Below are positions 1-64,000 of a stretch of DNA of 64,000 nucleotides, piece by piece. How positions within the stretch are numbered: position 1 is the first letter of the stretch; each line of letters begins with the position of its first letter. The DNA comes from a virus. The translations under genes were made by a program, and so were the position numbers. The stretch spans positions 1 through 64,000 of IMG/VR virus record IMGVR_UViG_3300008266_000277; one strand, 5' to 3'. The notes under the pieces are model-generated. The model was not told where the DNA came from and did no database searches. It saw only the letters and a list, made by a program, of their open reading frames with translations.

Positions 1-1
1 T

Positions 2-499
2 AAGGTAGTTATTGTAGGGCAGGATCCCTATCCCAAAGAAGGAGTAGCAGATGGTATTGCATTTAGTTGCAGTAAATCACAACATCCAAGTCAAGTTCAA
101 CCAAGCTTACGTCAAATCTATAAGGCCCTAGATGCAGAAGGTATAGAACACTTTCATACGTATGATCTTAAGGATTGGGCTAATCAAGGTATCTTAATGC
201 TAAATACTGCACTAACTACTACAATAGGTACACCTGGATCACATACTAAACTATGGGCACCATTTATGAAATATCTATTTGATATGCTAAATCAGGAGAC
301 AGGATTAGCATATATCTTTATGGGTAAAATTGCGCAGTCATGGCGCAGTTATATCTCTGAAGATAACAACTTTATTTTTACATGTAGTCATCCAGCTTCA
401 GCCGTCTATAACGAGGGAGGCTTGTGGTATAGCAATGGTGTATTCAAACGTACCACAGAAACAGTTAAACAACAATATAATTATGACATAAAATGGTAA
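2..499 (+). CDS. ung: Uracil-DNA glycosylase, family 1 (5' end outside window)
   Basis: The reading frame is open from base 2, so the N-terminus lies left of the window. The first residues carry VVIVGQDPYP, the catalytic water-activating motif of family 1 UDG (usually GQDPYH), with the Asp present. Further on come LNTALTT, matching the LN(T/A)xLTV region, and near the C-terminus HPASA, matching the HPSP loop that inserts into DNA. The family removes uracil from DNA; in crAss-like phages it sits in the replication block, as here. An internal ATG at 197 would remove the catalytic motif and is not the start. His to Pro at the end of GQDPY(H/P) and the altered HPSP loop are minor departures. The stop overlaps the next gene by 7 bases. 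Confidence 0.9.
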   Translation, partial: KVVIVGQDPYPKEGVADGIAFSCSKSQHPSQVQPSLRQIYKALDAEGIEHFHTYDLKDWANQGILMLNTALTTTIGTPGSHTKLWAPFMKYLFDMLNQETGLAYIFMGKIAQSWRSYISEDNNFIFTCSHPASAVYNEGGLWYSNGVFKRTTETVKQQYNYDIKW

Positions 500-705
500 A
501 CAAAGACATGAAGATTTATTTGATCGAGAATGATCATAAGTTTCAGGAGTACTGCAAGGAGAAAGGTTTCAATCCTAACAGCGTACCTATTCAAGATTTT
601 ATAAATGTAGCAGAAGAAGTAGGATGGATTATGTCAAGTAAAGACTTCGAGATGCATCATAATACTAGAACATTGCCCCAGTACTATTACATACGAATAC
701 ATTAG
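493..705 (+). CDS. Small protein of unknown function
   Basis: A 70-residue protein overlapping the glycosylase stop by 7 bases. A second ATG at 508 (MKIYLIEND) avoids the overlap and may be the true start. The sequence is charged, with no signal peptide, membrane segment or motif I recognise. Its place in a tightly packed run of replication genes, all on this strand, supports it being real and co-transcribed. No function is inferred. Confidence 0.6.
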   Translation: MVNKDMKIYLIENDHKFQEYCKEKGFNPNSVPIQDFINVAEEVGWIMSSKDFEMHHNTRTLPQYYYIRIH

Positions 706-709
706 TAAC

Positions 710-1315
710 ATGCTGAAACATAAAGAGTTATTCGATATCATTTCAAGTAAGGATTTAAGTCCTAATCAGTATTATCTACTGGCATGTATGAATGATAACA
801 TCCAGACAAAGAAGATAAACATAGCACTTGAACTGCAGGCATTAGTTTACAATGAGTACGTTATTGTAACTAAGGACGATAAGTTAATCATAACTGAGAA
901 AGCAAAGAAGCTAATCAAACAGATAGAAGGATTGTTTGTACATGAAGCTAAGAATGCTGCAGCTAAAAAGCTAGGTGATAACTACGAGGAGAATATCAAA
1001 ACATATAATGAGATGTTTCCAACTGGTAAGTTACCAACTGGTAAGTATGCGCGCACTAATCTTAGTAACTTAAAGAATGCATTCAAATGGTTCTTTGATA
1101 ACTTTGACTACGATTGGGAGACAATAATGCTAGCAACAGAAAGATATGTATATGAATTTGAGTTACAAGGATTCAAATATATGAGGACATCGCAGTACTT
1201 TATACGTAAGCAGGATCAGGATAAGACGTGGTCATCAGACTTAGCTAATTACTGTGAGATAGTGCTATCAGATGATGAAGAAAATGATACTCATTATTCA
1301 ATTAAAGTTGTATAA
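710..1315 (+). CDS. Winged-helix-like protein, possible helicase loader/replication initiator
   Basis: This 201-residue protein starts 4 bases after the previous stop and lies just before the DnaB-like helicase. Residues 1-70 look like a small helical winged-helix region (LSPNQYYLLACM, then a short hairpin around VIVTKDDKLIITEKA). The C-terminal part, with YARTNLSNLKNAFKWFF and YMRTSQYFIRKQD followed by WSSDLANYC, resembles a domain I associate with phage initiator or helicase-loader proteins. A tandem PTGK-PTGK sits between the halves. The loader role is inferred from position and this resemblance; no catalytic motif shows it directly. The tail is acidic. Confidence 0.55.
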   Translation: MLKHKELFDIISSKDLSPNQYYLLACMNDNIQTKKINIALELQALVYNEYVIVTKDDKLIITEKAKKLIKQIEGLFVHEAKNAAAKKLGDNYEENIKTYNEMFPTGKLPTGKYARTNLSNLKNAFKWFFDNFDYDWETIMLATERYVYEFELQGFKYMRTSQYFIRKQDQDKTWSSDLANYCEIVLSDDEENDTHYSIKVV

Positions 1316-1338
1316 TTTGTAGATATTTCTTATCTTTA
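1308..1338 (+). promoter_or_regulatory. Possible Bacteroidota-type promoter before the helicase gene
   Basis: The 41-base gap before the helicase contains TATCTTTA (1331-1338), close to the Bacteroidota -7 consensus TAnnTTTG. A TTG at 1308-1310 lies 20 bases upstream, about the usual spacing for the -33 element. The start codon is 18 bases downstream. The region is AT-rich, so a chance match is quite possible. Confidence 0.25.
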
Positions 1339-1356
1339 CCTCATAACCAAAATGAC

Positions 1357-2358
1357 ATGTCGAAAGAAGCAGCACTACCTTGGAAGTCAAGGAGAGAGGG
1401 GTTTATCTCCGCTCTAAAATACATGAAAGGAAGAATGGAGGGTACAATTAAAACGTACAGAACTCCATGGGATAAAGTCAATGAAGCAGGTGTAGATGGT
1501 ATAGAATGGAACTCTATGGTTATCATAGGAGGAAGACCAGGCACAGGCAAGACACTTATCAAAGATCAAATCATACGTGAAGGTTTTAAGTTGAACAAAG
1601 GACAGAACATTAAGGTCCTTGAGTTCACGCTTGAAATGGTATCAGAGAAGTCCAGATTAAGAGAGTTCGCCAGTGTAGCAAAGAAATCTTATCGTTACTT
1701 ATCTAATGCAGGTAAGAAAGATGAAGGTCCATTAACAATGACTGACTTCGAGAAGTGTAAAGAGTATGCTATAGAAGCATCTAAACTACCAGTAGATGAG
1801 GTAGAGATGCCACCTAGCATAGAAGAGTTCGAGTCCACAGTGATAAAATATCTAGAGAGCAACTCAGTAGTAGAAGATGGAGTTAAGATATATTGTAATA
1901 CAGTTATTACTCTTGACCACTCTATCTTAATCAAAGGTGTAAACAAGCATGAGCTGCTCTATCTATTAGGAGAGACCTGCACAAAGCTTAAACGAAAGTA
2001 CCCAATCATATTCATAATCTTAAGTCAGCTGGGTAGACAAGTAGAATCTCATGAGCGCAATGAAGATGGCAAGTATGGTAACTACATACTTGAGACAGAT
2101 TTATTTGGAGCTGATGCATTACTACAGCATGCAGACCTAGTAATAGGTATTAATAGACCAGCTAAGAAGTTTATCAAGTACTATGGGCCAGATCGATATA
2201 TCATTGAAGATGATTCAGTGTTAGTGTTTCATTTCATAAAGTGTAGAAACGGAGATACCAGAATGAGTTTTTTCAGAGCAAAGTATAAGACAATGGAGAT
2301 TGAAGAGATGGAGACCCCACCTCGTCATACAATGAGTACAGTTAAAAAAAGTAAGTAA
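1357..2358 (+). CDS. DnaB-like replicative helicase (SF4 RecA-fold ATPase)
   Basis: A 333-residue ATPase with Walker A GGRPGTGKT at residues 58-66, a Walker B-like VITLDH with Asp187, and a polar sensor segment ILSQLGRQVE. The arrangement is that of the C-terminal RecA-like domain of DnaB/SF4 helicases, which form hexamers and unwind duplex DNA at the fork. The N-terminal domain of full-length DnaB (about 450 residues) is missing, as in many compact phage helicases. The primase lies about 2 kb downstream, which fits a replisome operon. The start at 1357 (MSKEAALPW) follows an AT-rich leader. A distant alternative is a RadA/KaiC-type ATPase. Confidence 0.85.
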   Translation: MSKEAALPWKSRREGFISALKYMKGRMEGTIKTYRTPWDKVNEAGVDGIEWNSMVIIGGRPGTGKTLIKDQIIREGFKLNKGQNIKVLEFTLEMVSEKSRLREFASVAKKSYRYLSNAGKKDEGPLTMTDFEKCKEYAIEASKLPVDEVEMPPSIEEFESTVIKYLESNSVVEDGVKIYCNTVITLDHSILIKGVNKHELLYLLGETCTKLKRKYPIIFIILSQLGRQVESHERNEDGKYGNYILETDLFGADALLQHADLVIGINRPAKKFIKYYGPDRYIIEDDSVLVFHFIKCRNGDTRMSFFRAKYKTMEIEEMETPPRHTMSTVKKSK

Positions 2359-2373
2359 AGTAAAATGTAGAAA

Positions 2374-2901
2374 ATGGTAACAGAAAAAACAACAAAAGAA
2401 AAGATCGAAGATCTTAAGAAGCTCCACGAGGAGAAGTTTAAGAAGCTTGGGTTGACAAATCCACTGTTCATACCAAGGATATGTTATATTCCTATGGGTG
2501 AAGCAGAACAGGTTGTGTCATTCTTCGAGCAAGATTTTGCAAAAGGTAAAGATATCTATACCCACTTTGTAAGCAAAGGATATGATTCAGAGGATCCACA
2601 GAACAGATTATGGAAGTGGACCTACAATCCATACTTTGCTACAGAGTATAAGAAATCTGATCCACATCCTGATACAGGTAACGTTAGATTTATCGTACCA
2701 GTAGAGGAGTTAGAACTTATTGATGATGCATATTTCAATAAGGCCGCTCCTGCATCTGTAGCATTTGATATTGATGAGGCAATCCCTAATCCTAATGAGG
2801 ATCCACTCATTGAGCAGATGACTATCAGAGACCTGGCAGCTATCTTATTGAAGAAGCCTGTAAGCAGAAAGAAGTGGTTGAATGAAATCGTTACAAGATG
2901 A
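2374..2901 (+). CDS. Conserved-looking protein of unknown function in the replication operon
   Basis: A 175-residue, soluble, acidic protein lying 15 bases after the helicase and overlapping the next gene by 4 bases (ATGA). It opens with a Lys/Glu-rich helix (residues 1-25) and continues into a mixed region rich in aromatic residues (LWKWTYNPYF). I see no ATPase, nuclease or metal-binding motif. The stop-start overlap with the AAA_24 ATPase suggests translational coupling, so a partner of that ATPase or of the helicase is possible but unproven. Confidence 0.7.
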   Translation: MVTEKTTKEKIEDLKKLHEEKFKKLGLTNPLFIPRICYIPMGEAEQVVSFFEQDFAKGKDIYTHFVSKGYDSEDPQNRLWKWTYNPYFATEYKKSDPHPDTGNVRFIVPVEELELIDDAYFNKAAPASVAFDIDEAIPNPNEDPLIEQMTIRDLAAILLKKPVSRKKWLNEIVTR

Positions 2902-3671
2902 GTATAGTACTTCCTACAGCAAAGGTATCTGCTGAAACAAAGAGTCCAAAGAATCTGATTATATTCTCTAAGCCAAAGGTAGGTAAGACAAGCTTAATTG
3001 CTGAGATACCTAACTGTTTGATCTTAGATCTAGAATCAGGTTCAGATTATGTAGATGCTTTGAAACTAAAAGCAAACTCAGTAGATGAGATACGTGATAT
3101 AGGTAAAGCAATCATTGATGCTGGTAAACCATATGATTATATTGCAGTAGATACAATCACTGCATTAGAAGCCATGTGTGTTAAAGAAGCAGAGAAGCTT
3201 TACATGAACACGCCTATGGGTAAAGCAACATGGCTTAAGAAGAAAGCTGATGGTACATGGGATCCAGAATCTGCAAAGTTTAAGTATGGTACTGTTCTTA
3301 ACTTACCTAATGGTCAAGGCTATGGTTATTTAAGAGATGCAATTGTAAAAACGATAGAGTATATCAAGACGCTAGCTCCAAGAATTATTCTTTTGGGTCA
3401 CGTTAAAGATGCAATGATCGAGAAAGCAGGAGCAGAAGTTAACTCCATGGATCTTGATTTGACAGGTAAGATTAAGAGAATTGTATCATCGCAATCAGAT
3501 GCCATTGGATATCTGTATCGCAAAGGCAATCAAAACATCCTGACATTTAAAACTAAGGATGATGTAGCTTGTGGTGCAAGACCAGTTCATTTAAGAAATC
3601 AGGACATCGTTGTCTCTGAGTTAGTAGATGGTGAGTTCGTTGCTCACTGGAATAAAGTATATATTGATTAA
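2898..3671 (+). CDS. AAA_24/Sak4-like recombination ATPase
   Basis: A 257-residue P-loop ATPase with Walker A SKPKVGKT (residues 24-31), preceded by NLIIF and followed by LILDLESGSD. The Walker B-like stretch is DYIAVDTITALEAM. This is the pattern of phage AAA_24 proteins, related to RecA and including Sak4 single-strand annealing ATPases. Known Sak4 proteins work with a single-stranded DNA-binding protein, and the next gene looks like one. Expected role: annealing or repair of replication intermediates. It overlaps the upstream gene by 4 bases. The Sak4 assignment is by motif and neighbour; a general AAA_24 ATPase is the safer label. Confidence 0.75.
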   Translation: MSIVLPTAKVSAETKSPKNLIIFSKPKVGKTSLIAEIPNCLILDLESGSDYVDALKLKANSVDEIRDIGKAIIDAGKPYDYIAVDTITALEAMCVKEAEKLYMNTPMGKATWLKKKADGTWDPESAKFKYGTVLNLPNGQGYGYLRDAIVKTIEYIKTLAPRIILLGHVKDAMIEKAGAEVNSMDLDLTGKIKRIVSSQSDAIGYLYRKGNQNILTFKTKDDVACGARPVHLRNQDIVVSELVDGEFVAHWNKVYID

Positions 3672-3686
3672 TTAACAGTTTAAACA

Positions 3687-4436
3687 ATGGGTTTAAGTAT
3701 TGACATCAAAATCCCTGGCTCTGGAGAAGCAGGCAAGGGTGGAGGATACAAAGGTATTGTACCAGGTAACTACAAAGCAAAGATTAATGAATTCTTACTA
3801 TGGGATGAGCATTGGCGTCCAGACAATGGGTTATTCTTAGTAATGAAAATGGAAACAGCAAAACCAACACCTGACTTTGAAGGTTACCCAATCAACTCTG
3901 AAGATCCTGAAGGACCAAAACATGAAGGCCTTGTAGGTAATGTGAAGTATAGCACATTTGCATATCGTACAAAGTATGATGCACGTAAAGGTAAAGAAGT
4001 AGAACGTGATGTAGCAATGCTAGAAGATCTACTTCGTCTGTGTATTGAACTAGATTGTGTTGAGTGGTTTAAAGCAGCACAGGGTAAGCATGAAACAATT
4101 CAAGAATGGATTGAAGCATTCAACACTGACATGCCGTTTAAAGATAAATATCTTGAGGTATGTATTGGTGGTGAGCAATACATTGACAAAAAAGATGGTA
4201 AACTAAGAACTGGTTTGCACTTTGTGAAGTATGAGAAAGATGGTAACAAATATATCAATGCTTACAAATCTTTGATCAGTCCTAAGAAAATTGTACAGTA
4301 TGATGAAGCTAAACACTTTAAGAAAGTAGAAGTTCCTGTAGTTGAGAACTTTGAGGCACCATCAGAGGTACAAGAAATGCCTGACATCAACGTCGATGAT
4401 ATGCCATTCGACATAGATACAGGATTTGATATCTAA
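3687..4436 (+). CDS. Single-stranded DNA-binding-like protein with acidic C-terminal tail
   Basis: A 249-residue protein with a beta-rich body starting GIVPGNYKAKINEFLLW, which would suit an OB-fold. It ends in a strongly acidic tail containing DDMPFDIDTGFDI. Bacterial SSBs end in DDDIPF, which binds partner proteins, and DDMPF echoes this although it is not at the very terminus. It follows the Sak4-like ATPase by 15 bases and precedes a terminator, so it is the last gene of this sub-operon. An SSB role is inferred from tail, size and context. The OB-fold itself needs a structure prediction. Confidence 0.65.
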   Translation: MGLSIDIKIPGSGEAGKGGGYKGIVPGNYKAKINEFLLWDEHWRPDNGLFLVMKMETAKPTPDFEGYPINSEDPEGPKHEGLVGNVKYSTFAYRTKYDARKGKEVERDVAMLEDLLRLCIELDCVEWFKAAQGKHETIQEWIEAFNTDMPFKDKYLEVCIGGEQYIDKKDGKLRTGLHFVKYEKDGNKYINAYKSLISPKKIVQYDEAKHFKKVEVPVVENFEAPSEVQEMPDINVDDMPFDIDTGFDI

Positions 4437-4445
4437 TTAAATACA

Positions 4446-4476
4446 GGGGGATGTAACAGTCCCCCTTATTTATTTT
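4446..4476 (+). terminator. Rho-independent terminator after the SSB-like gene
   Basis: GGGGG (4446-4450), a 10-base loop and CCCCC (4461-4465) are followed by a T-rich run (TTATTTATTTT). It lies between the SSB-like gene and the primase, so it may reduce rather than stop read-through, since no clear promoter follows. Confidence 0.65.
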
Positions 4477-4481
4477 ATGTT

Positions 4482-5465
4482 ATGCTGAAATCAAAGAAAG
4501 TAATATTTTTTATTGAGGATGTACCAAGTACATGGGTATTTGAGCACTATCTAAATCTTACAGAAAAGCTTACAGGCCAGGGTATAAAGATGCGCTCAAT
4601 ATTCAAACAGGAACGTACACCGTCTATGTGTATATATTACAGTAATGAAGACAAACAGTATAAGTTCAAAGATTTTTCAAGTGGTAAGTCAGGTAATGGT
4701 CCAGCATTAGTATCTGAGATGTACAGTATTACATATGGTCAGGCTATACACAAGATCATTAATGATTATACAACTTATCTTGAAGATGGACATATTGAGT
4801 CGATATCACTTGGTGATGAAGGTATTGTATCTAAACCTAGATATAAAGTAACATCAGCAACTACACGTCCATGGAATACTGCAGATGCTAACTTCTGGGT
4901 ACAATTTGGGATCAACTCTAAACTACTAGATGCACATAACATAAAACCATTACAGAGATATACAATGACGCGCGTTATAAATGATGCAGAAGAAGTCATT
5001 ACTATTGAGAGACATGGTATCTACGGGTATTATGACAATGAAGGTAATCTCTGTAAGATATATCAACCAGGACAAACAAGCAAGAAGTTTATCAAAGTAA
5101 AAGATTATATTCAAGCATCAGATCAACTGACAGGGTCTAACTGCCTGATAATCTGTAGCTCACTTAAAGATGTATTATCTTTTAAGGCCATGAAGTTTAA
5201 AGGTATTGACGCTATTGCGCCAGACAGTGAGAACTCCATGATCCCTAAAGAATACATGCATGATTTAATGAAAAGATATAAGAAGGTATATACTCTATTT
5301 GACGATGATGTTGCTGGTATAAAAGCAATGCATAAGTACAAAGAGATGTATGGAATTCCGTATCTTCATCTACAGATGTCAAAGGATCTATCAGATTCTG
5401 TACGCGACTATGGTATTAGTAGTGTACAGGTAGTTTTGTATCACATGTTAAGTAAAGGAGTATGA
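4482..5465 (+). CDS. DnaG-type primase with Toprim domain
   Basis: A 327-residue primase. The N-terminal part has KQERTPSMCIYY followed by YKFKDFSSGKSGNG, which matches the region after the zinc-binding domain in phage DnaG-like primases (ERTPS...FKDF...G). A complete Cys-His zinc finger is not visible. The Toprim domain is recognised by LIICSSLKDVLSF, LFDDDVAG (Asp274-276) and the following GIKAMHKYK. In typical Toprim domains the first motif carries a catalytic Glu (EG..D); here the position reads C-S-S, a notable change. It should make primers for the DnaB-like helicase fork. Its stop overlaps the next start (ATGA). Confidence 0.8.
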   Translation: MLKSKKVIFFIEDVPSTWVFEHYLNLTEKLTGQGIKMRSIFKQERTPSMCIYYSNEDKQYKFKDFSSGKSGNGPALVSEMYSITYGQAIHKIINDYTTYLEDGHIESISLGDEGIVSKPRYKVTSATTRPWNTADANFWVQFGINSKLLDAHNIKPLQRYTMTRVINDAEEVITIERHGIYGYYDNEGNLCKIYQPGQTSKKFIKVKDYIQASDQLTGSNCLIICSSLKDVLSFKAMKFKGIDAIAPDSENSMIPKEYMHDLMKRYKKVYTLFDDDVAGIKAMHKYKEMYGIPYLHLQMSKDLSDSVRDYGISSVQVVLYHMLSKGV

Positions 5466-5887
5466 GTTGGTTATATAATGGTGTTGAGTTCACCGATGAG
5501 ATGATACCTGAAGGAGCAGTAGGGTTTATCTACCAGATGACAGCGATTATAAATGACAGAGCTGTTATGTATATAGGTAAGAAGAACTTCTATGCTAATC
5601 GTAAGGTAAAGCTAGGGAAGCGTGCTACTCTGGCACTGCAGGATAAACGCTTGAAGAAATACAAGCAAGTATCTAAGTTGGATTATCATAAGTATTATAG
5701 TAGTAATGATGTAATGAAAGCAGCAAGTAAAGCTAACATAAAAATCAAACGCGAGATACTCATGATATGCTTCAGTGCGACAGAGCTCACCTATCAGGAG
5801 GCTAAGCATCTATTCTGCAATGATGTGCTTGACAATCCATTATATCTTAACTCTAACATATTAGGTAAATTTTATAAGACAAAATGA
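5462..5887 (+). CDS. GIY-YIG endonuclease, SegE-like
   Basis: A 141-residue protein with GFIY (residues 21-24) and YIGKK (37-41), the two halves of a GIY-YIG centre. It also has YYSSNDVMKAA, IKREILMICFS and the helix LTYQEAKHLF, whose Glu fits the catalytic position. The layout matches the SegE-like phage branch of the family. Such proteins nick or cut DNA and can act as free-standing homing nucleases or in recombination. The overlaps with the primase (ATGA) and with the next gene indicate integration into the operon rather than a recent insertion. No intron is seen near it. Confidence 0.75.
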   Translation: MSWLYNGVEFTDEMIPEGAVGFIYQMTAIINDRAVMYIGKKNFYANRKVKLGKRATLALQDKRLKKYKQVSKLDYHKYYSSNDVMKAASKANIKIKREILMICFSATELTYQEAKHLFCNDVLDNPLYLNSNILGKFYKTK

Positions 5888-7071
5888 ATATAAACGAAGA
5901 GAGCTTAGCTAAGACAACTAAGGAGCTCATGTTCAGCGAACCCTTCTATGGACTACTACTGGTAACATTGAATAAGTTATTCGATGATAAGGTAGGTACT
6001 GCATGTGTAGGTACATCAGGTATTAATTTCAACCTGAAGATATCTCCTACATTTTGGCAGGAATTATCTGCAGATAGACGTAAAGGTTTATTAAAACATG
6101 AGTTAATGCATATGGCATTCTTTCATCTAACAGATTACAAACATCTGGTAGAACATAGAGTAGCTAATATAGCAATGGACATTGAGATCAATCAATATAT
6201 TGATCCAAGCTGGTTACCAGAAGGTGCGATGGGATTAGATACATTCCCAGAACTTAAGTTGAAACCTAAGATGGGTACCAAATATTATTATGATAAGCTC
6301 ATGAAGCTCAAGGATGAGACAATGAAAGCACTCATGGATGCTATTGAGAAAGGAGAGACAAAGGTCACATTACCTGACGGGACACAAGTAACGTTGAGTA
6401 ATCATGACTGGGAAGAAATTGATGGTCTTGATGAAGGTACACAACGTGTAATGAAGGACCAAATGGGTGGTATATTAAAACAAATAGCTGAACAAGTAGA
6501 GAAGTCTCGTGGTACAATACCAGGTGAGTTCAAAGATATACTCGAAGCATTGTTAAATATACCTGAGCCTAAGTTTGATTGGAAGAGTTATATCAGGAGA
6601 TTTACTGGTAAATCTGTTAAGGTCTATACTAAGAAGAGTAGACGTAAGCTTAGCAAGAGGTACGAGGATAATCCAGGCCTGAAGATCAAACAAAAGAAAC
6701 ACATACTAGTAGGTATAGATACATCAGGATCTGTAAGAAAAGATGAGCTAGAAGAATTTCTATGTGAAATTCATCATCTACATAAGACAGGTAGTGATGT
6801 AACTATTGTACAGTGTGACACAGCCATTGCCCATATAGGTAGTTATAAGCCAGGTGAAGATTATAAGATCCATGGTAGAGGAGGCACAAGCTTCCAACCT
6901 GTTATTGATTATTATAACGAGCATATGAATAATATCAGTTGTCTGATTTATTTTACAGATGGTGAGGCACCTGCGCCAATTAATGCTAAGGGTAATATCC
7001 TGTGGGTACTAAGTAGCGAGAGTAATGATAACGACGAGCTCCCTGGAGCAGTAATTAAATTAGAAGTATGA
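5884..7071 (+). CDS. Metallopeptidase-like/VWA-like domain protein (DUF2201 type)
   Basis: A 395-residue protein with two recognisable parts. Residues 60-105 hold HELMH (His72, Glu73, His76), a zincin signature as in the DUF2201 N-terminal domain. The C-terminal part (from about 270) has VGIDTSGSV, a MIDAS motif (Asp279, Ser281, Ser283), then RGGTSFQP and YFTDGEAP, as in the VWA-like DUF2201 domain. Such proteins pair with a MoxR-type AAA+ ATPase, and one lies 160 bases downstream. The pair is thought to act like a metal-dependent chaperone that remodels a target; the target here is unknown. It overlaps the previous gene by 4 bases and shares its stop region with the small zinc protein. Confidence 0.85.
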   Translation: MNINEESLAKTTKELMFSEPFYGLLLVTLNKLFDDKVGTACVGTSGINFNLKISPTFWQELSADRRKGLLKHELMHMAFFHLTDYKHLVEHRVANIAMDIEINQYIDPSWLPEGAMGLDTFPELKLKPKMGTKYYYDKLMKLKDETMKALMDAIEKGETKVTLPDGTQVTLSNHDWEEIDGLDEGTQRVMKDQMGGILKQIAEQVEKSRGTIPGEFKDILEALLNIPEPKFDWKSYIRRFTGKSVKVYTKKSRRKLSKRYEDNPGLKIKQKKHILVGIDTSGSVRKDELEEFLCEIHHLHKTGSDVTIVQCDTAIAHIGSYKPGEDYKIHGRGGTSFQPVIDYYNEHMNNISCLIYFTDGEAPAPINAKGNILWVLSSESNDNDELPGAVIKLEV

Positions 7072-7244
7072 TTTGTTGTATTTGTAAGCAAGAAATAAAA
7101 GATGAGTATGGGCATAATCCTGCACCTATTCCAACAGAATGGCCAGAGCAAAGATGCTGTGACATATGTAATGCTGGGATTGTAATACCAGCAAGATTAG
7201 AACAAGCAATGAAATTAAACGACGAGAAAGATGAAAACAAATAG
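7068..7244 (+). CDS. Small Cys-rich zinc-binding protein (58 residues)
   Basis: This short frame fills the space between the VWA and MoxR genes. It starts with an ATGA overlap on the VWA stop and ends 14 bases inside the MoxR gene. The protein begins MICCICKQEI and has a second cluster CCDICNAGIVIPARL, so two Cys-x-x-Cys knuckles are about 30 residues apart, as in a zinc ribbon or treble clef. The pattern is familiar from small phage proteins. Function is unknown; a role with the flanking MoxR/VWA pair is possible from position only. Confidence 0.75.
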   Translation: MICCICKQEIKDEYGHNPAPIPTEWPEQRCCDICNAGIVIPARLEQAMKLNDEKDENK

Positions 7245-8424
7245 TGTAAGATTAGACAGTAATGAATTGAAAGATTTCTTGAAGCACATGATTGAAAACA
7301 ATCGTGTTATTCAAGCAGATGGAAAAAATCCTGTTGCAGTAGAGATAATTGGTGAGTCAGGTTTAGGTAAGACAAGTAGTGTAATTCAATTAGCTAATGA
7401 AGAGAAACTGAATTTTGTCAAGCTAAACTTAGCACAGATCGAGGAGCTAGGTGACTTAGTAGGTTTCCCTATCAGACAATTTAAGTTAGTTAAGGAAGCA
7501 GAGTCAGGTCTCAAAGTTCAGCAATGGGTAGATGAGCATGCTGTAGAAGAATACACACGTCAGGGATATAAGTTTACAGGCCAGAAGAGAATGTCATACT
7601 GTCCACCAGAATGGATAGCAGACAAAGTAGGTGGAGGTATCTTACTACTAGATGACTGGAACAGAGCTGATATTAGATTCATTCAGGCAGTGATGGAGCT
7701 AGTAGATCGTCAGGAGTATATCTCATGGAAGCTTCCAAAGGATTGGCATATCTTATTGACTGCTAACCCAGACAATGGTAGCTACATGGTAAATACTATT
7801 GACGTTGCGCAAAGAACCAGATTTGTTAGTGTTGAATATAAGTTTGATGTAGACAGATGGGCAGAGTGGGCTGAGGCTAATCACATTGACTCCAGATGTA
7901 TCAACTTTTTATTGATGCACCCAGAGGTAATCAATGAGCGAGTTAATCCAAGAAGTATCACTACGTTCTTCAATGCTATCAGTTCTATTCCTAAGTTTGA
8001 AGATAAGCTGGGATTAATTCAGCAGATAGGTGAAGGTTCAGTAGGTCAGGAGGTAGCAAGTCTGTTTACACAGTTCATTGCAAATAAATTAGATAAGTTA
8101 ATCACTCCTAAGAAGATGTTGTTAGAAAGTACAACTGGTGCTATTATAAATGAGTTACGTGATATTATGTATGATACCAGTGGATACCGTGCAGATATTG
8201 CCAGTCTAATGACCAGCAGACTTACTAACTATGGGTTATTTTATGCAGAGAAGAATCCAATTGATCAGAAGATTCTTGATCGTATAGTAGGGCTTATAGA
8301 AGAAGAAGACCTGTTCAACTATGATCTGAAGTATATCATTGCTAAGAAATTTGTAGCAGGTAACAAGGCTAAGTTTCAGAAGCTTGTACTTACGCCAACA
8401 GTTAATGATCTTATTACAAAGTAA
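7231..8424 (+). CDS. MoxR-type AAA+ ATPase (AAA_5)
   Basis: A 397-residue AAA+ protein with Walker A GESGLGKTS (residues 41-49), Walker B GGILLLDDWNRA (Asp141-Asp142) and sensor-1 region LLTANPDNGSYMV. The insertion pattern LVGFPIRQF and WNRAD...QAVMELVDRQ is typical of MoxR/dynein-related AAA_5 ATPases, and the C-terminal half is helical. It pairs with the upstream VWA/metallopeptidase protein, as MoxR and VWA genes usually do. Expected role: ATP-driven remodelling or metal-assisted activation of an unknown phage or host complex. The start at 7231 overlaps the small zinc protein by 14 bases. Confidence 0.85.
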   Translation: MKTNSVRLDSNELKDFLKHMIENNRVIQADGKNPVAVEIIGESGLGKTSSVIQLANEEKLNFVKLNLAQIEELGDLVGFPIRQFKLVKEAESGLKVQQWVDEHAVEEYTRQGYKFTGQKRMSYCPPEWIADKVGGGILLLDDWNRADIRFIQAVMELVDRQEYISWKLPKDWHILLTANPDNGSYMVNTIDVAQRTRFVSVEYKFDVDRWAEWAEANHIDSRCINFLLMHPEVINERVNPRSITTFFNAISSIPKFEDKLGLIQQIGEGSVGQEVASLFTQFIANKLDKLITPKKMLLESTTGAIINELRDIMYDTSGYRADIASLMTSRLTNYGLFYAEKNPIDQKILDRIVGLIEEEDLFNYDLKYIIAKKFVAGNKAKFQKLVLTPTVNDLITK

Positions 8425-8426
8425 TT

Positions 8427-9461
8427 ATGTTAAAGCAAAGAGCAAGAGTAATTCATGATCCATCAAGACGTGGTGGATTACGAATAGAAAGAGTGTATAA
8501 TGTAAGTCATGAAGATGCAGTAGCTTATGCAAAGACACGGTCCCTGGAAGTAAACCCAGGGACTGTTTTGTTTTATCTACCTAATGTAGGTATTACACGA
8601 TTTAAGTTAAAAGCATTTTCAGAAAAGGTAGGTATATCATCTACAAAGACAATAGATAAGGCTGATTACATCATTATTAATGACGGAGAGAAGTCTAGAT
8701 CTATGAAGAGCCTTAGCACACAGCAAGTGCTGTATACAAGATATTGTATTCAGAGACCAGATGAGAAGATGCGATTATGGCAAGAAGTTTTAGATCCAAG
8801 TACTAACATTCATGATCCTGAATTTGTACGGGAATTAAATGAAGCAAAAGGATTAGAGATAATCATATCTGAAGATGATGCAGATAAGCAGGCAAAATTT
8901 ATTCATGATCAAACTGGAAGATATGTTTGGTGGCATTATGGATATATTGAAAAGAATTTTATATCTTTGCCACATCCAAGTCTCTACTCCAAGCTAAGAC
9001 ATCAAGACGACATCAGTTACTTAGTAAATCAAGACGCAATTATTATTACTGACGAAAAACGTGTGGAGCTCCAGCGTATGTTCGATAGCCAGCAAGAAGA
9101 TAATATCATACTTGCAATGGAAATCATGGCTAATTCTAACTACGAAGAGAGTATCTTAAACAATTACCTACTCATTGTTACCAACGCATATAAAATAAAC
9201 AACCAAAAAGAATCAGGTCACAAGAACTTCGTGTCATTGTTAGCATTCTATGGTATCAATCTAAAGTACATGAGTTCACGTATTACTAATAGTAATGTTG
9301 ATGAAATTGCAGGCATGCTAAAAGAATACGGTCAGCTAACAGAAGAATCAATGCAAAAGTTATTAGCCTATTATGCAGATCAAAACAATCAGTACGTAGG
9401 TAAATACTGTAATTCATTGTTGGTACCAAATGATGATTTAGAATATGATGGACACGAATGA
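8427..9461 (+). CDS. Conserved-looking protein of unknown function
   Basis: A 344-residue soluble protein starting 2 bases after the MoxR gene. The N-terminal third (IHDPSRRGGLRIERVYN, VNPGTVLFYLP, TRFKLKAFSEKVG, KADYIIIND) looks like a compact alpha/beta domain, perhaps BRCT-like because of the final ADYII(I/V) strand. The C-terminal part is helical. No catalytic motif is seen. A perfect 8-base inverted repeat followed by a T-rich run lies inside the coding sequence at 8540-8575. The end overlaps the nuclease gene by 17 bases. Function is not assigned. Confidence 0.75.
   Translation: MLKQRARVIHDPSRRGGLRIERVYNVSHEDAVAYAKTRSLEVNPGTVLFYLPNVGITRFKLKAFSEKVGISSTKTIDKADYIIINDGEKSRSMKSLSTQQVLYTRYCIQRPDEKMRLWQEVLDPSTNIHDPEFVRELNEAKGLEIIISEDDADKQAKFIHDQTGRYVWWHYGYIEKNFISLPHPSLYSKLRHQDDISYLVNQDAIIITDEKRVELQRMFDSQQEDNIILAMEIMANSNYEESILNNYLLIVTNAYKINNQKESGHKNFVSLLAFYGINLKYMSSRITNSNVDEIAGMLKEYGQLTEESMQKLLAYYADQNNQYVGKYCNSLLVPNDDLEYDGHE
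8540..8575 (+). promoter_or_regulatory. Intragenic terminator-like hairpin (possible attenuator)
   Basis: GTCCCTGG (8540-8547) pairs perfectly with CCAGGGAC (8556-8563) across an 8-base loop and is followed by TGTTTTGTTTTAT. It lies about 115 bases inside an apparently intact gene, so it could attenuate transcription of the downstream nuclease genes when not covered by ribosomes. The hairpin is seen directly; the regulatory role is inference. Confidence 0.4.
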
Positions 9462-10488
9462 AAAATTAATTAGGGAGAGTGATTTCTACAGCTCTCCCTT
9501 TAACTTCAGCTATAGCAGTCTGAATAGATTATTGTATGCACCTGGACTATTCTATACAGAGTATGTGTTAGGTATGAAAGAAGTTAAGACAGATGCACAT
9601 CTAATAGAAGGTAAGTTAATTCACTACCTAATGTTGGATAGTGCACTGTTCTCTGACAAGTTCATATTAGCATCAGGTAATCTACCAACTGATAGCGTGA
9701 AGACAGTAGTAGATATTGTATATGAAGTAATCGATAGGAGCGAAGATAAGACTCTAGATGATTACGCAGACGTAGTACTAATTACGTTAAAACAAGTTAA
9801 TTTATATCAGAAGTTTGTTGATGATAAGAAACCTGACAAAGATGGTATTCAGAAGACTGCAGATGAGAAGCGCCTGGAGAAGGTACTTACTACTGAAGCA
9901 AGAGAGTACTTTGAGTTTCTTAAAGTAAAAGGAACAAAAGATATCATTGATCAAACCACACTCGACAAGTGCACTCAAGCAGCTGATATTCTAAAGAGCA
10001 ATTCAAAGATCCGTCAATTGCTTGCACTTGATGAAGTACATGATGGAACAACTATTGGAATTTATAACGAGTTAGCTATAGATGGACCACTAGAAGGTTT
10101 TTCATTTGGTATCAAGGGCATCATTGACAACATGGTGGTTGATGTTAAGCGTAAGCTTGTTACAATAAATGACTTAAAAACGAGTAATAAATCGCTCAAT
10201 GAATTCTCTGAGTCAGTAGATTATTGGAACTATTGGATGCAGGCCGCCATGTATGTTAAGCTCGCAAAGATATTTCTTAAGGATGTAATAGATGATTCAT
10301 GGACAATAGTGTTCAACTTCATTGTAATTGATAAGTATAATCAGACGTATCCATTCAAAGTAACTAATGTTACTATGGATAAGTGGATGGAAAGATTAGA
10401 CGCTCAGTTACAAGAAGCTAAGTGGCACTATGAAAACAGAGACTATAGTTTACCTTATAAGTTCATAAGCGGGGAAGTTTTACTTTAA
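9445..10488 (+). CDS. PD-(D/E)XK nuclease of RecB/Cas4-like exonuclease type
   Basis: A 347-residue nuclease with the full RecB-type motif series. GKLIH contains His60, KGIID contains Asp228, INDLKTSNK has Asp243-x-Lys245, and QAAMY has Gln266 and Tyr270. SYSSLNRLLYAPGLFY at the N-terminus is the usual opening helix. This PDDEXK_1 layout is found in phage exonucleases that resect DNA ends for recombination, which fits with the Sak4-like ATPase and SSB upstream. The Cys cluster of iron-sulphur Cas4 enzymes is not visible. It overlaps the previous gene by 17 bases. Start choice: the first ATG (MMDTN); the second ATG is 3 bases on. Confidence 0.85.
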   Translation: MMDTNEKLIRESDFYSSPFNFSYSSLNRLLYAPGLFYTEYVLGMKEVKTDAHLIEGKLIHYLMLDSALFSDKFILASGNLPTDSVKTVVDIVYEVIDRSEDKTLDDYADVVLITLKQVNLYQKFVDDKKPDKDGIQKTADEKRLEKVLTTEAREYFEFLKVKGTKDIIDQTTLDKCTQAADILKSNSKIRQLLALDEVHDGTTIGIYNELAIDGPLEGFSFGIKGIIDNMVVDVKRKLVTINDLKTSNKSLNEFSESVDYWNYWMQAAMYVKLAKIFLKDVIDDSWTIVFNFIVIDKYNQTYPFKVTNVTMDKWMERLDAQLQEAKWHYENRDYSLPYKFISGEVLL

Positions 10489-10498
10489 CACTTTAACA

Positions 10499-11080
10499 AT
10501 GGACGTTAAGAATGTATATGATAAATACTTTCAAAAGAGCATGATGTTTCTCTATCCCTTACTAAAGGTAAGGCAGGGAAGCAGCATTGTTCCAGTACAA
10601 ACCTATTTGTCATGGCAAGACATGTATGAGCTTGGAGATTATAAGCTCATATGTGTCTACCACAATAGGAAGGATCCTGAATTCAAATCATTTGAAGAAA
10701 GGTTCCTGTTATCAAACCAACTATTCTACGATTATTTTCTACTGCCAGATAATATGGTGGCCTATGTATTTGATATGTCTGAGTACAGTCATGACTTCAG
10801 ACTAGTAGCATTAGGTCAGTATTCTGAACTAAGCAGTGAGTTCAAATTTAAGATAATTAATTTCTTTGCATCAAATCCACATCATGCAGCGTATATAGAT
10901 AGTTATCTCTATCCTGAGAGACATTATTATACGTATGCAGATCTATTAAATTGCGATGTGGAATTATTAGTAAATGTTGGGCAGTTATGCAGTCCACCAG
11001 ATCTTAATCAGGAGACGTTAATATCTAAGCCAATTGAAGTTAGAATAGAAGATAATTCATTACATTTGTCAAAACAGTAA
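10499..11080 (+). CDS. Protein of unknown function
   Basis: A 193-residue soluble protein rich in aromatic residues (YFLLPDNMVAYVFDM, HYYTYADLL). It starts 10 bases after the nuclease, and the next gene starts 3 bases after it. No catalytic, metal-binding or membrane features are seen. Its repeated short beta-like segments would suit a small alpha/beta fold. It is probably co-transcribed with the nuclease; function unknown. Confidence 0.7.
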   Translation: MDVKNVYDKYFQKSMMFLYPLLKVRQGSSIVPVQTYLSWQDMYELGDYKLICVYHNRKDPEFKSFEERFLLSNQLFYDYFLLPDNMVAYVFDMSEYSHDFRLVALGQYSELSSEFKFKIINFFASNPHHAAYIDSYLYPERHYYTYADLLNCDVELLVNVGQLCSPPDLNQETLISKPIEVRIEDNSLHLSKQ

Positions 11081-11083
11081 AAT

Positions 11084-11533
11084 ATGAACATAGGAAAAAA
11101 CATGATTTTAACCAGTAACTATTGGAATGAGGCAAAAAGTTTTAAGCTCGTTCCAGCTACTGAGGATTGCCCTTACACAGAGGCATTGTACGATATAAAC
11201 ACAGGATTGCTTGCAGTAATCAGTAAGATTAAAAAGCAAGTGTTTCATAACGTACCTAAACTAGATGATAATGGTGACGTTATGTACATGAAGTTAGGTA
11301 AGCGTGAAAATGGTAGACCTTACAAAGAAGAGCGTAGAACGCTTGAAACATTCCATGAGTACTACATCATTGAGGAGAAAGAGATCATTGATTTCATCAA
11401 AGCTTTTACAATCAATGAAGATAGTTACGATTACATGCAGTATATTGAGATTGCACGTAAGAAAGATAATCCAGACATCCTTGTACCAGAGACACCAGCT
11501 TTAGTTGATGCTACAGGTGCAGAGATAAAGTAA
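11084..11533 (+). CDS. Protein of unknown function, last gene before a terminator
   Basis: A 149-residue protein with an N-terminal beta-rich half (FKLVPATEDCPYTEALYD, LLAVISKIKKQ) and a C-terminal helical half (IIDFIKAFTINEDSYDYMQYIEIARKK). It has no recognised motif. It is the last gene before the terminator at 11,557 and so closes the middle replication sub-operon. Function unknown. Confidence 0.7.
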   Translation: MNIGKNMILTSNYWNEAKSFKLVPATEDCPYTEALYDINTGLLAVISKIKKQVFHNVPKLDDNGDVMYMKLGKRENGRPYKEERRTLETFHEYYIIEEKEIIDFIKAFTINEDSYDYMQYIEIARKKDNPDILVPETPALVDATGAEIK

Positions 11534-11556
11534 TCAATAGATTACATAAATAATTT

Positions 11557-11584
11557 AAGGAGGGTAAGCAGCCCTCCTTTTTTT
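11557..11584 (+). terminator. Rho-independent terminator before the DNA polymerase
   Basis: AAGGAGGG (11557-11564), a 7-base loop and CCCTCCTT (11572-11579) form a perfect 8-bp stem that runs into a further five T. It sits in the 90-base gap between the 149-residue gene and the polymerase, so the polymerase probably has its own promoter or depends on read-through. Confidence 0.85.
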
Positions 11585-11623
11585 GCCAACTAAATAGGGG
11601 GGACAGCTTAACTGAACAAGTGT

Positions 11624-13615
11624 ATGAAGACACATTGGGTGATGGACTACGAGACCATGATTGACTGTTTCGTAGCTGTATATGAAGATTATAAGAAGGA
11701 CGATACAAGAGTATTCGTAATAAGTAATTTAAGAAATGACATAGTATCATTACTACAGTTTCTTAGAGATAACCTTAAGTATGACCAGTGGCACATAAGC
11801 TATAATGGTTTGAACTTCGATAGTCAGATAACACAGTTTATCTTACTTAATGCAAGGGACTTAGCATATATGAAGGGAGGTGAGATAGCTGATCTATTAT
11901 ATACTCAGGCACAAGATGCAATAGGTAGGAAAGAAGCAGGTGAGTTTCTAGAGTATAGTCCAAAAGATTTATTGATAAAGCAGATAGATGTATTCAGGTT
12001 AAACCATTGGGATAATAAGGCCAAGTTAAGCAGTCTGAAGTGGATCCAGTATGGGATGGATTGGGAGAACATAGTAGATATGCCCCTGCACCATACCCAT
12101 AGTATCACAACTCAGGAAGAGCAGGACATGGTGGTAATGTACTGTATCAATGACGTAAAGAGTACTAAAGAGATAATGAATAGGAGTACAGAGCTGATAC
12201 GTCTGCGTAAGACGCTATCAGAAGAGTACAAGCTAGATCTCTATAGTGCATCAGAAACAAAGATCAGTAAGGAGCTATTCCTTATGTTCCTCAGTAAGAA
12301 GACAGGTATCAAGAAGTATGAGCTCAGACAGATGCGTACCATACGTGAACGCATAGTCGTCAGGGATATCTTACTATCATACATATCCTTCAAGCGTCCT
12401 GAGTTCCAACAGCTTCATGAGGCCTTCAAACGTCTCATAGTCTATCCTGACAATACTAAAGGTGCATTCAAGCACACAGTTAAGTATCGTGGTGTACATA
12501 CTGATTATGCATTAGGTGGTCTTCATGGTGCACGTAAAGCAGGCATCTATGAAGCTAAAGATGGTATGATAATTATGACATCAGATGTTACATCATTCTA
12601 TCCTAACCTCATAATCAGGAATGGTTGGGCTCCAGCTCACATACCTAAAGAAGCTTTCTGTGAACAGTATGAGTGGTTCTTTGATGAGAGACGTAAGATA
12701 CCTAAAAAAGACCCTAAGAATTATGTATATAAGATTATCCTCAATGCAACATATGGGCTTAGTAATGAGGAGGACAGCTTCCTATATGATCCAGAGCTTA
12801 CCATGCGTGTTACTATTAATGGTCAGCTTTCTCTTACTATGCTCTATGAGATGCTAGCAGAGGGTATCCCAGGTGCTATCCCGCTCATGCAGAATACAGA
12901 TGGTCTAGAGATGATGATCCCACAAGAGTATAAAGACAAGTATCTGGAGATCTGTAAAGAATGGGAGCAGCTTACCAATCTAGAGCTAGAACATGATGAA
13001 TATCAGAAGATGATTATAGGTGACGTAAATAACTATATCGCTGTTAACCACTATAAGGAGGTTGCAGGAGATGAGTTTGTTAAGTTGTTTAAAAATCCAC
13101 ATGCTTTAATTAAGGTTGAAGATGGTAAATATTATCATGCGCCAGTTAAATGTAAGGGTAGGTTTGAATTTGAAAATCTTCCTCTGCATAAGAACAAAAG
13201 TCTCCTAATAGTCAGGAAAGCAATCTATCACTACTTCCTCAATGACGTAGATCCTGAAGTGTATCTTAAAAACAATAGAAACATTCTTGACTATTGTGCA
13301 GGTGTAAAGATCAAAGGTAACTGGCAGTTCATAGAACATGCCATTGTAGAAGGTGAACTTCTCAAGACACCGCTACAAAAGACACTAAGGTATTATATCT
13401 CTAAGACAGGCTCTAAAGTCATCAAGACCAACAAGACTGATGGTAGAGAGATACAGCTTGAAGCAGGCAGATGGTATCAAACAGTATTTAACAAAAAAGA
13501 AGATAAAGAATGGGATGAGTATGATGTTAATGATCAGTATTATCTAGAATGTATACGCAGGGAACAAATGAATATAGTTCCACATTTATTTGAAACACAA
13601 CTTAAATTATTTTAA
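11624..13615 (+). CDS. DNA polymerase, family B, with 3'-5' exonuclease domain
   Basis: A compact 663-residue family B polymerase. Exonuclease motifs: I, Asp8-Tyr-Glu10; II, N-F-D around Asp66; III, YCINDVKS with Asp177. Polymerase motifs: A, SDVTSFYPN with Asp321; B, KIILNATYG with Lys370, Asn374, Tyr377 and Gly378; C, MQNTDGLEM at 422-430. Motif C usually reads DTDS; here the first Asp is Asn424 while the second, Asp426, is kept. The enzyme should replicate the phage genome; crAss-like phages carry either family A or family B, and this one has B. No intein or intron interrupts it. A terminator lies just upstream; the next gene starts 1 base after its stop. Confidence 0.92.
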   Translation: MKTHWVMDYETMIDCFVAVYEDYKKDDTRVFVISNLRNDIVSLLQFLRDNLKYDQWHISYNGLNFDSQITQFILLNARDLAYMKGGEIADLLYTQAQDAIGRKEAGEFLEYSPKDLLIKQIDVFRLNHWDNKAKLSSLKWIQYGMDWENIVDMPLHHTHSITTQEEQDMVVMYCINDVKSTKEIMNRSTELIRLRKTLSEEYKLDLYSASETKISKELFLMFLSKKTGIKKYELRQMRTIRERIVVRDILLSYISFKRPEFQQLHEAFKRLIVYPDNTKGAFKHTVKYRGVHTDYALGGLHGARKAGIYEAKDGMIIMTSDVTSFYPNLIIRNGWAPAHIPKEAFCEQYEWFFDERRKIPKKDPKNYVYKIILNATYGLSNEEDSFLYDPELTMRVTINGQLSLTMLYEMLAEGIPGAIPLMQNTDGLEMMIPQEYKDKYLEICKEWEQLTNLELEHDEYQKMIIGDVNNYIAVNHYKEVAGDEFVKLFKNPHALIKVEDGKYYHAPVKCKGRFEFENLPLHKNKSLLIVRKAIYHYFLNDVDPEVYLKNNRNILDYCAGVKIKGNWQFIEHAIVEGELLKTPLQKTLRYYISKTGSKVIKTNKTDGREIQLEAGRWYQTVFNKKEDKEWDEYDVNDQYYLECIRREQMNIVPHLFETQLKLF

Positions 13616-13616
13616 C

Positions 13617-14894
13617 ATGAGTAAAACAACAAAATTAGTAACAGTAGAGGAGCTTAAAGCAGTTCCTCTACCAGTAAAGACAGAGACCTATACAGTAATT
13701 TCACATGGCCTTATTATCGACGAAGTAAAAAGAGAGCTAGTGAATGCTGGATTTGAGATCATGTCAGAAGAATATCGCGCTAATAACAACCTAGAGGTTG
13801 CTAGAGGTAGCTACATCATTAGGAGATCAGAAGATCCAAACTTTGCAATGTCATTTAACTGGACTAACTCTTATGATAAGTCTACTAAGTTTCAGTGTGC
13901 AGTAGGTGGTTATGTGTGGGAAAACAACTCATATGTTATTGAGAAGGAGGACAACGCATTTATCCGTAAACATACAGGTGATGCAGACACTCTAGCAAAA
14001 GATACAATCGCTGATAAGATTGCTAATGCAGAGAAGTATTATCTGTCTGTACTTGAAACTAAGCGTAAGATGGAAGGGATTAAGGTTAGTCGTGGTGAGG
14101 TAGCCAAGATCTTGGGTAACCTTTATGTCAACTTTGATATGATCTCTATTGAGCAGCTCAGTGGTATCAAGAAGGAGTATAACAAACCTAGCTATGTTTA
14201 CTCTACTGACTCTGATAGTTTGTGGACTGTATACTGTCACATCCTGACAGTTATCAAATCTTCACATCCAAAGCTATGGTTGCACCAACAAGGCTTCATT
14301 CATAATTATCTTAAGATAAATTATCTTACGTTAGTTGATCCTGTTGTATTGCCTACACCAAGTGCTATTGCAAAGGATTTTGAATTTAAATCACCAGAAG
14401 AAGTATTAGATATAATTCATCAAGAATCTTTAGCAGAAGATCCATTTGGAACAAAAACTGGAGACATTGAAGAAGTAGGGAAAAATGTACCTGAAGAAAA
14501 AATTCCTAAATTCCCTCTTCTAACTGAAGAAGAAGCTGAGGAAGAGTTGCTCACTATGGAACAGCCTCAAGATGACTTAGTTATCTATACTGATCCACTA
14601 GGTGTAACATTTGAAGCTCCAATCGTAGAACCAAGTAGTTTCCTAGATGATTTTACTGAAGAAGAAATTGCTGAAGTAGAAGAAGCTAAGGAGATGTGGG
14701 CTCCGCGCAATGAGGATAATGATCTTGTTGTACAGGATCCAAAGATTATTTCTGTGCTTAAGAACGAAGTAAACAACATCTTTGGTTATGACGTTGATAT
14801 CGAAGTGTACGAAGATGGTGAGAACTATAACATCGTAACAAGTGATGGTCAAGAAGTAACAGTACCAATTGATTATGTAAATAATCTTATTTAA
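13617..14894 (+). CDS. Conserved phage protein, possibly DUF932-like
   Basis: The likely start is ATG at 13617 (MSKTTKLVTV), 1 base after the polymerase stop, giving 425 residues. An in-frame ATG at 13590 would overlap the polymerase. The body (VISHGLIIDEVKRELVNAGFE, then MSFNWTNSYDKSTKFQC, then KYYLSVLETKRKMEGI) resembles DUF932-type phage/plasmid proteins in general layout, but I am not certain. The C-terminal 150 residues are very acidic (TEEEAEEELL, FTEEEIAEVEEAKE). It is the last gene of the + strand block. Function unknown; coupling to the polymerase suggests a replication or late-switch role. Confidence 0.65.
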   Translation: MSKTTKLVTVEELKAVPLPVKTETYTVISHGLIIDEVKRELVNAGFEIMSEEYRANNNLEVARGSYIIRRSEDPNFAMSFNWTNSYDKSTKFQCAVGGYVWENNSYVIEKEDNAFIRKHTGDADTLAKDTIADKIANAEKYYLSVLETKRKMEGIKVSRGEVAKILGNLYVNFDMISIEQLSGIKKEYNKPSYVYSTDSDSLWTVYCHILTVIKSSHPKLWLHQQGFIHNYLKINYLTLVDPVVLPTPSAIAKDFEFKSPEEVLDIIHQESLAEDPFGTKTGDIEEVGKNVPEEKIPKFPLLTEEEAEEELLTMEQPQDDLVIYTDPLGVTFEAPIVEPSSFLDDFTEEEIAEVEEAKEMWAPRNEDNDLVVQDPKIISVLKNEVNNIFGYDVDIEVYEDGENYNIVTSDGQEVTVPIDYVNNLI

Positions 14895-14939
14895 AAAAGT
14901 TAGGGGGTAGCCATCTGGTTTCCCCCTTTTTTTTCCTAA
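14893..14939. terminator. Bidirectional terminator between converging gene blocks
   Basis: GGGGG (14903-14907) and CCCCC (14922-14926) form a stem with an A run on the left (14893-14898) and eight T on the right (14927-14934). It can therefore end transcripts from both sides. It sits exactly where the + strand replication block meets the - strand virion block. Confidence 0.85.
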
Positions 14940-14982
14940 CAAGAATGATGATACGCTCTGTAGGATGTACTGATGTTGCCGA

Positions 14983-17900
14983 TTATCTTCTTGCCATAGC
15001 TTGTGCATTGTAGAACTTCTGGATTGCCATTGCAGGATCTAAAGTTGATCCAGTGAATCCAACAAGTTTAGCCAGTTTAGCTAATAACTTACTACCTCCT
15101 TTTTGCTGAAAGAAGTAAGGACCTGTATCACGTGTATAGTATGCTTTGTCATCACCTTTCATGATGTGAATCATATCATCAAGGATCTCACGATATGTAT
15201 CTGTAGTAGGACCAAAAGCAATAGACTTAAGATCTAACAAGTCAAAGTAGTTATACAAACCACCACCTACATAAGGAGTAGCAGAAGGTAAAGGCAAGAA
15301 CTGTTCGTTCTCTGCACGTACCTGCATTAGTAGATTAATAAGATGTGTCTCAGCAAATCCTACTGTATTGAATGGTCTGTTAGCATCTCCTTCTACACCA
15401 AAAAAGTCTAGAGGTCCTGACAAAGCTCTAAGCTTATCATATCTTTCATCATCATCAGGATCCCAACCAAATATCATAGCTAGTGCAATACTTATAACTG
15501 CCAGACCCACAACCTCAGCAAGTACACGCATAGCTGCTTGCTTCTCTTCAGCTGTTGCATATTTAAGTGCAAAGTCTGCATTCTGTACAGTTTGCTTTAG
15601 CATTTGTAATGTACGTATGTAGTAACCCATATCAGGCTCACCTAGGCCAGGATTTAATCTTGCTCGTGGCGACAACAAAGGTCCTTTGAAGCCCCAGCGT
15701 TTAATAGCCATAGTAGTAAAGTATCTACGCAAATAACTCATAAATCTAAAGAGTAGATATCTCTGTGCTTCTGGTTGATCATACTCTGCATAAGCACCGT
15801 TGAGTGAGTTAATAACCTGCTGCATTTTATTCTTAAAATGGTTGAACTCTTTGCCTAGCTTTATGTTTCCTTCAGCATCATATGTGAATCCATACTTAGG
15901 ATCAATACCAGATTTTAATCTGATTTTCTTATTCTCATCAAGTTCAAATGCTTCTATGTAAGGTATCGTTTCTACCTTACCATCTTCCGTTGTACGCTCA
16001 ATCATCTTATGATGCATCATACCACCAAATTGCTGAAGAGTAGCTTGAAGTTCTAACCATTTACGTGTACTGTATAACCAAGAACCTTCAACAACATCTT
16101 TAGTAAAAGTACGAGACATAGTATTATTTCTAAGCTTTTCTTCAAATCTACCCTGAGAAGGATCAAAGATTTCAATGATCTGTTGCGTTAATGATTTAGG
16201 CCCTTTAGTATAAAGGTTACCTCCAAAGCTTAGATCACCCATGGCCATAGTAGCCCAAACTTCGCCTTTAGCAGCAGTAATAGGATTTAAATACTTATTT
16301 GCTGTAGATTCAATCATTGTCTGATATTTAGCAGACCACTGGTTTTTAAGTGCAGAAGGAACGTTAAGCGCAAAAAACTGAAACGATGCTCTACTAAATA
16401 ATGCACTTGACAAGTTATTCACAAATGCAGATTCAGAAAAGGCACCTTTCATATTAATACCTTCAAACTCACGCTCAAGAAAGTTATTGACATTATCAGC
16501 TCTTACACTAGTACCTTTCTTTTTACGATAGCTAATAATATGTCTATGGATGAAATTTTTCTTGTTAATCTTTGTAAGATCTACAGTATTGTTAGGGTCA
16601 TTAACTACTTTCTGTATAGCACGAGCAACAGGAGATATCTTAATAAGTTGCTTTTGACGCTCTGCTGAATACATGTATCTCATCATTGATGTAATGATGT
16701 CTGTAGATACATCTTCATATTCAATGTTATATAATCCAGAGATAGGAATGTTACTTTGCTCATCATCAAATAGGTCAAGCTTAGCCATTGTGACTAAGTT
16801 ATTCTCCCACTTATTGTTAAATCCTTGCTCTGCCTGATCTGTTGAGCCATAGAACCATTCTCTTATACGCTTAATCCACTGCTGCAGACCATTCCATCTA
16901 GCTCTGCCTACTTCATCAACCTTAGTACTTTGAAGAGTTTCAAGACCTAATCCTAAGAATGCTCCTTTAGGTTTAGTAAATCGAGGAAAATCCAGATACA
17001 GCTTTGACTTATTATCTAGGCCATTCTGATTACGTAAATGATGCTCTGTAAGTTTTTCAAGAACTGTAAATAATTTAGGATCTTTCTCTTTAAGATCAAA
17101 GTATTCTTTATTGATATACTTATCCCATCCATCTTGTGACTGATCAAGATCTTCAGCTGACTTAGGTAAGAAATTACCTTTGTTATCAACTGTCTTACCT
17201 ACAATCTTAGCTGTCTTATACTCTTCTTTTACTTCCTGACGATAGAATTTCATAGCTGGTAGACCAGCAATCTTTTCAATAACTCTACCTGACTTATCTT
17301 TTATTTCTGTTTGCTCATAGTCATTAGGATCTGTAGGTCTTATAACTGACCATACAGATACTCGTTTATATTTTGTACCAGTAGCAGTTTCTACGGTAAT
17401 GTGGTTAGCATCAAACCATTTTGCAAAATCAGAATTCTGACGCTTCAGTTCATCTATAACATCTTTATCTAGTAAGAATCTATTAGCAGATTGTGCTGTA
17501 ATAGCACGTGATCCTAATGAATCATTAAGCTTATCTGTATCCATAAGCTGCAGATAATTGTTGACAACATCAACATAATAATCTGTAGCATCTGTTTCAG
17601 ACATCTGCTCTAATTCATAATATAAACCATCAAGCTCAGCCTTAAGAAAATTATCTAATCTATTCTTGCTTTTCTTAGCATATAGTTCATTTAACCTATC
17701 CTGTTCTTTTTTACTTAATGCTCTTGTTTCACGTATCTTATATAGTTCATTAAGTTCAGCCTGTTCTTCAACTAATACGCCAGATCTATATTTTGCTTTT
17801 CTGGCATCAATCTCTTGCTCTAAAGCTCTAATCTTATCAATAGCTTCTTTAGTCATTAGAGATGGATCAGGTTGCCCATCCTCATCTCTAAATCCTGACT

Positions 17901-20661
17901 TAAGATCAATAATAGCTTCTTGTAAAGGAGCAATTTCTATTTCTTTTGCTACTGTGCTAGGAAGAGTATCTAATATCTCCTTGATACGGGCAAAGATCTC
18001 TTGACGTTTAGTATACCAAGATTGCTTAATAACAACACGTGTATTCTTACGTATCCATTCTTCACGAAGAGCATTATATTTATCTGAACCAACGCCATAC
18101 TTACTAGCTAGTTCATCTTCATAGTTAGAAAGAATCTGTTGAAATACACCAGGTCTTTCTTTCCATTCATAAAACTGACGAGATTTTTCTCTATACTCCC
18201 TTAGTCGTTGGGCAATAGCCAAGTCCTTACCTGTTTTCTTGTTGCCATATAGATCATACAAGGAGTGTAACTGACGATACTCACGCCATAGTGCATCTAT
18301 TTGATTTGCTATCTCAAGCTGTTCACTTTCATTAGTTGCAGTTGCAGATACTTGACGTATCTTCTCTATAATAGCCTCCCGTTTAAATGCTGCTTCTTTA
18401 CCAATCTCATCTCTTTCAAATAAACTTTGTCTATCGTAGAACTCAGGTCTGTATTCCTGATGGAAATACTTACGTAAAAATTCTTTACGTCTAGCAACAG
18501 CATCTCTTAATCTAGTTAAGGAAGCATCTGTATTAGTTGTAGAATATTCTCGCTCAGCTTCATCTACTTCATTATTCATTACTTGAAGATCATGTCGATA
18601 ATCTCTGAATGGGTTGAGAAGTGTCCATATTTTTCTACGTACCTTTTGACCATTCTTATCTTCTGCAAGCACAGTATCTAGGAAACCTACTTTCTTTCCT
18701 AAGTCACCTATGTTACGAGGATTATATCCATAATCTTCTAAGGCATCTCTAAGATCATTTGCAAAGTCATTAAGTTTTGCTTGCGCATTAACCATGACTT
18801 CGTTCATATTATTTTTAACGTATAATGCTAGACCACCCACAATAGGGTCATTGTTATACATATATCCTTCAAAGAAGCCATTGAACCAGTTAGCATCACC
18901 TAGTTGACCTTTAAGTAAGTCTTCAATTTTCTCAGGAGTAATCTCAATACCTTGAGCAGCTTCAATACGCATGTTAGCATACTGTAGCTTCTCAGCATTA
19001 GTCATATACTCTTTCTTTCTTACTTTCTCACGTAGCTGATTATATACTGCATAATCTGATTTTGTTAGACCATAATATTCTCTATGCCATCTATCAATTA
19101 CTTTTTGAGGAGCCCCTTTCTCTTCAAGGTCTGAAATAATTTTTTCATATCTTTCTTTTGCTTCTCTACCTATGATCTCAAACTCTTCATAGATAACATC
19201 TCTAGTACCATCGGCATATACTTCCTTAGTTACACGATCTATCTTTTCTAAGTTAGTTTCAATACGAGTGATTACTTGATAGATTTTTGAGTTAGCAGGT
19301 ACACCAGAGTCAGGCTGATTAAAAGTATCTTTGATCTGACTGATGTACTTACCCCAATGATCAGTAAGCTTACGATAATAAGTTATTTTTTGTAGATTAT
19401 CTTGTGATAGACCATTCTTATAAAGGTCATCCATATGAGCTTGAATCTTACTGATAACAGTATCTACATTGTAGATAGTATTAACAAGAGCATTAGCTTG
19501 AGACTCAAGAAGTTCCATTGCTGCAATTTCATTGTCAACAATATTATCAATCTGATTCTTATATTTATTAAGATCCTGCATAATAATCTCCATATCAGGA
19601 CGCTTATACTGATCTCTTAGAATGACAGCTAGTTGCTTATAGTTACCATTTTGTTGTAATTCTCTTAGCTGTCCTGATGCTAGTTGGTAACCTTCATATA
19701 TCAATGCCTGAAGTTCTTGCTTATCTACCTTCTTCATGTCATTGATTTCTTCTTGATACTCTTTCAGATATGCAACTACATCTTCTTCAGTTACTAGTTC
19801 AGTATCAATCTTAAAGTTTTCATTAGTCAGCATCATTGCTAACTCATCAAGCGTAGTTGTAGGATCTAGCTTAGATACTTCTACCTGACCAAATGCATTT
19901 CTAAATAATTTTTTAAGTGCATAGAAGATATCTCTAATAAACTTAGCAAAACCAGGAGATTCTTCTTGTTTCATAGAAGCTCTTTCCAAAGCTTTTACAA
20001 CTACCTCTTCTCTAAACATTGGCCCATCCATGCTAAGATTAGGATGCGTTCTGCTAACTTCCTCTACTATAAGCTTACCTTCGTTAGTACTCATTAGATT
20101 GTCATACAACCTATTGAATAACTCAGGATTATCTACAATGATCTGACGAACAAATGGGTGAGCAAACTCGTGGAATACAGACCCTACAGAAATAGAATCT
20201 CCTACAAAGAATACCTGACCATTAAAATAAAAAGCAGATTGACCACTCCATGGGTTAATGCTTCCTTGTGTAAGTTCTTTTGCACGTTCTGCTGTAATGA
20301 TATCAAACTTAACACCTAATCCATTAGATAGCTTTCTAGCTATTTCATAAGCTCGTGTATTGGCACTGTCTCTTACAATTTGTTCTACCATGTTATCAGT
20401 ACTACGATCAGATGCATGGAATAATTCCATAGCTATTTCTGTAGGAATACCTGACATGATACCTGCTGTATGAGGTAGTGGTTGAGCCATTTCCCTTGAT
20501 AGCTTTTGAGCTTCAAGTTTAGCCTTAACCTCTTCTGGTGTTCTAATACTGTTACCAGACTCTACGTAATCCTTATACGCTTCAAATCTACCTACTGCCT
20601 TTTCTAAGGCTTTCCATTCATCTAAGTTTATATTAGGACATACACTCATTACACAAAACAT
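14983..20661 (-). CDS. Giant virion protein with zincin domain and C-terminal membrane segment
   Basis: The longest frame codes 1,892 residues. The likely start is the ATG at 20649, overlapping the previous stop as TAATG, which gives 1,888. An HEFAH motif (His160, Glu161, His164 from that start) inside VFHEFAHPFVRQII marks a zincin-like metallopeptidase domain. The middle is long, charged and helical, with many Glu/Lys/Arg runs suggesting coiled coil. Near the C-terminus, VVGLAVISIALAMIFGW is a good membrane segment. Size, end-of-cluster position and membrane segment fit the large head-packaged cargo proteins of crAss-like phages that are ejected with DNA. The peptidase may mature virion proteins or act in the host; its substrate is unknown. 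Confidence 0.8.
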   Translation of the reverse strand: MFCVMSVCPNINLDEWKALEKAVGRFEAYKDYVESGNSIRTPEEVKAKLEAQKLSREMAQPLPHTAGIMSGIPTEIAMELFHASDRSTDNMVEQIVRDSANTRAYEIARKLSNGLGVKFDIITAERAKELTQGSINPWSGQSAFYFNGQVFFVGDSISVGSVFHEFAHPFVRQIIVDNPELFNRLYDNLMSTNEGKLIVEEVSRTHPNLSMDGPMFREEVVVKALERASMKQEESPGFAKFIRDIFYALKKLFRNAFGQVEVSKLDPTTTLDELAMMLTNENFKIDTELVTEEDVVAYLKEYQEEINDMKKVDKQELQALIYEGYQLASGQLRELQQNGNYKQLAVILRDQYKRPDMEIIMQDLNKYKNQIDNIVDNEIAAMELLESQANALVNTIYNVDTVISKIQAHMDDLYKNGLSQDNLQKITYYRKLTDHWGKYISQIKDTFNQPDSGVPANSKIYQVITRIETNLEKIDRVTKEVYADGTRDVIYEEFEIIGREAKERYEKIISDLEEKGAPQKVIDRWHREYYGLTKSDYAVYNQLREKVRKKEYMTNAEKLQYANMRIEAAQGIEITPEKIEDLLKGQLGDANWFNGFFEGYMYNNDPIVGGLALYVKNNMNEVMVNAQAKLNDFANDLRDALEDYGYNPRNIGDLGKKVGFLDTVLAEDKNGQKVRRKIWTLLNPFRDYRHDLQVMNNEVDEAEREYSTTNTDASLTRLRDAVARRKEFLRKYFHQEYRPEFYDRQSLFERDEIGKEAAFKREAIIEKIRQVSATATNESEQLEIANQIDALWREYRQLHSLYDLYGNKKTGKDLAIAQRLREYREKSRQFYEWKERPGVFQQILSNYEDELASKYGVGSDKYNALREEWIRKNTRVVIKQSWYTKRQEIFARIKEILDTLPSTVAKEIEIAPLQEAIIDLKSGFRDEDGQPDPSLMTKEAIDKIRALEQEIDARKAKYRSGVLVEEQAELNELYKIRETRALSKKEQDRLNELYAKKSKNRLDNFLKAELDGLYYELEQMSETDATDYYVDVVNNYLQLMDTDKLNDSLGSRAITAQSANRFLLDKDVIDELKRQNSDFAKWFDANHITVETATGTKYKRVSVWSVIRPTDPNDYEQTEIKDKSGRVIEKIAGLPAMKFYRQEVKEEYKTAKIVGKTVDNKGNFLPKSAEDLDQSQDGWDKYINKEYFDLKEKDPKLFTVLEKLTEHHLRNQNGLDNKSKLYLDFPRFTKPKGAFLGLGLETLQSTKVDEVGRARWNGLQQWIKRIREWFYGSTDQAEQGFNNKWENNLVTMAKLDLFDDEQSNIPISGLYNIEYEDVSTDIITSMMRYMYSAERQKQLIKISPVARAIQKVVNDPNNTVDLTKINKKNFIHRHIISYRKKKGTSVRADNVNNFLEREFEGINMKGAFSESAFVNNLSSALFSRASFQFFALNVPSALKNQWSAKYQTMIESTANKYLNPITAAKGEVWATMAMGDLSFGGNLYTKGPKSLTQQIIEIFDPSQGRFEEKLRNNTMSRTFTKDVVEGSWLYSTRKWLELQATLQQFGGMMHHKMIERTTEDGKVETIPYIEAFELDENKKIRLKSGIDPKYGFTYDAEGNIKLGKEFNHFKNKMQQVINSLNGAYAEYDQPEAQRYLLFRFMSYLRRYFTTMAIKRWGFKGPLLSPRARLNPGLGEPDMGYYIRTLQMLKQTVQNADFALKYATAEEKQAAMRVLAEVVGLAVISIALAMIFGWDPDDDERYDKLRALSGPLDFFGVEGDANRPFNTVGFAETHLINLLMQVRAENEQFLPLPSATPYVGGGLYNYFDLLDLKSIAFGPTTDTYREILDDMIHIMKGDDKAYYTRDTGPYFFQQKGGSKLLAKLAKLVGFTGSTLDPAMAIQKFYNAQAMARR

Positions 20662-22301
20662 TTATTCATTAGGTCATGATATTCTTCATCAGTTATTGGT
20701 TGTTGAGCAACACGTATAACTTCTGCAACACCTTCAGCTTCTTTTACAAAGTTAGGATTAATATAGCCAAATTCCTCAAGTAATCTTGTTGATAGATACT
20801 TAAATGTTTCAGGAGCTACAGCAACACCTATTTTATTGCCTGCCTCATCAGTAAACATCTTACCTGTAGTGTCATTTGCACCAATCATATATTGACCATA
20901 TCCTGCTTTACTGAATACAGGCTGTAAGCCTTTTTCATCACGCATCTTTTTTATATTTTCAATACTTTCATCAATTGCTTTTCTTACTTCAGGTCTAACA
21001 CCACCTTCTTCAGCATCTGTTATAAATTCTACAAGCGATCCACCTCCATATTTTAGACGTGATATAATACCTGCCTTATTTTGAAATCCAGAGTGGAAAA
21101 TAAATCTATCTCTAAGATCTATATTACCTACACCACTTCCTTTAGGTAATGGAACTGCAGACGCACGTGTAGCTGCTACACTAGCTCCTGGTTCCATTGC
21201 TTCATTAAATACAGTAAAGTAATTTGTAGCATCTATGTTAAAGCCAACTGTTTCTTTCTTAGCACCTGTATATACTTGCTCAAGATCTTTAAGCTGCATA
21301 TCTGATGCGTCTAAGTACATAAGCTTACTACGTCTCATAAGTCCTGTAGCAGGAGTAGCACCTGTTGGTACATCAATCACATCCACAATAGCACCTGGCA
21401 TAATGATACCACGCTTAACCATTTCTTTAGCTGTAGCTTCATTAGGAACTGCATACTGACCTTTAACTCTATCAGATTTTAGATTGACATACATCTTGTT
21501 ATCCGAATATACAGGATAACCTTGACCTTTATCATTAATGTTTGCAATAATATTACCATTAGCATCTATAATGTTATGTACAGTTCTAGTTGTAGTAACA
21601 TCTTCAAATGTTTTATCATACGTTAACTTGATACGATAAAGAGGTACATCGCTAGTATATACAAGTGTTCCATCAGGACCATTCTGATAATTGTATCCAA
21701 GATCTTCTAGCTCTACTATATCTGCTTCAACAATAGATACAACAGGCTCACCATTTTGAATGTAGTCCATCTTGTAGATAATCTTATCACCTGCTTTTGA
21801 ACTTTCTCCTGTTGCAAAATCAGGCAGTTCAGCAAGCATTTCCATTCTAACTTGCATTGTACCTTCTGTGTCTATGATTTTATCAAGATTTTTTAGATAG
21901 GTATTATTTGAAGGATCTACATATTTTAGAAGTTCGCCAGTTGGTAAATAGAAGAACTTATGTATAGCATTCGTTCCATTAGACAGAGTAACCTCTACAT
22001 CAATAACAATTTGCGTTTTATCCCAACTAATATTTGCCACTTTAGCATTAGAGTAGGAGTGAATTCGCTCACCTAATGTTCTTGTAAATGAAACATTATC
22101 TCCTATTCTTAAGTATGGTTTAACAATTTCACCTTTAGGATTAATGAACGCAGGATCAAATGTTTTTTCTGTTCCTGTTTGTTCAATAAACATACGCTGC
22201 TCCAGTAAACTTGTAGGTCTATTTGATCTATCAGTAGGCATCACATAATTCTTACCACGAGTATCATACCTCTTATTAGCTTGTTCAAACGCATCAAACA
22301 T
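20649..22301 (-). CDS. C-terminal fragment of the giant RNA polymerase protein
   Basis: The frame codes 550 residues from an internal Met (MFDAFEQANKRYD). Coding sequence in this frame extends upstream to about 22,345, where it joins the polymerase core fragment after a frame change at an A5 run: six A would give TFKKASYCS in one frame. The content is beta-rich (VSFTRTLGERIHSY, KVANISWDKTQIVID) followed by a helical end with AGYGQYMIG and APETFKYLSTRLLEEFGY. I recognise no catalytic motif. It ends in TAA overlapping the next ATG by one base. It is probably the C-terminal part of the virion RNA polymerase polypeptide rather than a separate gene. Confidence 0.65.
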   Translation of the reverse strand: MFDAFEQANKRYDTRGKNYVMPTDRSNRPTSLLEQRMFIEQTGTEKTFDPAFINPKGEIVKPYLRIGDNVSFTRTLGERIHSYSNAKVANISWDKTQIVIDVEVTLSNGTNAIHKFFYLPTGELLKYVDPSNNTYLKNLDKIIDTEGTMQVRMEMLAELPDFATGESSKAGDKIIYKMDYIQNGEPVVSIVEADIVELEDLGYNYQNGPDGTLVYTSDVPLYRIKLTYDKTFEDVTTTRTVHNIIDANGNIIANINDKGQGYPVYSDNKMYVNLKSDRVKGQYAVPNEATAKEMVKRGIIMPGAIVDVIDVPTGATPATGLMRRSKLMYLDASDMQLKDLEQVYTGAKKETVGFNIDATNYFTVFNEAMEPGASVAATRASAVPLPKGSGVGNIDLRDRFIFHSGFQNKAGIISRLKYGGGSLVEFITDAEEGGVRPEVRKAIDESIENIKKMRDEKGLQPVFSKAGYGQYMIGANDTTGKMFTDEAGNKIGVAVAPETFKYLSTRLLEEFGYINPNFVKEAEGVAEVIRVAQQPITDEEYHDLMNKCFV

Positions 22302-25300
22302 AGCATTAAGAGTAGCGGTAGAAATGCTACAATAGGAAGCTTTTTGAATGTTGATGCAATTTCATGTATACTCTTTCTTACTTCTTCATTAAGTTCTTCT
22401 TCAGTTAATTTTGGCATATTTTCTTTAATTATGCCAGGAATAATTTTAGCAAGTTCAACTTCATTAGCTAAAGATTGTAACTGAAAGTAATATGAATCTA
22501 TTGTTTCTTTATCTTTAGGAGCGTCGATGAATGCAAGGTTAACACGTTCAGTATCCGTACCCTTAGTTGTTTCACTGTCAGGTATAAGATTTTTAAGGAC
22601 TGGAAACTTATCTGTAAGTTGTTGACCATACTTTGGATTTACCTTATGCTTTACAATGTCATATGCAAAAGCTGTTTCTCCGTTGAAGATAGCATGCATG
22701 TTATAAACATTCTTGAGTGCTTTATTTCTTATGTAAATTTCAAAAGCATATTTTAATCTATCTCGTTGATATGCTTTTTTAGCTTCTGTTCTAAGCATTA
22801 CTTCACCTTCGTCAAGATATTTATTCTTAAGGATAACTCTTGCTGATGCTTTCCAAATAAGATTAAAATCCTCATCTGATTTACGCAAAGCTTCCATTTT
22901 TGCAAATGTATCTTGAGCAAACTGACCACGCAAATATTCACGCTCAAAGACAAACTTAACGTATTCTCCAAAACTTGTAAAAGTACTTATCTCACCAACA
23001 GCTGGAATACCTAACTCATCAGATGGTTTTGTATAAGCTTTAGATTGGAACTGTTCCCAAAGTGTAGCATAGTCATAGTACATTATACCATCTACATATG
23101 CTGCTCCATACTTAGGAAGAGCTGCAACTTTTTGTAATGCAGTCTTAACTTCACTACCTCTATAATAGATAGGCTCTTTGGGATTCTCTAAATCAGATAC
23201 ATCAAATGTTAGGAATGAGTTCTGGAACAATATAGGCAACAAAGCATTTTTAAACTCTGTCATCAACTCAATGTCGTCAGTAAAGTATGTTTTGTTCTTT
23301 GCCTTATCCTTTCTACTAAAGGATAAATCAATCATAAATTTATTTATAACAGGGTTATTACGGAATCCAAATAGATCCTTCCATACAGCTATTTGAAATG
23401 GTTGCTGGTAGAAGCTTGCAATAGGCGAAGATATCTTAGTCTCATCTAAGATTCCAGTATCATTACCATCTTTATCTTTTATTGTAGGTATTAGACGATC
23501 AATAACATCAGATGGTAGTCTCCAGTATCTCGTTTGAGATCCTTTGACATCATCCATTCTGTTACGCTTGAGCTCCATAAGCTTTACAATCTTATCCTGA
23601 GCTTCAAACAAAGATCCCGACTTACCAGTATCTACATTTGTTCTAAGCTTGATATCCTTAACAGCTCTTTCCATATCTGTCATTTCAATGAAATGCAAGA
23701 AGATAGCTTTTTGAAAATCAGAAATAGTAGGATCGTTATAATTAATATTACGCTCTTCGATAGACTTTGGTCTACCCTTTTTATCAACTTTAGGATACTT
23801 AGTAAATACATACTCTAGTTGACCAGTAAGTTCATCTAATTTAAACTGACCATCTTTTGGAGCTGTTAAAAGTGTCTCACGCTTAATAACTTCTTTAAGA
23901 TTTTTTACTCTGTTTTCACTAGTCTCACCTTCAACTGAAATGCCTAATTTTTCAAGTATCATTTCTTTAGCTGCAAGAATAGCTTTGTCACGAGTAATCT
24001 TTTCTTTTTCAGGATTTTCTTCTTCCATAGCTGAAGACATGACGCTTTGCAAGCGATCTACTGTTTCCATGTACTCTTCAATAATTGGCTGACTAATGAA
24101 GTTACTAGCATATTCAATAGGTACACCTGCTTGTACAAGGAATAGCAACATAGGTCCTAGCTTATCATTACCTCTTAGATAGAAAATCCATGGATCCTTA
24201 GCAATATCCACCCAACCATTCATAAGCTGAGAGATGACATCACCAATCTTATTCTGGCCTAATGCATCATATCTATGAGAGAAGGAGATAGCTCTATCTT
24301 TATATCCTTTAACACCTAAAGTATTATGTGGTAAGTACAATGTTTGTCTTTCATAAGACATAAATACTTTACGCATATCTTTTTTATATGCTCGATCCGC
24401 TTGTCTATATGCTTCTTTCTCTTCATCAGTACGTGTATCCTTACCATCAATAAGTTTATCTTTCTTAATCTTCTCTTGCTTATAGAACTCACGAGCTAGA
24501 TTGATGATTTCTTCCATCTCTTCAGACTCGTAATCACCATTGATTTCTTTGTTATTTGGAGTTAGATATAATCCAATCCTGTTAAAAAGCTCATTATAAG
24601 TATTATCTACTGCACCAATACCTAAAGCTTTCTTACCGAGATTATTGGTCATCTGCTTATGTAGGTTGTAAGTAATTTCAAATATACGATTAGCCTGAAT
24701 ACCTCTAGCAGGAGCATCTTCATCATTAGTAGATATACGTGGATTATAATTACGATAAGTAGTCTTAAGATCATCTACTATAGGATCTAAGATATCTGTA
24801 CCGTTAGGACGTATTAGGTTAGAATAATTCTGAACTCTGCTTGATAAATTATTTAGCGCAAATAGCATATCATTCTGAGCTACCTTCTCCTGATCAGCAA
24901 GTACAAACTCATCAAAGCTAAGTACGTCACCTTCTTCTTGTAGAAAATCTATGATTTGTCCATTTACAACCTCAGCACCACCAAATAACTTATAGTATTT
25001 AAAGATTGCCATTGTTCTATCAATACCTGGTTCAAAATCTTTAACTATAAACTCTTCAGCTTTCTTTCTTTTGTATTCTTGATACTTCTTCTTATACTGA
25101 TCTGTACTAAATGCTTTATAAAGATCTACCTCATATACTGAATTACCATTTGCATCCACTGTCATATTAAGTGAGATGTTAGGCATCATCCATGTAATCT
25201 TATCAATATCATAGTCACCTCCAGATTTAGCTACTATTTCAGCAGGTAAGATAACTATGTTACCTGCTTCTTTAGGGAGGAATTCAAATACCTCAGCAAA

Positions 25301-28300
25301 TTCATCTGAGTTAAGTCCCTGAATAGGAATACGATCACCATGCATAGTAATCATCTTTCTATTGTTTCCTTGATTTAGCCAGTTGTCATCCTTAATCAAT
25401 CTGTTAAGATTAGCAAGTGATGCATTATAATCTAGTTCTTTTACAGGTTTATTTTTACGAGCAAGCAGATTACCTTGGTCATCTGTTGCATCGCGGAATA
25501 CTGCTACATCAGGTAGATATAAAAGTTTTTCAAAATCACCTTGCATAGAGATTTTAACTTTCATTGCATCTACTCTACCTGTATTAGGATTAATTCTATA
25601 ATATGTAAGTCCATTTGTACCTCCATATTGAGCAATTAATTCTTCTGTTGCAGGCTCAAGCATAGCGCCAGATACTTGAATAAGAGCTTCTCCTTTTGTT
25701 TTTTGACGTATTAGAGATTTAACAACAAGAGCGTTAAGTAGTCTTTCAATTTTGTCAGCAGCTAATGAGAAAGATAAGTCATGCTTTAGCCTACCTTCAA
25801 AGTCAGTATTAATAAAATCTAATTCGTGATCTGCTAACTCTTGATTGCTAAGCTGAGTCTTAACATACTTAACTAGATTAGACATGTCACCTACAAGCTC
25901 ACCATCACTGTTAATTTTAAGTTTAGCTCTCTTAAGTAATTGTGCTTTCTTAACTTGAGTTAGGTTAGCAACAGCTTGTTCATATTCAATAAGAGCTTTA
26001 AAATTTTTGTATTCGCCTGCTTCTAACTGCTCTTCAAATGAAAGAGCCATCCACTTCTCTATACGTGTTTCAAGAGGTTCTTCTACTAAAAAGTCAGTAG
26101 GAATACCATTCTCCATCAAGTCTACCTCTATAAGTTTACGGATCTGAGTAGGAATAGTTACTTTACCTTTCCACTTAGGCTCAATCTTAAGCTGATTCTT
26201 AAGATATTCTACATGAATTTTGTTAACTGTAAATGGTGCATCATCATTTATATCTCTATCCTGAGTATATACATTGTCTTTAAGAGATGCAATATCAAGC
26301 TTGTCATATTTCTTTTGTCCTTCAACACCAACGTATTCTGCATCAGTAGATCTTACAATCTTACCATCTTTGGTCATACGTATAGGTTTGCCTGCATCAT
26401 CAAACTGAACAGTTGTAAGAGTACCAATTTTAGACCCTGATTCAAACAATACATAGTCAATACCTTCACGCATCATTTTTTCATGAAGAGTCTTAAGTTT
26501 AGGACTTAAATTAGCTACAGAAGGTATAATAGGAGTAAGCTGAAATTTATGAAATGCTTCTATAGTAACATCACTTGTAAGTGGATTATCAGCACTGTTT
26601 GCTAAAGCTCCCCAGTACTGCGCCTTAATTGGTGGGAAGAAAGTACCAATTTTCTCTGCAGGTATATTTTCTCCACGTAACAAAGCTAAATAGATCTTCT
26701 CTTGCGCAGGTGTCCATTCACCTTGAGAATCCATAAGAATTCGATACGCATCAAAACTAATCCATCCTTGAGCATCTGCTTCAGTCATTTCAGCATACTT
26801 ACCCATGATGCTTTTTCCAGTAGGCTCAATACCTTTTATGCTATCAATAGAAGTTATATCTATACCTGCATTTACAGCACCAAATAGTTTAGTTTTAACA
26901 TCAGTTTCTATTTGTTTTACACTACGTTTAACAGTAGCTGTTCTATTTGCAGCTATTGCATCATCAACCATTTGCTTATACAGATTATACCCCATTTCTT
27001 CAAGATATACACTACGTGTAATTTTATCTCTCATAACAGCAGTATTCATGGTGCCATCATAAGCACGCATTGGTAATCCTGTAAGTTGCTCTTCAAACTT
27101 TCTACCTAATCCTCTTTCAGAATCATTTACAAAACGTAGCCAATCTTCATCTGTACGATATCCTGTACCTGTAGATGCAATACCTGCATTACGTTTATGG
27201 AACTCTTCTTTCATGTGGTTATACTGAGCAATATCTCCATATAAGAAGTTCATTGACTCAACATTATGAATCCATGAGTTATATACCCATGATTGAACTG
27301 CTAAATTATCTAATAAATTATCAGCAACAAATCCAAACTTATCGTACTCCGCTTTTACTTCTTTGTATTGACCTTCAAAATAATTTTTTGTCTGATCTAT
27401 TACTTCTTGTTTTAGCTTTTGTGCTTTCTCATCTGCAGTATTTGCAAAGTATACATCAAGATCTCCTTCTACTTTAGATAACTTCTCTTTGGTAGATGCA
27501 TCTAATATACCCTCAAACGTTAGGAACTTTTGACCTTGAGCTAAATAATTAAAATCAAATACAGGAGTAGGGGTTATTTGCATTCCCTCCTTTTTCTCTT
27601 TTGCAATTTGCTTAAGTATTTGATCAATATCTTTTTTCTTTTGCATAAATCTTCTTACGCGATTATGCTCAGATACTAAATTAGGTAAGATATAATGATT
27701 AAATGCCCGCATGTGGTAATCATCTCTACTACCAGCAAATCTCCAGTTAGGTACGTATTGACCTTGAGTAACGTCACCAGTAGATAATGCATCAGGAGAA
27801 GTAATGTAATTAAGAATCACTGAATAAGACGTGCTCTTATCTGAGTGACGCATTAATTCAGGTAGTCCTTTCTGTACAGCTAGGTGTAAATCTAATATAA
27901 ACTTAGTATATGGGTCAGCAGCAGCTGAAGATACACCTTCCTTATTTGCTTCTCTTGCTCCACTAACATCAAATAATTCTAGCTTAACTATTCTACCTCC
28001 TGTAGCAGTTTTACGAGACCCATAATCTTTGTCATCTTTAGGTATTAGATTACCATCACTGTCTACTATATTAAACATGTTTGTCAACCAAACATATCTC
28101 TTAGCATTAGGATTCTTTTCAATATCAAATTTTGCCATATGAGGCATGCGAGTAAGATTCTCATAAGCAGATACTCTTTGCATATTGCCCTCCTCATCTG
28201 GCTCCATTGTGTCTTCAACAGAGTTTACAGATGAGACCATAATAGACATACTACTATTTAGTGAATGCTCAAACTTAGTATTACCATCAGCAGTAGTTAC

Positions 28301-28690
28301 CATGAAGCTAGGAAGACCTGCACCATATTGACCTTCTATTGATTGTAATTCCAACCAGTTTTTTCCTTCACCTTCTAAACCAGAAATATATGCATCTTGC
28401 CCTACACCATCTACAAGTGTAATTCCTGCAAGCAATTTCATTTTTGTTGCCTCAAATATGTCTTGTGGTTTAGTAATAATAATACCATTCTTAGCAATAA
28501 TCTCTAATAACGACATTCCTTTTGTATTCCAAGGATCCAGCTTATTCTTATTAAGCTTATCTTTAAGAATACGATCTTTATTTTTTATAAGAAGTGTTTC
28601 TACCCATCTAAATCCATCTTTACCAGCAGCTATACCTAGTTCAGGGCTACCAAATTCCAATGCATATCTAACCTCTTCAGTATCTGACAT
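22241..28690 (-). CDS. Virion RNA polymerase core (YonO/crAss-like, double-psi beta-barrel type)
   Basis: This frame codes 2,149 residues from the first ATG, but coding sequence continues upstream in frame to 28,867, so the ATG is probably internal. The key feature is SGGDYDIDKITW at about 1157-1168, with Asp1159, Asp1161 and Asp1163. DxDxD is the metal-binding centre of two-barrel RNA polymerases and is the hallmark of crAss-like virion polymerases and the YonO family. These single-chain enzymes are packaged in the head, ejected, and transcribe early genes. The length is close to that of the phage phi14:2 enzyme (about 2,180 residues). The last 30 residues (LPIVAFLPLLLMLCLM...) are an out-of-frame tail, not a membrane segment. 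Confidence 0.88.
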   Translation of the reverse strand: MSDTEEVRYALEFGSPELGIAAGKDGFRWVETLLIKNKDRILKDKLNKNKLDPWNTKGMSLLEIIAKNGIIITKPQDIFEATKMKLLAGITLVDGVGQDAYISGLEGEGKNWLELQSIEGQYGAGLPSFMVTTADGNTKFEHSLNSSMSIMVSSVNSVEDTMEPDEEGNMQRVSAYENLTRMPHMAKFDIEKNPNAKRYVWLTNMFNIVDSDGNLIPKDDKDYGSRKTATGGRIVKLELFDVSGAREANKEGVSSAAADPYTKFILDLHLAVQKGLPELMRHSDKSTSYSVILNYITSPDALSTGDVTQGQYVPNWRFAGSRDDYHMRAFNHYILPNLVSEHNRVRRFMQKKKDIDQILKQIAKEKKEGMQITPTPVFDFNYLAQGQKFLTFEGILDASTKEKLSKVEGDLDVYFANTADEKAQKLKQEVIDQTKNYFEGQYKEVKAEYDKFGFVADNLLDNLAVQSWVYNSWIHNVESMNFLYGDIAQYNHMKEEFHKRNAGIASTGTGYRTDEDWLRFVNDSERGLGRKFEEQLTGLPMRAYDGTMNTAVMRDKITRSVYLEEMGYNLYKQMVDDAIAANRTATVKRSVKQIETDVKTKLFGAVNAGIDITSIDSIKGIEPTGKSIMGKYAEMTEADAQGWISFDAYRILMDSQGEWTPAQEKIYLALLRGENIPAEKIGTFFPPIKAQYWGALANSADNPLTSDVTIEAFHKFQLTPIIPSVANLSPKLKTLHEKMMREGIDYVLFESGSKIGTLTTVQFDDAGKPIRMTKDGKIVRSTDAEYVGVEGQKKYDKLDIASLKDNVYTQDRDINDDAPFTVNKIHVEYLKNQLKIEPKWKGKVTIPTQIRKLIEVDLMENGIPTDFLVEEPLETRIEKWMALSFEEQLEAGEYKNFKALIEYEQAVANLTQVKKAQLLKRAKLKINSDGELVGDMSNLVKYVKTQLSNQELADHELDFINTDFEGRLKHDLSFSLAADKIERLLNALVVKSLIRQKTKGEALIQVSGAMLEPATEELIAQYGGTNGLTYYRINPNTGRVDAMKVKISMQGDFEKLLYLPDVAVFRDATDDQGNLLARKNKPVKELDYNASLANLNRLIKDDNWLNQGNNRKMITMHGDRIPIQGLNSDEFAEVFEFLPKEAGNIVILPAEIVAKSGGDYDIDKITWMMPNISLNMTVDANGNSVYEVDLYKAFSTDQYKKKYQEYKRKKAEEFIVKDFEPGIDRTMAIFKYYKLFGGAEVVNGQIIDFLQEEGDVLSFDEFVLADQEKVAQNDMLFALNNLSSRVQNYSNLIRPNGTDILDPIVDDLKTTYRNYNPRISTNDEDAPARGIQANRIFEITYNLHKQMTNNLGKKALGIGAVDNTYNELFNRIGLYLTPNNKEINGDYESEEMEEIINLAREFYKQEKIKKDKLIDGKDTRTDEEKEAYRQADRAYKKDMRKVFMSYERQTLYLPHNTLGVKGYKDRAISFSHRYDALGQNKIGDVISQLMNGWVDIAKDPWIFYLRGNDKLGPMLLFLVQAGVPIEYASNFISQPIIEEYMETVDRLQSVMSSAMEEENPEKEKITRDKAILAAKEMILEKLGISVEGETSENRVKNLKEVIKRETLLTAPKDGQFKLDELTGQLEYVFTKYPKVDKKGRPKSIEERNINYNDPTISDFQKAIFLHFIEMTDMERAVKDIKLRTNVDTGKSGSLFEAQDKIVKLMELKRNRMDDVKGSQTRYWRLPSDVIDRLIPTIKDKDGNDTGILDETKISSPIASFYQQPFQIAVWKDLFGFRNNPVINKFMIDLSFSRKDKAKNKTYFTDDIELMTEFKNALLPILFQNSFLTFDVSDLENPKEPIYYRGSEVKTALQKVAALPKYGAAYVDGIMYYDYATLWEQFQSKAYTKPSDELGIPAVGEISTFTSFGEYVKFVFEREYLRGQFAQDTFAKMEALRKSDEDFNLIWKASARVILKNKYLDEGEVMLRTEAKKAYQRDRLKYAFEIYIRNKALKNVYNMHAIFNGETAFAYDIVKHKVNPKYGQQLTDKFPVLKNLIPDSETTKGTDTERVNLAFIDAPKDKETIDSYYFQLQSLANEVELAKIIPGIIKENMPKLTEEELNEEVRKSIHEIASTFKKLPIVAFLPLLLMLCLMRLNKLIRGMILVVRIM

Positions 28691-28847
28691 CTTAATACCT
28701 ATAGCATTTAAGAATGCAAATACTTTTTTAATGTCGTATTTACCTTTAGTTTTAAGAGAGTCAAGATCAGGATATTTCTTAAGTAATTTATTTACATTAA
28801 GTACAGTAATACCTGTTTCTACATCATCCTCAGCAAACTCATTATCT

Positions 28848-30797
28848 TTATCCCATGCATAGATTTTCTACAGCTCTGCTATTCAAATGTTTGAACTCTC
28901 CAACGTCTAATCCTCTAGGACCCAGCTTATTAATAAGTTGAGTAACAGCCATAGTCATTTCATTTTGATTAGGCTGTTGAGCAAACTTAACAAGCTTGTT
29001 ATACATGTTAATTACATCGAGCTCATTCTCAAGTATAAGTGATACTTTACCCCATACTTCTTCTGAATCCATTAGTACAGGAGCACCTAATTCATTGACA
29101 ACAGGCATCATTGTTTCAGGATCCATCTTAATAATGGTCTTAAACAGATAATTAACTTCTGCTTTAGCTATTTCTTTTTGAGATATTTCAGCACCGCTTC
29201 TATCCGCATATTCAGATCTTGTAGCTTTCTCTTCATCAGGAGTTTCTTTTTCATCTAGAAGTTCAAGAGCTTTGCTGCCAAAATCTTTTGACTTAGCTAA
29301 ATGAAATGCAATTACACCTCTGATTACACCATCTTTATCAGGTACATTATTTTCGATGTTATTAAGATCACCAAAGTTTTCACGTGCAAACATTACAAGA
29401 CCTAACTTTTCGCGTACATCTTGTAACTTATTATTATCAACTCCTTCAGCTCTTAATCTTCTATATTCAGAATCCAGTTCTAACTGCAGTCGAGATAACA
29501 AATGTTCAACACGTCTGTACGCTTGGGTTTTACCAGCTTTAGATCTTAGGTAATTTGCACTTTGACTATAAGTAAGATTTTTTGCCTCTTCTAATTTTCT
29601 ACGTTCCATCTCTGCAGGTGAAACGCGATTCATCATTAGATCTACTTGAAGTTTAAGATACTTTTCTAGCGCTTCTTCTGTTTGCAAATCTGTATTAGCT
29701 GCATTTATAGATTGAGCAATCCAACCATCTATTGAATCTAATAATAGTTTAGTATCTTTCTTAGATAGATTAGAGAATGTAGCTTCTTCATCCAATGCCT
29801 GTATGCCTGTACTGTTTAGTGTGTTATTAAAACGTGCATCAGGTTTTTGGAAGTTGTAATCTGTCATGTCTCCTTTACGAAGAGCATCAAATACTTTTTT
29901 GATTTCGCTGTTAGCATTACCATCTGCCATTACATCAGCAATAGTAAGATTACCAAACAGTATTTCTAATACATCAAGGAGTTTCTTGAAGAATGACTTT
30001 CTAGCAGGAGCAGATTTAATAGCCATCTTACCTTGAGATAGCATGTACTGTCTGAACTCTTCTGCTAAGTACTCTTCTACCTGCTTATCAGTAGCGTACT
30101 TAAATGGAGTCATCTTACCTTCATAATCTTTGAAGGTACCTGTCATTTTACGTACTTCAGAATAAAGCGCTTCTCTTTGTTCAGGTGTCATAAAAGCCTG
30201 AGTAAAGCCATGGAATGCTTCGTGGTAAAGCTGTGTGTAGTTTGATCCTTTGTATAGTACAATACCATTCATAGACCAAGTAGCAATAGAACTTGAATCT
30301 TGCTGGTTAACCATATCAAAAGCTTCCCTAAATGAGAAGTGCTTGCTTAAAGGATGTTTTTCATACCATGCTTTAGCAGTGTCAATATCTTCTTGAGTTA
30401 TCTTACCTCCACTAAGTTGAATAACACGTGTATTCCATACGTCATCGCTCTCTTCATCTGTAGGTCTACCAAGGAAAGGATCTGATGGATTATCTTTCTT
30501 AGTCTTATTAGCACTAGCGTCTGCTTTACGAGATGTTCTACGTCTCTTCTTTTCTACTGTACTAGGCGGTGGTTCTGTAGTATCTAGAGGATCCTTTATT
30601 TCTACAACATTTACAGCAGAAGGTGCTTCTTCAGAAACCTTTAGCTCGTTTCTTACTTCCATTAGAAGTTTAGGAAATGCTTTACCCCATTTGCTTTTAT
30701 CCTGTGTATGAGTTAAAGTAAGATTACCTGTAGCTTGCAAGCTTGCAAGAGCCTGTGGATTTTGACTAAAAGATGCAATTAGCAGATCCTTCATCAA
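28848..30797 (-). CDS. NADAR plus HExxH zincin fragment of the giant RNA polymerase protein
   Basis: The frame codes 649 residues from an internal TTG, but coding extends upstream to about 31,045. The upstream part plus residues 1-50 form a NADAR domain: FQSVEQAFQW with the catalytic-type Glu, then WDDNAEALMKDLL, ASFSQNPQALASLQATGN, THTQDKSKWG and LLMEVRNEL. After a basic linker (EKKRRRTSRK) comes LYHEAFHGF with His192, Glu193 and His196, a zincin motif; EEYLAEEFRQY about 30-40 residues on could supply a third ligand. The rest is helical. It stops at 28,848 after a frame change beside an A4 run; the other frame continues into the polymerase core. Confidence 0.75.
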   Translation of the reverse strand: MMKDLLIASFSQNPQALASLQATGNLTLTHTQDKSKWGKAFPKLLMEVRNELKVSEEAPSAVNVVEIKDPLDTTEPPPSTVEKKRRRTSRKADASANKTKKDNPSDPFLGRPTDEESDDVWNTRVIQLSGGKITQEDIDTAKAWYEKHPLSKHFSFREAFDMVNQQDSSSIATWSMNGIVLYKGSNYTQLYHEAFHGFTQAFMTPEQREALYSEVRKMTGTFKDYEGKMTPFKYATDKQVEEYLAEEFRQYMLSQGKMAIKSAPARKSFFKKLLDVLEILFGNLTIADVMADGNANSEIKKVFDALRKGDMTDYNFQKPDARFNNTLNSTGIQALDEEATFSNLSKKDTKLLLDSIDGWIAQSINAANTDLQTEEALEKYLKLQVDLMMNRVSPAEMERRKLEEAKNLTYSQSANYLRSKAGKTQAYRRVEHLLSRLQLELDSEYRRLRAEGVDNNKLQDVREKLGLVMFARENFGDLNNIENNVPDKDGVIRGVIAFHLAKSKDFGSKALELLDEKETPDEEKATRSEYADRSGAEISQKEIAKAEVNYLFKTIIKMDPETMMPVVNELGAPVLMDSEEVWGKVSLILENELDVINMYNKLVKFAQQPNQNEMTMAVTQLINKLGPRGLDVGEFKHLNSRAVENLCMG

Positions 30798-31050
30798 AGC
30801 TTCAGCATTATCATCCCAAATACCTGTTTCAAGATTTGGAAATGATTTACCCAGCTTTCTTAACTTCGCACCATCTGTTGTTGCAAGGATCTCATTTTGA
30901 ATTTTTTCATCTTTAGCATTATCTGCAGCAATCAGTTTTTGAGTTTCTTCTGTTGGTATAGAAGGATCTATTTGATAGTTATTAGTATATAATCCTTTTG
31001 TCCACTGAAATGCTTGTTCAACGCTTTGGAATGTAATCTCTTGTTGCTTT
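30645..31050 (-). other. NADAR domain (ADP-ribose/riboflavin-intermediate hydrolase fold), N-terminal strand missing
   Basis: Translation of this stretch in the frame of the 649-residue fragment gives EITFQSVEQAFQWTKGLY, then an insertion, ILATTDGAKLRKLG, IWDDNAEALMKDLL, LATGN-like QATGNLTLTHTQD, KWGKAFPKLLMEVRNEL. This is the NADAR/YbiA pattern. Known members hydrolyse riboflavin-pathway intermediates or remove ADP-ribose from guanosine in DNA. The usual N-terminal segment (FY or IYAG, then LSNF) is not visible; the preceding frame ends near NENGES, so a short deletion is likely together with the frameshift. Confidence 0.75.
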
Positions 31051-31360
31051 CACCATTCTCATTGACTACAGGATTAATAGTATTTCTAACACCATCTACA
31101 GTAACTACTTTTGTAGTTTTAACATCTGCAGAAACACTAGCAGGTTTATATTCTGTTATACCTTCTGTCTTAATATCTTCTAACATCTGTGGATAAGATG
31201 CAGCATGTCTATCAATAGTTTCTTCTGAAACATTTGCTCTGTTAACTCCTGCTGCAATATCTGCTTTTATTCTTTGTTTAGCTAATTCAGCATTTAAAGG
31301 CATTAACTTATACTGAATATTAGCACCAGGTATTGCTTTTTTAATAGCCTCTGGTATCAA
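30968..31360 (-). pseudogene. C-terminal half of a P-loop kinase domain (fragment)
   Basis: 130 residues in a third frame beginning at a TTG, not a convincing start. EAIKKAIPGANIQYKLMPLN, KQRIKADIAAGVNRANVSEETIDRHAASY is the second half of an AAA_33/polynucleotide-kinase-like domain: a strand, then the lid helix and the conserved V-x-x-E-x-I-x-R segment. The first half lies in the next fragment. Between them, the segment that normally follows VVFDT (TN, then basic residues) appears to be absent. After about residue 90 the product becomes linker-like and ends out of frame at 30,968. Confidence 0.6.
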
Positions 31361-31661
31361 AGACTACCTGTTTACCACTCTTTACAGCTTCTATTGCTCT
31401 TTTAGCAGCTTCAATATAAATTTCTTTATCTTTAGATTTATCATTTATATCTCCTGTAAACTCAACTCTCATCTCATCAGGAGAAATTACTACTAAATTT
31501 TCTTGAGGTAAACTTTTTATAAAAGTAGATTTTCCACTTCCAGAAGTTCCTATAGGTAAAATAACATCAGCTTTAGCATCTGTAGTAACAGGACCTCCAG
31601 TAAGCTGAGGTTGTGTAGGACGTGTGTACTTATTGATGTCCTCACGAGCAATTCCTTGCAT
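31341..31661 (-). pseudogene. N-terminal half of a P-loop kinase domain (fragment)
   Basis: 106 residues from an internal Met; coding in this frame reaches upstream to about 31,772 (QAEAIFNALASESTLEW). ILPIGTSGSGKSTFIKSL is a Walker A motif (GTSGSGKST). VVISPDEMRVEFTGD carries the D-E/x-R acceptor motif of AAA_33, zeta-toxin and polynucleotide kinase-type proteins. The fragment breaks at VVFDT, just where these kinases have T-N followed by basic residues. It is part of the giant polymerase polypeptide. Substrate is unknown: nucleic acid ends, nucleotides or small metabolites are all possible in the family. Confidence 0.65.
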
Positions 31662-31708
31662 TGTCTTTGTAAAGCTAAACTGTCCTCTACGTGGAGTAGG
31701 TACCCACT

Positions 31709-33802
31709 CTAATGTAGATTCTGATGCAAGCGCATTAAAAATAGCTTCTGCCTGTTCTCTCGTATAAATGGCATTGTAGCATCTGCTTCATTGAATATTT
31801 CAATAGCTTGCTTAGTAGATTCAGGTAATGCGTCAAATGCTTCTTGAACTCTTTTACGTTGTTCAATTAATGCTTTTGTAAATTCATCAACTTCGTCCTC
31901 TTCTTTCTTATCATCAACTTTATCAATCTTAGATGTTTCACTAGCTAAAGGAGAGAAAGTAAAATATGCATTAAGAGAAATAATCTGATTGTCAGCATTA
32001 AGAAGCTTATCAATCATAAAGTTATCCTTAATATAACTATTGAAGTAGCCATTAGGTATAATTACCTGATTCAATCCACCACCTTCACGAGGAGACAATG
32101 AGAAGTGTGTACCGTTATTCTGACCTTCCTGTGTGATATTAAGAGTCATGTAACCAAGTACACGATATGTAGTTTCTCCAGTGCCCTGATCTTGAATAGC
32201 TAAAATGTCACCACGATTTGCTCCTGTTGCAGATGTTACAATCTTAGCTCCCTGAGATTTACGTTCATTTACTTGTGCATTGGTAAGTGGTTTACCAAAT
32301 GGCATAAGTGAATTAAACGCATCTTTAATTTTTTGCTTAGCAACTTGACGTGCTTCTGGTGTAGAAAGATCTAATACTTCACCCATGATACGAGGACCTC
32401 GATCCAGCATAGATATTGTATTAGAGTTAAGCATTACGTATCTCTCTAGAATATTTTTCTTAGACTTATTATCTAACTTCAACCCCATTGCGTATACTTC
32501 TTCTGTCATGAAGTCAGCAAGCATATCTACAAGCTCAGGTCTTTCAGCAAATGTCATCTGCTTAAGTCTGATATTACCTTCACTTATACTAGGTAAATTA
32601 AAAAAGTACTGACCATTAACGATGTCAATAGTCACTGCATCAGTAGGAAAGTTAACACTTGATAAGAAATAATAATTAGGAGCATTACCCAAGATACCTA
32701 ATGTACCTCCGTCAATCTCCATACCTACAGTATGACTTATGTCCTTTGATACATAATCCAAAATCTTCTCTACAATAGCACGCTCCTTCATAATCATATC
32801 TTTTGCTACTTCAAAAGATACTTTCTGTGTGTTTTGGATAGCTGTTATTCTTTGCTTCTCATATGCACCATCAATATCATAGGGATTACGAAGATTGTAG
32901 AATGCAGGTTTACCATTGGTATCTACCTCTGCATTATCATTGAATTTAACAGGATTACCAAATTGATCTACTACAACCAATACAACAGGAGTAGTAGATG
33001 GAAGCAGCATATCTGCAGGTAATAGATCTTTACTCTGAGCTCTAAGATACAGAGGACCTACTCCTGGATAATTAATTTCAGATCCTTTATTACCACCAGA
33101 AAGCATTCTAACAATAGCACGCTTAACTGTATAAAAGAATTTCTTAGCAGGATCAATAACATTATATCCTTTGCTTGCAGGATCCATACTGATAGCTTCG
33201 TTGTCAGTATCCTTGAGTGCATGTGGAGCTACTGCTTCAAATGCTTTTTCAGGATAAACAACGCCTTCTTCAGGTTTCTCATCAGATACATCTGCAACTA
33301 TAGGGTTACCATTTTTATCAAAAAGTATAAGCTGATCTTGAGACACCTTTCCTCCAGGTAGATCTGTTGGTTCTTTCTTTTTACGTCCACGCTTTTTTTT
33401 AGGCTTTGCTTCAGCAGCATCATTGACATCATCAATAATGTTTCGAGATACACCTAACTCTTTTTCTACATACTCAATACCAGTAACAGGATCTAAAGCT
33501 ATAGCTGCAAGTCGCGCAGTTGCTGTAGGATCAAACCCTTTAGACATTGCTGTTCCAATGTTCTCAATATCCTTTGCAGATATATTATATAGAACAGTAG
33601 GAACCATACGAGCAAAGCGTACACCTAATTCATGATCTCCTGTCTTTCCTACAACATCATTATACATCTGCTTCATCATGTCATTTACATTGACAGATGT
33701 GTCAGGAGATTTCATGATGCGGTTATAATCTGCAGCTAAGTATTCATAGAGCTTAACGTAAACGGAATAATTTTTATCATCCTTACTTAAAGAACATATC
33801 AT
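31709..33802 (-). CDS. N-terminal fragment of the giant RNA polymerase protein
   Basis: 697 residues; the start at 33802 follows the previous gene by 21 bases. A basic segment, KPKKKRGRKKK (residues 133-143), looks like an AT-hook or DNA-binding linker. A beta-rich part follows (PVVLVVVDQFGNPVKFND, FFNLP-like patches). The last 20 residues (RQKLFLMRLHQNLH) are out of frame: shifting at GAGAGAAC near 31,775 gives QAEAIFNALASES, which continues into the kinase fragment. No catalytic motif is recognised in the 697 residues. It is the likely N-terminus of the giant polypeptide and so of the ejected polymerase. Confidence 0.7.
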   Translation of the reverse strand: MICSLSKDDKNYSVYVKLYEYLAADYNRIMKSPDTSVNVNDMMKQMYNDVVGKTGDHELGVRFARMVPTVLYNISAKDIENIGTAMSKGFDPTATARLAAIALDPVTGIEYVEKELGVSRNIIDDVNDAAEAKPKKKRGRKKKEPTDLPGGKVSQDQLILFDKNGNPIVADVSDEKPEEGVVYPEKAFEAVAPHALKDTDNEAISMDPASKGYNVIDPAKKFFYTVKRAIVRMLSGGNKGSEINYPGVGPLYLRAQSKDLLPADMLLPSTTPVVLVVVDQFGNPVKFNDNAEVDTNGKPAFYNLRNPYDIDGAYEKQRITAIQNTQKVSFEVAKDMIMKERAIVEKILDYVSKDISHTVGMEIDGGTLGILGNAPNYYFLSSVNFPTDAVTIDIVNGQYFFNLPSISEGNIRLKQMTFAERPELVDMLADFMTEEVYAMGLKLDNKSKKNILERYVMLNSNTISMLDRGPRIMGEVLDLSTPEARQVAKQKIKDAFNSLMPFGKPLTNAQVNERKSQGAKIVTSATGANRGDILAIQDQGTGETTYRVLGYMTLNITQEGQNNGTHFSLSPREGGGLNQVIIPNGYFNSYIKDNFMIDKLLNADNQIISLNAYFTFSPLASETSKIDKVDDKKEEDEVDEFTKALIEQRKRVQEAFDALPESTKQAIEIFNEADATMPFIRENRQKLFLMRLHQNLH

Positions 33803-33823
33803 CTCTTAAACATTTAATATTTA

Positions 33824-36800
33824 TCAACAAATATCATCAAGTGAATCAAGGAAATCATTTTTTGCAGAATCAGCATCTTTCTTCTTACCTCTGTTGATTG
33901 CGTTTGTAATGTCCTCATCTGATACACTTTGAATAGCACGTACATCATCATTAGAGATTGTCTGCTCTTCAGGACTTATAGGATTGACCATCAAATCATC
34001 TTCATTCATTTCCTTAGAATATTTAAATACATAACGTTTAGCATTGTCAGTTTTAAATGTACGACGTTTAAGTGTGTACTCTGACCCTTTACTGTTTCTC
34101 AAAGATATAGCTTTTTTATCTTTTGCGTATACTTCATATGTACCTTGTATACCCTTTTCTAAGTTCATAATGATAACAGTATCGCCTACATTAATATCGT
34201 CATATTCTGTCTTAAATGCAAGTTCTTGACGCTTATTATTTAAAAGTTCAGTAAGTTCTTCTGCTTTGAAACCTGTTCTAGTTCTGAACTCTGCATTCTG
34301 ACTTAGCTTGGCAATAAGTTCAGCTTCTACTGCTTTCCATTCATTTATATCTTCAATATCATTTATCTGATCACGTACTTCCTGTCTAGCAGCTTCTCTA
34401 TCTTCAGCAAGTTCATTTCTTTCACGCTCAAGACGTTCAGCTGTTTCAGCTTTTGTTTCTCCCTGATTAATGATATTAAGACCTTCAAGTACAGTCATAT
34501 CATTAATCTCATCTTCAGTATAACCTAAAGCCATCAACTTATTTCTTTCTTCTATAAAGAGTTGAGTTTGATCTGTTTCAGTTATTGTCTGTTTTATACC
34601 TGGACGTCGATTAATAGTACGTACCTCTGCCTCTTTTCTAAAGTATTTATCAAATGCATTTCTTAGATTCTCACTAACATTTGTTCTTACATACTCTCTA
34701 AACTGAGGAGAGTTCTTAATTTCTTCAGGAGTTTTAGATGCATAGTCAGGATCCAACATTTTAGCAGTATCACCAATTTCAGCAAAGATTGCATTATAAT
34801 CTTGATAAAGTTTGATTAGCTCATCTACTAATCCTGGATGACGCAGTTCTATTTCTTCAATGGAAAGTTCACGTGGGTTAACAACTTCTTCTTCAGTTAC
34901 TGTTCTACCAGAAGCTTGTGCTTGTGCTTTAGAGTAATTAGAATCTATCTTAGTTGTAACAACATTGATAACAGCATTAAGAGCTGTATCACTAAAGTCT
35001 CCTACAGTAACAGATAAGTCATCAACTATCTTACTTATAAATTCACCCCATGCTGATCTACCCGTAGATTCAAACCTAACTTCATGTAGAAAATCTCGGA
35101 AGTATTCATTTGTAAGAGCTTCTTTAACAAAGTCATCCATAGCACGAAGACCTAACATCTTCTTATCATAGAAGCCTTGCATTCTTCCCTCTCTGTAGTA
35201 CTCATTAGCTGCATTGAATATTTCACGTACAGAGTTCTGGAATGGCGCGTCATTCCTTAACATATCATATACACGCCTATTTACTTCTTCACGAAGAATA
35301 GATGTTTCAATAGGATATGATTGTACATTCTTAGCGTACTCTTCTGATGAATAACGAGCATCAATAACAGTTTGTTCTGTCTCAGTATATATACCAGGTC
35401 CTGCTAGTTCCTTACTAAATGTAACAGTCTCGTCAGCTTTAGCTAACATAATCAATCTTCTAGCTAATGCCTGCTCTTGTTCAGTAGCAAAGTCACTATC
35501 TATAATTACTTGTAATACGTCACGTAAAGGAAGAGTTGTTTTGCTAGCTTTAGGATCAAACCCAAACTGTTCAGCTATATCCTCATAAGATCTATTATCT
35601 CCAGGAAGCTTATCGCGAACTTCTGAATCATATTGTTCAAGCTCCGTATTATACTGTAGAGGAATGTTATTTACATTAATACTGTATTCTTTAAGCAATT
35701 CAACAGCATCGTTATATAAAGTAGATGTAGTAAGAATCTGATCTTTACCTGTGACTCTGTACAAGCGCTTAGGCATTTTGCCTTCTGTATTCAATGCTTC
35801 CCATTCACTAGCATCAAAGAATATATTACGCTTATATAACTCTTGAAGAAGTTTATTCTGATCTTTAATCTTTTGATAGCTATCAAGTGCTTGTTGAATG
35901 CGTTCTTTTCTATTAGCATGCTCAGCTGTCATAACTTCTTTCTTACGACGAGAATACTCGTAAAATGAAGTAGGATTAACAAGAGCATTAACAGAATTAG
36001 CTAAAGCAATATTTTCACTATCTAATAAATAGTGATCCAGAAGTTTATTAAAAGAGTTAGAAAGATCAGTGTCAAATACTGGTCCTTTAGCTATACCTTT
36101 CATATAAGCAGAATATGCTTTATATGCTTTATCATATACAGAAGCAGTTATCTTATTCTCTTTTGTCTGAATTATTTTTTCTCCTGCAGGAGCTTTTCCA
36201 TCTTTAGCATTTTTATTTACCTCAACTACTACATCTTGCATTGCATCTACAAATGCTTCAAGATTTTTAAGCTTAGATTCTTTTTCTGTTTTTAAACGTT
36301 CAGCATCATTTCTAAATTTAGGACTTTGATCTGATTTCAAATCTTTAGTATCAGGAGTTACACTTTCAACATCATTTAATATTTTTAATTCTTGACGAAG
36401 TTGAATTATTTCACTAATCATTGTAGGTAAACCAAATAGATTAGTGATATCTGAAGCAGCAGCACCTGGAATACGAGCATCACTTACAGCTTCACTAACG
36501 ATAGATTTCATACGCTTAGCTGTATTCTTAAAACTTTCTTTCATGAATATCAGATCTTTCTGAGCATCACGAAATGCAACATATGCATTAGATTCTTCTA
36601 TTTCTTCAGGAGTGCCTTTCTTAAAGTTCCATGGTTTAAATGGATTTGCTAATTCCTTTTTTACAAAGTCATATGTTTGTTTAAATTCTTTAACCTTAGA
36701 TGACATCTCAGATAAAGACTTACGTATTTCTTGTATATCATCTCCTGATACTGTCTTAAGTAGTTCTTCATCACTTAGATTCTGCAGATCTTGATATCTC

Positions 36801-38596
36801 TGTAGGAAAGTATCTTCCATACCAGTTTCAAGCACTGTCCAAAATTGTTCAGCTTGAGAGCTCCATTTAGCATCTTGAAAACCTTTTGCATCACCAGCTT
36901 TTTCAGCTTCAGACATTTCTTTGCTAAGCTGTTCTTGATTTACCATGTTATTAACATGGAGATTGTTATACTTAAGAGGATCTTTATAAATCTCATCTAG
37001 AATAGCAGCTTTACGTCTACCTTCTTTAAGTGCCTCATCGCGCTCGTTTGTATAATTCTTATTGAATACCCTGCCAACACGTTCCTTAGCACCAATAGCT
37101 ACATTAGATGCGCCAGATACAATGCCTCCCATAAAGAAACCTGATGCAAATATTTCAAGACCTTCTGGGCTAAACTGTTTGGCAATATTATCAGCTATTG
37201 CATCATAGTAACCACCTCTTGTCTTATTATTATAGAGATTGCTGTAGTACTGTTTATTTGTACCAGATATAACTTCCTGCGCAGATTCCTGAAGACCTTC
37301 TGCTAAGTTTGCAGATATATAGTTAATACCAAAAGTACCATATGTTCTAGGTTTAATTAAAGCCTTTGCCGCATTCTTAAAATTCTTTTCTACTACTTGT
37401 ATACCTTCTTTAGTAATTAATGTCTTATAGAACTTGCTTTCATCTATAGGCATTAACTTTCTAAGCGGGCTGAATGATCTAGTATAGTTACCTAAAACAA
37501 TCTGATTAGAAAAGAAGATAACAGGTAAGTTGGTCCATGTAGTAGACAAAGCAGCAGATTTTGCCATCTTTTTTATTTCAGCGGCTTCTTCATCATTAGG
37601 AGCTCTACCATTTTTACGCATAAAGTCATCGTAACCATCACGTAACATTTCATTTTCTACCATACCTCCTTCAAGAGCTGACTCACCAAATGCTAATCTA
37701 ACGTTACGTATGTCTCTATAGAAGGATCCAAAACCTTGTACAGTTTTAGCAACTCCACCTAAGTTTTCTAACTTATCAAAATTAGATAGGAAATTATAAG
37801 TTTCACCCAATGTATTGCGAGCAATAAACTTACCTGTTGCTTGTGCACCAGATGCCATAGCATTATACACAGTGCGCGCAGTACTTACATCATGTAGTTT
37901 ATCAAGAGCATTAAGAATTTTATTTGTTTTCTTAGTCCATTCTGCTGCAGTAAATAAAGCTTTAGTAGCTCTAGCAATATTTACACCAGTACGCGCAAGT
38001 GCTGCTTCACCAGCTGCTCCACCTGTAAGAAATGTTGCTCCAAATAATACAACTTCTTCAGCTAAGATCTCTGCCATTATACCAAAGGTATAACCAGAGT
38101 TAAGGAATAAATTATTTGTAAATCCTCCTACACCACCTCTTGATGAAGTACCAATAGCCATGGCTTTTTCCATGTTCTTAGCAGCTTCTCTATCTGACTC
38201 AGGACCAAAGCCAGCAGCATCTCCAGCAGCATTCCATACCATTGTCTTCCACTGACCCCATGTTCTTCTAAAGTCATCAGTAAAAGAGCTAGCAGCATTA
38301 TAACGGGCCTCATTATCTAAATAAGGATTGAATCCAAGCTTAGAAAAATTAGGATGATTGTAGTATCTTTCAAACTGATGGTGATCTATATCTGCACCAA
38401 ACGTTTTAAGCTTAGCTTCATTAAATACACTGCGAGCATTAAGTTTAGCCTCAGCATCAACATTATCCCATATGTCATCAAAGGACATACTCTTTGCTTG
38501 CTCTTTATTAAGAGGAGGATTTAATGGATTTGTAGGACCTGACTTTACCCCAAAAATCTCATTTATATCAAGTGGAGGACGATTAGTTTCAGCCAT
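33824..38596 (-). CDS. Large virion cargo-type protein with membrane-like segments
   Basis: A 1,590-residue protein overlapping the previous stop by 1 base. The N-terminal 500 residues contain hydrophobic, Gly/Ala-rich stretches (EVVLFGATFLTGGAAG; EIFASGFFMGGIVSG) that could insert in or cross a membrane. The remainder is highly charged and helical, with Glu/Lys/Arg-rich coiled-coil-like runs (EREAA, RQEVRDQIND). A short basic, beta-type domain (VGDTVIIMNLEKGIQG) lies near the C-terminus. This mix is typical of ejected inner-head proteins of podoviruses and of crAss-like cargo. It lies between the 1,112-residue protein and the RNA polymerase. The specific role is inferred. Confidence 0.7.
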   Translation of the reverse strand: MAETNRPPLDINEIFGVKSGPTNPLNPPLNKEQAKSMSFDDIWDNVDAEAKLNARSVFNEAKLKTFGADIDHHQFERYYNHPNFSKLGFNPYLDNEARYNAASSFTDDFRRTWGQWKTMVWNAAGDAAGFGPESDREAAKNMEKAMAIGTSSRGGVGGFTNNLFLNSGYTFGIMAEILAEEVVLFGATFLTGGAAGEAALARTGVNIARATKALFTAAEWTKKTNKILNALDKLHDVSTARTVYNAMASGAQATGKFIARNTLGETYNFLSNFDKLENLGGVAKTVQGFGSFYRDIRNVRLAFGESALEGGMVENEMLRDGYDDFMRKNGRAPNDEEAAEIKKMAKSAALSTTWTNLPVIFFSNQIVLGNYTRSFSPLRKLMPIDESKFYKTLITKEGIQVVEKNFKNAAKALIKPRTYGTFGINYISANLAEGLQESAQEVISGTNKQYYSNLYNNKTRGGYYDAIADNIAKQFSPEGLEIFASGFFMGGIVSGASNVAIGAKERVGRVFNKNYTNERDEALKEGRRKAAILDEIYKDPLKYNNLHVNNMVNQEQLSKEMSEAEKAGDAKGFQDAKWSSQAEQFWTVLETGMEDTFLQRYQDLQNLSDEELLKTVSGDDIQEIRKSLSEMSSKVKEFKQTYDFVKKELANPFKPWNFKKGTPEEIEESNAYVAFRDAQKDLIFMKESFKNTAKRMKSIVSEAVSDARIPGAAASDITNLFGLPTMISEIIQLRQELKILNDVESVTPDTKDLKSDQSPKFRNDAERLKTEKESKLKNLEAFVDAMQDVVVEVNKNAKDGKAPAGEKIIQTKENKITASVYDKAYKAYSAYMKGIAKGPVFDTDLSNSFNKLLDHYLLDSENIALANSVNALVNPTSFYEYSRRKKEVMTAEHANRKERIQQALDSYQKIKDQNKLLQELYKRNIFFDASEWEALNTEGKMPKRLYRVTGKDQILTTSTLYNDAVELLKEYSINVNNIPLQYNTELEQYDSEVRDKLPGDNRSYEDIAEQFGFDPKASKTTLPLRDVLQVIIDSDFATEQEQALARRLIMLAKADETVTFSKELAGPGIYTETEQTVIDARYSSEEYAKNVQSYPIETSILREEVNRRVYDMLRNDAPFQNSVREIFNAANEYYREGRMQGFYDKKMLGLRAMDDFVKEALTNEYFRDFLHEVRFESTGRSAWGEFISKIVDDLSVTVGDFSDTALNAVINVVTTKIDSNYSKAQAQASGRTVTEEEVVNPRELSIEEIELRHPGLVDELIKLYQDYNAIFAEIGDTAKMLDPDYASKTPEEIKNSPQFREYVRTNVSENLRNAFDKYFRKEAEVRTINRRPGIKQTITETDQTQLFIEERNKLMALGYTEDEINDMTVLEGLNIINQGETKAETAERLERERNELAEDREAARQEVRDQINDIEDINEWKAVEAELIAKLSQNAEFRTRTGFKAEELTELLNNKRQELAFKTEYDDINVGDTVIIMNLEKGIQGTYEVYAKDKKAISLRNSKGSEYTLKRRTFKTDNAKRYVFKYSKEMNEDDLMVNPISPEEQTISNDDVRAIQSVSDEDITNAINRGKKKDADSAKNDFLDSLDDIC

Positions 38597-41500
38597 TATT
38601 CTTGATTTAACATATATTGCGTTTGCACTAATCCTTGAAGATATATATTCTGAATTTCATCAGGACTATATCCACTCTGAGAATAGTCCTTATAAAAACT
38701 CTTAAAATTATATGAACCATCTTCATTTATTTTGTCAGCAATACTTCCTCTTACAACATATCCCGCACCCTTACGCTCTATACGAAGTTTATGTAATGCA
38801 TCTAGTCCATACCCAAATTTAAAATCTTGTTTATCAGTATAATCAAGACGTTTCTCAAGAGATGATCGCTTTGTAGCTTTATACAATTCATTAGTCGCTA
38901 CATCATCTTTTAGATATATGGTTATTGTACCTGAATCTACACCACCTTCTGATGGAAGAATACCAGGATATCTACCTACTACACCTTCTATTGGAGATTT
39001 ACCAAATAAAGAAGCAAACTTAGGGTCACTTAAACTAATAGTGTACATCTGCCAATCTTCTTTTCCACCACCAATACCATTATAACTACCAACCCATGTA
39101 GGACGACCTTCTTTATCACCATATTTTTTAGCTAATGATAAAAGATCTCTTACCATTTTACGGGCTTGAGGATCACTACTAGTAGGTAATGCTTTTCCAC
39201 TAGGGTCACCAAATGCAAAGAATGCATTACCAGTTCCTTCATTATCAAATGCATCTTTTAGAAATGTAACTTCGCCAATAACAGTTTTACTCTTAGGATT
39301 AGCATAATCTACAAAACCTATAAGATCTTTTTCAACATAAGAACCAAAGCCCTTAAGTTGACCATTCTTTTTAAGTTCATCAATAGCACTTGGAAACTCT
39401 CGACGATAATCATTTAGAAAAGGAGAATCTTTTTTCTTTTTGGCAGCTTCAAGTTCTGCTCTCTCTCCAGCTCTTCCTTCTATAATCTCTGAAACAGCAC
39501 CTGCAACACCACCTTTAAATCCTCCCCATATAGCATTTGCTATATCATCAATAAGTGGTTGTTTTCCTAATCCCGTTTCATTTCCTTCTGTATCTATTTC
39601 ACCAGTATAAAGCTTTCTAGCATAACTATAGTTTGTCCAAAATTCTGAAGATTCACCTGGTGTCCATTTGTCTTTATATGCACCATATTTAGATCTAACT
39701 AAACCATCAGCAGTAAAAAATTCGCTTATAGTTATAAATTTTGGCTTACCATTTTCAATAATTTTTACAGTACCTGCATCAGGATTTGAAGCCTTATCAT
39801 TTATTGCATATCTATATAATTCGTCATATACATATTTATCTTTACCTCCTACTTGATTTTGCCTTTCAGGAGACATTTTATTATATCTTTCTATTGCCTG
39901 TCGTTTTAAAGTTTCTGCAGTGTTTCGTGTAGCAGGATCATCGGAACCCTTTAAAAATCTTTCTACAACATTACTTCCTCTTTTCATAAGAATGCCTCTT
40001 GCGGCAGTAAATGCAAATGATTTTTCAGAGCGCTCCTCACCCATAGAATTAGTAAGATATTCATAGTAAGGACTTGTCGCTGATCCACCTACTGTTTTCA
40101 TTTTATTTTGAACTGCTGTTGACATTGACTTCATTGTCTTTCGCCATTCAGTTACATTAATTTGACCTTGTTTAGCTTCAGCAATATAATCACCAATTTC
40201 TCCACTAAGAGTACTTAGATATGTTCTATTAGCTTTATTGTAAGAATTATTCTCATAAAATTTTTCAGCTACACTAAATACTTTATGACTAGCATCATAC
40301 GTAAGTTTTTGAGAAAACTCATCCATGTTCCATGTTTTAGCCCATCCTAATTTTTCTGCTTCTGATTTACTATTCCACTTCTTTAAAAGTTTCTGAGCAT
40401 AATTATACTTAGAAGAATCTTGCGAATACTTAGATTGATTTGCATAAGATCTAATAGTCTGATCAACTATAGCAATAATGTCTTTACCTGCTTGAGCAGA
40501 TCCATTGCCTCCATCAATAGCCTGTTGCTGTGCTACATTAAATGTTCTAAGTAATACTTCTGTAGTAGGAGTTTTAGCTTTACGTATCTCTTCTTTTGTA
40601 TCTTTTGCAACTTGCTTATATGCAGCTAAAGGATCAGTATCAATTGTCTGTCGAACTTGACCTGTTATATAATCATCAAGAAAATTACTTACTTCATCAT
40701 TTTCATCTTTTTCTGTAGCTTTTTCCCCCGCTGCAGCTTCTTCCATGCGCCATAGATGTTCTTGATATGCCATAGCAACAGGATTCTCTTTAAGTGTACG
40801 TTCATAGTTTTTAAATGCCATGATTTGAGCAGCCACTCCAAGATCTTGATCTAAGAACGTCATTGCTAAAGCACTATCAACCGCATCACCTTGAAGAGAT
40901 AATGTACGAGACGAAATAGAATTATTAACAGATCCTACAGCATTACCTATTTGATTTTCACTATGCTCAGCATCATCTGCGCCTGCATATAAATCATCAA
41001 GCACCTTTTGCATCTCTTGATCATATTTAACATCTCCTTTGTCAATATTCTCTTTTAGATCTTCTGCAATTTTCTTGTTTGTATTCTTTTTATGTTCTGC
41101 ATTTTCTTTTGCTTTTGCTAGCGATTCATTAATCATTTGTGTAGTTTGATTAATGTATTGCTGTTCTGCAGCTTCAAGTGATCCGTATTGTGCAGCATTA
41201 GATGCAGCCCAATTTTTTCTTTCAAGGTACGCCTTTGTCTTATAGTACTCCTGAATACGTGGATCTTCTCCTAATGTTTTTTGAAAATGTACAAGGAGAT
41301 TACCCATGATGTTTTCACCATTCTTAGTAGTTACAATCCAATTACCATCGATTGTATCTACTTTAACGTCCCAGTCCATATCTTTAAACATCTTAGCAGC
41401 CATGTCCTGTACGTTAACATAAGGAGTATAATTAACGTCACCCATCATCATAGCATCTTGATCACTAGCTCTACGAAACTCATCTCGTTTCCATTCTAAT

Positions 41501-41934
41501 GCTTGAACTCCACCTTCCCAATATTGACCACCACACTTTTCAGGATCTATACAATTCTTAAATGATTCAGCACGTTGGATTTGATTGTTGTAGTTCTTTG
41601 TCCACAACATATCTTTTACAATGTTTTGATTTTGATACATTGAGTTAAACAGATTAGCCGCTTGATTTACATTTTGTTCTAATGATAAATCAACGTTAGC
41701 TAATTTCTTTATCTCATAATCAATAGACTTAAAAAACTCATCTCTTGCTTGAATATTAGAATCTCTAGACATTGGAGAGTTAAGAAGTGAACCATATAAG
41801 TCACTGATTTTCTTACGATTAGAATCATATTGGGTCTGCTTCATTTGAAGAGCCCCAGCAAACAATTGTAAGTTTGGCTGAAAAGGTTGAACTGATGGTA
41901 AATATGTAGGTTGACCTGATAAGTACGTTGCCAT
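38596..41934 (-). CDS. Conserved crAss-like virion (cargo/structural) protein
   Basis: A 1,112-residue protein with the N-terminus MATYLSGQPTYLPSVQPF, then QTQYDSNRKKISDLYGSLL and NCIDPEKCGGQYWEGG. I associate this opening with a large structural or inner-virion protein common in crAss-like and related Bacteroidota phages. It is helical and polar, with no membrane segment or catalytic motif. It heads a transcription unit: the 55-base gap upstream holds a bipartite AT-rich motif seen before two other virion units. The downstream gene starts at its stop with a 1-base overlap. It is probably packaged in the head with the polymerase; this is inference from position and resemblance. Confidence 0.7.
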   Translation of the reverse strand: MATYLSGQPTYLPSVQPFQPNLQLFAGALQMKQTQYDSNRKKISDLYGSLLNSPMSRDSNIQARDEFFKSIDYEIKKLANVDLSLEQNVNQAANLFNSMYQNQNIVKDMLWTKNYNNQIQRAESFKNCIDPEKCGGQYWEGGVQALEWKRDEFRRASDQDAMMMGDVNYTPYVNVQDMAAKMFKDMDWDVKVDTIDGNWIVTTKNGENIMGNLLVHFQKTLGEDPRIQEYYKTKAYLERKNWAASNAAQYGSLEAAEQQYINQTTQMINESLAKAKENAEHKKNTNKKIAEDLKENIDKGDVKYDQEMQKVLDDLYAGADDAEHSENQIGNAVGSVNNSISSRTLSLQGDAVDSALAMTFLDQDLGVAAQIMAFKNYERTLKENPVAMAYQEHLWRMEEAAAGEKATEKDENDEVSNFLDDYITGQVRQTIDTDPLAAYKQVAKDTKEEIRKAKTPTTEVLLRTFNVAQQQAIDGGNGSAQAGKDIIAIVDQTIRSYANQSKYSQDSSKYNYAQKLLKKWNSKSEAEKLGWAKTWNMDEFSQKLTYDASHKVFSVAEKFYENNSYNKANRTYLSTLSGEIGDYIAEAKQGQINVTEWRKTMKSMSTAVQNKMKTVGGSATSPYYEYLTNSMGEERSEKSFAFTAARGILMKRGSNVVERFLKGSDDPATRNTAETLKRQAIERYNKMSPERQNQVGGKDKYVYDELYRYAINDKASNPDAGTVKIIENGKPKFITISEFFTADGLVRSKYGAYKDKWTPGESSEFWTNYSYARKLYTGEIDTEGNETGLGKQPLIDDIANAIWGGFKGGVAGAVSEIIEGRAGERAELEAAKKKKDSPFLNDYRREFPSAIDELKKNGQLKGFGSYVEKDLIGFVDYANPKSKTVIGEVTFLKDAFDNEGTGNAFFAFGDPSGKALPTSSDPQARKMVRDLLSLAKKYGDKEGRPTWVGSYNGIGGGKEDWQMYTISLSDPKFASLFGKSPIEGVVGRYPGILPSEGGVDSGTITIYLKDDVATNELYKATKRSSLEKRLDYTDKQDFKFGYGLDALHKLRIERKGAGYVVRGSIADKINEDGSYNFKSFYKDYSQSGYSPDEIQNIYLQGLVQTQYMLNQE

Positions 41935-41953
41935 AATCTTATTTGTTTACTTC

Positions 41954-41980
41954 AAAAATAATATAAGTTTATTAAACATA
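41954..41980 (-). promoter_or_regulatory. Candidate virion-gene promoter (bipartite AT-rich motif, copy 1)
   Basis: On the - strand TATGTTTA (41980-41973) is followed after 9 bases by TATTATTTTT (41963-41954), 20 bases before the start of the 1,112-residue gene. The same arrangement occurs before the 803- and 195-residue genes. The first element resembles the Bacteroidota -7 box TAnnTTTG. Confidence 0.4.
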
Positions 41981-41989
41981 TAATATTTA

Positions 41990-44608
41990 TTAACCTTGTG
42001 AAACTTGTGGTAAGTTGTTCAAATAATTACTATTATCCTGAATACCTGCATCAGCTTTAGCATAGGCCAATGCTTCAGCGTAAGTCATTCCAGGATTAAG
42101 AGATTGAATCTCTATTGCATTATCTGTAACGCTTTTTGTTGATCCTTGTGTAGGAGTAATATCTCCTGACGATGTAAATCCTGCATAATCCATAGAGAAT
42201 GGATCTAATCTATAGTTAGGATACATCATATTAAGTGCTTGGATATCCATTTCAGCTTGTTCACCTGCAGCAAATGCTTTAGATACTTCTGCTCTAGCAG
42301 CTGACTTACGTGCTTGCATATTATCCTTAAGCTGAGCCCAACGATCATGAAGTGTAGTAGCAACATTAGCAAAGTTTTGGAACATAGTCTGAATACGATT
42401 AGCTCTATCTCTTTCTACACCATTTAGAATCTCTTGATTAGCATTATGTATCTGAGCTGTATACTGAGCCATTTGATCAGCACCTGCTAACTGCGTCATT
42501 GCAGCCATAGCCTGTGGACCCATTCCCATAGACATCATTTGTTCACCTGCTGCCATAGCCATACCTCTATAGTTACGTTGCATGTCTTCAGGAGAAAGTA
42601 AGTATGCTCTAGGAAGATAAGTTGCTGGAGCAGCTACAAAAGGTTCTTGTGGTTGATCACCATACAGTTCTTTAGTAGTACGATATAACTCATATATATT
42701 AGGAGCAGTCCATCCTTTAGGAATGTCACCTGATACATAGTCAGGTCTTTTTTGTGGAGTCATTGTTTCTTCACCAGGAGCTAAATCTCCTTCAGCTAAC
42801 TCCATTGGATCATCTACGAAGGCAATCTGACCAGTAGTAGTATTTGTATACTTACCATCAATCTTAGAGATCTTACCTGGCCCACCACCTACTCCTGTAT
42901 TATCTGCAGGATCAGATGCACCAACTTGACGAATCTGAAAATCTCCAATTGCGCTAGTAAGATCTTTATCAAGCTTACCTGCATTTCTATCCTCAATCAG
43001 ACTAGCATAACCATAGTATAATGCTTGCTGAAGTTTAGCCTCTTCATCTGTAGGAGCTTTAACTCCAATCTTTTCCCAGGTTTCTAAGAAATCTTTATTA
43101 GTAGATGATCCTGGATCAGCTGCATCCTGATGCTCAGGAATCTTTTTAATGTTTCCTTTATTCTGATGAGCAAGAGTAGCTAAGTTACGCTTCTGCATAT
43201 CTAGGAACATTTGATATGCAAATTCAGGATCGTTTTCAATTTTCTTTTTAAGACGTTCTGCTTCAGCACTTGTTATTCCAGAACTTCTTTTAGAAGTATC
43301 TCCTAATGCTTCAACTGCTCTTCTAGCAAGTTCTGCTTTTATTTTTGGATCATTGAACTTATCTTTGATATACTGAAACTTACGAGCAATAGCTTGATCA
43401 CCAGCAAAGATCGTGTTCAAATCCTCACCAGTATAATCAGCACCTTTAGGTTTCTTAGTTACTAATCGATAAGTACCATCATCATTTTTAATAACAAGAG
43501 GTTTACCAGCAGCTACTCTATATGCAGCTTCTTTGTCAGCTTCATATTCTTTACGTGAAAGGACAACTGCGTTACTAGGTACTTGAGGTCTTGTAAGTTT
43601 TACAGATTGATCTCCTTGAAAGTTAACTGTACCTACAACTACACCTTGAGCATTTACAATCTCATACTTTTGTGTAGATGCATTATAAACTACTCGTTCT
43701 CCTGGTTTCAGTTTAGATCCTGCAACTCCTCCAGCATCTTGATATTTACGAACTCCTCCACCATCTTGATATTTACGAACTGCACCGCCATTTTTCATTT
43801 TAACAAGACCACCTTTTTGTTGCATAGGCATTGGCGGCATACCTTGAGGCATTCCTTGCTCCATAGCTTCTGGAGGCATACCTTCCATACCCATACCCAT
43901 ATCCATTCCTGGCATAGGTTGCTGCTGTTGTACAGGAGCTTTGATAGCTTCTAAGAATGGCTCTATAGCATCTTCTATATTGATACCTGTTTTTTCAAGA
44001 TAAGGCATACCTACTGTTGGAATATCAACGTTACCTTCGTCATCTGTAAATCCTTTAGCAGACTCTTGTAACAAAGCTATCATACCTAACTTATCTGTCT
44101 TATTCTTTATGTTCATCTCAGCAGTTTCACGTGTGATCTTATCTGAATCTGGATCTAAAAGAAGTCTGATGTCATCATTAAGCATGTAAGGTTTGGAAAG
44201 CTCAGCATATGTATATCCTGATTTCTTTGCTGCTTTACCAAGCATCTCATGAATCTTAGTATTTTTTTCTTTAAGGTGATCAGAGAAAATAAAACTTCCT
44301 TCAGGTACATCAAGTGGCGTTCCTCCTTTTGAGTGCTTCTTACCACCAATGACATATGTTTTAGGAAGAGTATTAGTCCATGCATCGTCACCCATAGGAG
44401 TAAGGATGGTTTCTCCTTTCTCTGCTTCTATGTTAGCAAGATCACGCGGTACAGGCCCAAGGTTTTTCTTTACCTCAAGATTAGGTTCCATACCTTCCTT
44501 GAAGGTAACAGGAAATTGAAAAGCATTATTAGTAAGCTTTTTCTTTGTAAACAACCCTTGCTGTGCTTTTTGCAAAGGTGCTTTCTTTATAACTACTCTA
44601 CGTTTCAT
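41990..44608 (-). CDS. Virion protein with Met/Pro/Gln-rich linker and Gly-Gly motifs
   Basis: An 872-residue protein. Residues 1-220 are a folded part (ETILTPMGDDAW, VIGGKKHSKGGTPLDVP, FSDHL). A low-complexity Met/Pro/Gln stretch follows (PGMDMGMGMEGMPPEAM), then a run of Gly-Gly repeats: QKGGLVKMKNGGAV, RKYQDGGGV, RKYQDAGGV. The C-terminal part is helical, Ala/Met-rich (MAMAAGEQMMSMGMGPQAM). The KYGG/QDGG motif recurs in the next two virion genes upstream. It starts 2 bases after the 803-residue gene. Function unknown; a flexible inner-virion or assembly protein is plausible. Confidence 0.65.
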   Translation of the reverse strand: MKRRVVIKKAPLQKAQQGLFTKKKLTNNAFQFPVTFKEGMEPNLEVKKNLGPVPRDLANIEAEKGETILTPMGDDAWTNTLPKTYVIGGKKHSKGGTPLDVPEGSFIFSDHLKEKNTKIHEMLGKAAKKSGYTYAELSKPYMLNDDIRLLLDPDSDKITRETAEMNIKNKTDKLGMIALLQESAKGFTDDEGNVDIPTVGMPYLEKTGINIEDAIEPFLEAIKAPVQQQQPMPGMDMGMGMEGMPPEAMEQGMPQGMPPMPMQQKGGLVKMKNGGAVRKYQDGGGVRKYQDAGGVAGSKLKPGERVVYNASTQKYEIVNAQGVVVGTVNFQGDQSVKLTRPQVPSNAVVLSRKEYEADKEAAYRVAAGKPLVIKNDDGTYRLVTKKPKGADYTGEDLNTIFAGDQAIARKFQYIKDKFNDPKIKAELARRAVEALGDTSKRSSGITSAEAERLKKKIENDPEFAYQMFLDMQKRNLATLAHQNKGNIKKIPEHQDAADPGSSTNKDFLETWEKIGVKAPTDEEAKLQQALYYGYASLIEDRNAGKLDKDLTSAIGDFQIRQVGASDPADNTGVGGGPGKISKIDGKYTNTTTGQIAFVDDPMELAEGDLAPGEETMTPQKRPDYVSGDIPKGWTAPNIYELYRTTKELYGDQPQEPFVAAPATYLPRAYLLSPEDMQRNYRGMAMAAGEQMMSMGMGPQAMAAMTQLAGADQMAQYTAQIHNANQEILNGVERDRANRIQTMFQNFANVATTLHDRWAQLKDNMQARKSAARAEVSKAFAAGEQAEMDIQALNMMYPNYRLDPFSMDYAGFTSSGDITPTQGSTKSVTDNAIEIQSLNPGMTYAEALAYAKADAGIQDNSNYLNNLPQVSQG

Positions 44609-44610
44609 AA

Positions 44611-47022
44611 TTAAAAGTATTGTATTTCCCCTCCGCGATTAATGATGTCATCAATCTCATCATCAGTAAGTTCATATGATCCACCGACTTGATAACTCCC
44701 TCCATATTTTTTTTGAACAGCAGATCCAAATGTTGGAGGAGTAATACCAAATTTTTGAAGTGCAGATGCAAATATATCAGCACTATGATGAGGATATTGA
44801 CTATGACCTTCATTAATAAGTCGAACTACATCTTGCACTGTTGCTTGGTCATTATAATCTACATTAAGACAATCTAGACATAGATTAAAGCTGCCATCAG
44901 GATTTTGCATTTCTGGATCTTCTTTCCACATATCTGGATTATCTAAGAAATATTGCTTTTCTTTTAATGCATTATTGTAGAATTCACTAGGAGTTACGCT
45001 ACCACCTGGTTGATACATGCCTCCATATTTACCCATAGGTTGATATGGCATTTGACCAGATAACTCATAGCCAGGTATGTTTTGATAAAGAGCATCACCA
45101 TAATTTGCAGTAAGTCCAAATCTATTTTCTTTACCTGTTAAAGTAGCAAGACCTTTTGTACCCATAGACATATTACCCATTGGTATAGATCCAACATATG
45201 CATCAGGAGTATATATTCTGTTTTCCATTTGATTGAGATCTCTCTGTTCTAGTAATGATGATACCATATCCATAGTAGGAGAGATGGCTTGCCCAACTGT
45301 TCCCCAATCAGGAGTATACTTTTCTTTAATAACCATTTTACCAGCACGTGCTTTAGGCATACCACCGTATTCAAAACCAGGTATAACAGGTATATTAGGA
45401 ACTACAATAGGACCTTCTTCATTTCCTGAACTAATAGGCATTCTATCTGTATAATTACCTGTTTGTCCTTTAGTCATCATATTCATGATGTTTTGACCTG
45501 TATTACTAGAGTAAGGCCCATAACTTTTACCAGATGAAGTATTAGAACTGCTAACGTCTGCAGAATTGTCATCTCCTGCTCTACGCTGATCTCTATTATA
45601 CTTCATAACATCAAACTTAGACCTAATTCTACCCATTAGATTACCACGGTCAGATGTTCCTATTGTTGCTGTTTCTTCTTCACCTTCTACTACTTCTTTT
45701 TGAACTGGTCTACCATTTTCATCATAATCCCATTTAAGAACTACTTTAGCACCAAAGGGTCCTGCCTTACCTTTTGCTGTTTTTAAGAAAACATTATCTG
45801 GTTGAAATTCACTAAGTGCAGTGCCAAACTTTTTAATTAATTCAGGGTTAGATGCAAGATTCATTAAGTTACCCTGAAACATCATATTTCTTGAACCAGG
45901 TTGAAACATTGAAGCTACATCATACTGATTAGCTTGACCTTGCTGTTGTGCTTTTTGTATATCATAAATAGATGTTACAGGAACACCATTTTGAAAATAG
46001 AATCCTCCATGCCATCCGTTAATCCCTCCTGAACCTGATGGTTGACTATTTGATTGTTGATTATTAGGATTCTCACTTGGAAAAGATAATTGAGTAAGAT
46101 CTATATTTGGATTTTGTTCTTTTAGAGATATGTAGTATTCTGAATCTTGAGAAGATACTTTTTTCTCATTACCCCATTGATCTCGAATAACTGTATCACG
46201 TACACTCCCTGCATTTTCATACGATTGCATTCCTCCATATCTTTGAGATGGAACATCAGTAGATACTTGCGCAGGGTTGTTTCTAAAGATATCACCTCTA
46301 CGTTTTACTTTAATCTTACCTGAAGGAGAGAAAGACATGTTACCAACAGCAGAACTAAATCTATCCCATGCATCTCCTACTCTGTCTTCAATATTTGTCA
46401 TTGCATTATAGAATGGATTATCTTCTACATTTGCATATCCCATTCCTTGGTTATTAAATGCATTAGTATATCCACCGTAGTCATAGGTTGGAGTTTCAGC
46501 CATCATGTTTGATGCATAACCCATCATATCATTTGCTTCAGATAACTTTTGCTCTGTTACCTGATTAACAAGATCACGAGCCATATTAGCACCAATAGCA
46601 TCTTTAACAATTTGATTACGTTGATCTACTAAACTAGAAGATGTCACGTTGGTATTAGCTCCACCAATTTTTTTATAAAGTAATTTCTTTTTAGATTTTA
46701 TGTCACCGCCATTCTTTGCTATTGGATTAGCTGCCATTGTATTATTTAATTCTTGCTGCATCTGTGCAATAGCTTGAGCTTGTTGATCAGGTTCCATTTG
46801 CATGATCTGAGTATATAACTGCTGTAGCTGTTCTTCGTTCATACCTACAGCCTGAGCATACATTTGCAGAACTTCAGTAAGATCTTGAGATATATCTTGA
46901 GCTTGTTGCATAGGAGCCATTGGGCCTTGTCCAACTGGACCACCTACCTCAAATATATAGTTTGCAAAGTGATCTGTATTTACTTGAGGAGCTATAACTC
47001 TTACTCTTTTTTTCTGTGACAT
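44611..47022 (-). CDS. Gln/Met/Gly-rich virion protein with repeated Gly-Gly motifs
   Basis: An 803-residue protein rich in Gln, Asn, Gly and Met, with long disordered-looking stretches (QMQQELNNTMA; NPNNQQSNSQPSGSGG). Tyr/Lys-Gly-Gly motifs recur: AKNGGDI, YDYGGYT, QRYGGMQSYENAG, FEYGGMPKARAGK, KYGGMYQPGG, KKYGGSYQVGG. It ends GGSYELTDDEIDDIIN, an element closely related to three copies in the 1,444-residue hydrolase. A candidate promoter lies in the 60-base gap upstream. Function unknown; the shared motif suggests a common binding partner or processing with its neighbours. Confidence 0.65.
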   Translation of the reverse strand: MSQKKRVRVIAPQVNTDHFANYIFEVGGPVGQGPMAPMQQAQDISQDLTEVLQMYAQAVGMNEEQLQQLYTQIMQMEPDQQAQAIAQMQQELNNTMAANPIAKNGGDIKSKKKLLYKKIGGANTNVTSSSLVDQRNQIVKDAIGANMARDLVNQVTEQKLSEANDMMGYASNMMAETPTYDYGGYTNAFNNQGMGYANVEDNPFYNAMTNIEDRVGDAWDRFSSAVGNMSFSPSGKIKVKRRGDIFRNNPAQVSTDVPSQRYGGMQSYENAGSVRDTVIRDQWGNEKKVSSQDSEYYISLKEQNPNIDLTQLSFPSENPNNQQSNSQPSGSGGINGWHGGFYFQNGVPVTSIYDIQKAQQQGQANQYDVASMFQPGSRNMMFQGNLMNLASNPELIKKFGTALSEFQPDNVFLKTAKGKAGPFGAKVVLKWDYDENGRPVQKEVVEGEEETATIGTSDRGNLMGRIRSKFDVMKYNRDQRRAGDDNSADVSSSNTSSGKSYGPYSSNTGQNIMNMMTKGQTGNYTDRMPISSGNEEGPIVVPNIPVIPGFEYGGMPKARAGKMVIKEKYTPDWGTVGQAISPTMDMVSSLLEQRDLNQMENRIYTPDAYVGSIPMGNMSMGTKGLATLTGKENRFGLTANYGDALYQNIPGYELSGQMPYQPMGKYGGMYQPGGSVTPSEFYNNALKEKQYFLDNPDMWKEDPEMQNPDGSFNLCLDCLNVDYNDQATVQDVVRLINEGHSQYPHHSADIFASALQKFGITPPTFGSAVQKKYGGSYQVGGSYELTDDEIDDIINRGGEIQYF

Positions 47023-47049
47023 AACTTACAGTATATAGTATAATATAGT

Positions 47050-47076
47050 AAAAATAATATTTATTCCCTAAATATA
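47050..47076 (-). promoter_or_regulatory. Candidate virion-gene promoter (bipartite AT-rich motif, copy 2)
   Basis: TATATTTA (47076-47069, - strand), 9 bases, then TATTATTTTT (47059-47050), 28 bases before the 803-residue gene. It is followed by another TATATTA-like stretch. Same order and spacing as the copies at 41,954 and 58,893. Confidence 0.4.
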
Positions 47077-47082
47077 GGATAT

Positions 47083-50000
47083 TTATTCGTTGCCAGGTTC
47101 CTCTATGACTACGTATCCAGCATCGCGATACTTTTGTATTTCATCATCAGACATATATCTAACAGATCCACCTTTTTGTTTATTTGTATTAATGATGTTG
47201 TAATAATTCATATAACGTTTTACATTTTCATTTTCACCTCTTGCTGCTTTTTCGTAATCATTAGTTGTTAAAGCAGATGGTATATTCCATTGATAATAAG
47301 CAAGTTCTGCATCTGTAAGATCTTTACTTACATTTGGGTTTATACTAGCATTTTCTTTTGCAGTTTTCAAATTACTATTTGTTAAACCTATAGTAACAAT
47401 AGCTTGATGTTTAGAATTCCATGGATCATATGTATCTTCAGTAATGCCAAATTTTTCAAGTCTATTTACCAATCCAGGATCTCTCCATTCATCTTTATCT
47501 GTTTTAGCCCATACTGCAGCAGGATTAATTTGAGTAATACCTTGTGATTCACCTAATCCCATTTTATCTGTAAGATATGTTGGTATACCATATCTAAATG
47601 TTCCCAAATCCTGACCTCCTTTTGTTTCAGCTAAAGCAGTGGCTGTAGCTATTTTGGAAAGTTCATTATATTCAGAATCTGTCAAATTAAATGCATCCAT
47701 TACAGCTTGCTTATTGCTTTCTAGTTGATCTATAAATGGTTGCATTTCATTTATATCTGAAAGTAATCCAATACCTGGGATTTCGATATTAAGAGGCGTT
47801 ACGTTTTGCCTTAACTTATTACCTTTCTTAAGATATTCATATGTCTGTTGAACATTCTGATTGGGAGCATATATATTGTTAATTGCATAATCTGAACTCA
47901 TTAAAAGATTATCAGGATCTGTGATCTTACGAACACCACCATAGTCATATATAATAGGTGTTCCATAATCATCATACCCTACTACTATTCCTGAGTGATG
48001 ACTAGGTACATAACCTTTTTCTTCATTATAAGACTGTCCTGGCATTTCTCTATCTTCATCATATCCTTCAAAACCACCTTGTATAATAGTTCCAATAGGA
48101 AGATTCATATCTCTAAAGTATTTATCCTTTTCTGCATCAGTCATTCCTTGTAATTTATCATACAATTCATACTGATTATCTAAAGGTGCTGCATAGTATT
48201 GTTTAGCCTTATCTCCAAAAGCTCCTCGTAATTCCCAGCTATCAATAGATTCACCCCAGTTACGATAATTAGGATTTCCTTTTTTACCACTAGTAAGTCC
48301 TGCTTCTTCTTTTAATTCCCAAGAACTTTTTAATCCAAGGTTAGGTGCAACGTATTTATCATAATATAAGAAAGCACTACCTAAACAATTACCATCTGTA
48401 TCCCTTAAACATTGTACTGCTCTATCACTTACTTGTTGTTTCTTTAGCTCTTCTTTGCTATAGTAGAAATCATTAATAGTAGTTGTAGGTTTTTCATATG
48501 CTTTAGTACTTCCACTTTCTAATCCTGCTAAAAGCGTTTTATAACGTTTACCAGTTGGATCTTTCATTTCCACATATTTCCAATCTGTATCTTTATTTTT
48601 AATTTGCATTTTACCATTAACCATCTTATAGTATGAACCTGGTCTACCCGCAAATGTATAAGGTTGATCTTCTATAAATGGTTTAAACTCATTTGCTTTA
48701 AAAAGATCTAATGGAGAGTTTGATGTTTGAAGTATATTGGTACCACCATTTTGAAACTTATTCTTATCATAAAACATATGAAGTTCTAATGCATTATTAC
48801 CTGGATCAGTATTACCTCCATCTTGTTTGGTTTTTAAGTACTTATAGATATCTTTTGCTGCTCTCCTCATTTCAGGAGAGTTAGTACTCCTTTCTATTTT
48901 ATATCCTTCATCAGTGGTTCTTCTTCCCATACCTAATCTGGAAAGTTCAGAGCGTAATAAACCATCTATATAGTTTTTTTCAAATTGATCAAAAGCATTT
49001 GTACCAGAAGATTCAAGAGCGTTTATAAAATCTGGATTTTGTTTTTCTTCTTCCCATGCCCACATTATATCTCCTCCTCTTTGATCAATAGCTGCTGTTC
49101 TGAACTTATCAATATAAGGTTCTATACCTTTATCATTTCTCAATAAATGAAGCATATCTAAAAATATATCTCCTTTATTAATACTAGAGTTTGGGTTATA
49201 AGGTATTACATAGTCACCTGGAAAAGGAGATTTATATGTATAGTCAGAAGTATAATCTATTTGATCTACATCTGGAAACATAACTTCAATATCCCCATAA
49301 CCATGTTCACGTGCTTTAAAATTAGGATCTGCTATAATATGAAGGTTTTCTCCTTCTGTGCCTAAAGCCTTTTTAAACCCTGGATATCTATTTAATAGTT
49401 TTTGCTTAAGTCTATCTTTTTCTGTAAAACCTCCATCTTGAAAATGAGTAATCTGTTTATTTACATAACCACCAGTACGTTGAGTAGGAACTTCTTCTGC
49501 AGCATCTTCTGCTCGCCATTGCTGAATTCTTTTATCATATGGAACATTAGAATAAATAGGATAAGTTTCTTTTCCTTTAGAATACATCTTAAGATTCTTA
49601 TTTACTTCTTCATAGTCTGGACCTATATAATAATATTTATACCTATTCTCGCCAAAATCGCTTTTGATTTTTGCTATAGAATACCCTTCAGGTGTTATTT
49701 CTTTTATGTATTGTTCAGGAGTAAATGTTCCTTCATTTGTCTGAATAATACCTGTTTTTTCATTGTAATTGAACTTTACGGGTCCTTCTTGAAGTTTTAA
49801 TTTATCAAGATCTATGGGATTTCCAAAACGATCAGTATAAGGTTGCATCCGATCAAAGTAACTCATTGGACTAGAAGTTGTTTGACCATTTTGTGCTGAA
49901 GGCATATCTTCTATAACATATCCTGCATCGCGATACATTTTAATTTGATCATCTGTCAAATCCATTATTGTACCTCCAGTAGCCATACCTTTAAGGAATT

Positions 50001-51417
50001 GTTTAGCAATTTCAGCTTTACGTTTCTTTGCATTCTGATACTCCGCATATTCTTCTGGAGTTATGAATAAAGAAGATTTTCGTTTTTGAGGATTTTTACG
50101 AGCCCAGTTTACTGCATCCTGATATTCTTTAACTGATGGATCAGTTGTATTTACCTCATCAATTATCCATTTATTCTGTTCAGGATCATAACGTTTAATT
50201 ATTGTTTGTTCATTAGTCGCTATTTCAGGCAATGGTGTATTAACATCAATCGTCTGTGCTTTTCTAGTAGGCATTGTAATTGGTGGGAAATCATAGTATT
50301 CCTGAGAGCTTACAACGTTTCCATTTTCATCAACCTGATTTGTTTCAATATTTACTTTAGATGGGTTATTTACCTTAACCACATTAGATTTAGGTTTATT
50401 AATTATACCTAATTTTTCTAGTTTAGATTCAGGAATTCCTTTTGTACCATATTTTTTTACTCTTTTCTTTACCTCTTCGTCTGTAAGCATATCTCCTGGT
50501 TTAATTGCAACAGGATCATATCTAAATGAATAAGAATAAGGCCTCGGACCTGTGTTTTCCATAGGTGCCATATCTCCCTCATATTGAGCAGCAATATATG
50601 GATGTTTCCAAGTAAAAGGTAAACCATAATCTTCTAATCCTCCAGCAATCCAATCACTAGTTCCAATTAAATTTCCTTTCGTTTTTACATATGCAGAAAA
50701 GGGTTTACTCTTTTGCTTTTCTGCTTTATCTTGATTATATACAGCTTTTAGATGACTAAGAAGATCCTTACCTATCCAATGTGGAGAATGTTTTTTAAGA
50801 TGCGTGGTATCCCACATATATTTATTTTCTTTCATCCATTTATCAAGATATAAGCTTTGTTTATATAATTCTAAACTGTCTGCACGTGTAGGCACAGCAA
50901 ATCCTTTTTGAGCTCTAGGTATACCACCATCTTGTGAAGATCCACCTAACTGCATAGAACGTGGATCTTTTACAGAAAAAGCATTAGCTGGATTATGTCT
51001 TTCAGGATAAGGAGTAAGATCGACAACATATCCTGCATCTCTATACATCTTTATTTCATCGTCAGTAAGATCCATAATAGTACCTCCTGCTTCCATTGTA
51101 GGACCCTCTATGACAGATGAATCATAAGGAAATATATACTCTCCACCAGGCATCATATATTGCATCATACCTGTATCAGTACCTATGCCTATCAATGGTT
51201 GATCAAGAGGAGTGCCATCTGGATAACTCATAGTAATACTACGACTATCTTCATTTAGAGGCACCTCTATGATTCTACCAACATTAGCAGGATCCCAATA
51301 ACCATTAGGATCTACTTTAGGTGCGCCAGGTATTACAAACTTATCTTTAGGCCGCGCTATTTTCTTGGGCTCTTTAGCTGCCTTATGATCTCTGGACAGT
51401 TGGGACTTATTATACAT
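47083..51417 (-). CDS. Virion peptidoglycan hydrolase with cysteine-peptidase-like and transglycosylase-like domains
   Basis: A 1,444-residue multi-domain protein. A NlpC/P60- or amidase-like domain has Cys1011 in GNCLGSAFLYYDKY, His1141 in SHHSGIVVGYD, and IYDYGG after it. A lytic transglycosylase-like domain has Glu1264 in TALAETKGG and GITQINPAAVW about 30 residues on. An earlier region (VMFPDVDQIDY, GDIFLDMLHLLRND) may be another domain. Three copies of a 20-25 residue element, GG(T/S)(I/V)-x-x-(L/M)(T/S)DD(E/Q)I-x-x-YRDAGYV, lie near residues 113, 485 and 1425. It overlaps the stop of the upstream gene by 1 base. It probably opens the cell wall during DNA ejection. Confidence 0.75.
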   Translation of the reverse strand: MYNKSQLSRDHKAAKEPKKIARPKDKFVIPGAPKVDPNGYWDPANVGRIIEVPLNEDSRSITMSYPDGTPLDQPLIGIGTDTGMMQYMMPGGEYIFPYDSSVIEGPTMEAGGTIMDLTDDEIKMYRDAGYVVDLTPYPERHNPANAFSVKDPRSMQLGGSSQDGGIPRAQKGFAVPTRADSLELYKQSLYLDKWMKENKYMWDTTHLKKHSPHWIGKDLLSHLKAVYNQDKAEKQKSKPFSAYVKTKGNLIGTSDWIAGGLEDYGLPFTWKHPYIAAQYEGDMAPMENTGPRPYSYSFRYDPVAIKPGDMLTDEEVKKRVKKYGTKGIPESKLEKLGIINKPKSNVVKVNNPSKVNIETNQVDENGNVVSSQEYYDFPPITMPTRKAQTIDVNTPLPEIATNEQTIIKRYDPEQNKWIIDEVNTTDPSVKEYQDAVNWARKNPQKRKSSLFITPEEYAEYQNAKKRKAEIAKQFLKGMATGGTIMDLTDDQIKMYRDAGYVIEDMPSAQNGQTTSSPMSYFDRMQPYTDRFGNPIDLDKLKLQEGPVKFNYNEKTGIIQTNEGTFTPEQYIKEITPEGYSIAKIKSDFGENRYKYYYIGPDYEEVNKNLKMYSKGKETYPIYSNVPYDKRIQQWRAEDAAEEVPTQRTGGYVNKQITHFQDGGFTEKDRLKQKLLNRYPGFKKALGTEGENLHIIADPNFKAREHGYGDIEVMFPDVDQIDYTSDYTYKSPFPGDYVIPYNPNSSINKGDIFLDMLHLLRNDKGIEPYIDKFRTAAIDQRGGDIMWAWEEEKQNPDFINALESSGTNAFDQFEKNYIDGLLRSELSRLGMGRRTTDEGYKIERSTNSPEMRRAAKDIYKYLKTKQDGGNTDPGNNALELHMFYDKNKFQNGGTNILQTSNSPLDLFKANEFKPFIEDQPYTFAGRPGSYYKMVNGKMQIKNKDTDWKYVEMKDPTGKRYKTLLAGLESGSTKAYEKPTTTINDFYYSKEELKKQQVSDRAVQCLRDTDGNCLGSAFLYYDKYVAPNLGLKSSWELKEEAGLTSGKKGNPNYRNWGESIDSWELRGAFGDKAKQYYAAPLDNQYELYDKLQGMTDAEKDKYFRDMNLPIGTIIQGGFEGYDEDREMPGQSYNEEKGYVPSHHSGIVVGYDDYGTPIIYDYGGVRKITDPDNLLMSSDYAINNIYAPNQNVQQTYEYLKKGNKLRQNVTPLNIEIPGIGLLSDINEMQPFIDQLESNKQAVMDAFNLTDSEYNELSKIATATALAETKGGQDLGTFRYGIPTYLTDKMGLGESQGITQINPAAVWAKTDKDEWRDPGLVNRLEKFGITEDTYDPWNSKHQAIVTIGLTNSNLKTAKENASINPNVSKDLTDAELAYYQWNIPSALTTNDYEKAARGENENVKRYMNYYNIINTNKQKGGSVRYMSDDEIQKYRDAGYVVIEEPGNE

Positions 51418-54400
51418 TATCTTGGTGAATTAAGATTCTTAATATTAGCAATATTAAATAACATTTTAACACCTCCAGATATTCTTCGTCGAAGAAGTAT
51501 AAGATTTCTGTAGTGTCTGAACTTCTTATGTTCCGTAGGATACTTATTATAATCCAAGTTATTTGGATTAAGTGTCCTTACATAACCATTATCAGCTGTG
51601 TTAAATATTACTTCGCTAGCATGTGGACCAGCAAGAACAGTAGTACCAGGAATTAATGGTCCTGTTGGTGGATAATCTGACCCTATTGGGAACTCACCTC
51701 TATCTTTTGTAATATCCCAGAACTGATTAAATCTATACTTATTCTCTTCCTTAGAGTAAAGTATATCAATTGATGTCAGATTCACAATAGGATACTGTAC
51801 CAAAAGAGTTGGATTATTTTTAGGTAAGATGTTTAATCGTAGCAATCCTGAACACTGTTCAGAGTTGTAAATAATTGCTTCATCAAAGTTAAAATCAAGC
51901 TCATGATATCTGTCGTAACAATTATCTGTATATCTATAACATTCTAACTGATACTCTATACTTCGTAGAGTTGTCATCTGTTGTACTGTATTAGATAGAA
52001 ATTCTATTTCAAAAGGATAATCAACCCCATAGAAGTTACAGTATGAATCACATGCATAATTATGTAACCAGATGGAATTATTAAGTACAGATAAGAAAGT
52101 GTTCTTAGCAGGCAATAGATATGTAGGATGCCAATCGTGATATGATATAAAGTTACCTATTTTAGGATCATAACTCATAGTCCATGATGCATCATTAAAA
52201 TATAATGGATCTCCAAGTTCTACTATCTGACCTGTTTCATTAACTTTAAACTTATTACTTTTAAGATATGTAAGAGTATATGGTATATCTTTACGAAGAG
52301 TATAATCTTTTTTACAGAAGTATACAAGCATGTTTTCATTATCGTAGACAGCCTGACATCCAATACCTATTACAGGATTATCTATAAGCTCAAACTCAGG
52401 AAAAGTTTCTGTAAGTTTGTACGGTAAGAACTGCGCAAACCACCACTTAAGATTACCTGGTAATGATATCTCTTGAATACCTTTCCCCCCTACAGCAAAT
52501 ATCTTACCCTGATTCTGTGATATATAGAATATACCTACAGGCGTAGATACAATAGATAATCTATTCTGACACGATCCATAACCATAAGGCCTATCAGAGT
52601 TATCTAAGTACTGTAGTGGTTGATTAAATAATCCACCATCACCAATAGTAATACGTGTTCCTTGTTCCAAAGTCAGATTTTCTGATCCTAGGAATTGCAT
52701 AGGTGATTCATCCTGAAATAAGATAAGAGCACCATTAAGATTAATGTTTTTAATAGCAGTAACCTTACTTCTAAAATCTCTGTAGTTAACAGGTAAAAAT
52801 ACTCTCCAGTAATCCTTCCTGCTTTCTAGTGCTTGAGGTAATGAATACAGAACCCTATTAGGTCTATATACATAACATGATTCTGCTATGTTTGGATTAT
52901 AATCTTGGCGATGTGTATTACCCCAAGGTATTATATTATTGAAAAGCCTAGTAACGCTAAGACTGAAATCATACTTAAAGTAATTACCTGATTTGATAAT
53001 TTCAGTACTAAATAATCTCTTAAGATCTGTATCCTCATATGGGTCGTAGAATCTTTCAAAATCTTGTTCTCCCCAATCGCGAAAGCTAACATTAATAGAA
53101 GACTCTACATAAAAGTCGCGTACACCTGAATTAAAAAGATACATGAAAGCATTTCTAATGACAAATAAACCATTAAAACTAATGGCAGCAGGCGCTCTAT
53201 CTAAACATGCCATATCAGATGGAGTTGCAATATTTTGCAAGAAGCTAACGATTCCACCAGATGAAAATACGCTACTTAAGCTTTGTATAAAATCTGACCA
53301 ATCAAAATCTTCTGTATTCATCCAATATGTAGAAAATGGTATCATCTTATTTAGACGATAGTCATAGGGAGTTCCATCAGGTTGATTAAATAACCAGTTG
53401 TAGAAAAAGAACATTGTATTCTTTTCAGTGTATCTTCCTACATAAGTATCTCCATTAAAAAGTATACCAGTTACTTTAGACGCTTTATCTACTGAACATG
53501 TAGATACAGGTATTTGAATTATTGATTCAATTTTGCCATACTGATTTCTAAAACGTTGTTTAAGACCAACGTAATGACAAGATGAATCTGATCTAAATGG
53601 TTTTGTTGGTTTTTTAAACTTGTCAATAGTAGACAATGCATTATTATATTCATCTCTCATGTCAGCATACCCAACAGTAACACGTGAGTTATCTACTAAT
53701 GTAGGATCTTTTATAATACGTTTAGTTTGTATAGCTACAGAACGAGATCTAAATAAGTTATTGATCCTATAACTTTGAGTCCAATCTTGTATGTATGGTT
53801 CTAGATATCTTGACTCAGACATTACTGCACGCTTAGTTGCTACAGTTGGACTGTTTCCTGTACAAGAAGGCGCAACAAATCCTGTGTACCAACAATGTGA
53901 GTTATACTGAAGTGCATACTGTTGATACTTACTTGCAGCTTTAATTAGTCTAATTGTAGAATCAATACCATCAACCATGTAGTTATAGAACATGATTGGT
54001 TTATTTAAATTTTGTATAAGAGTTGGTAAAGCGCTACTAGGTGTTTCTTCGACAGATTCTACAGTCATCGGACCTAGAGATCCTGGTACTATATATACAC
54101 CGCTTTCTAAAGCATCAATAGATGCTTGAGTAGCAATAATACTTGCCTGTATAGCAACATCAGTTGGAGGAGGTGCAACAAGTAATGCAGTTTGTAAAGT
54201 CTCTAAAGTTGCATTTAGAGCAGGAAGTCCTGCTGCAACTGCAGCTTCATAAGCAGCATATGCAGAACCTGAACCCAATGGTTGTTGACCTGATGATGTA
54301 GGTCCAATCCAGTTACCTCCTAAGTTAATTGCACGAGTTGAATGCTGTTGTTTAGTTTTTTTACCATTCATAGATAGAACGGCAATACCTATACCAATAA

Positions 54401-56633
54401 GTATAGAAGAAAGAAAAGCAGCGTCTGTAACTAGTTTATGCTGAGGATGTTTATCTGGATAATCAAATGCACCTTCTACTTTACCTCTAAGCTCACCATA
54501 TATTTTTATTTCAGTAGCAGATAGATATGGATCATAAAACTGTGTGTCAGGACCGTGGAATGTGAAGTTCTTTCTGTTAACTTGATTATTAGGATCATAC
54601 CCAACATAATTGTCATCATTATAATCTGGTCCAGAGTTACCTGTTAAAGGTTCAAATGATACTTCTTCTTTAGAAATAAATGGATCAGGTCTAAGATCAT
54701 TGTACGGATAGTTAGGATAGAGACCTTTACGATTAGTAATCAAGTTAACATTTGAATCATTATCTCCATCGATATCATATTCAAACATGTTATTGATCAT
54801 ACCTTTAGCTATAATAGTTTCATTACCTGCACGTGAGCCACGCAGGATCTCATAGCCTACAATATTACCAATTGGAACTCCATCATTATCTACAGGTGGT
54901 CTGACATTTTCAAACTTAACACCCATTACACGAATAAATCCACCACCAGGTCTATAGTGATTAGTTAAGGCATTTGCACCTGAATCTGTTGCGTTATCAG
55001 GAAATCGATGGTGACGTATAGGTTGACCACATAAATCATATTGATTGTATTGTGTATCTGAGTAAGGTAAGCCTGGAGCAGGAATGCCAGATCCTGGACA
55101 TGTAATCCATGGTGTAAGTGTTGACCAACAATGTGAAGATGAATTCCATACTTCAGGAGAGTTATCGTCATAGAGCTCAGTTGATTCCCAATACCCCATG
55201 TTTCCTTCAGCAATAACAACACCGCCATTAGGTAGAGTTGTATTAGGAGTTGCTGTAACTATAGCAGTGTTTCTAACCTGCCATACTTTTATATCTCCTA
55301 ATGGTATACCAGCATCTGTTTCAGGCTCTGCGTTATTTATATCACATGCGCTAGATATTATTTCTGTATCTGATGTATATGCAGGTCTACCTGGTATATG
55401 AAATGAAGGAGACTTATCTCCTGTATTATAAATCCATCTGATAAAGAAGGTATACACCTCATCGCGCAGATACCCTACGTTGTTACCACCATCTCTATAG
55501 TATGTTTCAGGATATTCTACGTTAACCCACTTAGTTACTATCTGATTAGCTAAAGGTTGGTAGTTAAAATCAAACTTATCTGTAGGACCTACTCGAAGTA
55601 GATAATTACCTGCTTCATAAATACCATCAGACTTATCTGCAATAGATGTGCGAAGAGGAATATTATTAAGCGATATCTGAGGCCATGTGGTCTCTAATCC
55701 ATCAATAGTAATCCTTGTCTGTCTAGTACTGTACACCCCTACCTTAGATGCTACTGTCTGTAGGTTAAAGAATTGTACTAATACAAGCTCAAACTGATCA
55801 AAGTTATCAGTATCCATTTCCTCTATGATGACATCAAGGGAAGATGCTGTATTCCTATGAATAAAGAGTGGTTGTACGTTAGAAGGCATGAAGTAATCAC
55901 TCACTCGTTGTTCTTGTACAGTATAAGCAACAACTACATAGTAAGAACCGTTAGGTACTAGACCACCACTAAAACCACGTTCTAATCTAACGCATGGTTG
56001 TTTCATTAGTGTTTCTAGTCGTAACTTATCACAATCTATCTGATCTGTATTAGTACAAACTGTACAACCCTGTGCATCAGTAACGCAGTTCTGTACCCAT
56101 GGTATGGGAGAGTCCTGATTAGTATACTCGTTATTAGAAGGATTGTCTACATCGATAGCAACATACCTATCAGGGTTAAGACCATCAGACCAATAGACAT
56201 CAAACTCACATCTGAAGTTTTGTTTAGATACGCCAGTAATAAGTTTACCTCTAGTAAAGTTAAGACATAGCCCACTAAAAAGTTTTGTGTATTCGCAGGA
56301 TTCTTCTCTGAATAACCCAACTTCATGGTTACTATCATCATCCGTACTAAACAGCACATATGTATCAGCTTTAATATGCACAGCACCAATAATAGTCAAA
56401 GGTATACCTGTAGGTGTACCATCATGAGTAATGGCAGTACAGAAGACATTAGATGCTTCATTACCTAGTGATCCTATATCCCCACTCTTAGAGTTATTGA
56501 TAGCATTCCTAGCTTGCGTCCAAGACTGATCATCTACAAGATAATTACCAACATCTTCTACTAGGGCTTTAGTAAACCCCTGTGCTTGTATACCCGTAGT
56601 ATTAGTATTAGCCCCTCTTCTACTCTTAGCCAT
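51417..56633 (-). CDS. Tail stabilisation/muzzle protein (P22 gp10-like, crAss type)
   Basis: A 1,738-residue beta-rich protein (NRAVNINKSK-type opening: ARNAINNSKSGDIGSLGNEASN; then TYVLFSTDDD, YVAIDVDN, YYVVVAYTVQE). This is the layout of the large stabilisation protein that closes the podovirus tail tube, called the muzzle in crAss001. A hydrophobic segment ILIGIGIAVLSM near residue 740 and an Ala-rich helical stretch after it (AAYEAAVAAGLPALNATLETL) interrupt the beta part. The order 195-, 223-, 322-residue proteins then this gene matches crAss-like tail-ring genes followed by the muzzle. Identification is by size, order and N-terminus. Confidence 0.8.
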   Translation of the reverse strand: MAKSRRGANTNTTGIQAQGFTKALVEDVGNYLVDDQSWTQARNAINNSKSGDIGSLGNEASNVFCTAITHDGTPTGIPLTIIGAVHIKADTYVLFSTDDDSNHEVGLFREESCEYTKLFSGLCLNFTRGKLITGVSKQNFRCEFDVYWSDGLNPDRYVAIDVDNPSNNEYTNQDSPIPWVQNCVTDAQGCTVCTNTDQIDCDKLRLETLMKQPCVRLERGFSGGLVPNGSYYVVVAYTVQEQRVSDYFMPSNVQPLFIHRNTASSLDVIIEEMDTDNFDQFELVLVQFFNLQTVASKVGVYSTRQTRITIDGLETTWPQISLNNIPLRTSIADKSDGIYEAGNYLLRVGPTDKFDFNYQPLANQIVTKWVNVEYPETYYRDGGNNVGYLRDEVYTFFIRWIYNTGDKSPSFHIPGRPAYTSDTEIISSACDINNAEPETDAGIPLGDIKVWQVRNTAIVTATPNTTLPNGGVVIAEGNMGYWESTELYDDNSPEVWNSSSHCWSTLTPWITCPGSGIPAPGLPYSDTQYNQYDLCGQPIRHHRFPDNATDSGANALTNHYRPGGGFIRVMGVKFENVRPPVDNDGVPIGNIVGYEILRGSRAGNETIIAKGMINNMFEYDIDGDNDSNVNLITNRKGLYPNYPYNDLRPDPFISKEEVSFEPLTGNSGPDYNDDNYVGYDPNNQVNRKNFTFHGPDTQFYDPYLSATEIKIYGELRGKVEGAFDYPDKHPQHKLVTDAAFLSSILIGIGIAVLSMNGKKTKQQHSTRAINLGGNWIGPTSSGQQPLGSGSAYAAYEAAVAAGLPALNATLETLQTALLVAPPPTDVAIQASIIATQASIDALESGVYIVPGSLGPMTVESVEETPSSALPTLIQNLNKPIMFYNYMVDGIDSTIRLIKAASKYQQYALQYNSHCWYTGFVAPSCTGNSPTVATKRAVMSESRYLEPYIQDWTQSYRINNLFRSRSVAIQTKRIIKDPTLVDNSRVTVGYADMRDEYNNALSTIDKFKKPTKPFRSDSSCHYVGLKQRFRNQYGKIESIIQIPVSTCSVDKASKVTGILFNGDTYVGRYTEKNTMFFFYNWLFNQPDGTPYDYRLNKMIPFSTYWMNTEDFDWSDFIQSLSSVFSSGGIVSFLQNIATPSDMACLDRAPAAISFNGLFVIRNAFMYLFNSGVRDFYVESSINVSFRDWGEQDFERFYDPYEDTDLKRLFSTEIIKSGNYFKYDFSLSVTRLFNNIIPWGNTHRQDYNPNIAESCYVYRPNRVLYSLPQALESRKDYWRVFLPVNYRDFRSKVTAIKNINLNGALILFQDESPMQFLGSENLTLEQGTRITIGDGGLFNQPLQYLDNSDRPYGYGSCQNRLSIVSTPVGIFYISQNQGKIFAVGGKGIQEISLPGNLKWWFAQFLPYKLTETFPEFELIDNPVIGIGCQAVYDNENMLVYFCKKDYTLRKDIPYTLTYLKSNKFKVNETGQIVELGDPLYFNDASWTMSYDPKIGNFISYHDWHPTYLLPAKNTFLSVLNNSIWLHNYACDSYCNFYGVDYPFEIEFLSNTVQQMTTLRSIEYQLECYRYTDNCYDRYHELDFNFDEAIIYNSEQCSGLLRLNILPKNNPTLLVQYPIVNLTSIDILYSKEENKYRFNQFWDITKDRGEFPIGSDYPPTGPLIPGTTVLAGPHASEVIFNTADNGYVRTLNPNNLDYNKYPTEHKKFRHYRNLILLRRRISGGVKMLFNIANIKNLNSPR

Positions 56634-56644
56634 TATAATTCAGA

Positions 56645-57613
56645 TTATATATTTCTGTAAGATCCATAAGGACCAGGATAGCTTCTAAACATATCAAAGT
56701 ACTTATAGTACTGTGCTTTTCTATTAGCTTCAAATAGCTTCTTAAGTTCAGCAAAGTTTGGAGTACTAACAAAAGATCTGGCATCATTGCGTGCACGTCT
56801 ATGTCCATCCTCTATAAGCTGTATCTGCATCTGATTAACAACCTCACCATTCATGATAAGATTCTCCAGTATCCTCTTCTTAAGAGCATATTCGTAATAT
56901 TCGTTTAATCTCTCATGATCTGGTACTAATAGATTACCATTATCATCTTGTAAGTTACCCTGATAGTTCATGTAAACTTTGCCCGTAGGGAAATTAGTGT
57001 ATAGATAACCATCTTTAATCCATGCAGAATAAGGGCTATCCCAATAAAGATTAGGGCAATCACAATCGATAGACATTGGATTAGCAAGCATCTTAAGAGG
57101 ACGTAAGAACTTGTACGTTCTTGTAGCATAGGTTAGTGTTTGTACTAAAGTATATTCATTACCCTTACAATCTAGTTGCACACATGGTACAGGTACAGTA
57201 CAGTTGCATGGATCTGTAGATGCATTGCACACATGACATGTTATATTAGCTTGTTGATCTGTACATGTATCTATTGTTGCTGGCTGCCATTGATATTCAG
57301 GAGTCAACATTCGTTCTTCTACATGTGTACCTTGTGGTAATAAAACTTTCTCTTCATATTCACCACAGATAAGACCAAAGTTAAATACATAAAAGTCATC
57401 AGGTAATTTTACAAATCCCTTTTCTACTTCTAATATAACTTCTTTAGTCTGATAGATTCTTAACCCAAGATCATAATTTACCTTACGAGCTATTTTAATT
57501 AAGGTCTGCGGTTGTATCATACCTTCTATGTCGAACTTCTCAAAGTCCATTGCAACATCAGAGACAAGATCATCAAATGTTCTGTATTTGAGTGTATAGT
57601 TATATCCTGCCAT
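56645..57613 (-). CDS. crAss-like tail ring/portal-proximal protein
   Basis: A 322-residue protein. NYTLKYRTFDDLVSDVAMDFEKFD opens a helical N-terminus; LIKIARKVNYDLGLRIYQTKEVILEVEKG and KLPDDFYVFNFGLI follow, a pattern I associate with the crAss-like ring protein just before the muzzle gene. A Cys-rich loop (NITCHVCNASTDPCNCTVPVPC) may be disulphide- or metal-stabilised. Its start overlaps the previous stop by 1 base, and the muzzle gene follows after 11 bases. Role: connecting portal and tail in the virion. The exact ring number cannot be set from sequence alone. Confidence 0.7.
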   Translation of the reverse strand: MAGYNYTLKYRTFDDLVSDVAMDFEKFDIEGMIQPQTLIKIARKVNYDLGLRIYQTKEVILEVEKGFVKLPDDFYVFNFGLICGEYEEKVLLPQGTHVEERMLTPEYQWQPATIDTCTDQQANITCHVCNASTDPCNCTVPVPCVQLDCKGNEYTLVQTLTYATRTYKFLRPLKMLANPMSIDCDCPNLYWDSPYSAWIKDGYLYTNFPTGKVYMNYQGNLQDDNGNLLVPDHERLNEYYEYALKKRILENLIMNGEVVNQMQIQLIEDGHRRARNDARSFVSTPNFAELKKLFEANRKAQYYKYFDMFRSYPGPYGSYRNI

Positions 57614-58284
57614 TATCGTAATATGTTTTGTGAGTCATCAGAACTATCTACAGGTATTTGACCTGCAGTAATTATTTCTTTGATAGCAAATTGCTCTATC
57701 TCTGCAAATAGATACTCTGGTACAGGCATCTGTCTATCTTGAGCCAATGAGCAATTGTCTGTTTCAGAACATGAGTAAACAGAAATGTTTTCTTCAAATA
57801 AAGCTGTTACACTAACTGCTTCCCAGTCAACATTAGGTAAATACAGATAACCATCTAAGAACCAGTAATATTTATTCTTATTGTATTTGTATCCAGATGA
57901 GTGAGTAAGACGTACATATGCGCTAGGATATGTATGATATAAAAGTATAGATCCATCAACTGATGCTACTGTTCTAATAATAGGCCCATAAGCTCCATCA
58001 AGTACTGCAGGTAAACGATCCTTTGTACGCATAATAGTACAACCAGATTTAATCCCCTCACAACATGCCTCTACTTTATCTACTTCAATTAAATCTACAC
58101 ATGGTAGTGTTTTAAATAAGCTTTGTACGCGAAAGATTTTCATCTCATTATCCTGTCTACGGATAAGCATCTTTGCATACTTAATAATAACGCTGTAGAT
58201 AAATCTATCAGTCATGAAAAGATCCTCCTTAACACCTTTAAGGACGTTTCTTACTCTAGATACAGCATCGTTAATTGTTGTCAT
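57613..58284 (-). CDS. crAss-like tail ring protein
   Basis: The likely start is ATG at 58284 (MTTINDAVSRVRN), 1 base after the previous stop, giving 223 residues; a longer frame begins at 58320 inside the upstream gene. N-terminal helices (VLKGVKEDLFMTDRFIYSVIIKYAKML) precede a beta-rich body with paired Cys (EACCEGIKSGC) and aromatic strands (YYWFLDGYLYLPNV). The C-terminus is helical (YLFAEIEQFAIKEII). Placement between the 195-residue gene and the 322-residue ring protein matches the crAss-like ring gene order. A virion ring role is inferred. Confidence 0.7.
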   Translation of the reverse strand: MTTINDAVSRVRNVLKGVKEDLFMTDRFIYSVIIKYAKMLIRRQDNEMKIFRVQSLFKTLPCVDLIEVDKVEACCEGIKSGCTIMRTKDRLPAVLDGAYGPIIRTVASVDGSILLYHTYPSAYVRLTHSSGYKYNKNKYYWFLDGYLYLPNVDWEAVSVTALFEENISVYSCSETDNCSLAQDRQMPVPEYLFAEIEQFAIKEIITAGQIPVDSSDDSQNILR

Positions 58285-58285
58285 C

Positions 58286-58873
58286 TTACAAATCAAATTC
58301 GTTATATCCTTCAGATGCAATCTTGTTAACTTTTAACTTCTCATGCAATCTGTGTATATTTTCTTTAAACACTGTTGATACTTTTTGCTTAGAATCAACC
58401 TTAATGTATTTATTCCAATCTTCAGAATATTGCTGGGATGCTTTGCGTTTAAACTCTCTGTTACCAGAAAACATCCATATCTGTTTATTCTTAACCTTAT
58501 ACTTTACGAGGTAGTTGGTAAAGAAGATCTTCATTAACCTATTATCACTGTTCCAATTCTTATGTGTTGTAAGAATACCATACTGAGCAGACTTTTTATA
58601 ATCTATATTTGGTCTGGTCATCATTGGAGAACAGCTGCCAATAAATATGTAACCTAAGCTTTCAGGTAATTCAACACCATCTCTGTATTCAATAATGCCT
58701 TCACCTAACTTAACATTATATGTATTAATGATATTTTTGAAATCAGCGTAACTTATATCGTGCTCAGGAAACTTCTTCTTAAACCTCTTGTACAGTTTCG
58801 CATTTAATACATGCACACTCTTCTGTCTGAATCTTGGTGCTTTTACGTCTGGCTTCTTAAATACCTTGTTCAT
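58286..58873 (-). CDS. Basic conserved crAss-like protein at head of the tail-ring operon
   Basis: A 195-residue protein, strongly basic (KKPDVKAPRFRQKSVHVLN; LYKRFKKKFPEHD; NREFKRKASQQ). SYADFKNIINTYN and LPESLGYIFIGSC suggest a small mixed fold. It is the first gene after a terminator and a candidate promoter. I recognise it as a gene type that precedes tail-ring genes in crAss-like phages but know no function; DNA binding or an assembly role would fit the charge. It is not an IHF/HU homologue on sight. Confidence 0.65.
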   Translation of the reverse strand: MNKVFKKPDVKAPRFRQKSVHVLNAKLYKRFKKKFPEHDISYADFKNIINTYNVKLGEGIIEYRDGVELPESLGYIFIGSCSPMMTRPNIDYKKSAQYGILTTHKNWNSDNRLMKIFFTNYLVKYKVKNKQIWMFSGNREFKRKASQQYSEDWNKYIKVDSKQKVSTVFKENIHRLHEKLKVNKIASEGYNEFDL

Positions 58874-58892
58874 ACTATATAATTAATATACG

Positions 58893-58918
58893 AAAAATAA
58901 TCCATTTTAGCAAATATA
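58893..58918 (-). promoter_or_regulatory. Candidate virion-gene promoter (bipartite AT-rich motif, copy 3)
   Basis: TATATTTG (58918-58911, - strand) is an exact TAnnTTTG Bacteroidota -7 box. After 8 bases comes GATTATTTTT (58902-58893), 20 bases before the 195-residue gene. It lies just downstream of a terminator hairpin, where a promoter for the tail-ring operon would be expected. Confidence 0.45.
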
Positions 58919-58955
58919 GTTAAATAACAGAACCCTGAGAAATTAATCCCAGGGT
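58919..58955 (-). terminator. Terminator after the appendage gene cluster
   Basis: On the - strand ACCCTGGG and TCTCAGGGT bracket an 8-base AT loop (58932-58955), giving about six strong pairs plus a wobble and a closing pair. A moderately T-rich stretch (TCTGTTATTT) follows. It lies in the 125-base gap between the 227- and 195-residue genes. Confidence 0.6.
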
Positions 58956-58998
58956 CCCTTTGTCAATCGCAGAATAAACCAACAAACTACGACATTTT

Positions 58999-59682
58999 TT
59001 ATAAATAAACTTTAATTTCTATTGAAGTGTTATCTAATATTTGATCGGCAAAAGCAAATGTTGTATCAGTTGTAATAAGCACTATAGTGTCATTATCTTG
59101 ACGGTATGTTTTAAATAAACCTTCCTTAACAAAGTTATTTGCAATTATATGCGTGTCAAGAATAAATTCACCAGTAAGAGTCATTGTATATCTTCCTACA
59201 TTTACATAAGCAAAAGTTGGTGTACCTGAAAGTGTATTCTCTAGTACATTAGCAGTTGGTGCAGTTGCTAATGTTTGTGTTAGATTAGCTCTATAAATTT
59301 TATAAGCAGGTGTAAGTGCAGCTACTTCTTCACAAAAATAATCTACTACATCTTCAATAGCTTCTAATACCGTAGTGCCTGTTGCTACCACTGTATCCTG
59401 ACCACAAACAATATTTGAAGGTATAAGAGGTAGTTGTGTAGCATCACAGAAATAAGTAATTATGTCTTCTAGTGCAACATCCAGTGATGAATTTTGAGTA
59501 ACAACAGTATCATTATTACATTCAATGTCATTGCCAGTATAAACAACACATTGTGAATTTATTACTTCACTACAAGGATAAGGTGTAGGACAATCTATAG
59601 GATTACATGGAGCAGGAGTAGTTAGTGGAGTGTCTTCACATCCACATGGTTTACTTTTGCATCCGTTATTTGTAGTTGCCAT
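58999..59682 (-). CDS. Cys-rich virion appendage (fibre-like) protein
   Basis: A 227-residue protein. The N-terminus is Cys/Pro/Thr-rich (CKSKPCGCEDTPLTTPAPC). Two repeats follow of about 45 residues, each with a C-V-type opening and ending in DI(I/V)xYFC: QCVVYTGNDIEC to IITYFC, and IVCGQDTVV to VVDYFC. The C-terminal 90 residues are beta-rich (FAYVNVGRYTMTLTGEFI). A related N-terminal unit occurs in the 499-residue neighbour. Such short Cys-repeat proteins fit tail or head fibres of Bacteroidota phages. It is the last gene of the appendage cluster, before a terminator. Function is inferred from composition and neighbours. Confidence 0.65.
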   Translation of the reverse strand: MATTNNGCKSKPCGCEDTPLTTPAPCNPIDCPTPYPCSEVINSQCVVYTGNDIECNNDTVVTQNSSLDVALEDIITYFCDATQLPLIPSNIVCGQDTVVATGTTVLEAIEDVVDYFCEEVAALTPAYKIYRANLTQTLATAPTANVLENTLSGTPTFAYVNVGRYTMTLTGEFILDTHIIANNFVKEGLFKTYRQDNDTIVLITTDTTFAFADQILDNTSIEIKVYL

Positions 59683-59696
59683 TATATAATGTTTTG

Positions 59697-61196
59697 TTAT
59701 TTAACTCTTTCTATTGAAAATCTAATTACATCACCCAATGTTGATGTATAGCTATACCCTGTTTGATTCAGTACTTTAACAGATAATTGTGTACCTGCTG
59801 TAATAACGTAGCCTGCTGCTTGCGCACTAATATCAATATTTTTTTGAATACCCATAACTGTCATCCAGTTAGCACAATAAGTAACACAACCTATTGATGA
59901 AAAAATACCCACTCCAAACATTCCACCTGGATTCAGAGAATCATACCACCCATCACCTATGTTGTTTGTATAATGAACATAACAACTTAAGTTATACCTT
60001 CCAGTAGCTGGACATGTCCAAATACCTGTAACAGGATCATAGGCATTATCATCATCATAAATCTGAGAAATGATCTGATTAGATTGAGCACATAATTCAT
60101 TTCCTAATCCAAAAGCAACACTGCTAAGATTTGTTGGAGTAGACTGTGCTGCCATTGCTCCAAAAGTACTTATAGTAACTGTTACGTCATCTCCTACTGC
60201 TGTTGCATCTACGAGATCTCCTACAAAGTTTATAGACTGAGGTACGGTAGTAAGTGTTGTACCTTCATTTTGTACATCTATTACAGTATCTATTGCGTAA
60301 GTAGTAACCTGGTCGTTTCCTACAACAGCCACTGTAGTAGAAGAAATAATTGTATTTGTTCCTGCAGCAAGTTCTGTTAACTGCTTACCTGCATTTCTAG
60401 TATCACATATTGCCAACCATAGGTTAGTAATAGCATCTGCTAAAGAGGAAGGTGCGACAACATATGTAGGATATTCAGTACCCATTTGCGTTCCTGGCGC
60501 AGAATATTGAGATACTAATGCATCATCAGTGCTATTGACACATTGACTTATATATGCCGCAATTATCTCAGTTGATGTACCAGTTGCGCTTAATAGATCA
60601 CAAAACTCTGTACTTAAAGTATCCAAAACAGTACTTATTGGTGTAAGTACTAATGGAAGACCCAAACATGCTTGAGGTATAATTTCTGGTTCTGTAGGTG
60701 CTGGTAATGGGAAATACCCTTCTAGTATAGTTACTCTACCATCAAGAAGGAGAACAGCATTTTGTAAAGCAGATACTTGTAATACTAATGTACATATCTT
60801 AGCAGCAATAGCCGTTACATAATCTACAAGTTGTACAACCTCTCCTAATTCAGAAAAACAATCTTGATTAACTGTTACTAAACAATCAGGACATCCTGTA
60901 GTTGGAGGAGCTGGAGGTTCTACATTTTGAAGCGCACATATCTGATCAATTAGAAACTGAATCAATTGCTGAAAATTTTGAGGACCACATGCTGTAATAT
61001 TAAAACATGATAAATCGTAATTCTCTACATTTAACATGTCTAATATTGCACATAGCTCAGTAGCCAACTTTGCAACCACATCAGATACAGTATCACCTTT
61101 GCATAACTTAATGCATGGTAAGTCTGGACCCTGCCATATCACACAGTTAGATGATATTGGATTACATGTTTCTTTATTTAAGTTCAAAGGCTTCAT
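59697..61196 (-). CDS. Appendage/fibre protein with C-terminal C1q/TNF-like jelly-roll domain
   Basis: A 499-residue protein. The N-terminal unit NCVIWQGPDLPCIKLCKGD ending in ATELCAI, then QDCFSELGEVVQL and ICTLVLQVSALQNAVLLL, are Cys-containing helical repeats suited to a trimeric stalk. The last 130 residues (FGLGNELCAQSNQIISQIYDDD, TGIWTCPATGRYNLSCYVHY, ITAGTQLSVKVLNQTGY) form the strand pattern of C1q-like trimeric heads, where ATGRYNLS is the usual P-x-x-G-x-Y motif. Expected role: host-binding fibre or head decoration. It sits 14 bases upstream of the 227-residue gene. Confidence 0.75.
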   Translation of the reverse strand: MKPLNLNKETCNPISSNCVIWQGPDLPCIKLCKGDTVSDVVAKLATELCAILDMLNVENYDLSCFNITACGPQNFQQLIQFLIDQICALQNVEPPAPPTTGCPDCLVTVNQDCFSELGEVVQLVDYVTAIAAKICTLVLQVSALQNAVLLLDGRVTILEGYFPLPAPTEPEIIPQACLGLPLVLTPISTVLDTLSTEFCDLLSATGTSTEIIAAYISQCVNSTDDALVSQYSAPGTQMGTEYPTYVVAPSSLADAITNLWLAICDTRNAGKQLTELAAGTNTIISSTTVAVVGNDQVTTYAIDTVIDVQNEGTTLTTVPQSINFVGDLVDATAVGDDVTVTISTFGAMAAQSTPTNLSSVAFGLGNELCAQSNQIISQIYDDDNAYDPVTGIWTCPATGRYNLSCYVHYTNNIGDGWYDSLNPGGMFGVGIFSSIGCVTYCANWMTVMGIQKNIDISAQAAGYVITAGTQLSVKVLNQTGYSYTSTLGDVIRFSIERVK

Positions 61197-61229
61197 ATAC
61201 TATAATATAATAAATTTTGTTTACTTATC

Positions 61230-63038
61230 CTAATTCTCATTGCTACAATTTGATTGCGATAGTCCATTAGTAGATGTTGTACACTCACATGAGCTAGTAA
61301 GTTTACAATTATAGTCAGGATCCTGTATTGCCTTAAGTTTGATAAGCTCATACTTAATTTCATACTTAATATCATCTTCACCACAGCAAGGAGTAATTCC
61401 ATAGGCATCAACCATAATCTGACGATACATAGCTTCAGAGAAGTTACATACATATCTTTCAAATTTTTCAGGAGAACATCCTGGAGTATCATATCCTGGT
61501 CTTATACTCTTATATGTATAGACAGGAGGTTCAGGTACAGGGGCAGGTTGAATACATAGCTCACAATCCTGATAGCTATCTGTTACATGTACATACTGAG
61601 GCGCAGGTATTGGATCTGTTTCACTTACAATCCAACATTTATCAGGACAGTTAAGAAGAGTAACAACTTGACCTACATATGCAGAAAGATCTACATTAGT
61701 TATAATATTAGGATCTGGGTTATCAATATCACAATCCTCTAATAGATACTGAGGTTCTGTACATGTTTCACAATCTGGAAACTCTTGATTAAATGTTACA
61801 GGAATATCACTTGGTATAGTAGATAAGACTCGTACATACCAACAATCTTCTGGATACTCATCTAATGATATAATCGATCCTGTATAAGCTTCGAGATTAG
61901 TACTTGTATAAATAATTATATTAGGATCATTACAATTAATTAGCTCATAATTATTTTGAAGCTTTTCTAAACATCCACTACAACTTTTATCTGTAATACT
62001 AAATGATATAGTTATCGTCTGTGGACATGGTGCTGTTTCTTCTACTCGCCAACACTTATTTGCAAATGTTTGACCATTTACTGTAAGAACTAGATTTCCT
62101 GCAAATTCTGTAGATAGATTGTTTGATACACAGTACTCTTCATTCTCATCTTGACAATTGACTATCTTATAATAAGTAGGACAATTAAATTCAGATCCTG
62201 TTTGATCCCAGTACACAGTTTCACATGCTCCACTATCTATTCTAGTAATTCCTGGAGTTGTTTCTATCCAATATCTTAAACATATGGGTTCTGTAAGAGG
62301 ATTATATGTTACACCTCCATCATAAGATATTTCAGGTCCAGAAACTGTTCCTACAATATTTACTAAAATTAAATCACATGTATAAGCATTATAAATACCA
62401 CCATTTTGCGTAGAAGAGAAAGTTTGACATCTACACTCTTGACATAATAAGGAACATATAAAACTATCACAAGCATCTAATATAGGATCTTCATATCCAA
62501 TATTGGCAATATTTATTGTTGGTACTAATTCTGGATCTTCTACAGTTATTGCGCTTATTGTATAGCACCCAAGAGTATTTAAATCAGATAAATCTAAAGC
62601 AACAAAATAAGTAGAACCGCTTTCTAACTCACCACCTGTTAATCCTGTTACATTATATATAGTAGATTCACCTGTACAGCATGATACAAACTCATAGACA
62701 TTTGCGCAATTACATTTTGAATCTTCAGCAGCAGCTGTACAATCTGCATGTGTTGTTGCAGTAAACTCTGATAGAAATGGGGATGGTAATAAATCTGGTG
62801 GTAGGCAAAAATCACCAGGTATAAAAATTGTTGTTATTTCAATGTAATAACATTGCCCAGGAATAAGGGAATAACCTTGATGGTCTGTGTATGGAACTAA
62901 TCCATTATATTGCCATACATGTGGTATACCTGGTGGATCAGGGAAAATAAGGCCGTCTCCATCAGGCATAATTCTTGATAGGTAAACAGGATGTCCTCCG
63001 CAACAAGGTGTATAAGAATATAATGTACAATTTGGCAT
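61230..63038 (-). CDS. Cys-rich repeat virion appendage protein
   Basis: A 602-residue protein built from repeats of about 75 residues. Each has Y-x-(L/I)-x-(N/D)-C near its start, a (D/N)L-S/E-x-Y-x-G-like strand in the middle, CW-x-V, then D-x-x-C-x-x-C. Clear copies are near residues 280-360, 365-435 and 440-510; earlier copies are more diverged. The final 90 residues (IRPGYDTPGCSPEKFERYVC, YGITPCCGEDD) form a separate domain that I associate with appendage proteins of Bacteroidota phages. Its many paired Cys suggest disulphides or metal sites. It starts 6 bases after the small zinc protein. Likely a fibre or collar protein. Confidence 0.7.
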   Translation of the reverse strand: MPNCTLYSYTPCCGGHPVYLSRIMPDGDGLIFPDPPGIPHVWQYNGLVPYTDHQGYSLIPGQCYYIEITTIFIPGDFCLPPDLLPSPFLSEFTATTHADCTAAAEDSKCNCANVYEFVSCCTGESTIYNVTGLTGGELESGSTYFVALDLSDLNTLGCYTISAITVEDPELVPTINIANIGYEDPILDACDSFICSLLCQECRCQTFSSTQNGGIYNAYTCDLILVNIVGTVSGPEISYDGGVTYNPLTEPICLRYWIETTPGITRIDSGACETVYWDQTGSEFNCPTYYKIVNCQDENEEYCVSNNLSTEFAGNLVLTVNGQTFANKCWRVEETAPCPQTITISFSITDKSCSGCLEKLQNNYELINCNDPNIIIYTSTNLEAYTGSIISLDEYPEDCWYVRVLSTIPSDIPVTFNQEFPDCETCTEPQYLLEDCDIDNPDPNIITNVDLSAYVGQVVTLLNCPDKCWIVSETDPIPAPQYVHVTDSYQDCELCIQPAPVPEPPVYTYKSIRPGYDTPGCSPEKFERYVCNFSEAMYRQIMVDAYGITPCCGEDDIKYEIKYELIKLKAIQDPDYNCKLTSSCECTTSTNGLSQSNCSNEN

Positions 63039-63044
63039 TAGACC

Positions 63045-63281
63045 TTATGATTTAAATTTATTTTTCCAGCTATTTAATCTTTCTATTCCTGCTTGTATTT
63101 CCTCCGTAGACCATTTTTTAGGTATTTCCTTTTGAACTATAGGTGTTATAGATGTTGTTGTAATATTTGTTTTTTTCTCATATGCACTTATACAATTAGT
63201 ACATACAGATGTGCCATCTGATGCTTTCCTCTTTTGACATCCACAAGACAGCGATTTTTTACAATTAGAACATACAGCCAT
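63045..63281 (-). CDS. Small zinc-ribbon-like protein
   Basis: The likely start is ATG at 63281 (MAVCSNCKKSLSC), giving 78 residues; a longer frame from 63308 overlaps the upstream gene. CSNCKKSLSCGC and CTNC about 20 residues on form a zinc-ribbon pattern. The C-terminus (WSTEEIQAGIERLNSWKNKF) is a helix. Similar short proteins occur beside appendage genes in Bacteroidota phages. Function unknown; a virion minor part or assembly factor is possible. Confidence 0.7.
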   Translation of the reverse strand: MAVCSNCKKSLSCGCQKRKASDGTSVCTNCISAYEKKTNITTTSITPIVQKEIPKKWSTEEIQAGIERLNSWKNKFKS

Positions 63282-63292
63282 TGGTTTATTTT

Positions 63293-63838
63293 TTAACAGT
63301 TTATACAATCCATTTTATTAAGAAGCTTTACTGCATATTTATATATACGCATTCCTTTATCTGGCTCATGACAGTACTCTACTTTAGCCACTGCAGATTC
63401 AAGATACATCTTAATTTTTCTAAGCTTATTAAGCTTTGCTTCTATATGAGCTGGTGGTTCGCAATCTGATACATCCAGCTGACATAGAATGTTATAATAT
63501 TTGTTAAGAGCTTGTGTAATACGCATATGATTATATTCAACGTATACAAACTCATTAGGAGATACGCTATACTTAATGATATAAATACCATCAGGTAGCG
63601 CTGCATATTCTGACGTATCACAACCTGTTGTCTGTAGTGACAAATCACAGGCTGTAAGCGATAAGCTAAAATTAGGAGTTACACTAATTTCAGATGCATA
63701 ATTAAAACCTGGTACAGTCACATCCAACAGAGGACATACTACAGGCATACTGTCTGCATAAACACTTGTGTCAAATATCTTTAATACACATGTGTTAAGT
63801 ACATCAGGAACTTCTAAACTTAATTTATGACTTGCCAT
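63293..63838 (-). CDS. Appendage-cluster protein with beta-sandwich-like N-terminus
   Basis: The likely start is ATG at 63838 (MASHKLSLEVPDVLN), giving 181 residues. The longer frame from 63934 would translate through a terminator hairpin and is unlikely. The N-terminal 110 residues are beta-rich (SLEVPDVLNTCVLKIFDTS, LPDGIYIIKYSV) like an immunoglobulin-type or carboxypeptidase-regulatory fold. The C-terminal 70 are helical (AKLNKLRKIKMYLESAVAKVEYC) and end in DCINC. It is the first gene after the terminator. Probably a structural adaptor for the following appendage proteins; this is inference. Confidence 0.65.
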   Translation of the reverse strand: MASHKLSLEVPDVLNTCVLKIFDTSVYADSMPVVCPLLDVTVPGFNYASEISVTPNFSLSLTACDLSLQTTGCDTSEYAALPDGIYIIKYSVSPNEFVYVEYNHMRITQALNKYYNILCQLDVSDCEPPAHIEAKLNKLRKIKMYLESAVAKVEYCHEPDKGMRIYKYAVKLLNKMDCINC

Positions 63839-63855
63839 ATGCTTATGTAATAAGA

Positions 63856-63887
63856 AAAGGGAGAGGAGCATGAAACTCTCTCTCCCC
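63856..63887 (-). terminator. Terminator upstream of the appendage cluster
   Basis: On the - strand GGGGAGAGAGAG, loop TTTCATG and CTCCTCTCCC form a long stem with one bulge, followed by TTTTCTTATT. It ends the gene that enters from the right window edge. Confidence 0.75.
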
Positions 63888-64000
63888 TTACTTAATTTGT
63901 AAATTATTAATCTTAATATCATTAGCGCAATCATTGTTACATCCTGCTAACCATGTTTGAATATCAGCTTCAAATTGACCAAGCTGTTCCAAAGAAATAA
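63888..64000 (-). CDS. C-terminal end of an unidentified gene (truncated by window)
   Basis: The last 36 residues of a - strand frame, ending LEQLGQFEADIQTWLAGC then NNDCANDIKINNLQIK, stop at 63888 directly before the terminator. The start lies right of the window. It has two Cys like its neighbours and is probably the last gene of the adjoining virion operon. Too short to identify. Confidence 0.5.
   Translation of the reverse strand, partial: ISLEQLGQFEADIQTWLAGCNNDCANDIKINNLQIK

Follow-up and report, generated by a model that had tools for sequence, protein, structure and literature searches.

Crassvirales are among the most abundant viruses of the human gut; to our knowledge, little is known of counter-defence in this group. 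The phage answers to ADP-ribosylation defences that we know of are so far mostly proteins made after infection starts, and such proteins may come too late to protect the first transcripts.

NADAR enzymes, that of T4 included, remove ADP-ribose from guanosine in DNA and RNA (PMC11543638, PMC11125620, PMC11833690). They do not remove it from thymidine (PMC11125620), and ADP-ribose on uracil is likewise left in place. Phage NADARs are typically stand-alone proteins (Iyer et al. 2022, PMC9503650). According to PMC7886860, the virion RNA polymerase (vRNAP) of phi14:2 is translocated and transcribes early genes; gp76-78 of this phage are annotated as structural by MS/MS. In crAss001, gp47, gp49 and gp50 are found in virions and are modelled as ejected (PMC10172136).

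The window analysed here is a 64,000-nucleotide stretch of the IMG/VR virus record IMGVR_UViG_3300008266_000277. It contains a real NADAR domain (Table 1). In a profile search of the window ORFs, the PF08719 match scores 37.7 bits (curated cut-off 35.1 bits), and the complete 64.8-kb record, searched in six frames, has the domain only once (E=9.5e-11). The PF08719 cut-off is exceeded in 49 of 53 records. The motifs SVEQAFQW, ATGN...THTQD, KWG and LMEVRNEL all lie in frame on the minus strand within the domain, and the catalytic residues are kept. The original prediction, which identified the NADAR from these motifs, had named the lack of a profile match to NADAR (DUF1768) as a finding that would count against it; the match is present. 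It had also placed the domain between a kinase and a zincin, in the same reading unit as a polymerase core. This arrangement stands, with a kinase (AAA_33) just upstream and the zincin motif YHEAFH (HExxH) just downstream, and needs two corrections: the N-terminal NADAR segment is missing, and the stops in the frame very likely result from missing sequence.

Table 1. Features of the NADAR-bearing polypeptide in the window (positions of the window; L002 and L053 are relatives described in the text)
Feature	Position	Strand	Evidence
N-terminal part of giant polypeptide	31709..33802	-	colinear with L053 ORF residues 2-780
P-loop (polynucleotide-kinase-like) kinase cassette, interrupted near 31350 where sequence is missing	30968..31661	-	AAA_33 E=2e-8
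Junction lacking the NADAR N-terminal segment; L002 starts exactly here	31049..31050		comparison with L002 and intact copies
NADAR domain, N-terminus absent at the 31049/31050 junction	30627..31049	-	PF08719 E=3.1e-9; alignment with 53 intact or near-intact relatives
Catalytic Glu (counterpart of E88 in E. coli C7 NADAR) within SVEQAFQWTK	31017..31019	-	invariant, 52/52 filled rows
Phosphate-binding Lys (counterpart of K95 in E. coli C7 NADAR) within SVEQAFQWTK	30996..30998	-	invariant, 52/52
His of THTQD, column of the T4 gp30.3 phage-type His	30708..30710	-	invariant, 53/53
Zincin HEAFH motif	30210..30224	-	YHEA(W/F)H in most vRNAP ORFs scanned
Junction, 146 nt present in L002 missing, creates a false stop	28857..28859		window vs L002
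Junction, 75 nt present in L002 missing	27292..27293		window vs L002
RNA polymerase core	24527..25972	-	profile match 9.5e-154; tblastn to crAss001 gp50, phi14:2 gp77
Junction, 133 nt present in L002 missing	22317..22318		window vs L002
C-terminal part of polypeptide	20649..22361	-	colinear with L053 residues 3846-4353; L002 ORF reads through

The core region, whose DxDxD motif SGGDYDIDK (about 25225-25199) lies in ORF 22241-28867, matches the 'putative RNA polymerase' of crAss001 and the vRNAP of phi14:2; the phage is therefore placed in or near Crassvirales. Judged by these sequence comparisons, the NADAR is embedded in the putative vRNAP polypeptide of a Crassvirales phage. The shared reading unit is borne out by two relatives. 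The window pieces between 33805 and 20652 are colinear with one 4353-aa ORF of L053, at about 50% identity. L002 is 99.9-100% identical to the window over 20996-31049 and has one uninterrupted 3469-aa ORF through NADAR and zincin and past the polymerase core. Kinase, NADAR, zincin motif and polymerase share one reading unit; polyvalent proteins are defined by several enzymatic domains and a peptidase in one injected polypeptide, and the window polypeptide may be one of them. The zincin motif is a core feature of the vRNAP polypeptide family, with or without NADAR.

In the window, the frame stops at 28848, at 22241 and near 31049. The extra nucleotides of L002 at three junctions are in frame; the stops at about 28858 and 22317 very likely reflect missing sequence, since L002 carries this additional sequence while being identical elsewhere. 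The NADAR N-terminus is absent because sequence is missing at 31049/31050, where intact copies have NIYAGTGENAELSNFA.RPF. These breaks are very likely assembly deletions, which could be produced by a sequence end common to the cassettes of co-resident phages. Recoded stops or introns were rejected as the cause: under the standard code the L002 frame stays open, and the difference lies in sequence that the window lacks. Compared with relatives, one 13-kb gene (20649-33805) has at least four deletions, none at an obvious repeat, and the window record needs to be used with care. The broken frames were left unmended; pieces were searched separately and intact natural copies were used.

The window NADAR itself retains the catalytic Glu and Lys, whose roles are taken from the E88 and K95 equivalents (PMC11543638); in the alignment the Glu is also present in T4 gp30.3, A511 gp50 and YbiA. 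The domain is of the phage type described in PMC11125620, as 53 of 53 copies have a His in the column of the T4 gp30.3 His, which takes the place of the last-strand Glu or Asp of other NADAR subfamilies. When aligned via the following Trp, this His falls one residue after the Glu of YbiA, so that the two positions are only putatively equivalent in structure. The Thr and adjacent His of THTQD are both invariant; either may replace the Glu or Asp of other subfamilies. Profile searches against PDB match YbiA (5e-11) and NADAR 8bau (2e-9); the full L002 ORF, when compared directly with PDB sequences, gives no match. Structure prediction, a check suggested with the original prediction, was applied to the intact NADAR domain of L053 as a stand-in for the N-terminally truncated window copy. 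The AF2 model (pLDDT 90.7) folds as NADAR/YbiA: its top fold match is 8bau, a P. nicotianae NADAR with ADP-ribose (E=3e-6, probability 1.0), and YbiA 2b3w is also matched. From this model, the window domain family is predicted to share the NADAR/YbiA fold.

IMG/VR scans yielded 12 loci at first and 56 in a second round; once named phages and later loci were added and duplicates removed, 56 distinct NADARs were available. The DxDxD core is in the same ORF in 46 of these, with NADAR N-terminal to the core in 12 and C-terminal in 34. For three others the core is in another ORF, and for seven there is no core within the fetched stretch; one of the seven, L066, may fall outside the crAss-like group. 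No complete stand-alone NADAR gene occurs among the 56 relatives, the only short NADAR ORFs (344 and 387 aa) being ones that run off contig ends. Each record has one NADAR. The named carriers are cr126_1, cr131_1 and cr130_1, and the 2402-aa protein of cr126_1 is already a 'DUF1768 domain-containing protein' in GenBank. Absence of a homologue at this position in related phages had been proposed as grounds for doubting the domain; L053 carries an intact copy at the same place, and many relatives carry one elsewhere in the same polypeptide. A bacterial origin was rejected: in 84,980 species genomes the signature occurs on only three MAG contigs, on two of them in ORFs of more than 1400 aa. In a different setting, an N4-like Dinoroseobacter phage (L076, 2482-2940) has a stand-alone NADAR directly upstream of an N4 gp15-like RNA polymerase subunit gene; this arrangement is another link between NADAR and transcription.

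NADAR behaves as an exchangeable cassette, with repeated gain and loss, relocation between N- and C-terminal sides, horizontal transfer and allele replacement. Loss or gain can be seen between L003 and L126/L129, which are about 69% identical either side of NADAR; the latter two cleanly lack the domain. L120 (45% identical) has no residue at the NADAR place. Transfer is seen between L010 and L036, whose DNA is 97.5% identical over 471 nt, essentially the NADAR domain, while their polymerase cores are only 28% identical and no DNA similarity is detected in the 900 nt on each side. The difference between L023 and L045 (NADAR at about locus 9980-10450) is an allele swap: the flanks are 98.7-98.8% identical, but the two have different N-terminal NADAR halves between conserved ends. 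Over 990 pairs, NADAR identity is almost uncorrelated with polymerase identity (r=0.13). On the polymerase tree, a quick one with SH-aLRT support only and 75 rows, 30 of them a random sample of NADAR-less polypeptides, presence or absence of NADAR requires 12 changes; well-supported branches force at least seven changes of the NADAR-less state and at least four of the N-side state. Of the 80 polymerase loci closest to L053, a sample biased for cassette frequencies, only 4 have NADAR within 10 kb; NADAR is therefore accessory. The domain is also under purifying selection, with dN/dS of about 0.15-0.4 in recent pairs and below about 0.4 in nearly all.

Other enzyme modules occur in the same polypeptide family. 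The window kinase is a second exchangeable cassette: it is 91%, 83% and 76% identical at the amino acid level to kinases at other places in L096, L130 and L106. It was rejected as a fixed partner of NADAR, since the two are neighbours within the polypeptide only in the window and the kinase occurs without NADAR elsewhere. An AlkB-like 2OG-Fe(II) oxygenase is found inside vRNAP polypeptides, in some close to NADAR (L013); it is present in 5 of 52 NADAR-bearing records (e.g. G028, G008, G016) and in 3 of 11 NADAR-less polypeptides. SLOG-type cpYpsA domains are found in 2 of the 11 NADAR-less relatives. ART-PolyVal occurs in or beside the polymerase-linked giant proteins of some NADAR-bearing crAss-like phages, G046, G043 and NC_055901 among them. 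DprA, suggested by a product name in cr130_1, was rejected for the NADAR records, with PF02481 in 0 of 52 by a scan that counts TAG as a stop in TAG-recoded records. A 5808-aa protein of NC_055901.1 (13777-31182) is named DprA-like in GenBank; PF02481 does not match this record with TAG counted as a stop. On a Bacteroidales MAG contig (L159, 4082-5266), a NADAR of the crAss-like-polypeptide type is joined to a cpYpsA SLOG domain; the fusion is broken by a stop.

The best explanation is an exchangeable NADAR ADP-ribosyl-hydrolase cassette in a vRNAP that is probably packaged in the virion, predicted to de-ADP-ribosylate phage DNA or early RNA; its probability is put at roughly 0.5. Work on relatives suggests that the polypeptide would be kept in the capsid and leave it ahead of the genome, and virion mass spectrometry of relatives lacking NADAR is the basis for supposing that NADAR would be ejected with the polymerase. 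On arrival, NADAR would act on phage DNA or early RNA, cleaving the N-glycosidic bond of ADP-ribosyl-guanine or of a similar ADP-ribosylated base. As it would be delivered with the polymerase, it could work ahead of all phage gene expression; the template and first transcripts would be kept readable while host ADP-ribosyltransferase (ART) defences act. The opposed ART probably varies between hosts, which would explain the swapping of cassettes and alleles. A base substrate is favoured because NADARs remove guanosine-ADPr and homologous polymerases are virion-borne or translocated. The exchange dynamics match what is expected of the counter-defence module originally proposed.

The main rival reading keeps the same cassette and delivery but takes the substrate to be a soluble NAD- or ADP-ribose-derived signal or toxin of host immunity (TIR, sirtuin, ART). 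Action on soluble ADP-ribose derivatives has been argued for phage NADAR, Macro and SLOG domains generally, with phage NADARs said to act mostly in this way (Iyer et al. 2022, PMC9503650), and the cpYpsA domains in NADAR-less relatives and in the L159 fusion fit this. However, all NADARs tested in PMC11125620 and PMC11833690 cleave guanosine-ADPr, and fusion to a polymerase in the company of AlkB and kinase domains points to nucleic acid; soluble signals are considered a rather unlikely substrate, ahead of the remaining alternatives. An antidote directed specifically at DarT-like DNA ADP-ribosylation (the guanosine marks of DarT1), a target named in the original prediction, is improbable and weakly supported. 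Orphan antitoxin-like enzymes that counter DarTG1 are reported from phages (Johannesman et al. 2025, as cited in PMC12548467), and both Glu and Lys are conserved here. On the other hand, the T4 NADAR, which has the same His type, removes guanosine-ADPr in vitro and did not rescue E. coli from DarT1 toxicity (PMC11125620). DarT is found in 18 of 198 Bacteroidota genomes and NADAR in 0 of these 18; in 3 of 3 inspected loci DarT is paired with a macrodomain, as in the thymidine-modifying DarT2/DarG systems, whose marks are not reversed by NADARs. No DarT1-NADAR pair is seen in the 198 genomes, which is weak negative evidence for this phage. No DarT gene is annotated beside NADAR in cr126_1, cr131_1 or cr130_1, and membership of the DarT1-associated NADARs (BC4488 group) was rejected, with Thr-His found instead of the Asp of that group.

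NADAR could also offset ADP-ribosylation by the phage's own injected ART of the same polypeptide family. ART-PolyVal is present in 7 of 52 NADAR-bearing records and shares a giant ORF with NADAR in three (G033, G042, G022), but 45 of the 52 records, many of them fragments, lack it, none is found in the window ORFs scanned, and it also occurs without NADAR; this origin of the substrate is very improbable. A metabolic role as a YbiA-kind N-glycosidase of riboflavin intermediates, for which the YbiA fold and TIGR02464 matches of 40-63 bits speak, is no likelier: these scores do not reach the 73.7-bit TIGR02464 cut-off and another residue stands in place of the YbiA-type Glu, so that membership of this family was rejected, and injection with a polymerase would have no evident reason. 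That NADAR is a structural or linker domain without an enzymatic role, hitch-hiking in a fast-evolving polypeptide, would agree with its frequent absence and with the evident viability of NADAR-less polypeptides. Invariant catalytic residues over 53 divergent copies, together with the low dN/dS of recent pairs, make this scarcely more probable than the previous two.

If the preferred reading, a cassette acting on ADP-ribosylated phage DNA or early RNA, is correct, a de-ADP-ribosylase carried by the injected polymerase would be active from time zero, and the exchangeable cassette would be a natural index of the host ART defences met by phages. More broadly, and only tentatively, the injected polymerase may be a chassis for interchangeable cassettes (NADAR, kinase, AlkB, ART, SLOG), with NADAR alleles recombining at conserved ends and so changing the specificity-bearing half, in a virion-borne arms race against host ADP-ribosylation before phage expression. 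Intact NADAR domains are about 150 aa, and an assay on ADP-ribosylated oligonucleotides would be cheap and concrete.

Phage NADARs, polyvalent injected proteins, orphan anti-DarT enzymes and one DUF1768-named crAss-like giant protein are already known. No description of a crAss NADAR-polymerase fusion or of its cassette exchange was found in a search of largely open-access literature. RNA-virus replicase polyproteins (nidoviruses and others; PMC9503650) likewise have NADAR beside a viral polymerase; the viruses and polymerases are unrelated, and the likeness is an analogy rather than shown ancestry. The orphan anti-DarTG1 enzymes (cited in PMC12548467) are phage-borne antitoxin-like enzymes with the same proposed purpose, whereas the crAss-like NADAR would be delivered by the virion. 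Polyvalent proteins (Iyer et al. 2017, PMC5512222) are also multi-enzyme, peptidase-containing and thought to be injected, and some crAss relatives contain ART-PolyVal. The main text of PMC5512222 does not mention NADAR; DNA-level cassette exchange in a polymerase polypeptide comes from the present analysis. The Crassvirales vRNAPs phi14:2 gp77 and crAss001 gp50 have the DxDxD core and transcription-block position in common with the window polypeptide, but do not contain NADAR. T4 gp30.3 (phage-type NADAR; Pfam Phage_30_3/NADAR) shares the fold, the catalytic Glu and Lys, and the His that replaces the Glu or Asp of other subfamilies. In T4 the NADAR is a stand-alone gene; the crAss-like NADAR, in contrast, is always a domain of a giant polymerase-linked protein and has its own THTQDK.KWG signature.

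Follow-up and report, generated by a model that had tools for sequence, protein, structure and literature searches.

Crassviruses are among the most abundant gut viruses. Phage T4 packages variable internal proteins that share a short capsid targeting sequence, N-terminal, present on all of them, and removed by the prohead protease. The proteases of adenovirus and ASFV act at GG sites, and xxGG motifs occur there in packaged, partly basic virion proteins. T7 and P22 have ejection proteins, ordered internal proteins that leave via the tail and include a peptidoglycan hydrolase (PMC8954989). The crAss001 structure places one portion of the cargo protein gp45 at the portal and a second in the tail barrel; it also shows a helical segment of 14 residues in the muzzle that has no assignment (PMC10172136). 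How crassvirus tails arrange large cargo proteins and release them in order is the wider problem, and most of these proteins were beyond what that structure could resolve. Among systems that assemble in order, polyketide and nonribosomal peptide synthases use a β-hairpin docking domain and a C-terminal SLiM, joined by strand pairing with salt bridges and sorted into partner classes (PMC9113145).

Here we analyze three adjacent genes 3′ of a phage muzzle-like gene whose products carry short tags at their ends. We consider it probable that matched end-tags couple consecutive cargo proteins head to tail, between tail tip and portal.

Genes 3′ of the muzzle gene and their relatives

The window, the whole stretch of DNA analyzed, comprises 64,000 nt and covers part of a 64.8-kb virus record. 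Through its muzzle-like gene we fetched 80 relatives, giving 81 genomes with the window's own. By gene content the source is classed as a crAss-like phage (order Crassvirales or close), because a near-complete relative carries the crassvirus capsid protein. The two marks of membership, capsid and muzzle, were found as Crass_capsid PF23898 in that relative (G010, E 1e-30) and as the muzzle homologue in the window; no capsid gene was found within the 64-kb window. The closest annotated muzzle matches are Cellulophaga phi4:1 and phi17:2, Leptolyngbya phage Lbo-JY46, csAssE-Sib, and Flavobacterium phages. Lbo-JY46 (L081, PP438436) infects a named cyanobacterial host and has both a crAss-like muzzle and the same kind of tagged cargo cluster, which makes it a practical test system.

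After the muzzle-like gene, the minus strand holds open reading frames of 1444, 803, and 872 aa, just where the original prediction had placed them. The cluster is laid out as follows.

51417..56633, minus strand: muzzle-like gene, 1738 aa (phrog_37948, E 3.2e-71), the cluster's upstream anchor
47083..51417, minus strand: gene 1, 1444 aa, next to the muzzle gene on its 3′ side; a variable gene for putative cargo that combines an N-terminal domain with modules and three C-tag-type units
44611..47022, minus strand: gene 2, 803 aa, a mostly disordered linker protein with both tags
41990..44608, minus strand: gene 3, 872 aa, a crassvirus cargo protein 1 relative by profile match
44054..44452, minus strand: cargo-1 core, gene 3 aa 53–185, from profile matches

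Profile comparison identifies gene 3 as a relative of crassvirus cargo protein 1. Its family profile (aa 105–185) aligns to the portal-bound domain region (480–543) of crAss001 gp45 and to its relatives at E 7.8e-7 (probability 92%); the single sequence scored E 0.096 against Pfam PF25725, below cut-off. Gene 3 lies 3′ of the muzzle gene and ahead of large, putatively RNAP-associated proteins, an assignment from position and size only. Tblastn of the 872-, 803-, and 1444-aa proteins found no match among annotated phages, PDB sequence searches with the gene 2 and gene 3 profiles returned nothing relevant, and a phrog_7853 family search came back empty, as did its controls.

Gene 1 is modular. 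Across 37 relatives its modules include SET (6), phage lysozyme (5), VanY, amidase, glucosaminidase, YkuD, and GNAT. The SET-like domains, unusual for a phage, occur in gene 1 of L026, L051, L063, L065, and L077 (E 5.7e-6 in L065). In the window, inspection by eye suggests a papain/CHAP-type peptidase in gene 1 aa 1000–1395 (about 47233–48420), with a lysozyme-like domain (GESQGITQINP) after it; the C-terminal 445 aa gave no family match in Pfam or PDB. DUF5872 and DUF5754 domains also occur in cargo-type proteins of the cluster (gene 2 of L018 and L079, and others).

In Cellulophaga phage phi17:2, the gene-1 N-domain (E 2e-5) and the cargo-1 core (E 2e-5) are fused in one protein, gp041, which is annotated as a virion structural protein; neither a C-tag nor an N-tag was detected in it. 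Synteny and this annotation suggest that genes 1 and 2 probably encode virion cargo as well. The gap between genes 1 and 2 (47023–47085 in the window; usually 57–65 bases in about 30 relatives) opens with an inverted repeat that starts at the stop codon of gene 1, TAAACTT-N-AAGTTTA; in the window it reads TAAATAT-CC-TATATTTA, and an AT-rich promoter-like stretch follows.

Gly-Gly motifs and two kinds of end-tag

The original prediction had linked the three proteins through a bipartite pattern, [KR]YGG or KxGG followed after 5–9 residues by [QN][DN]GG or xAGG. This pattern occurs once in the three proteins, and its halves do not rise above GG-keeping shuffles (P = 0.27 and 0.07). What survives is the observation that short Gly-Gly motifs are shared and commoner than chance, once the consensus is redefined as [YFMH][QK]xGG. 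We derived that consensus from the post-muzzle genes of the 81 genomes, which contain 1591 distinct GG sites; there Y/F/M/H is favored at −3 and Q/K at −2, often with P at −5. Seven such motifs occur in the three proteins, where plain shuffles give 0.41 and GG-kept shuffles 1.0 (P = 0.0005), and the window's other 17,918 aa contain none; post-muzzle genes of the relatives contain 316, compared with 21 and 51. Frequency against shuffles and presence in homologues had been proposed as the check, and the redefined motif is in excess in both. Plain GG is only mildly enriched, in proteins with 8–10% Gly, and the muzzle and upstream genes of the relatives showed no excess of the redefined motif over shuffles. 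A looser form, [YF]xxGG, occurs 20 times in gut crassvirus cargo protein 1 (8.1 in GG-kept shuffles). As predicted, the proteins are otherwise unlike one another: pairwise BLASTP gave nothing convincing (best E 0.002, uncorrected and unmasked).

A larger feature went unremarked in the original prediction: a unit of ~25 residues together with an N-terminal tag. The unit is acidic (GGxxxxLTDEEIxxYRxGGYxVEEL) and occurs in three copies in the 1444-aa protein; a second type ends the 803-aa protein. The N-terminal tag is basic, M..KxVRIxxLPxAQxG, and opens both gene 2 and gene 3, which are mutually dissimilar. We refer to the terminal acidic unit as the C-tag and to the basic one as the N-tag.

51019..51087, minus strand: internal type-1 unit, gene 1 aa 111–133, GGTIMDLTDDEIKMYRDAGYVVD (repeat HMM E 2.6e-11; type 1 vs. 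type 2, 41 vs. 15 bits)
49900..49977, minus strand: internal type-1 unit, gene 1 aa 481–506, followed by SAQNG (repeat HMM E 1.2e-12; 43 vs. 16 bits)
47098..47175, minus strand: C-terminal tag of gene 1, aa 1415–1440, KGGSVRYMSDDEIQKYRDAGYVVIEE (repeat profile, terminal position, charge)
46984..47022, minus strand: N-tag of gene 2, MSQKKRVRVIAPQ (N-tag pattern, charge; predicted strand aa 4–10, pLDDT about 75)
44614..44685, minus strand: type-2 C-tag of gene 2, aa 780–803, GGSYELTDDEIDDIINRGGEIQYF-stop (terminal position, charge; predicted strand 782–786, helix 787–795, strand 799–802)
44555..44608, minus strand: N-tag of gene 3, MKRRVVIKKAPLQKAQQG (family consensus, N-tag pattern, charge)
43721..43819, minus strand: Gly-Gly cluster of gene 3, aa 264–296, QKGGLVKMKNGGAVRKYQDGGGVRKYQDAGGVA (motif counts)

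A unit profile built from the relatives detects 114 copies in 82 proteins, and single 25-aa copies score E near 1e-14 against it. In a broader count, 68 of 120 unit copies end within 8 aa of a stop codon (1.2 expected at random). GG stands directly ahead of the unit in 126 of 151 distinct cases (background 18%), and [AYFM][QK]xG follows within 16 aa of internal units in 42 of 67 (background 6%). The internal units (n = 43) are all type 1, and the same module plus its unit can stand inside the protein in one genome and at the C-terminus in another. Scanning 2.9 million IMG/VR contigs with a degenerate DNA pattern of the unit gave 45 matching stretches; in each case that could be viewed in the fetched stretch, the unit was part of a long ORF of this cluster type, and the muzzle was visible in most. 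The consensus tag used as a search query returned a chance match only, and a literature search for papers naming the Gly-Gly motif or the end-tags found none.

The N-tag takes the form MKKRVRIYKA in gene 2. The gene 3 family consensus is MxxKVRIxKLPKAxxG, with P11 and G18 invariant among 20 homologues. In six near-complete genomes the strict N-tag pattern picks out 6 of 696 proteins, all just 3′ of the muzzle gene. Both tags are conserved among proteins that are mostly 20–30% identical overall, and their mean charges are opposite (C-tag, −3.75; N-tag, +4.0). In L013 and L059, gene 1 is untagged and has at its C-terminus KxVKIKSLP, a strand resembling the N-tag.

Part of the Gly-Gly motif lies around the tags and most of it in flexible linkers. 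Only 50 of 288 distinct [YFMH][QK]xGG sites are near a tag or the N-terminus (17% vs. 10% of positions), so most sites are left as linker sequence; a reading of the motif as a mere flank of the tags fails for these. Lys-rich, GG-rich proteins with KKYQDGG or MQxGG also occur near the major capsid gene (G010 85872–89874, L104; G011 71709–73040, L121).

Pairing, type matching, and predicted joint fold

The tags are distributed by gene order: gene 1 has a C-tag and no N-tag, gene 2 has both, and gene 3 has an N-tag only. Across 54 genomes, a unit anywhere in gene 1 (terminal or internal) and an N-tag on gene 2 were both present in 39 and both absent in 15, with none carrying either alone (Fisher P = 1e-13). 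The stricter, terminal-only C-tag pattern gave 32/0/7/15 (both/C-tag only/N-tag only/neither); in several genomes (e.g., L038, L054, L073) gene 2 has its N-tag and gene 1 has internal units in place of a terminal C-tag. The tag patterns were drawn up after the sequences had been seen, and two letters were added to the N-tag pattern to admit two obvious cases, W872 and L015. The phylogenetic test is therefore the fairer figure: six of six phylogenetically independent pairs agree on the co-occurrence of C-tag unit and N-tag (P = 0.031), and only about six independent switches underlie the pairing.

The same holds junction by junction, counted in loci where cargo 1 was reached. Junctions into cargo 1 are C+N+ in 39, C+N− in 2, and C−N− in 1, both C+N− cases (W872, L015) having N-tags that the first pattern overlooked; inner junctions are C+N+ in 24, C−N− in 14, and C−N+ in 1. 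Cargo 1 itself has a C-tag in 0 of 32. In the cultured phage Lbo-JY46, gene 1 lacks the C-tag, gene 2 lacks the N-tag and has a C-tag, and the next gene has an N-tag (MKIRIIGLPKAQIG); this downstream gene gave no significant cargo-1 profile match.

C-tags also fall into clearly different types, type 1 preceding gene 2 and type 2 preceding cargo 1: mean scores are 44 and 51 bits against the matching profile and 10 bits in each case against the opposite one. Judged by these profiles, the type tracks the downstream partner, not the gene that bears the tag. In five genomes gene 1 stands directly before cargo 1 (L003, L006, L008, L027, L072), and its C-tag is type 2 (24–40 vs. 2–19 bits). In L061 and L065, an inserted gene ahead of a gene-2-like N-tagged protein bears a type-1 tag, and gene 1 has a third kind of tag, facing a different N-tag.

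Structure prediction places order at the same ends. AlphaFold models the 803-aa protein at a mean pLDDT of 42, ordered mainly at aa ~44–98 and at both ends, with the N-tag strand at ~75 and the strand–helix–strand of the C-tag at ~75–81. We also modeled a natural C-tag/N-tag junction from relatives whose gap is only 9 bases, reading the stop codon as Ser and continuing through three more codons (13-row alignment). The junction is predicted as one β-α-β-β unit (E24–27, H29–37, E41–47, E52–58) in which the N-tag is the last strand, at pLDDT about 78–86 with flanks below 50. The short linker favors a hairpin, so the joint fold is supportive rather than proof. Foldseek against PDB with the 89-aa junction model gave nothing better than E 1.4, for tags that are short.

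Probable coupling of neighboring cargo proteins

We infer that the tags probably bind each other physically within the virion and serve ordered packaging or ejection. The acidic C-tag (strand–helix–strand, ~25 aa) of one protein would pair with the basic N-tag of the protein encoded next, whose single strand, ending P-x-A-Q-x-G, would complete one small β-sheet. Type-1 tags would couple gene 1 to gene 2 and the type-2 tag gene 2 to cargo protein 1, forming a cargo chain in gene order; with cargo protein 1 held at the portal as in crAss001, the chain would run from tail toward head. Internal type-1 units in gene 1 may be extra coupling sites at module boundaries, a role that is less clear because these units come without the N-tag strand. 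The Gly-Gly motifs would then be linker sequence around tags and modules. Coupling of neighbors would account for which gene has which tag, for tags being gained and lost together, for the type following the partner, and for the absence of any need for tags in the fused phi17:2 protein. The original prediction that repeated short motifs in neighboring genes mean a shared binding role is supported in spirit, through the longer end-tags and not the Gly-Gly motif.

A single shared partner, receptor or scaffold, had been the original reading. Each tag would act on its own as a signal for packaging or positioning by binding a common virion component (inner tail wall, portal, scaffold, or muzzle), leaving neighbors uncoupled. 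The placement of tags at protein and module ends with Gly-rich linkers resembles packaging signals, and in crAss001 unassigned helical segments of 14 residues are bound within the muzzle and residues 214–245 of gp45 lie on the tail-barrel wall (PMC10172136). We nevertheless judge this unlikely, since it predicts neither that a C-tag on gene i tracks an N-tag on gene i+1, nor that C-tag type follows the downstream partner, nor that the two tags have opposite charge; the evidence favors pairing of neighbors. The original prediction had also raised double-glycine cleavage, by which a virion maturation protease of adenovirus or ASFV type would release modules from polyproteins. The [AYFM][QK]xG excess after internal units, the module that is internal in some genomes and C-terminal in others, and the motif's presence on Lys-rich head-cluster proteins all speak for it. 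Against it, no maturation-protease family appears among the best 25 of 31 Pfam matches for the 68 proteins of one near-complete relative (a scan that distant proteases would escape), upstream genes show no motif excess, matched tags on separate genes would have no reason, and a term search of the crAss001 structure paper turned up no mention of cargo cleavage (PMC10172136). We rate cleavage as improbable.

That the tags are functionless relics of one ancestral polyprotein, split at a repeated boundary element, would fit the unit's occurrence at internal module boundaries and the adjacent, ordered genes. Relics would decay, however, and both tags are conserved at 20–30% overall identity; internal units have no basic N-tag strand, and type matching in rearranged loci would be unexpected, which makes this very improbable. 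Common receptor, cleavage, and splitting relics each explain less than coupling of neighbors. A compositional artefact of Gly-rich low-complexity sequence can draw on the Gly content and mild GG enrichment but is scarcely credible given the counts left by GG-keeping shuffles (1.0 vs. 7; 51 vs. 316 in relatives), and for the tags it is rejected on the unit profile E values near 1e-14.

Under coupling of neighbors, matched end-tags provide a specific, testable rule for which cargo proteins touch. A full docking code goes further and seems to us possible, short of probable: matched orthogonal end-tags would chain successive cargo from tail tip to portal, swappable effector modules would be bounded by the same tag, and protein ends would set ejection order, allowing modules to be gained without disturbing the chain. 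If true, the tags could serve as short, orthogonal connectors between proteins and as a means of loading foreign proteins into phage particles, and would explain how a gene with changing modules (lysozymes, amidases, SET domains) is kept attached to a conserved chain.

T4 internal proteins resemble the putative cargo described here in being variable, packaged, and marked by a short terminal signal; adenovirus and ASFV differ in having a GG-site protease, no such enzyme being among the best 25 of 31 Pfam matches in the relative scanned. A term search of a description of T7 and P22 ejection proteins turned up no docking tags, and the comparison with them is by description only (PMC8954989). As for crassvirus cargo protein 1 (crAss001 gp45, PF25725), its portal-bound domain region matches gene 3 (E 7.8e-7), and it shares the muzzle-to-RNAP gene cluster and aromatic-x-x-GG linkers. 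Unlike gp45, which comes immediately after the muzzle gene and shows neither of the tag patterns, gene 3 is N-tagged and preceded by one or more tagged genes. In principle, the proposed coupling comes closest to polyketide and nonribosomal peptide synthase docking domains, which are short C- and N-terminal tags on proteins that must assemble in order. No sequence or fold relation to them was found (best Foldseek E 1.4 against PDB, with short tags), and the phage arrangement differs: the C-tag would be the folded half and the N-tag the strand, and the proteins so marked are putative virion cargo, not enzyme subunits.
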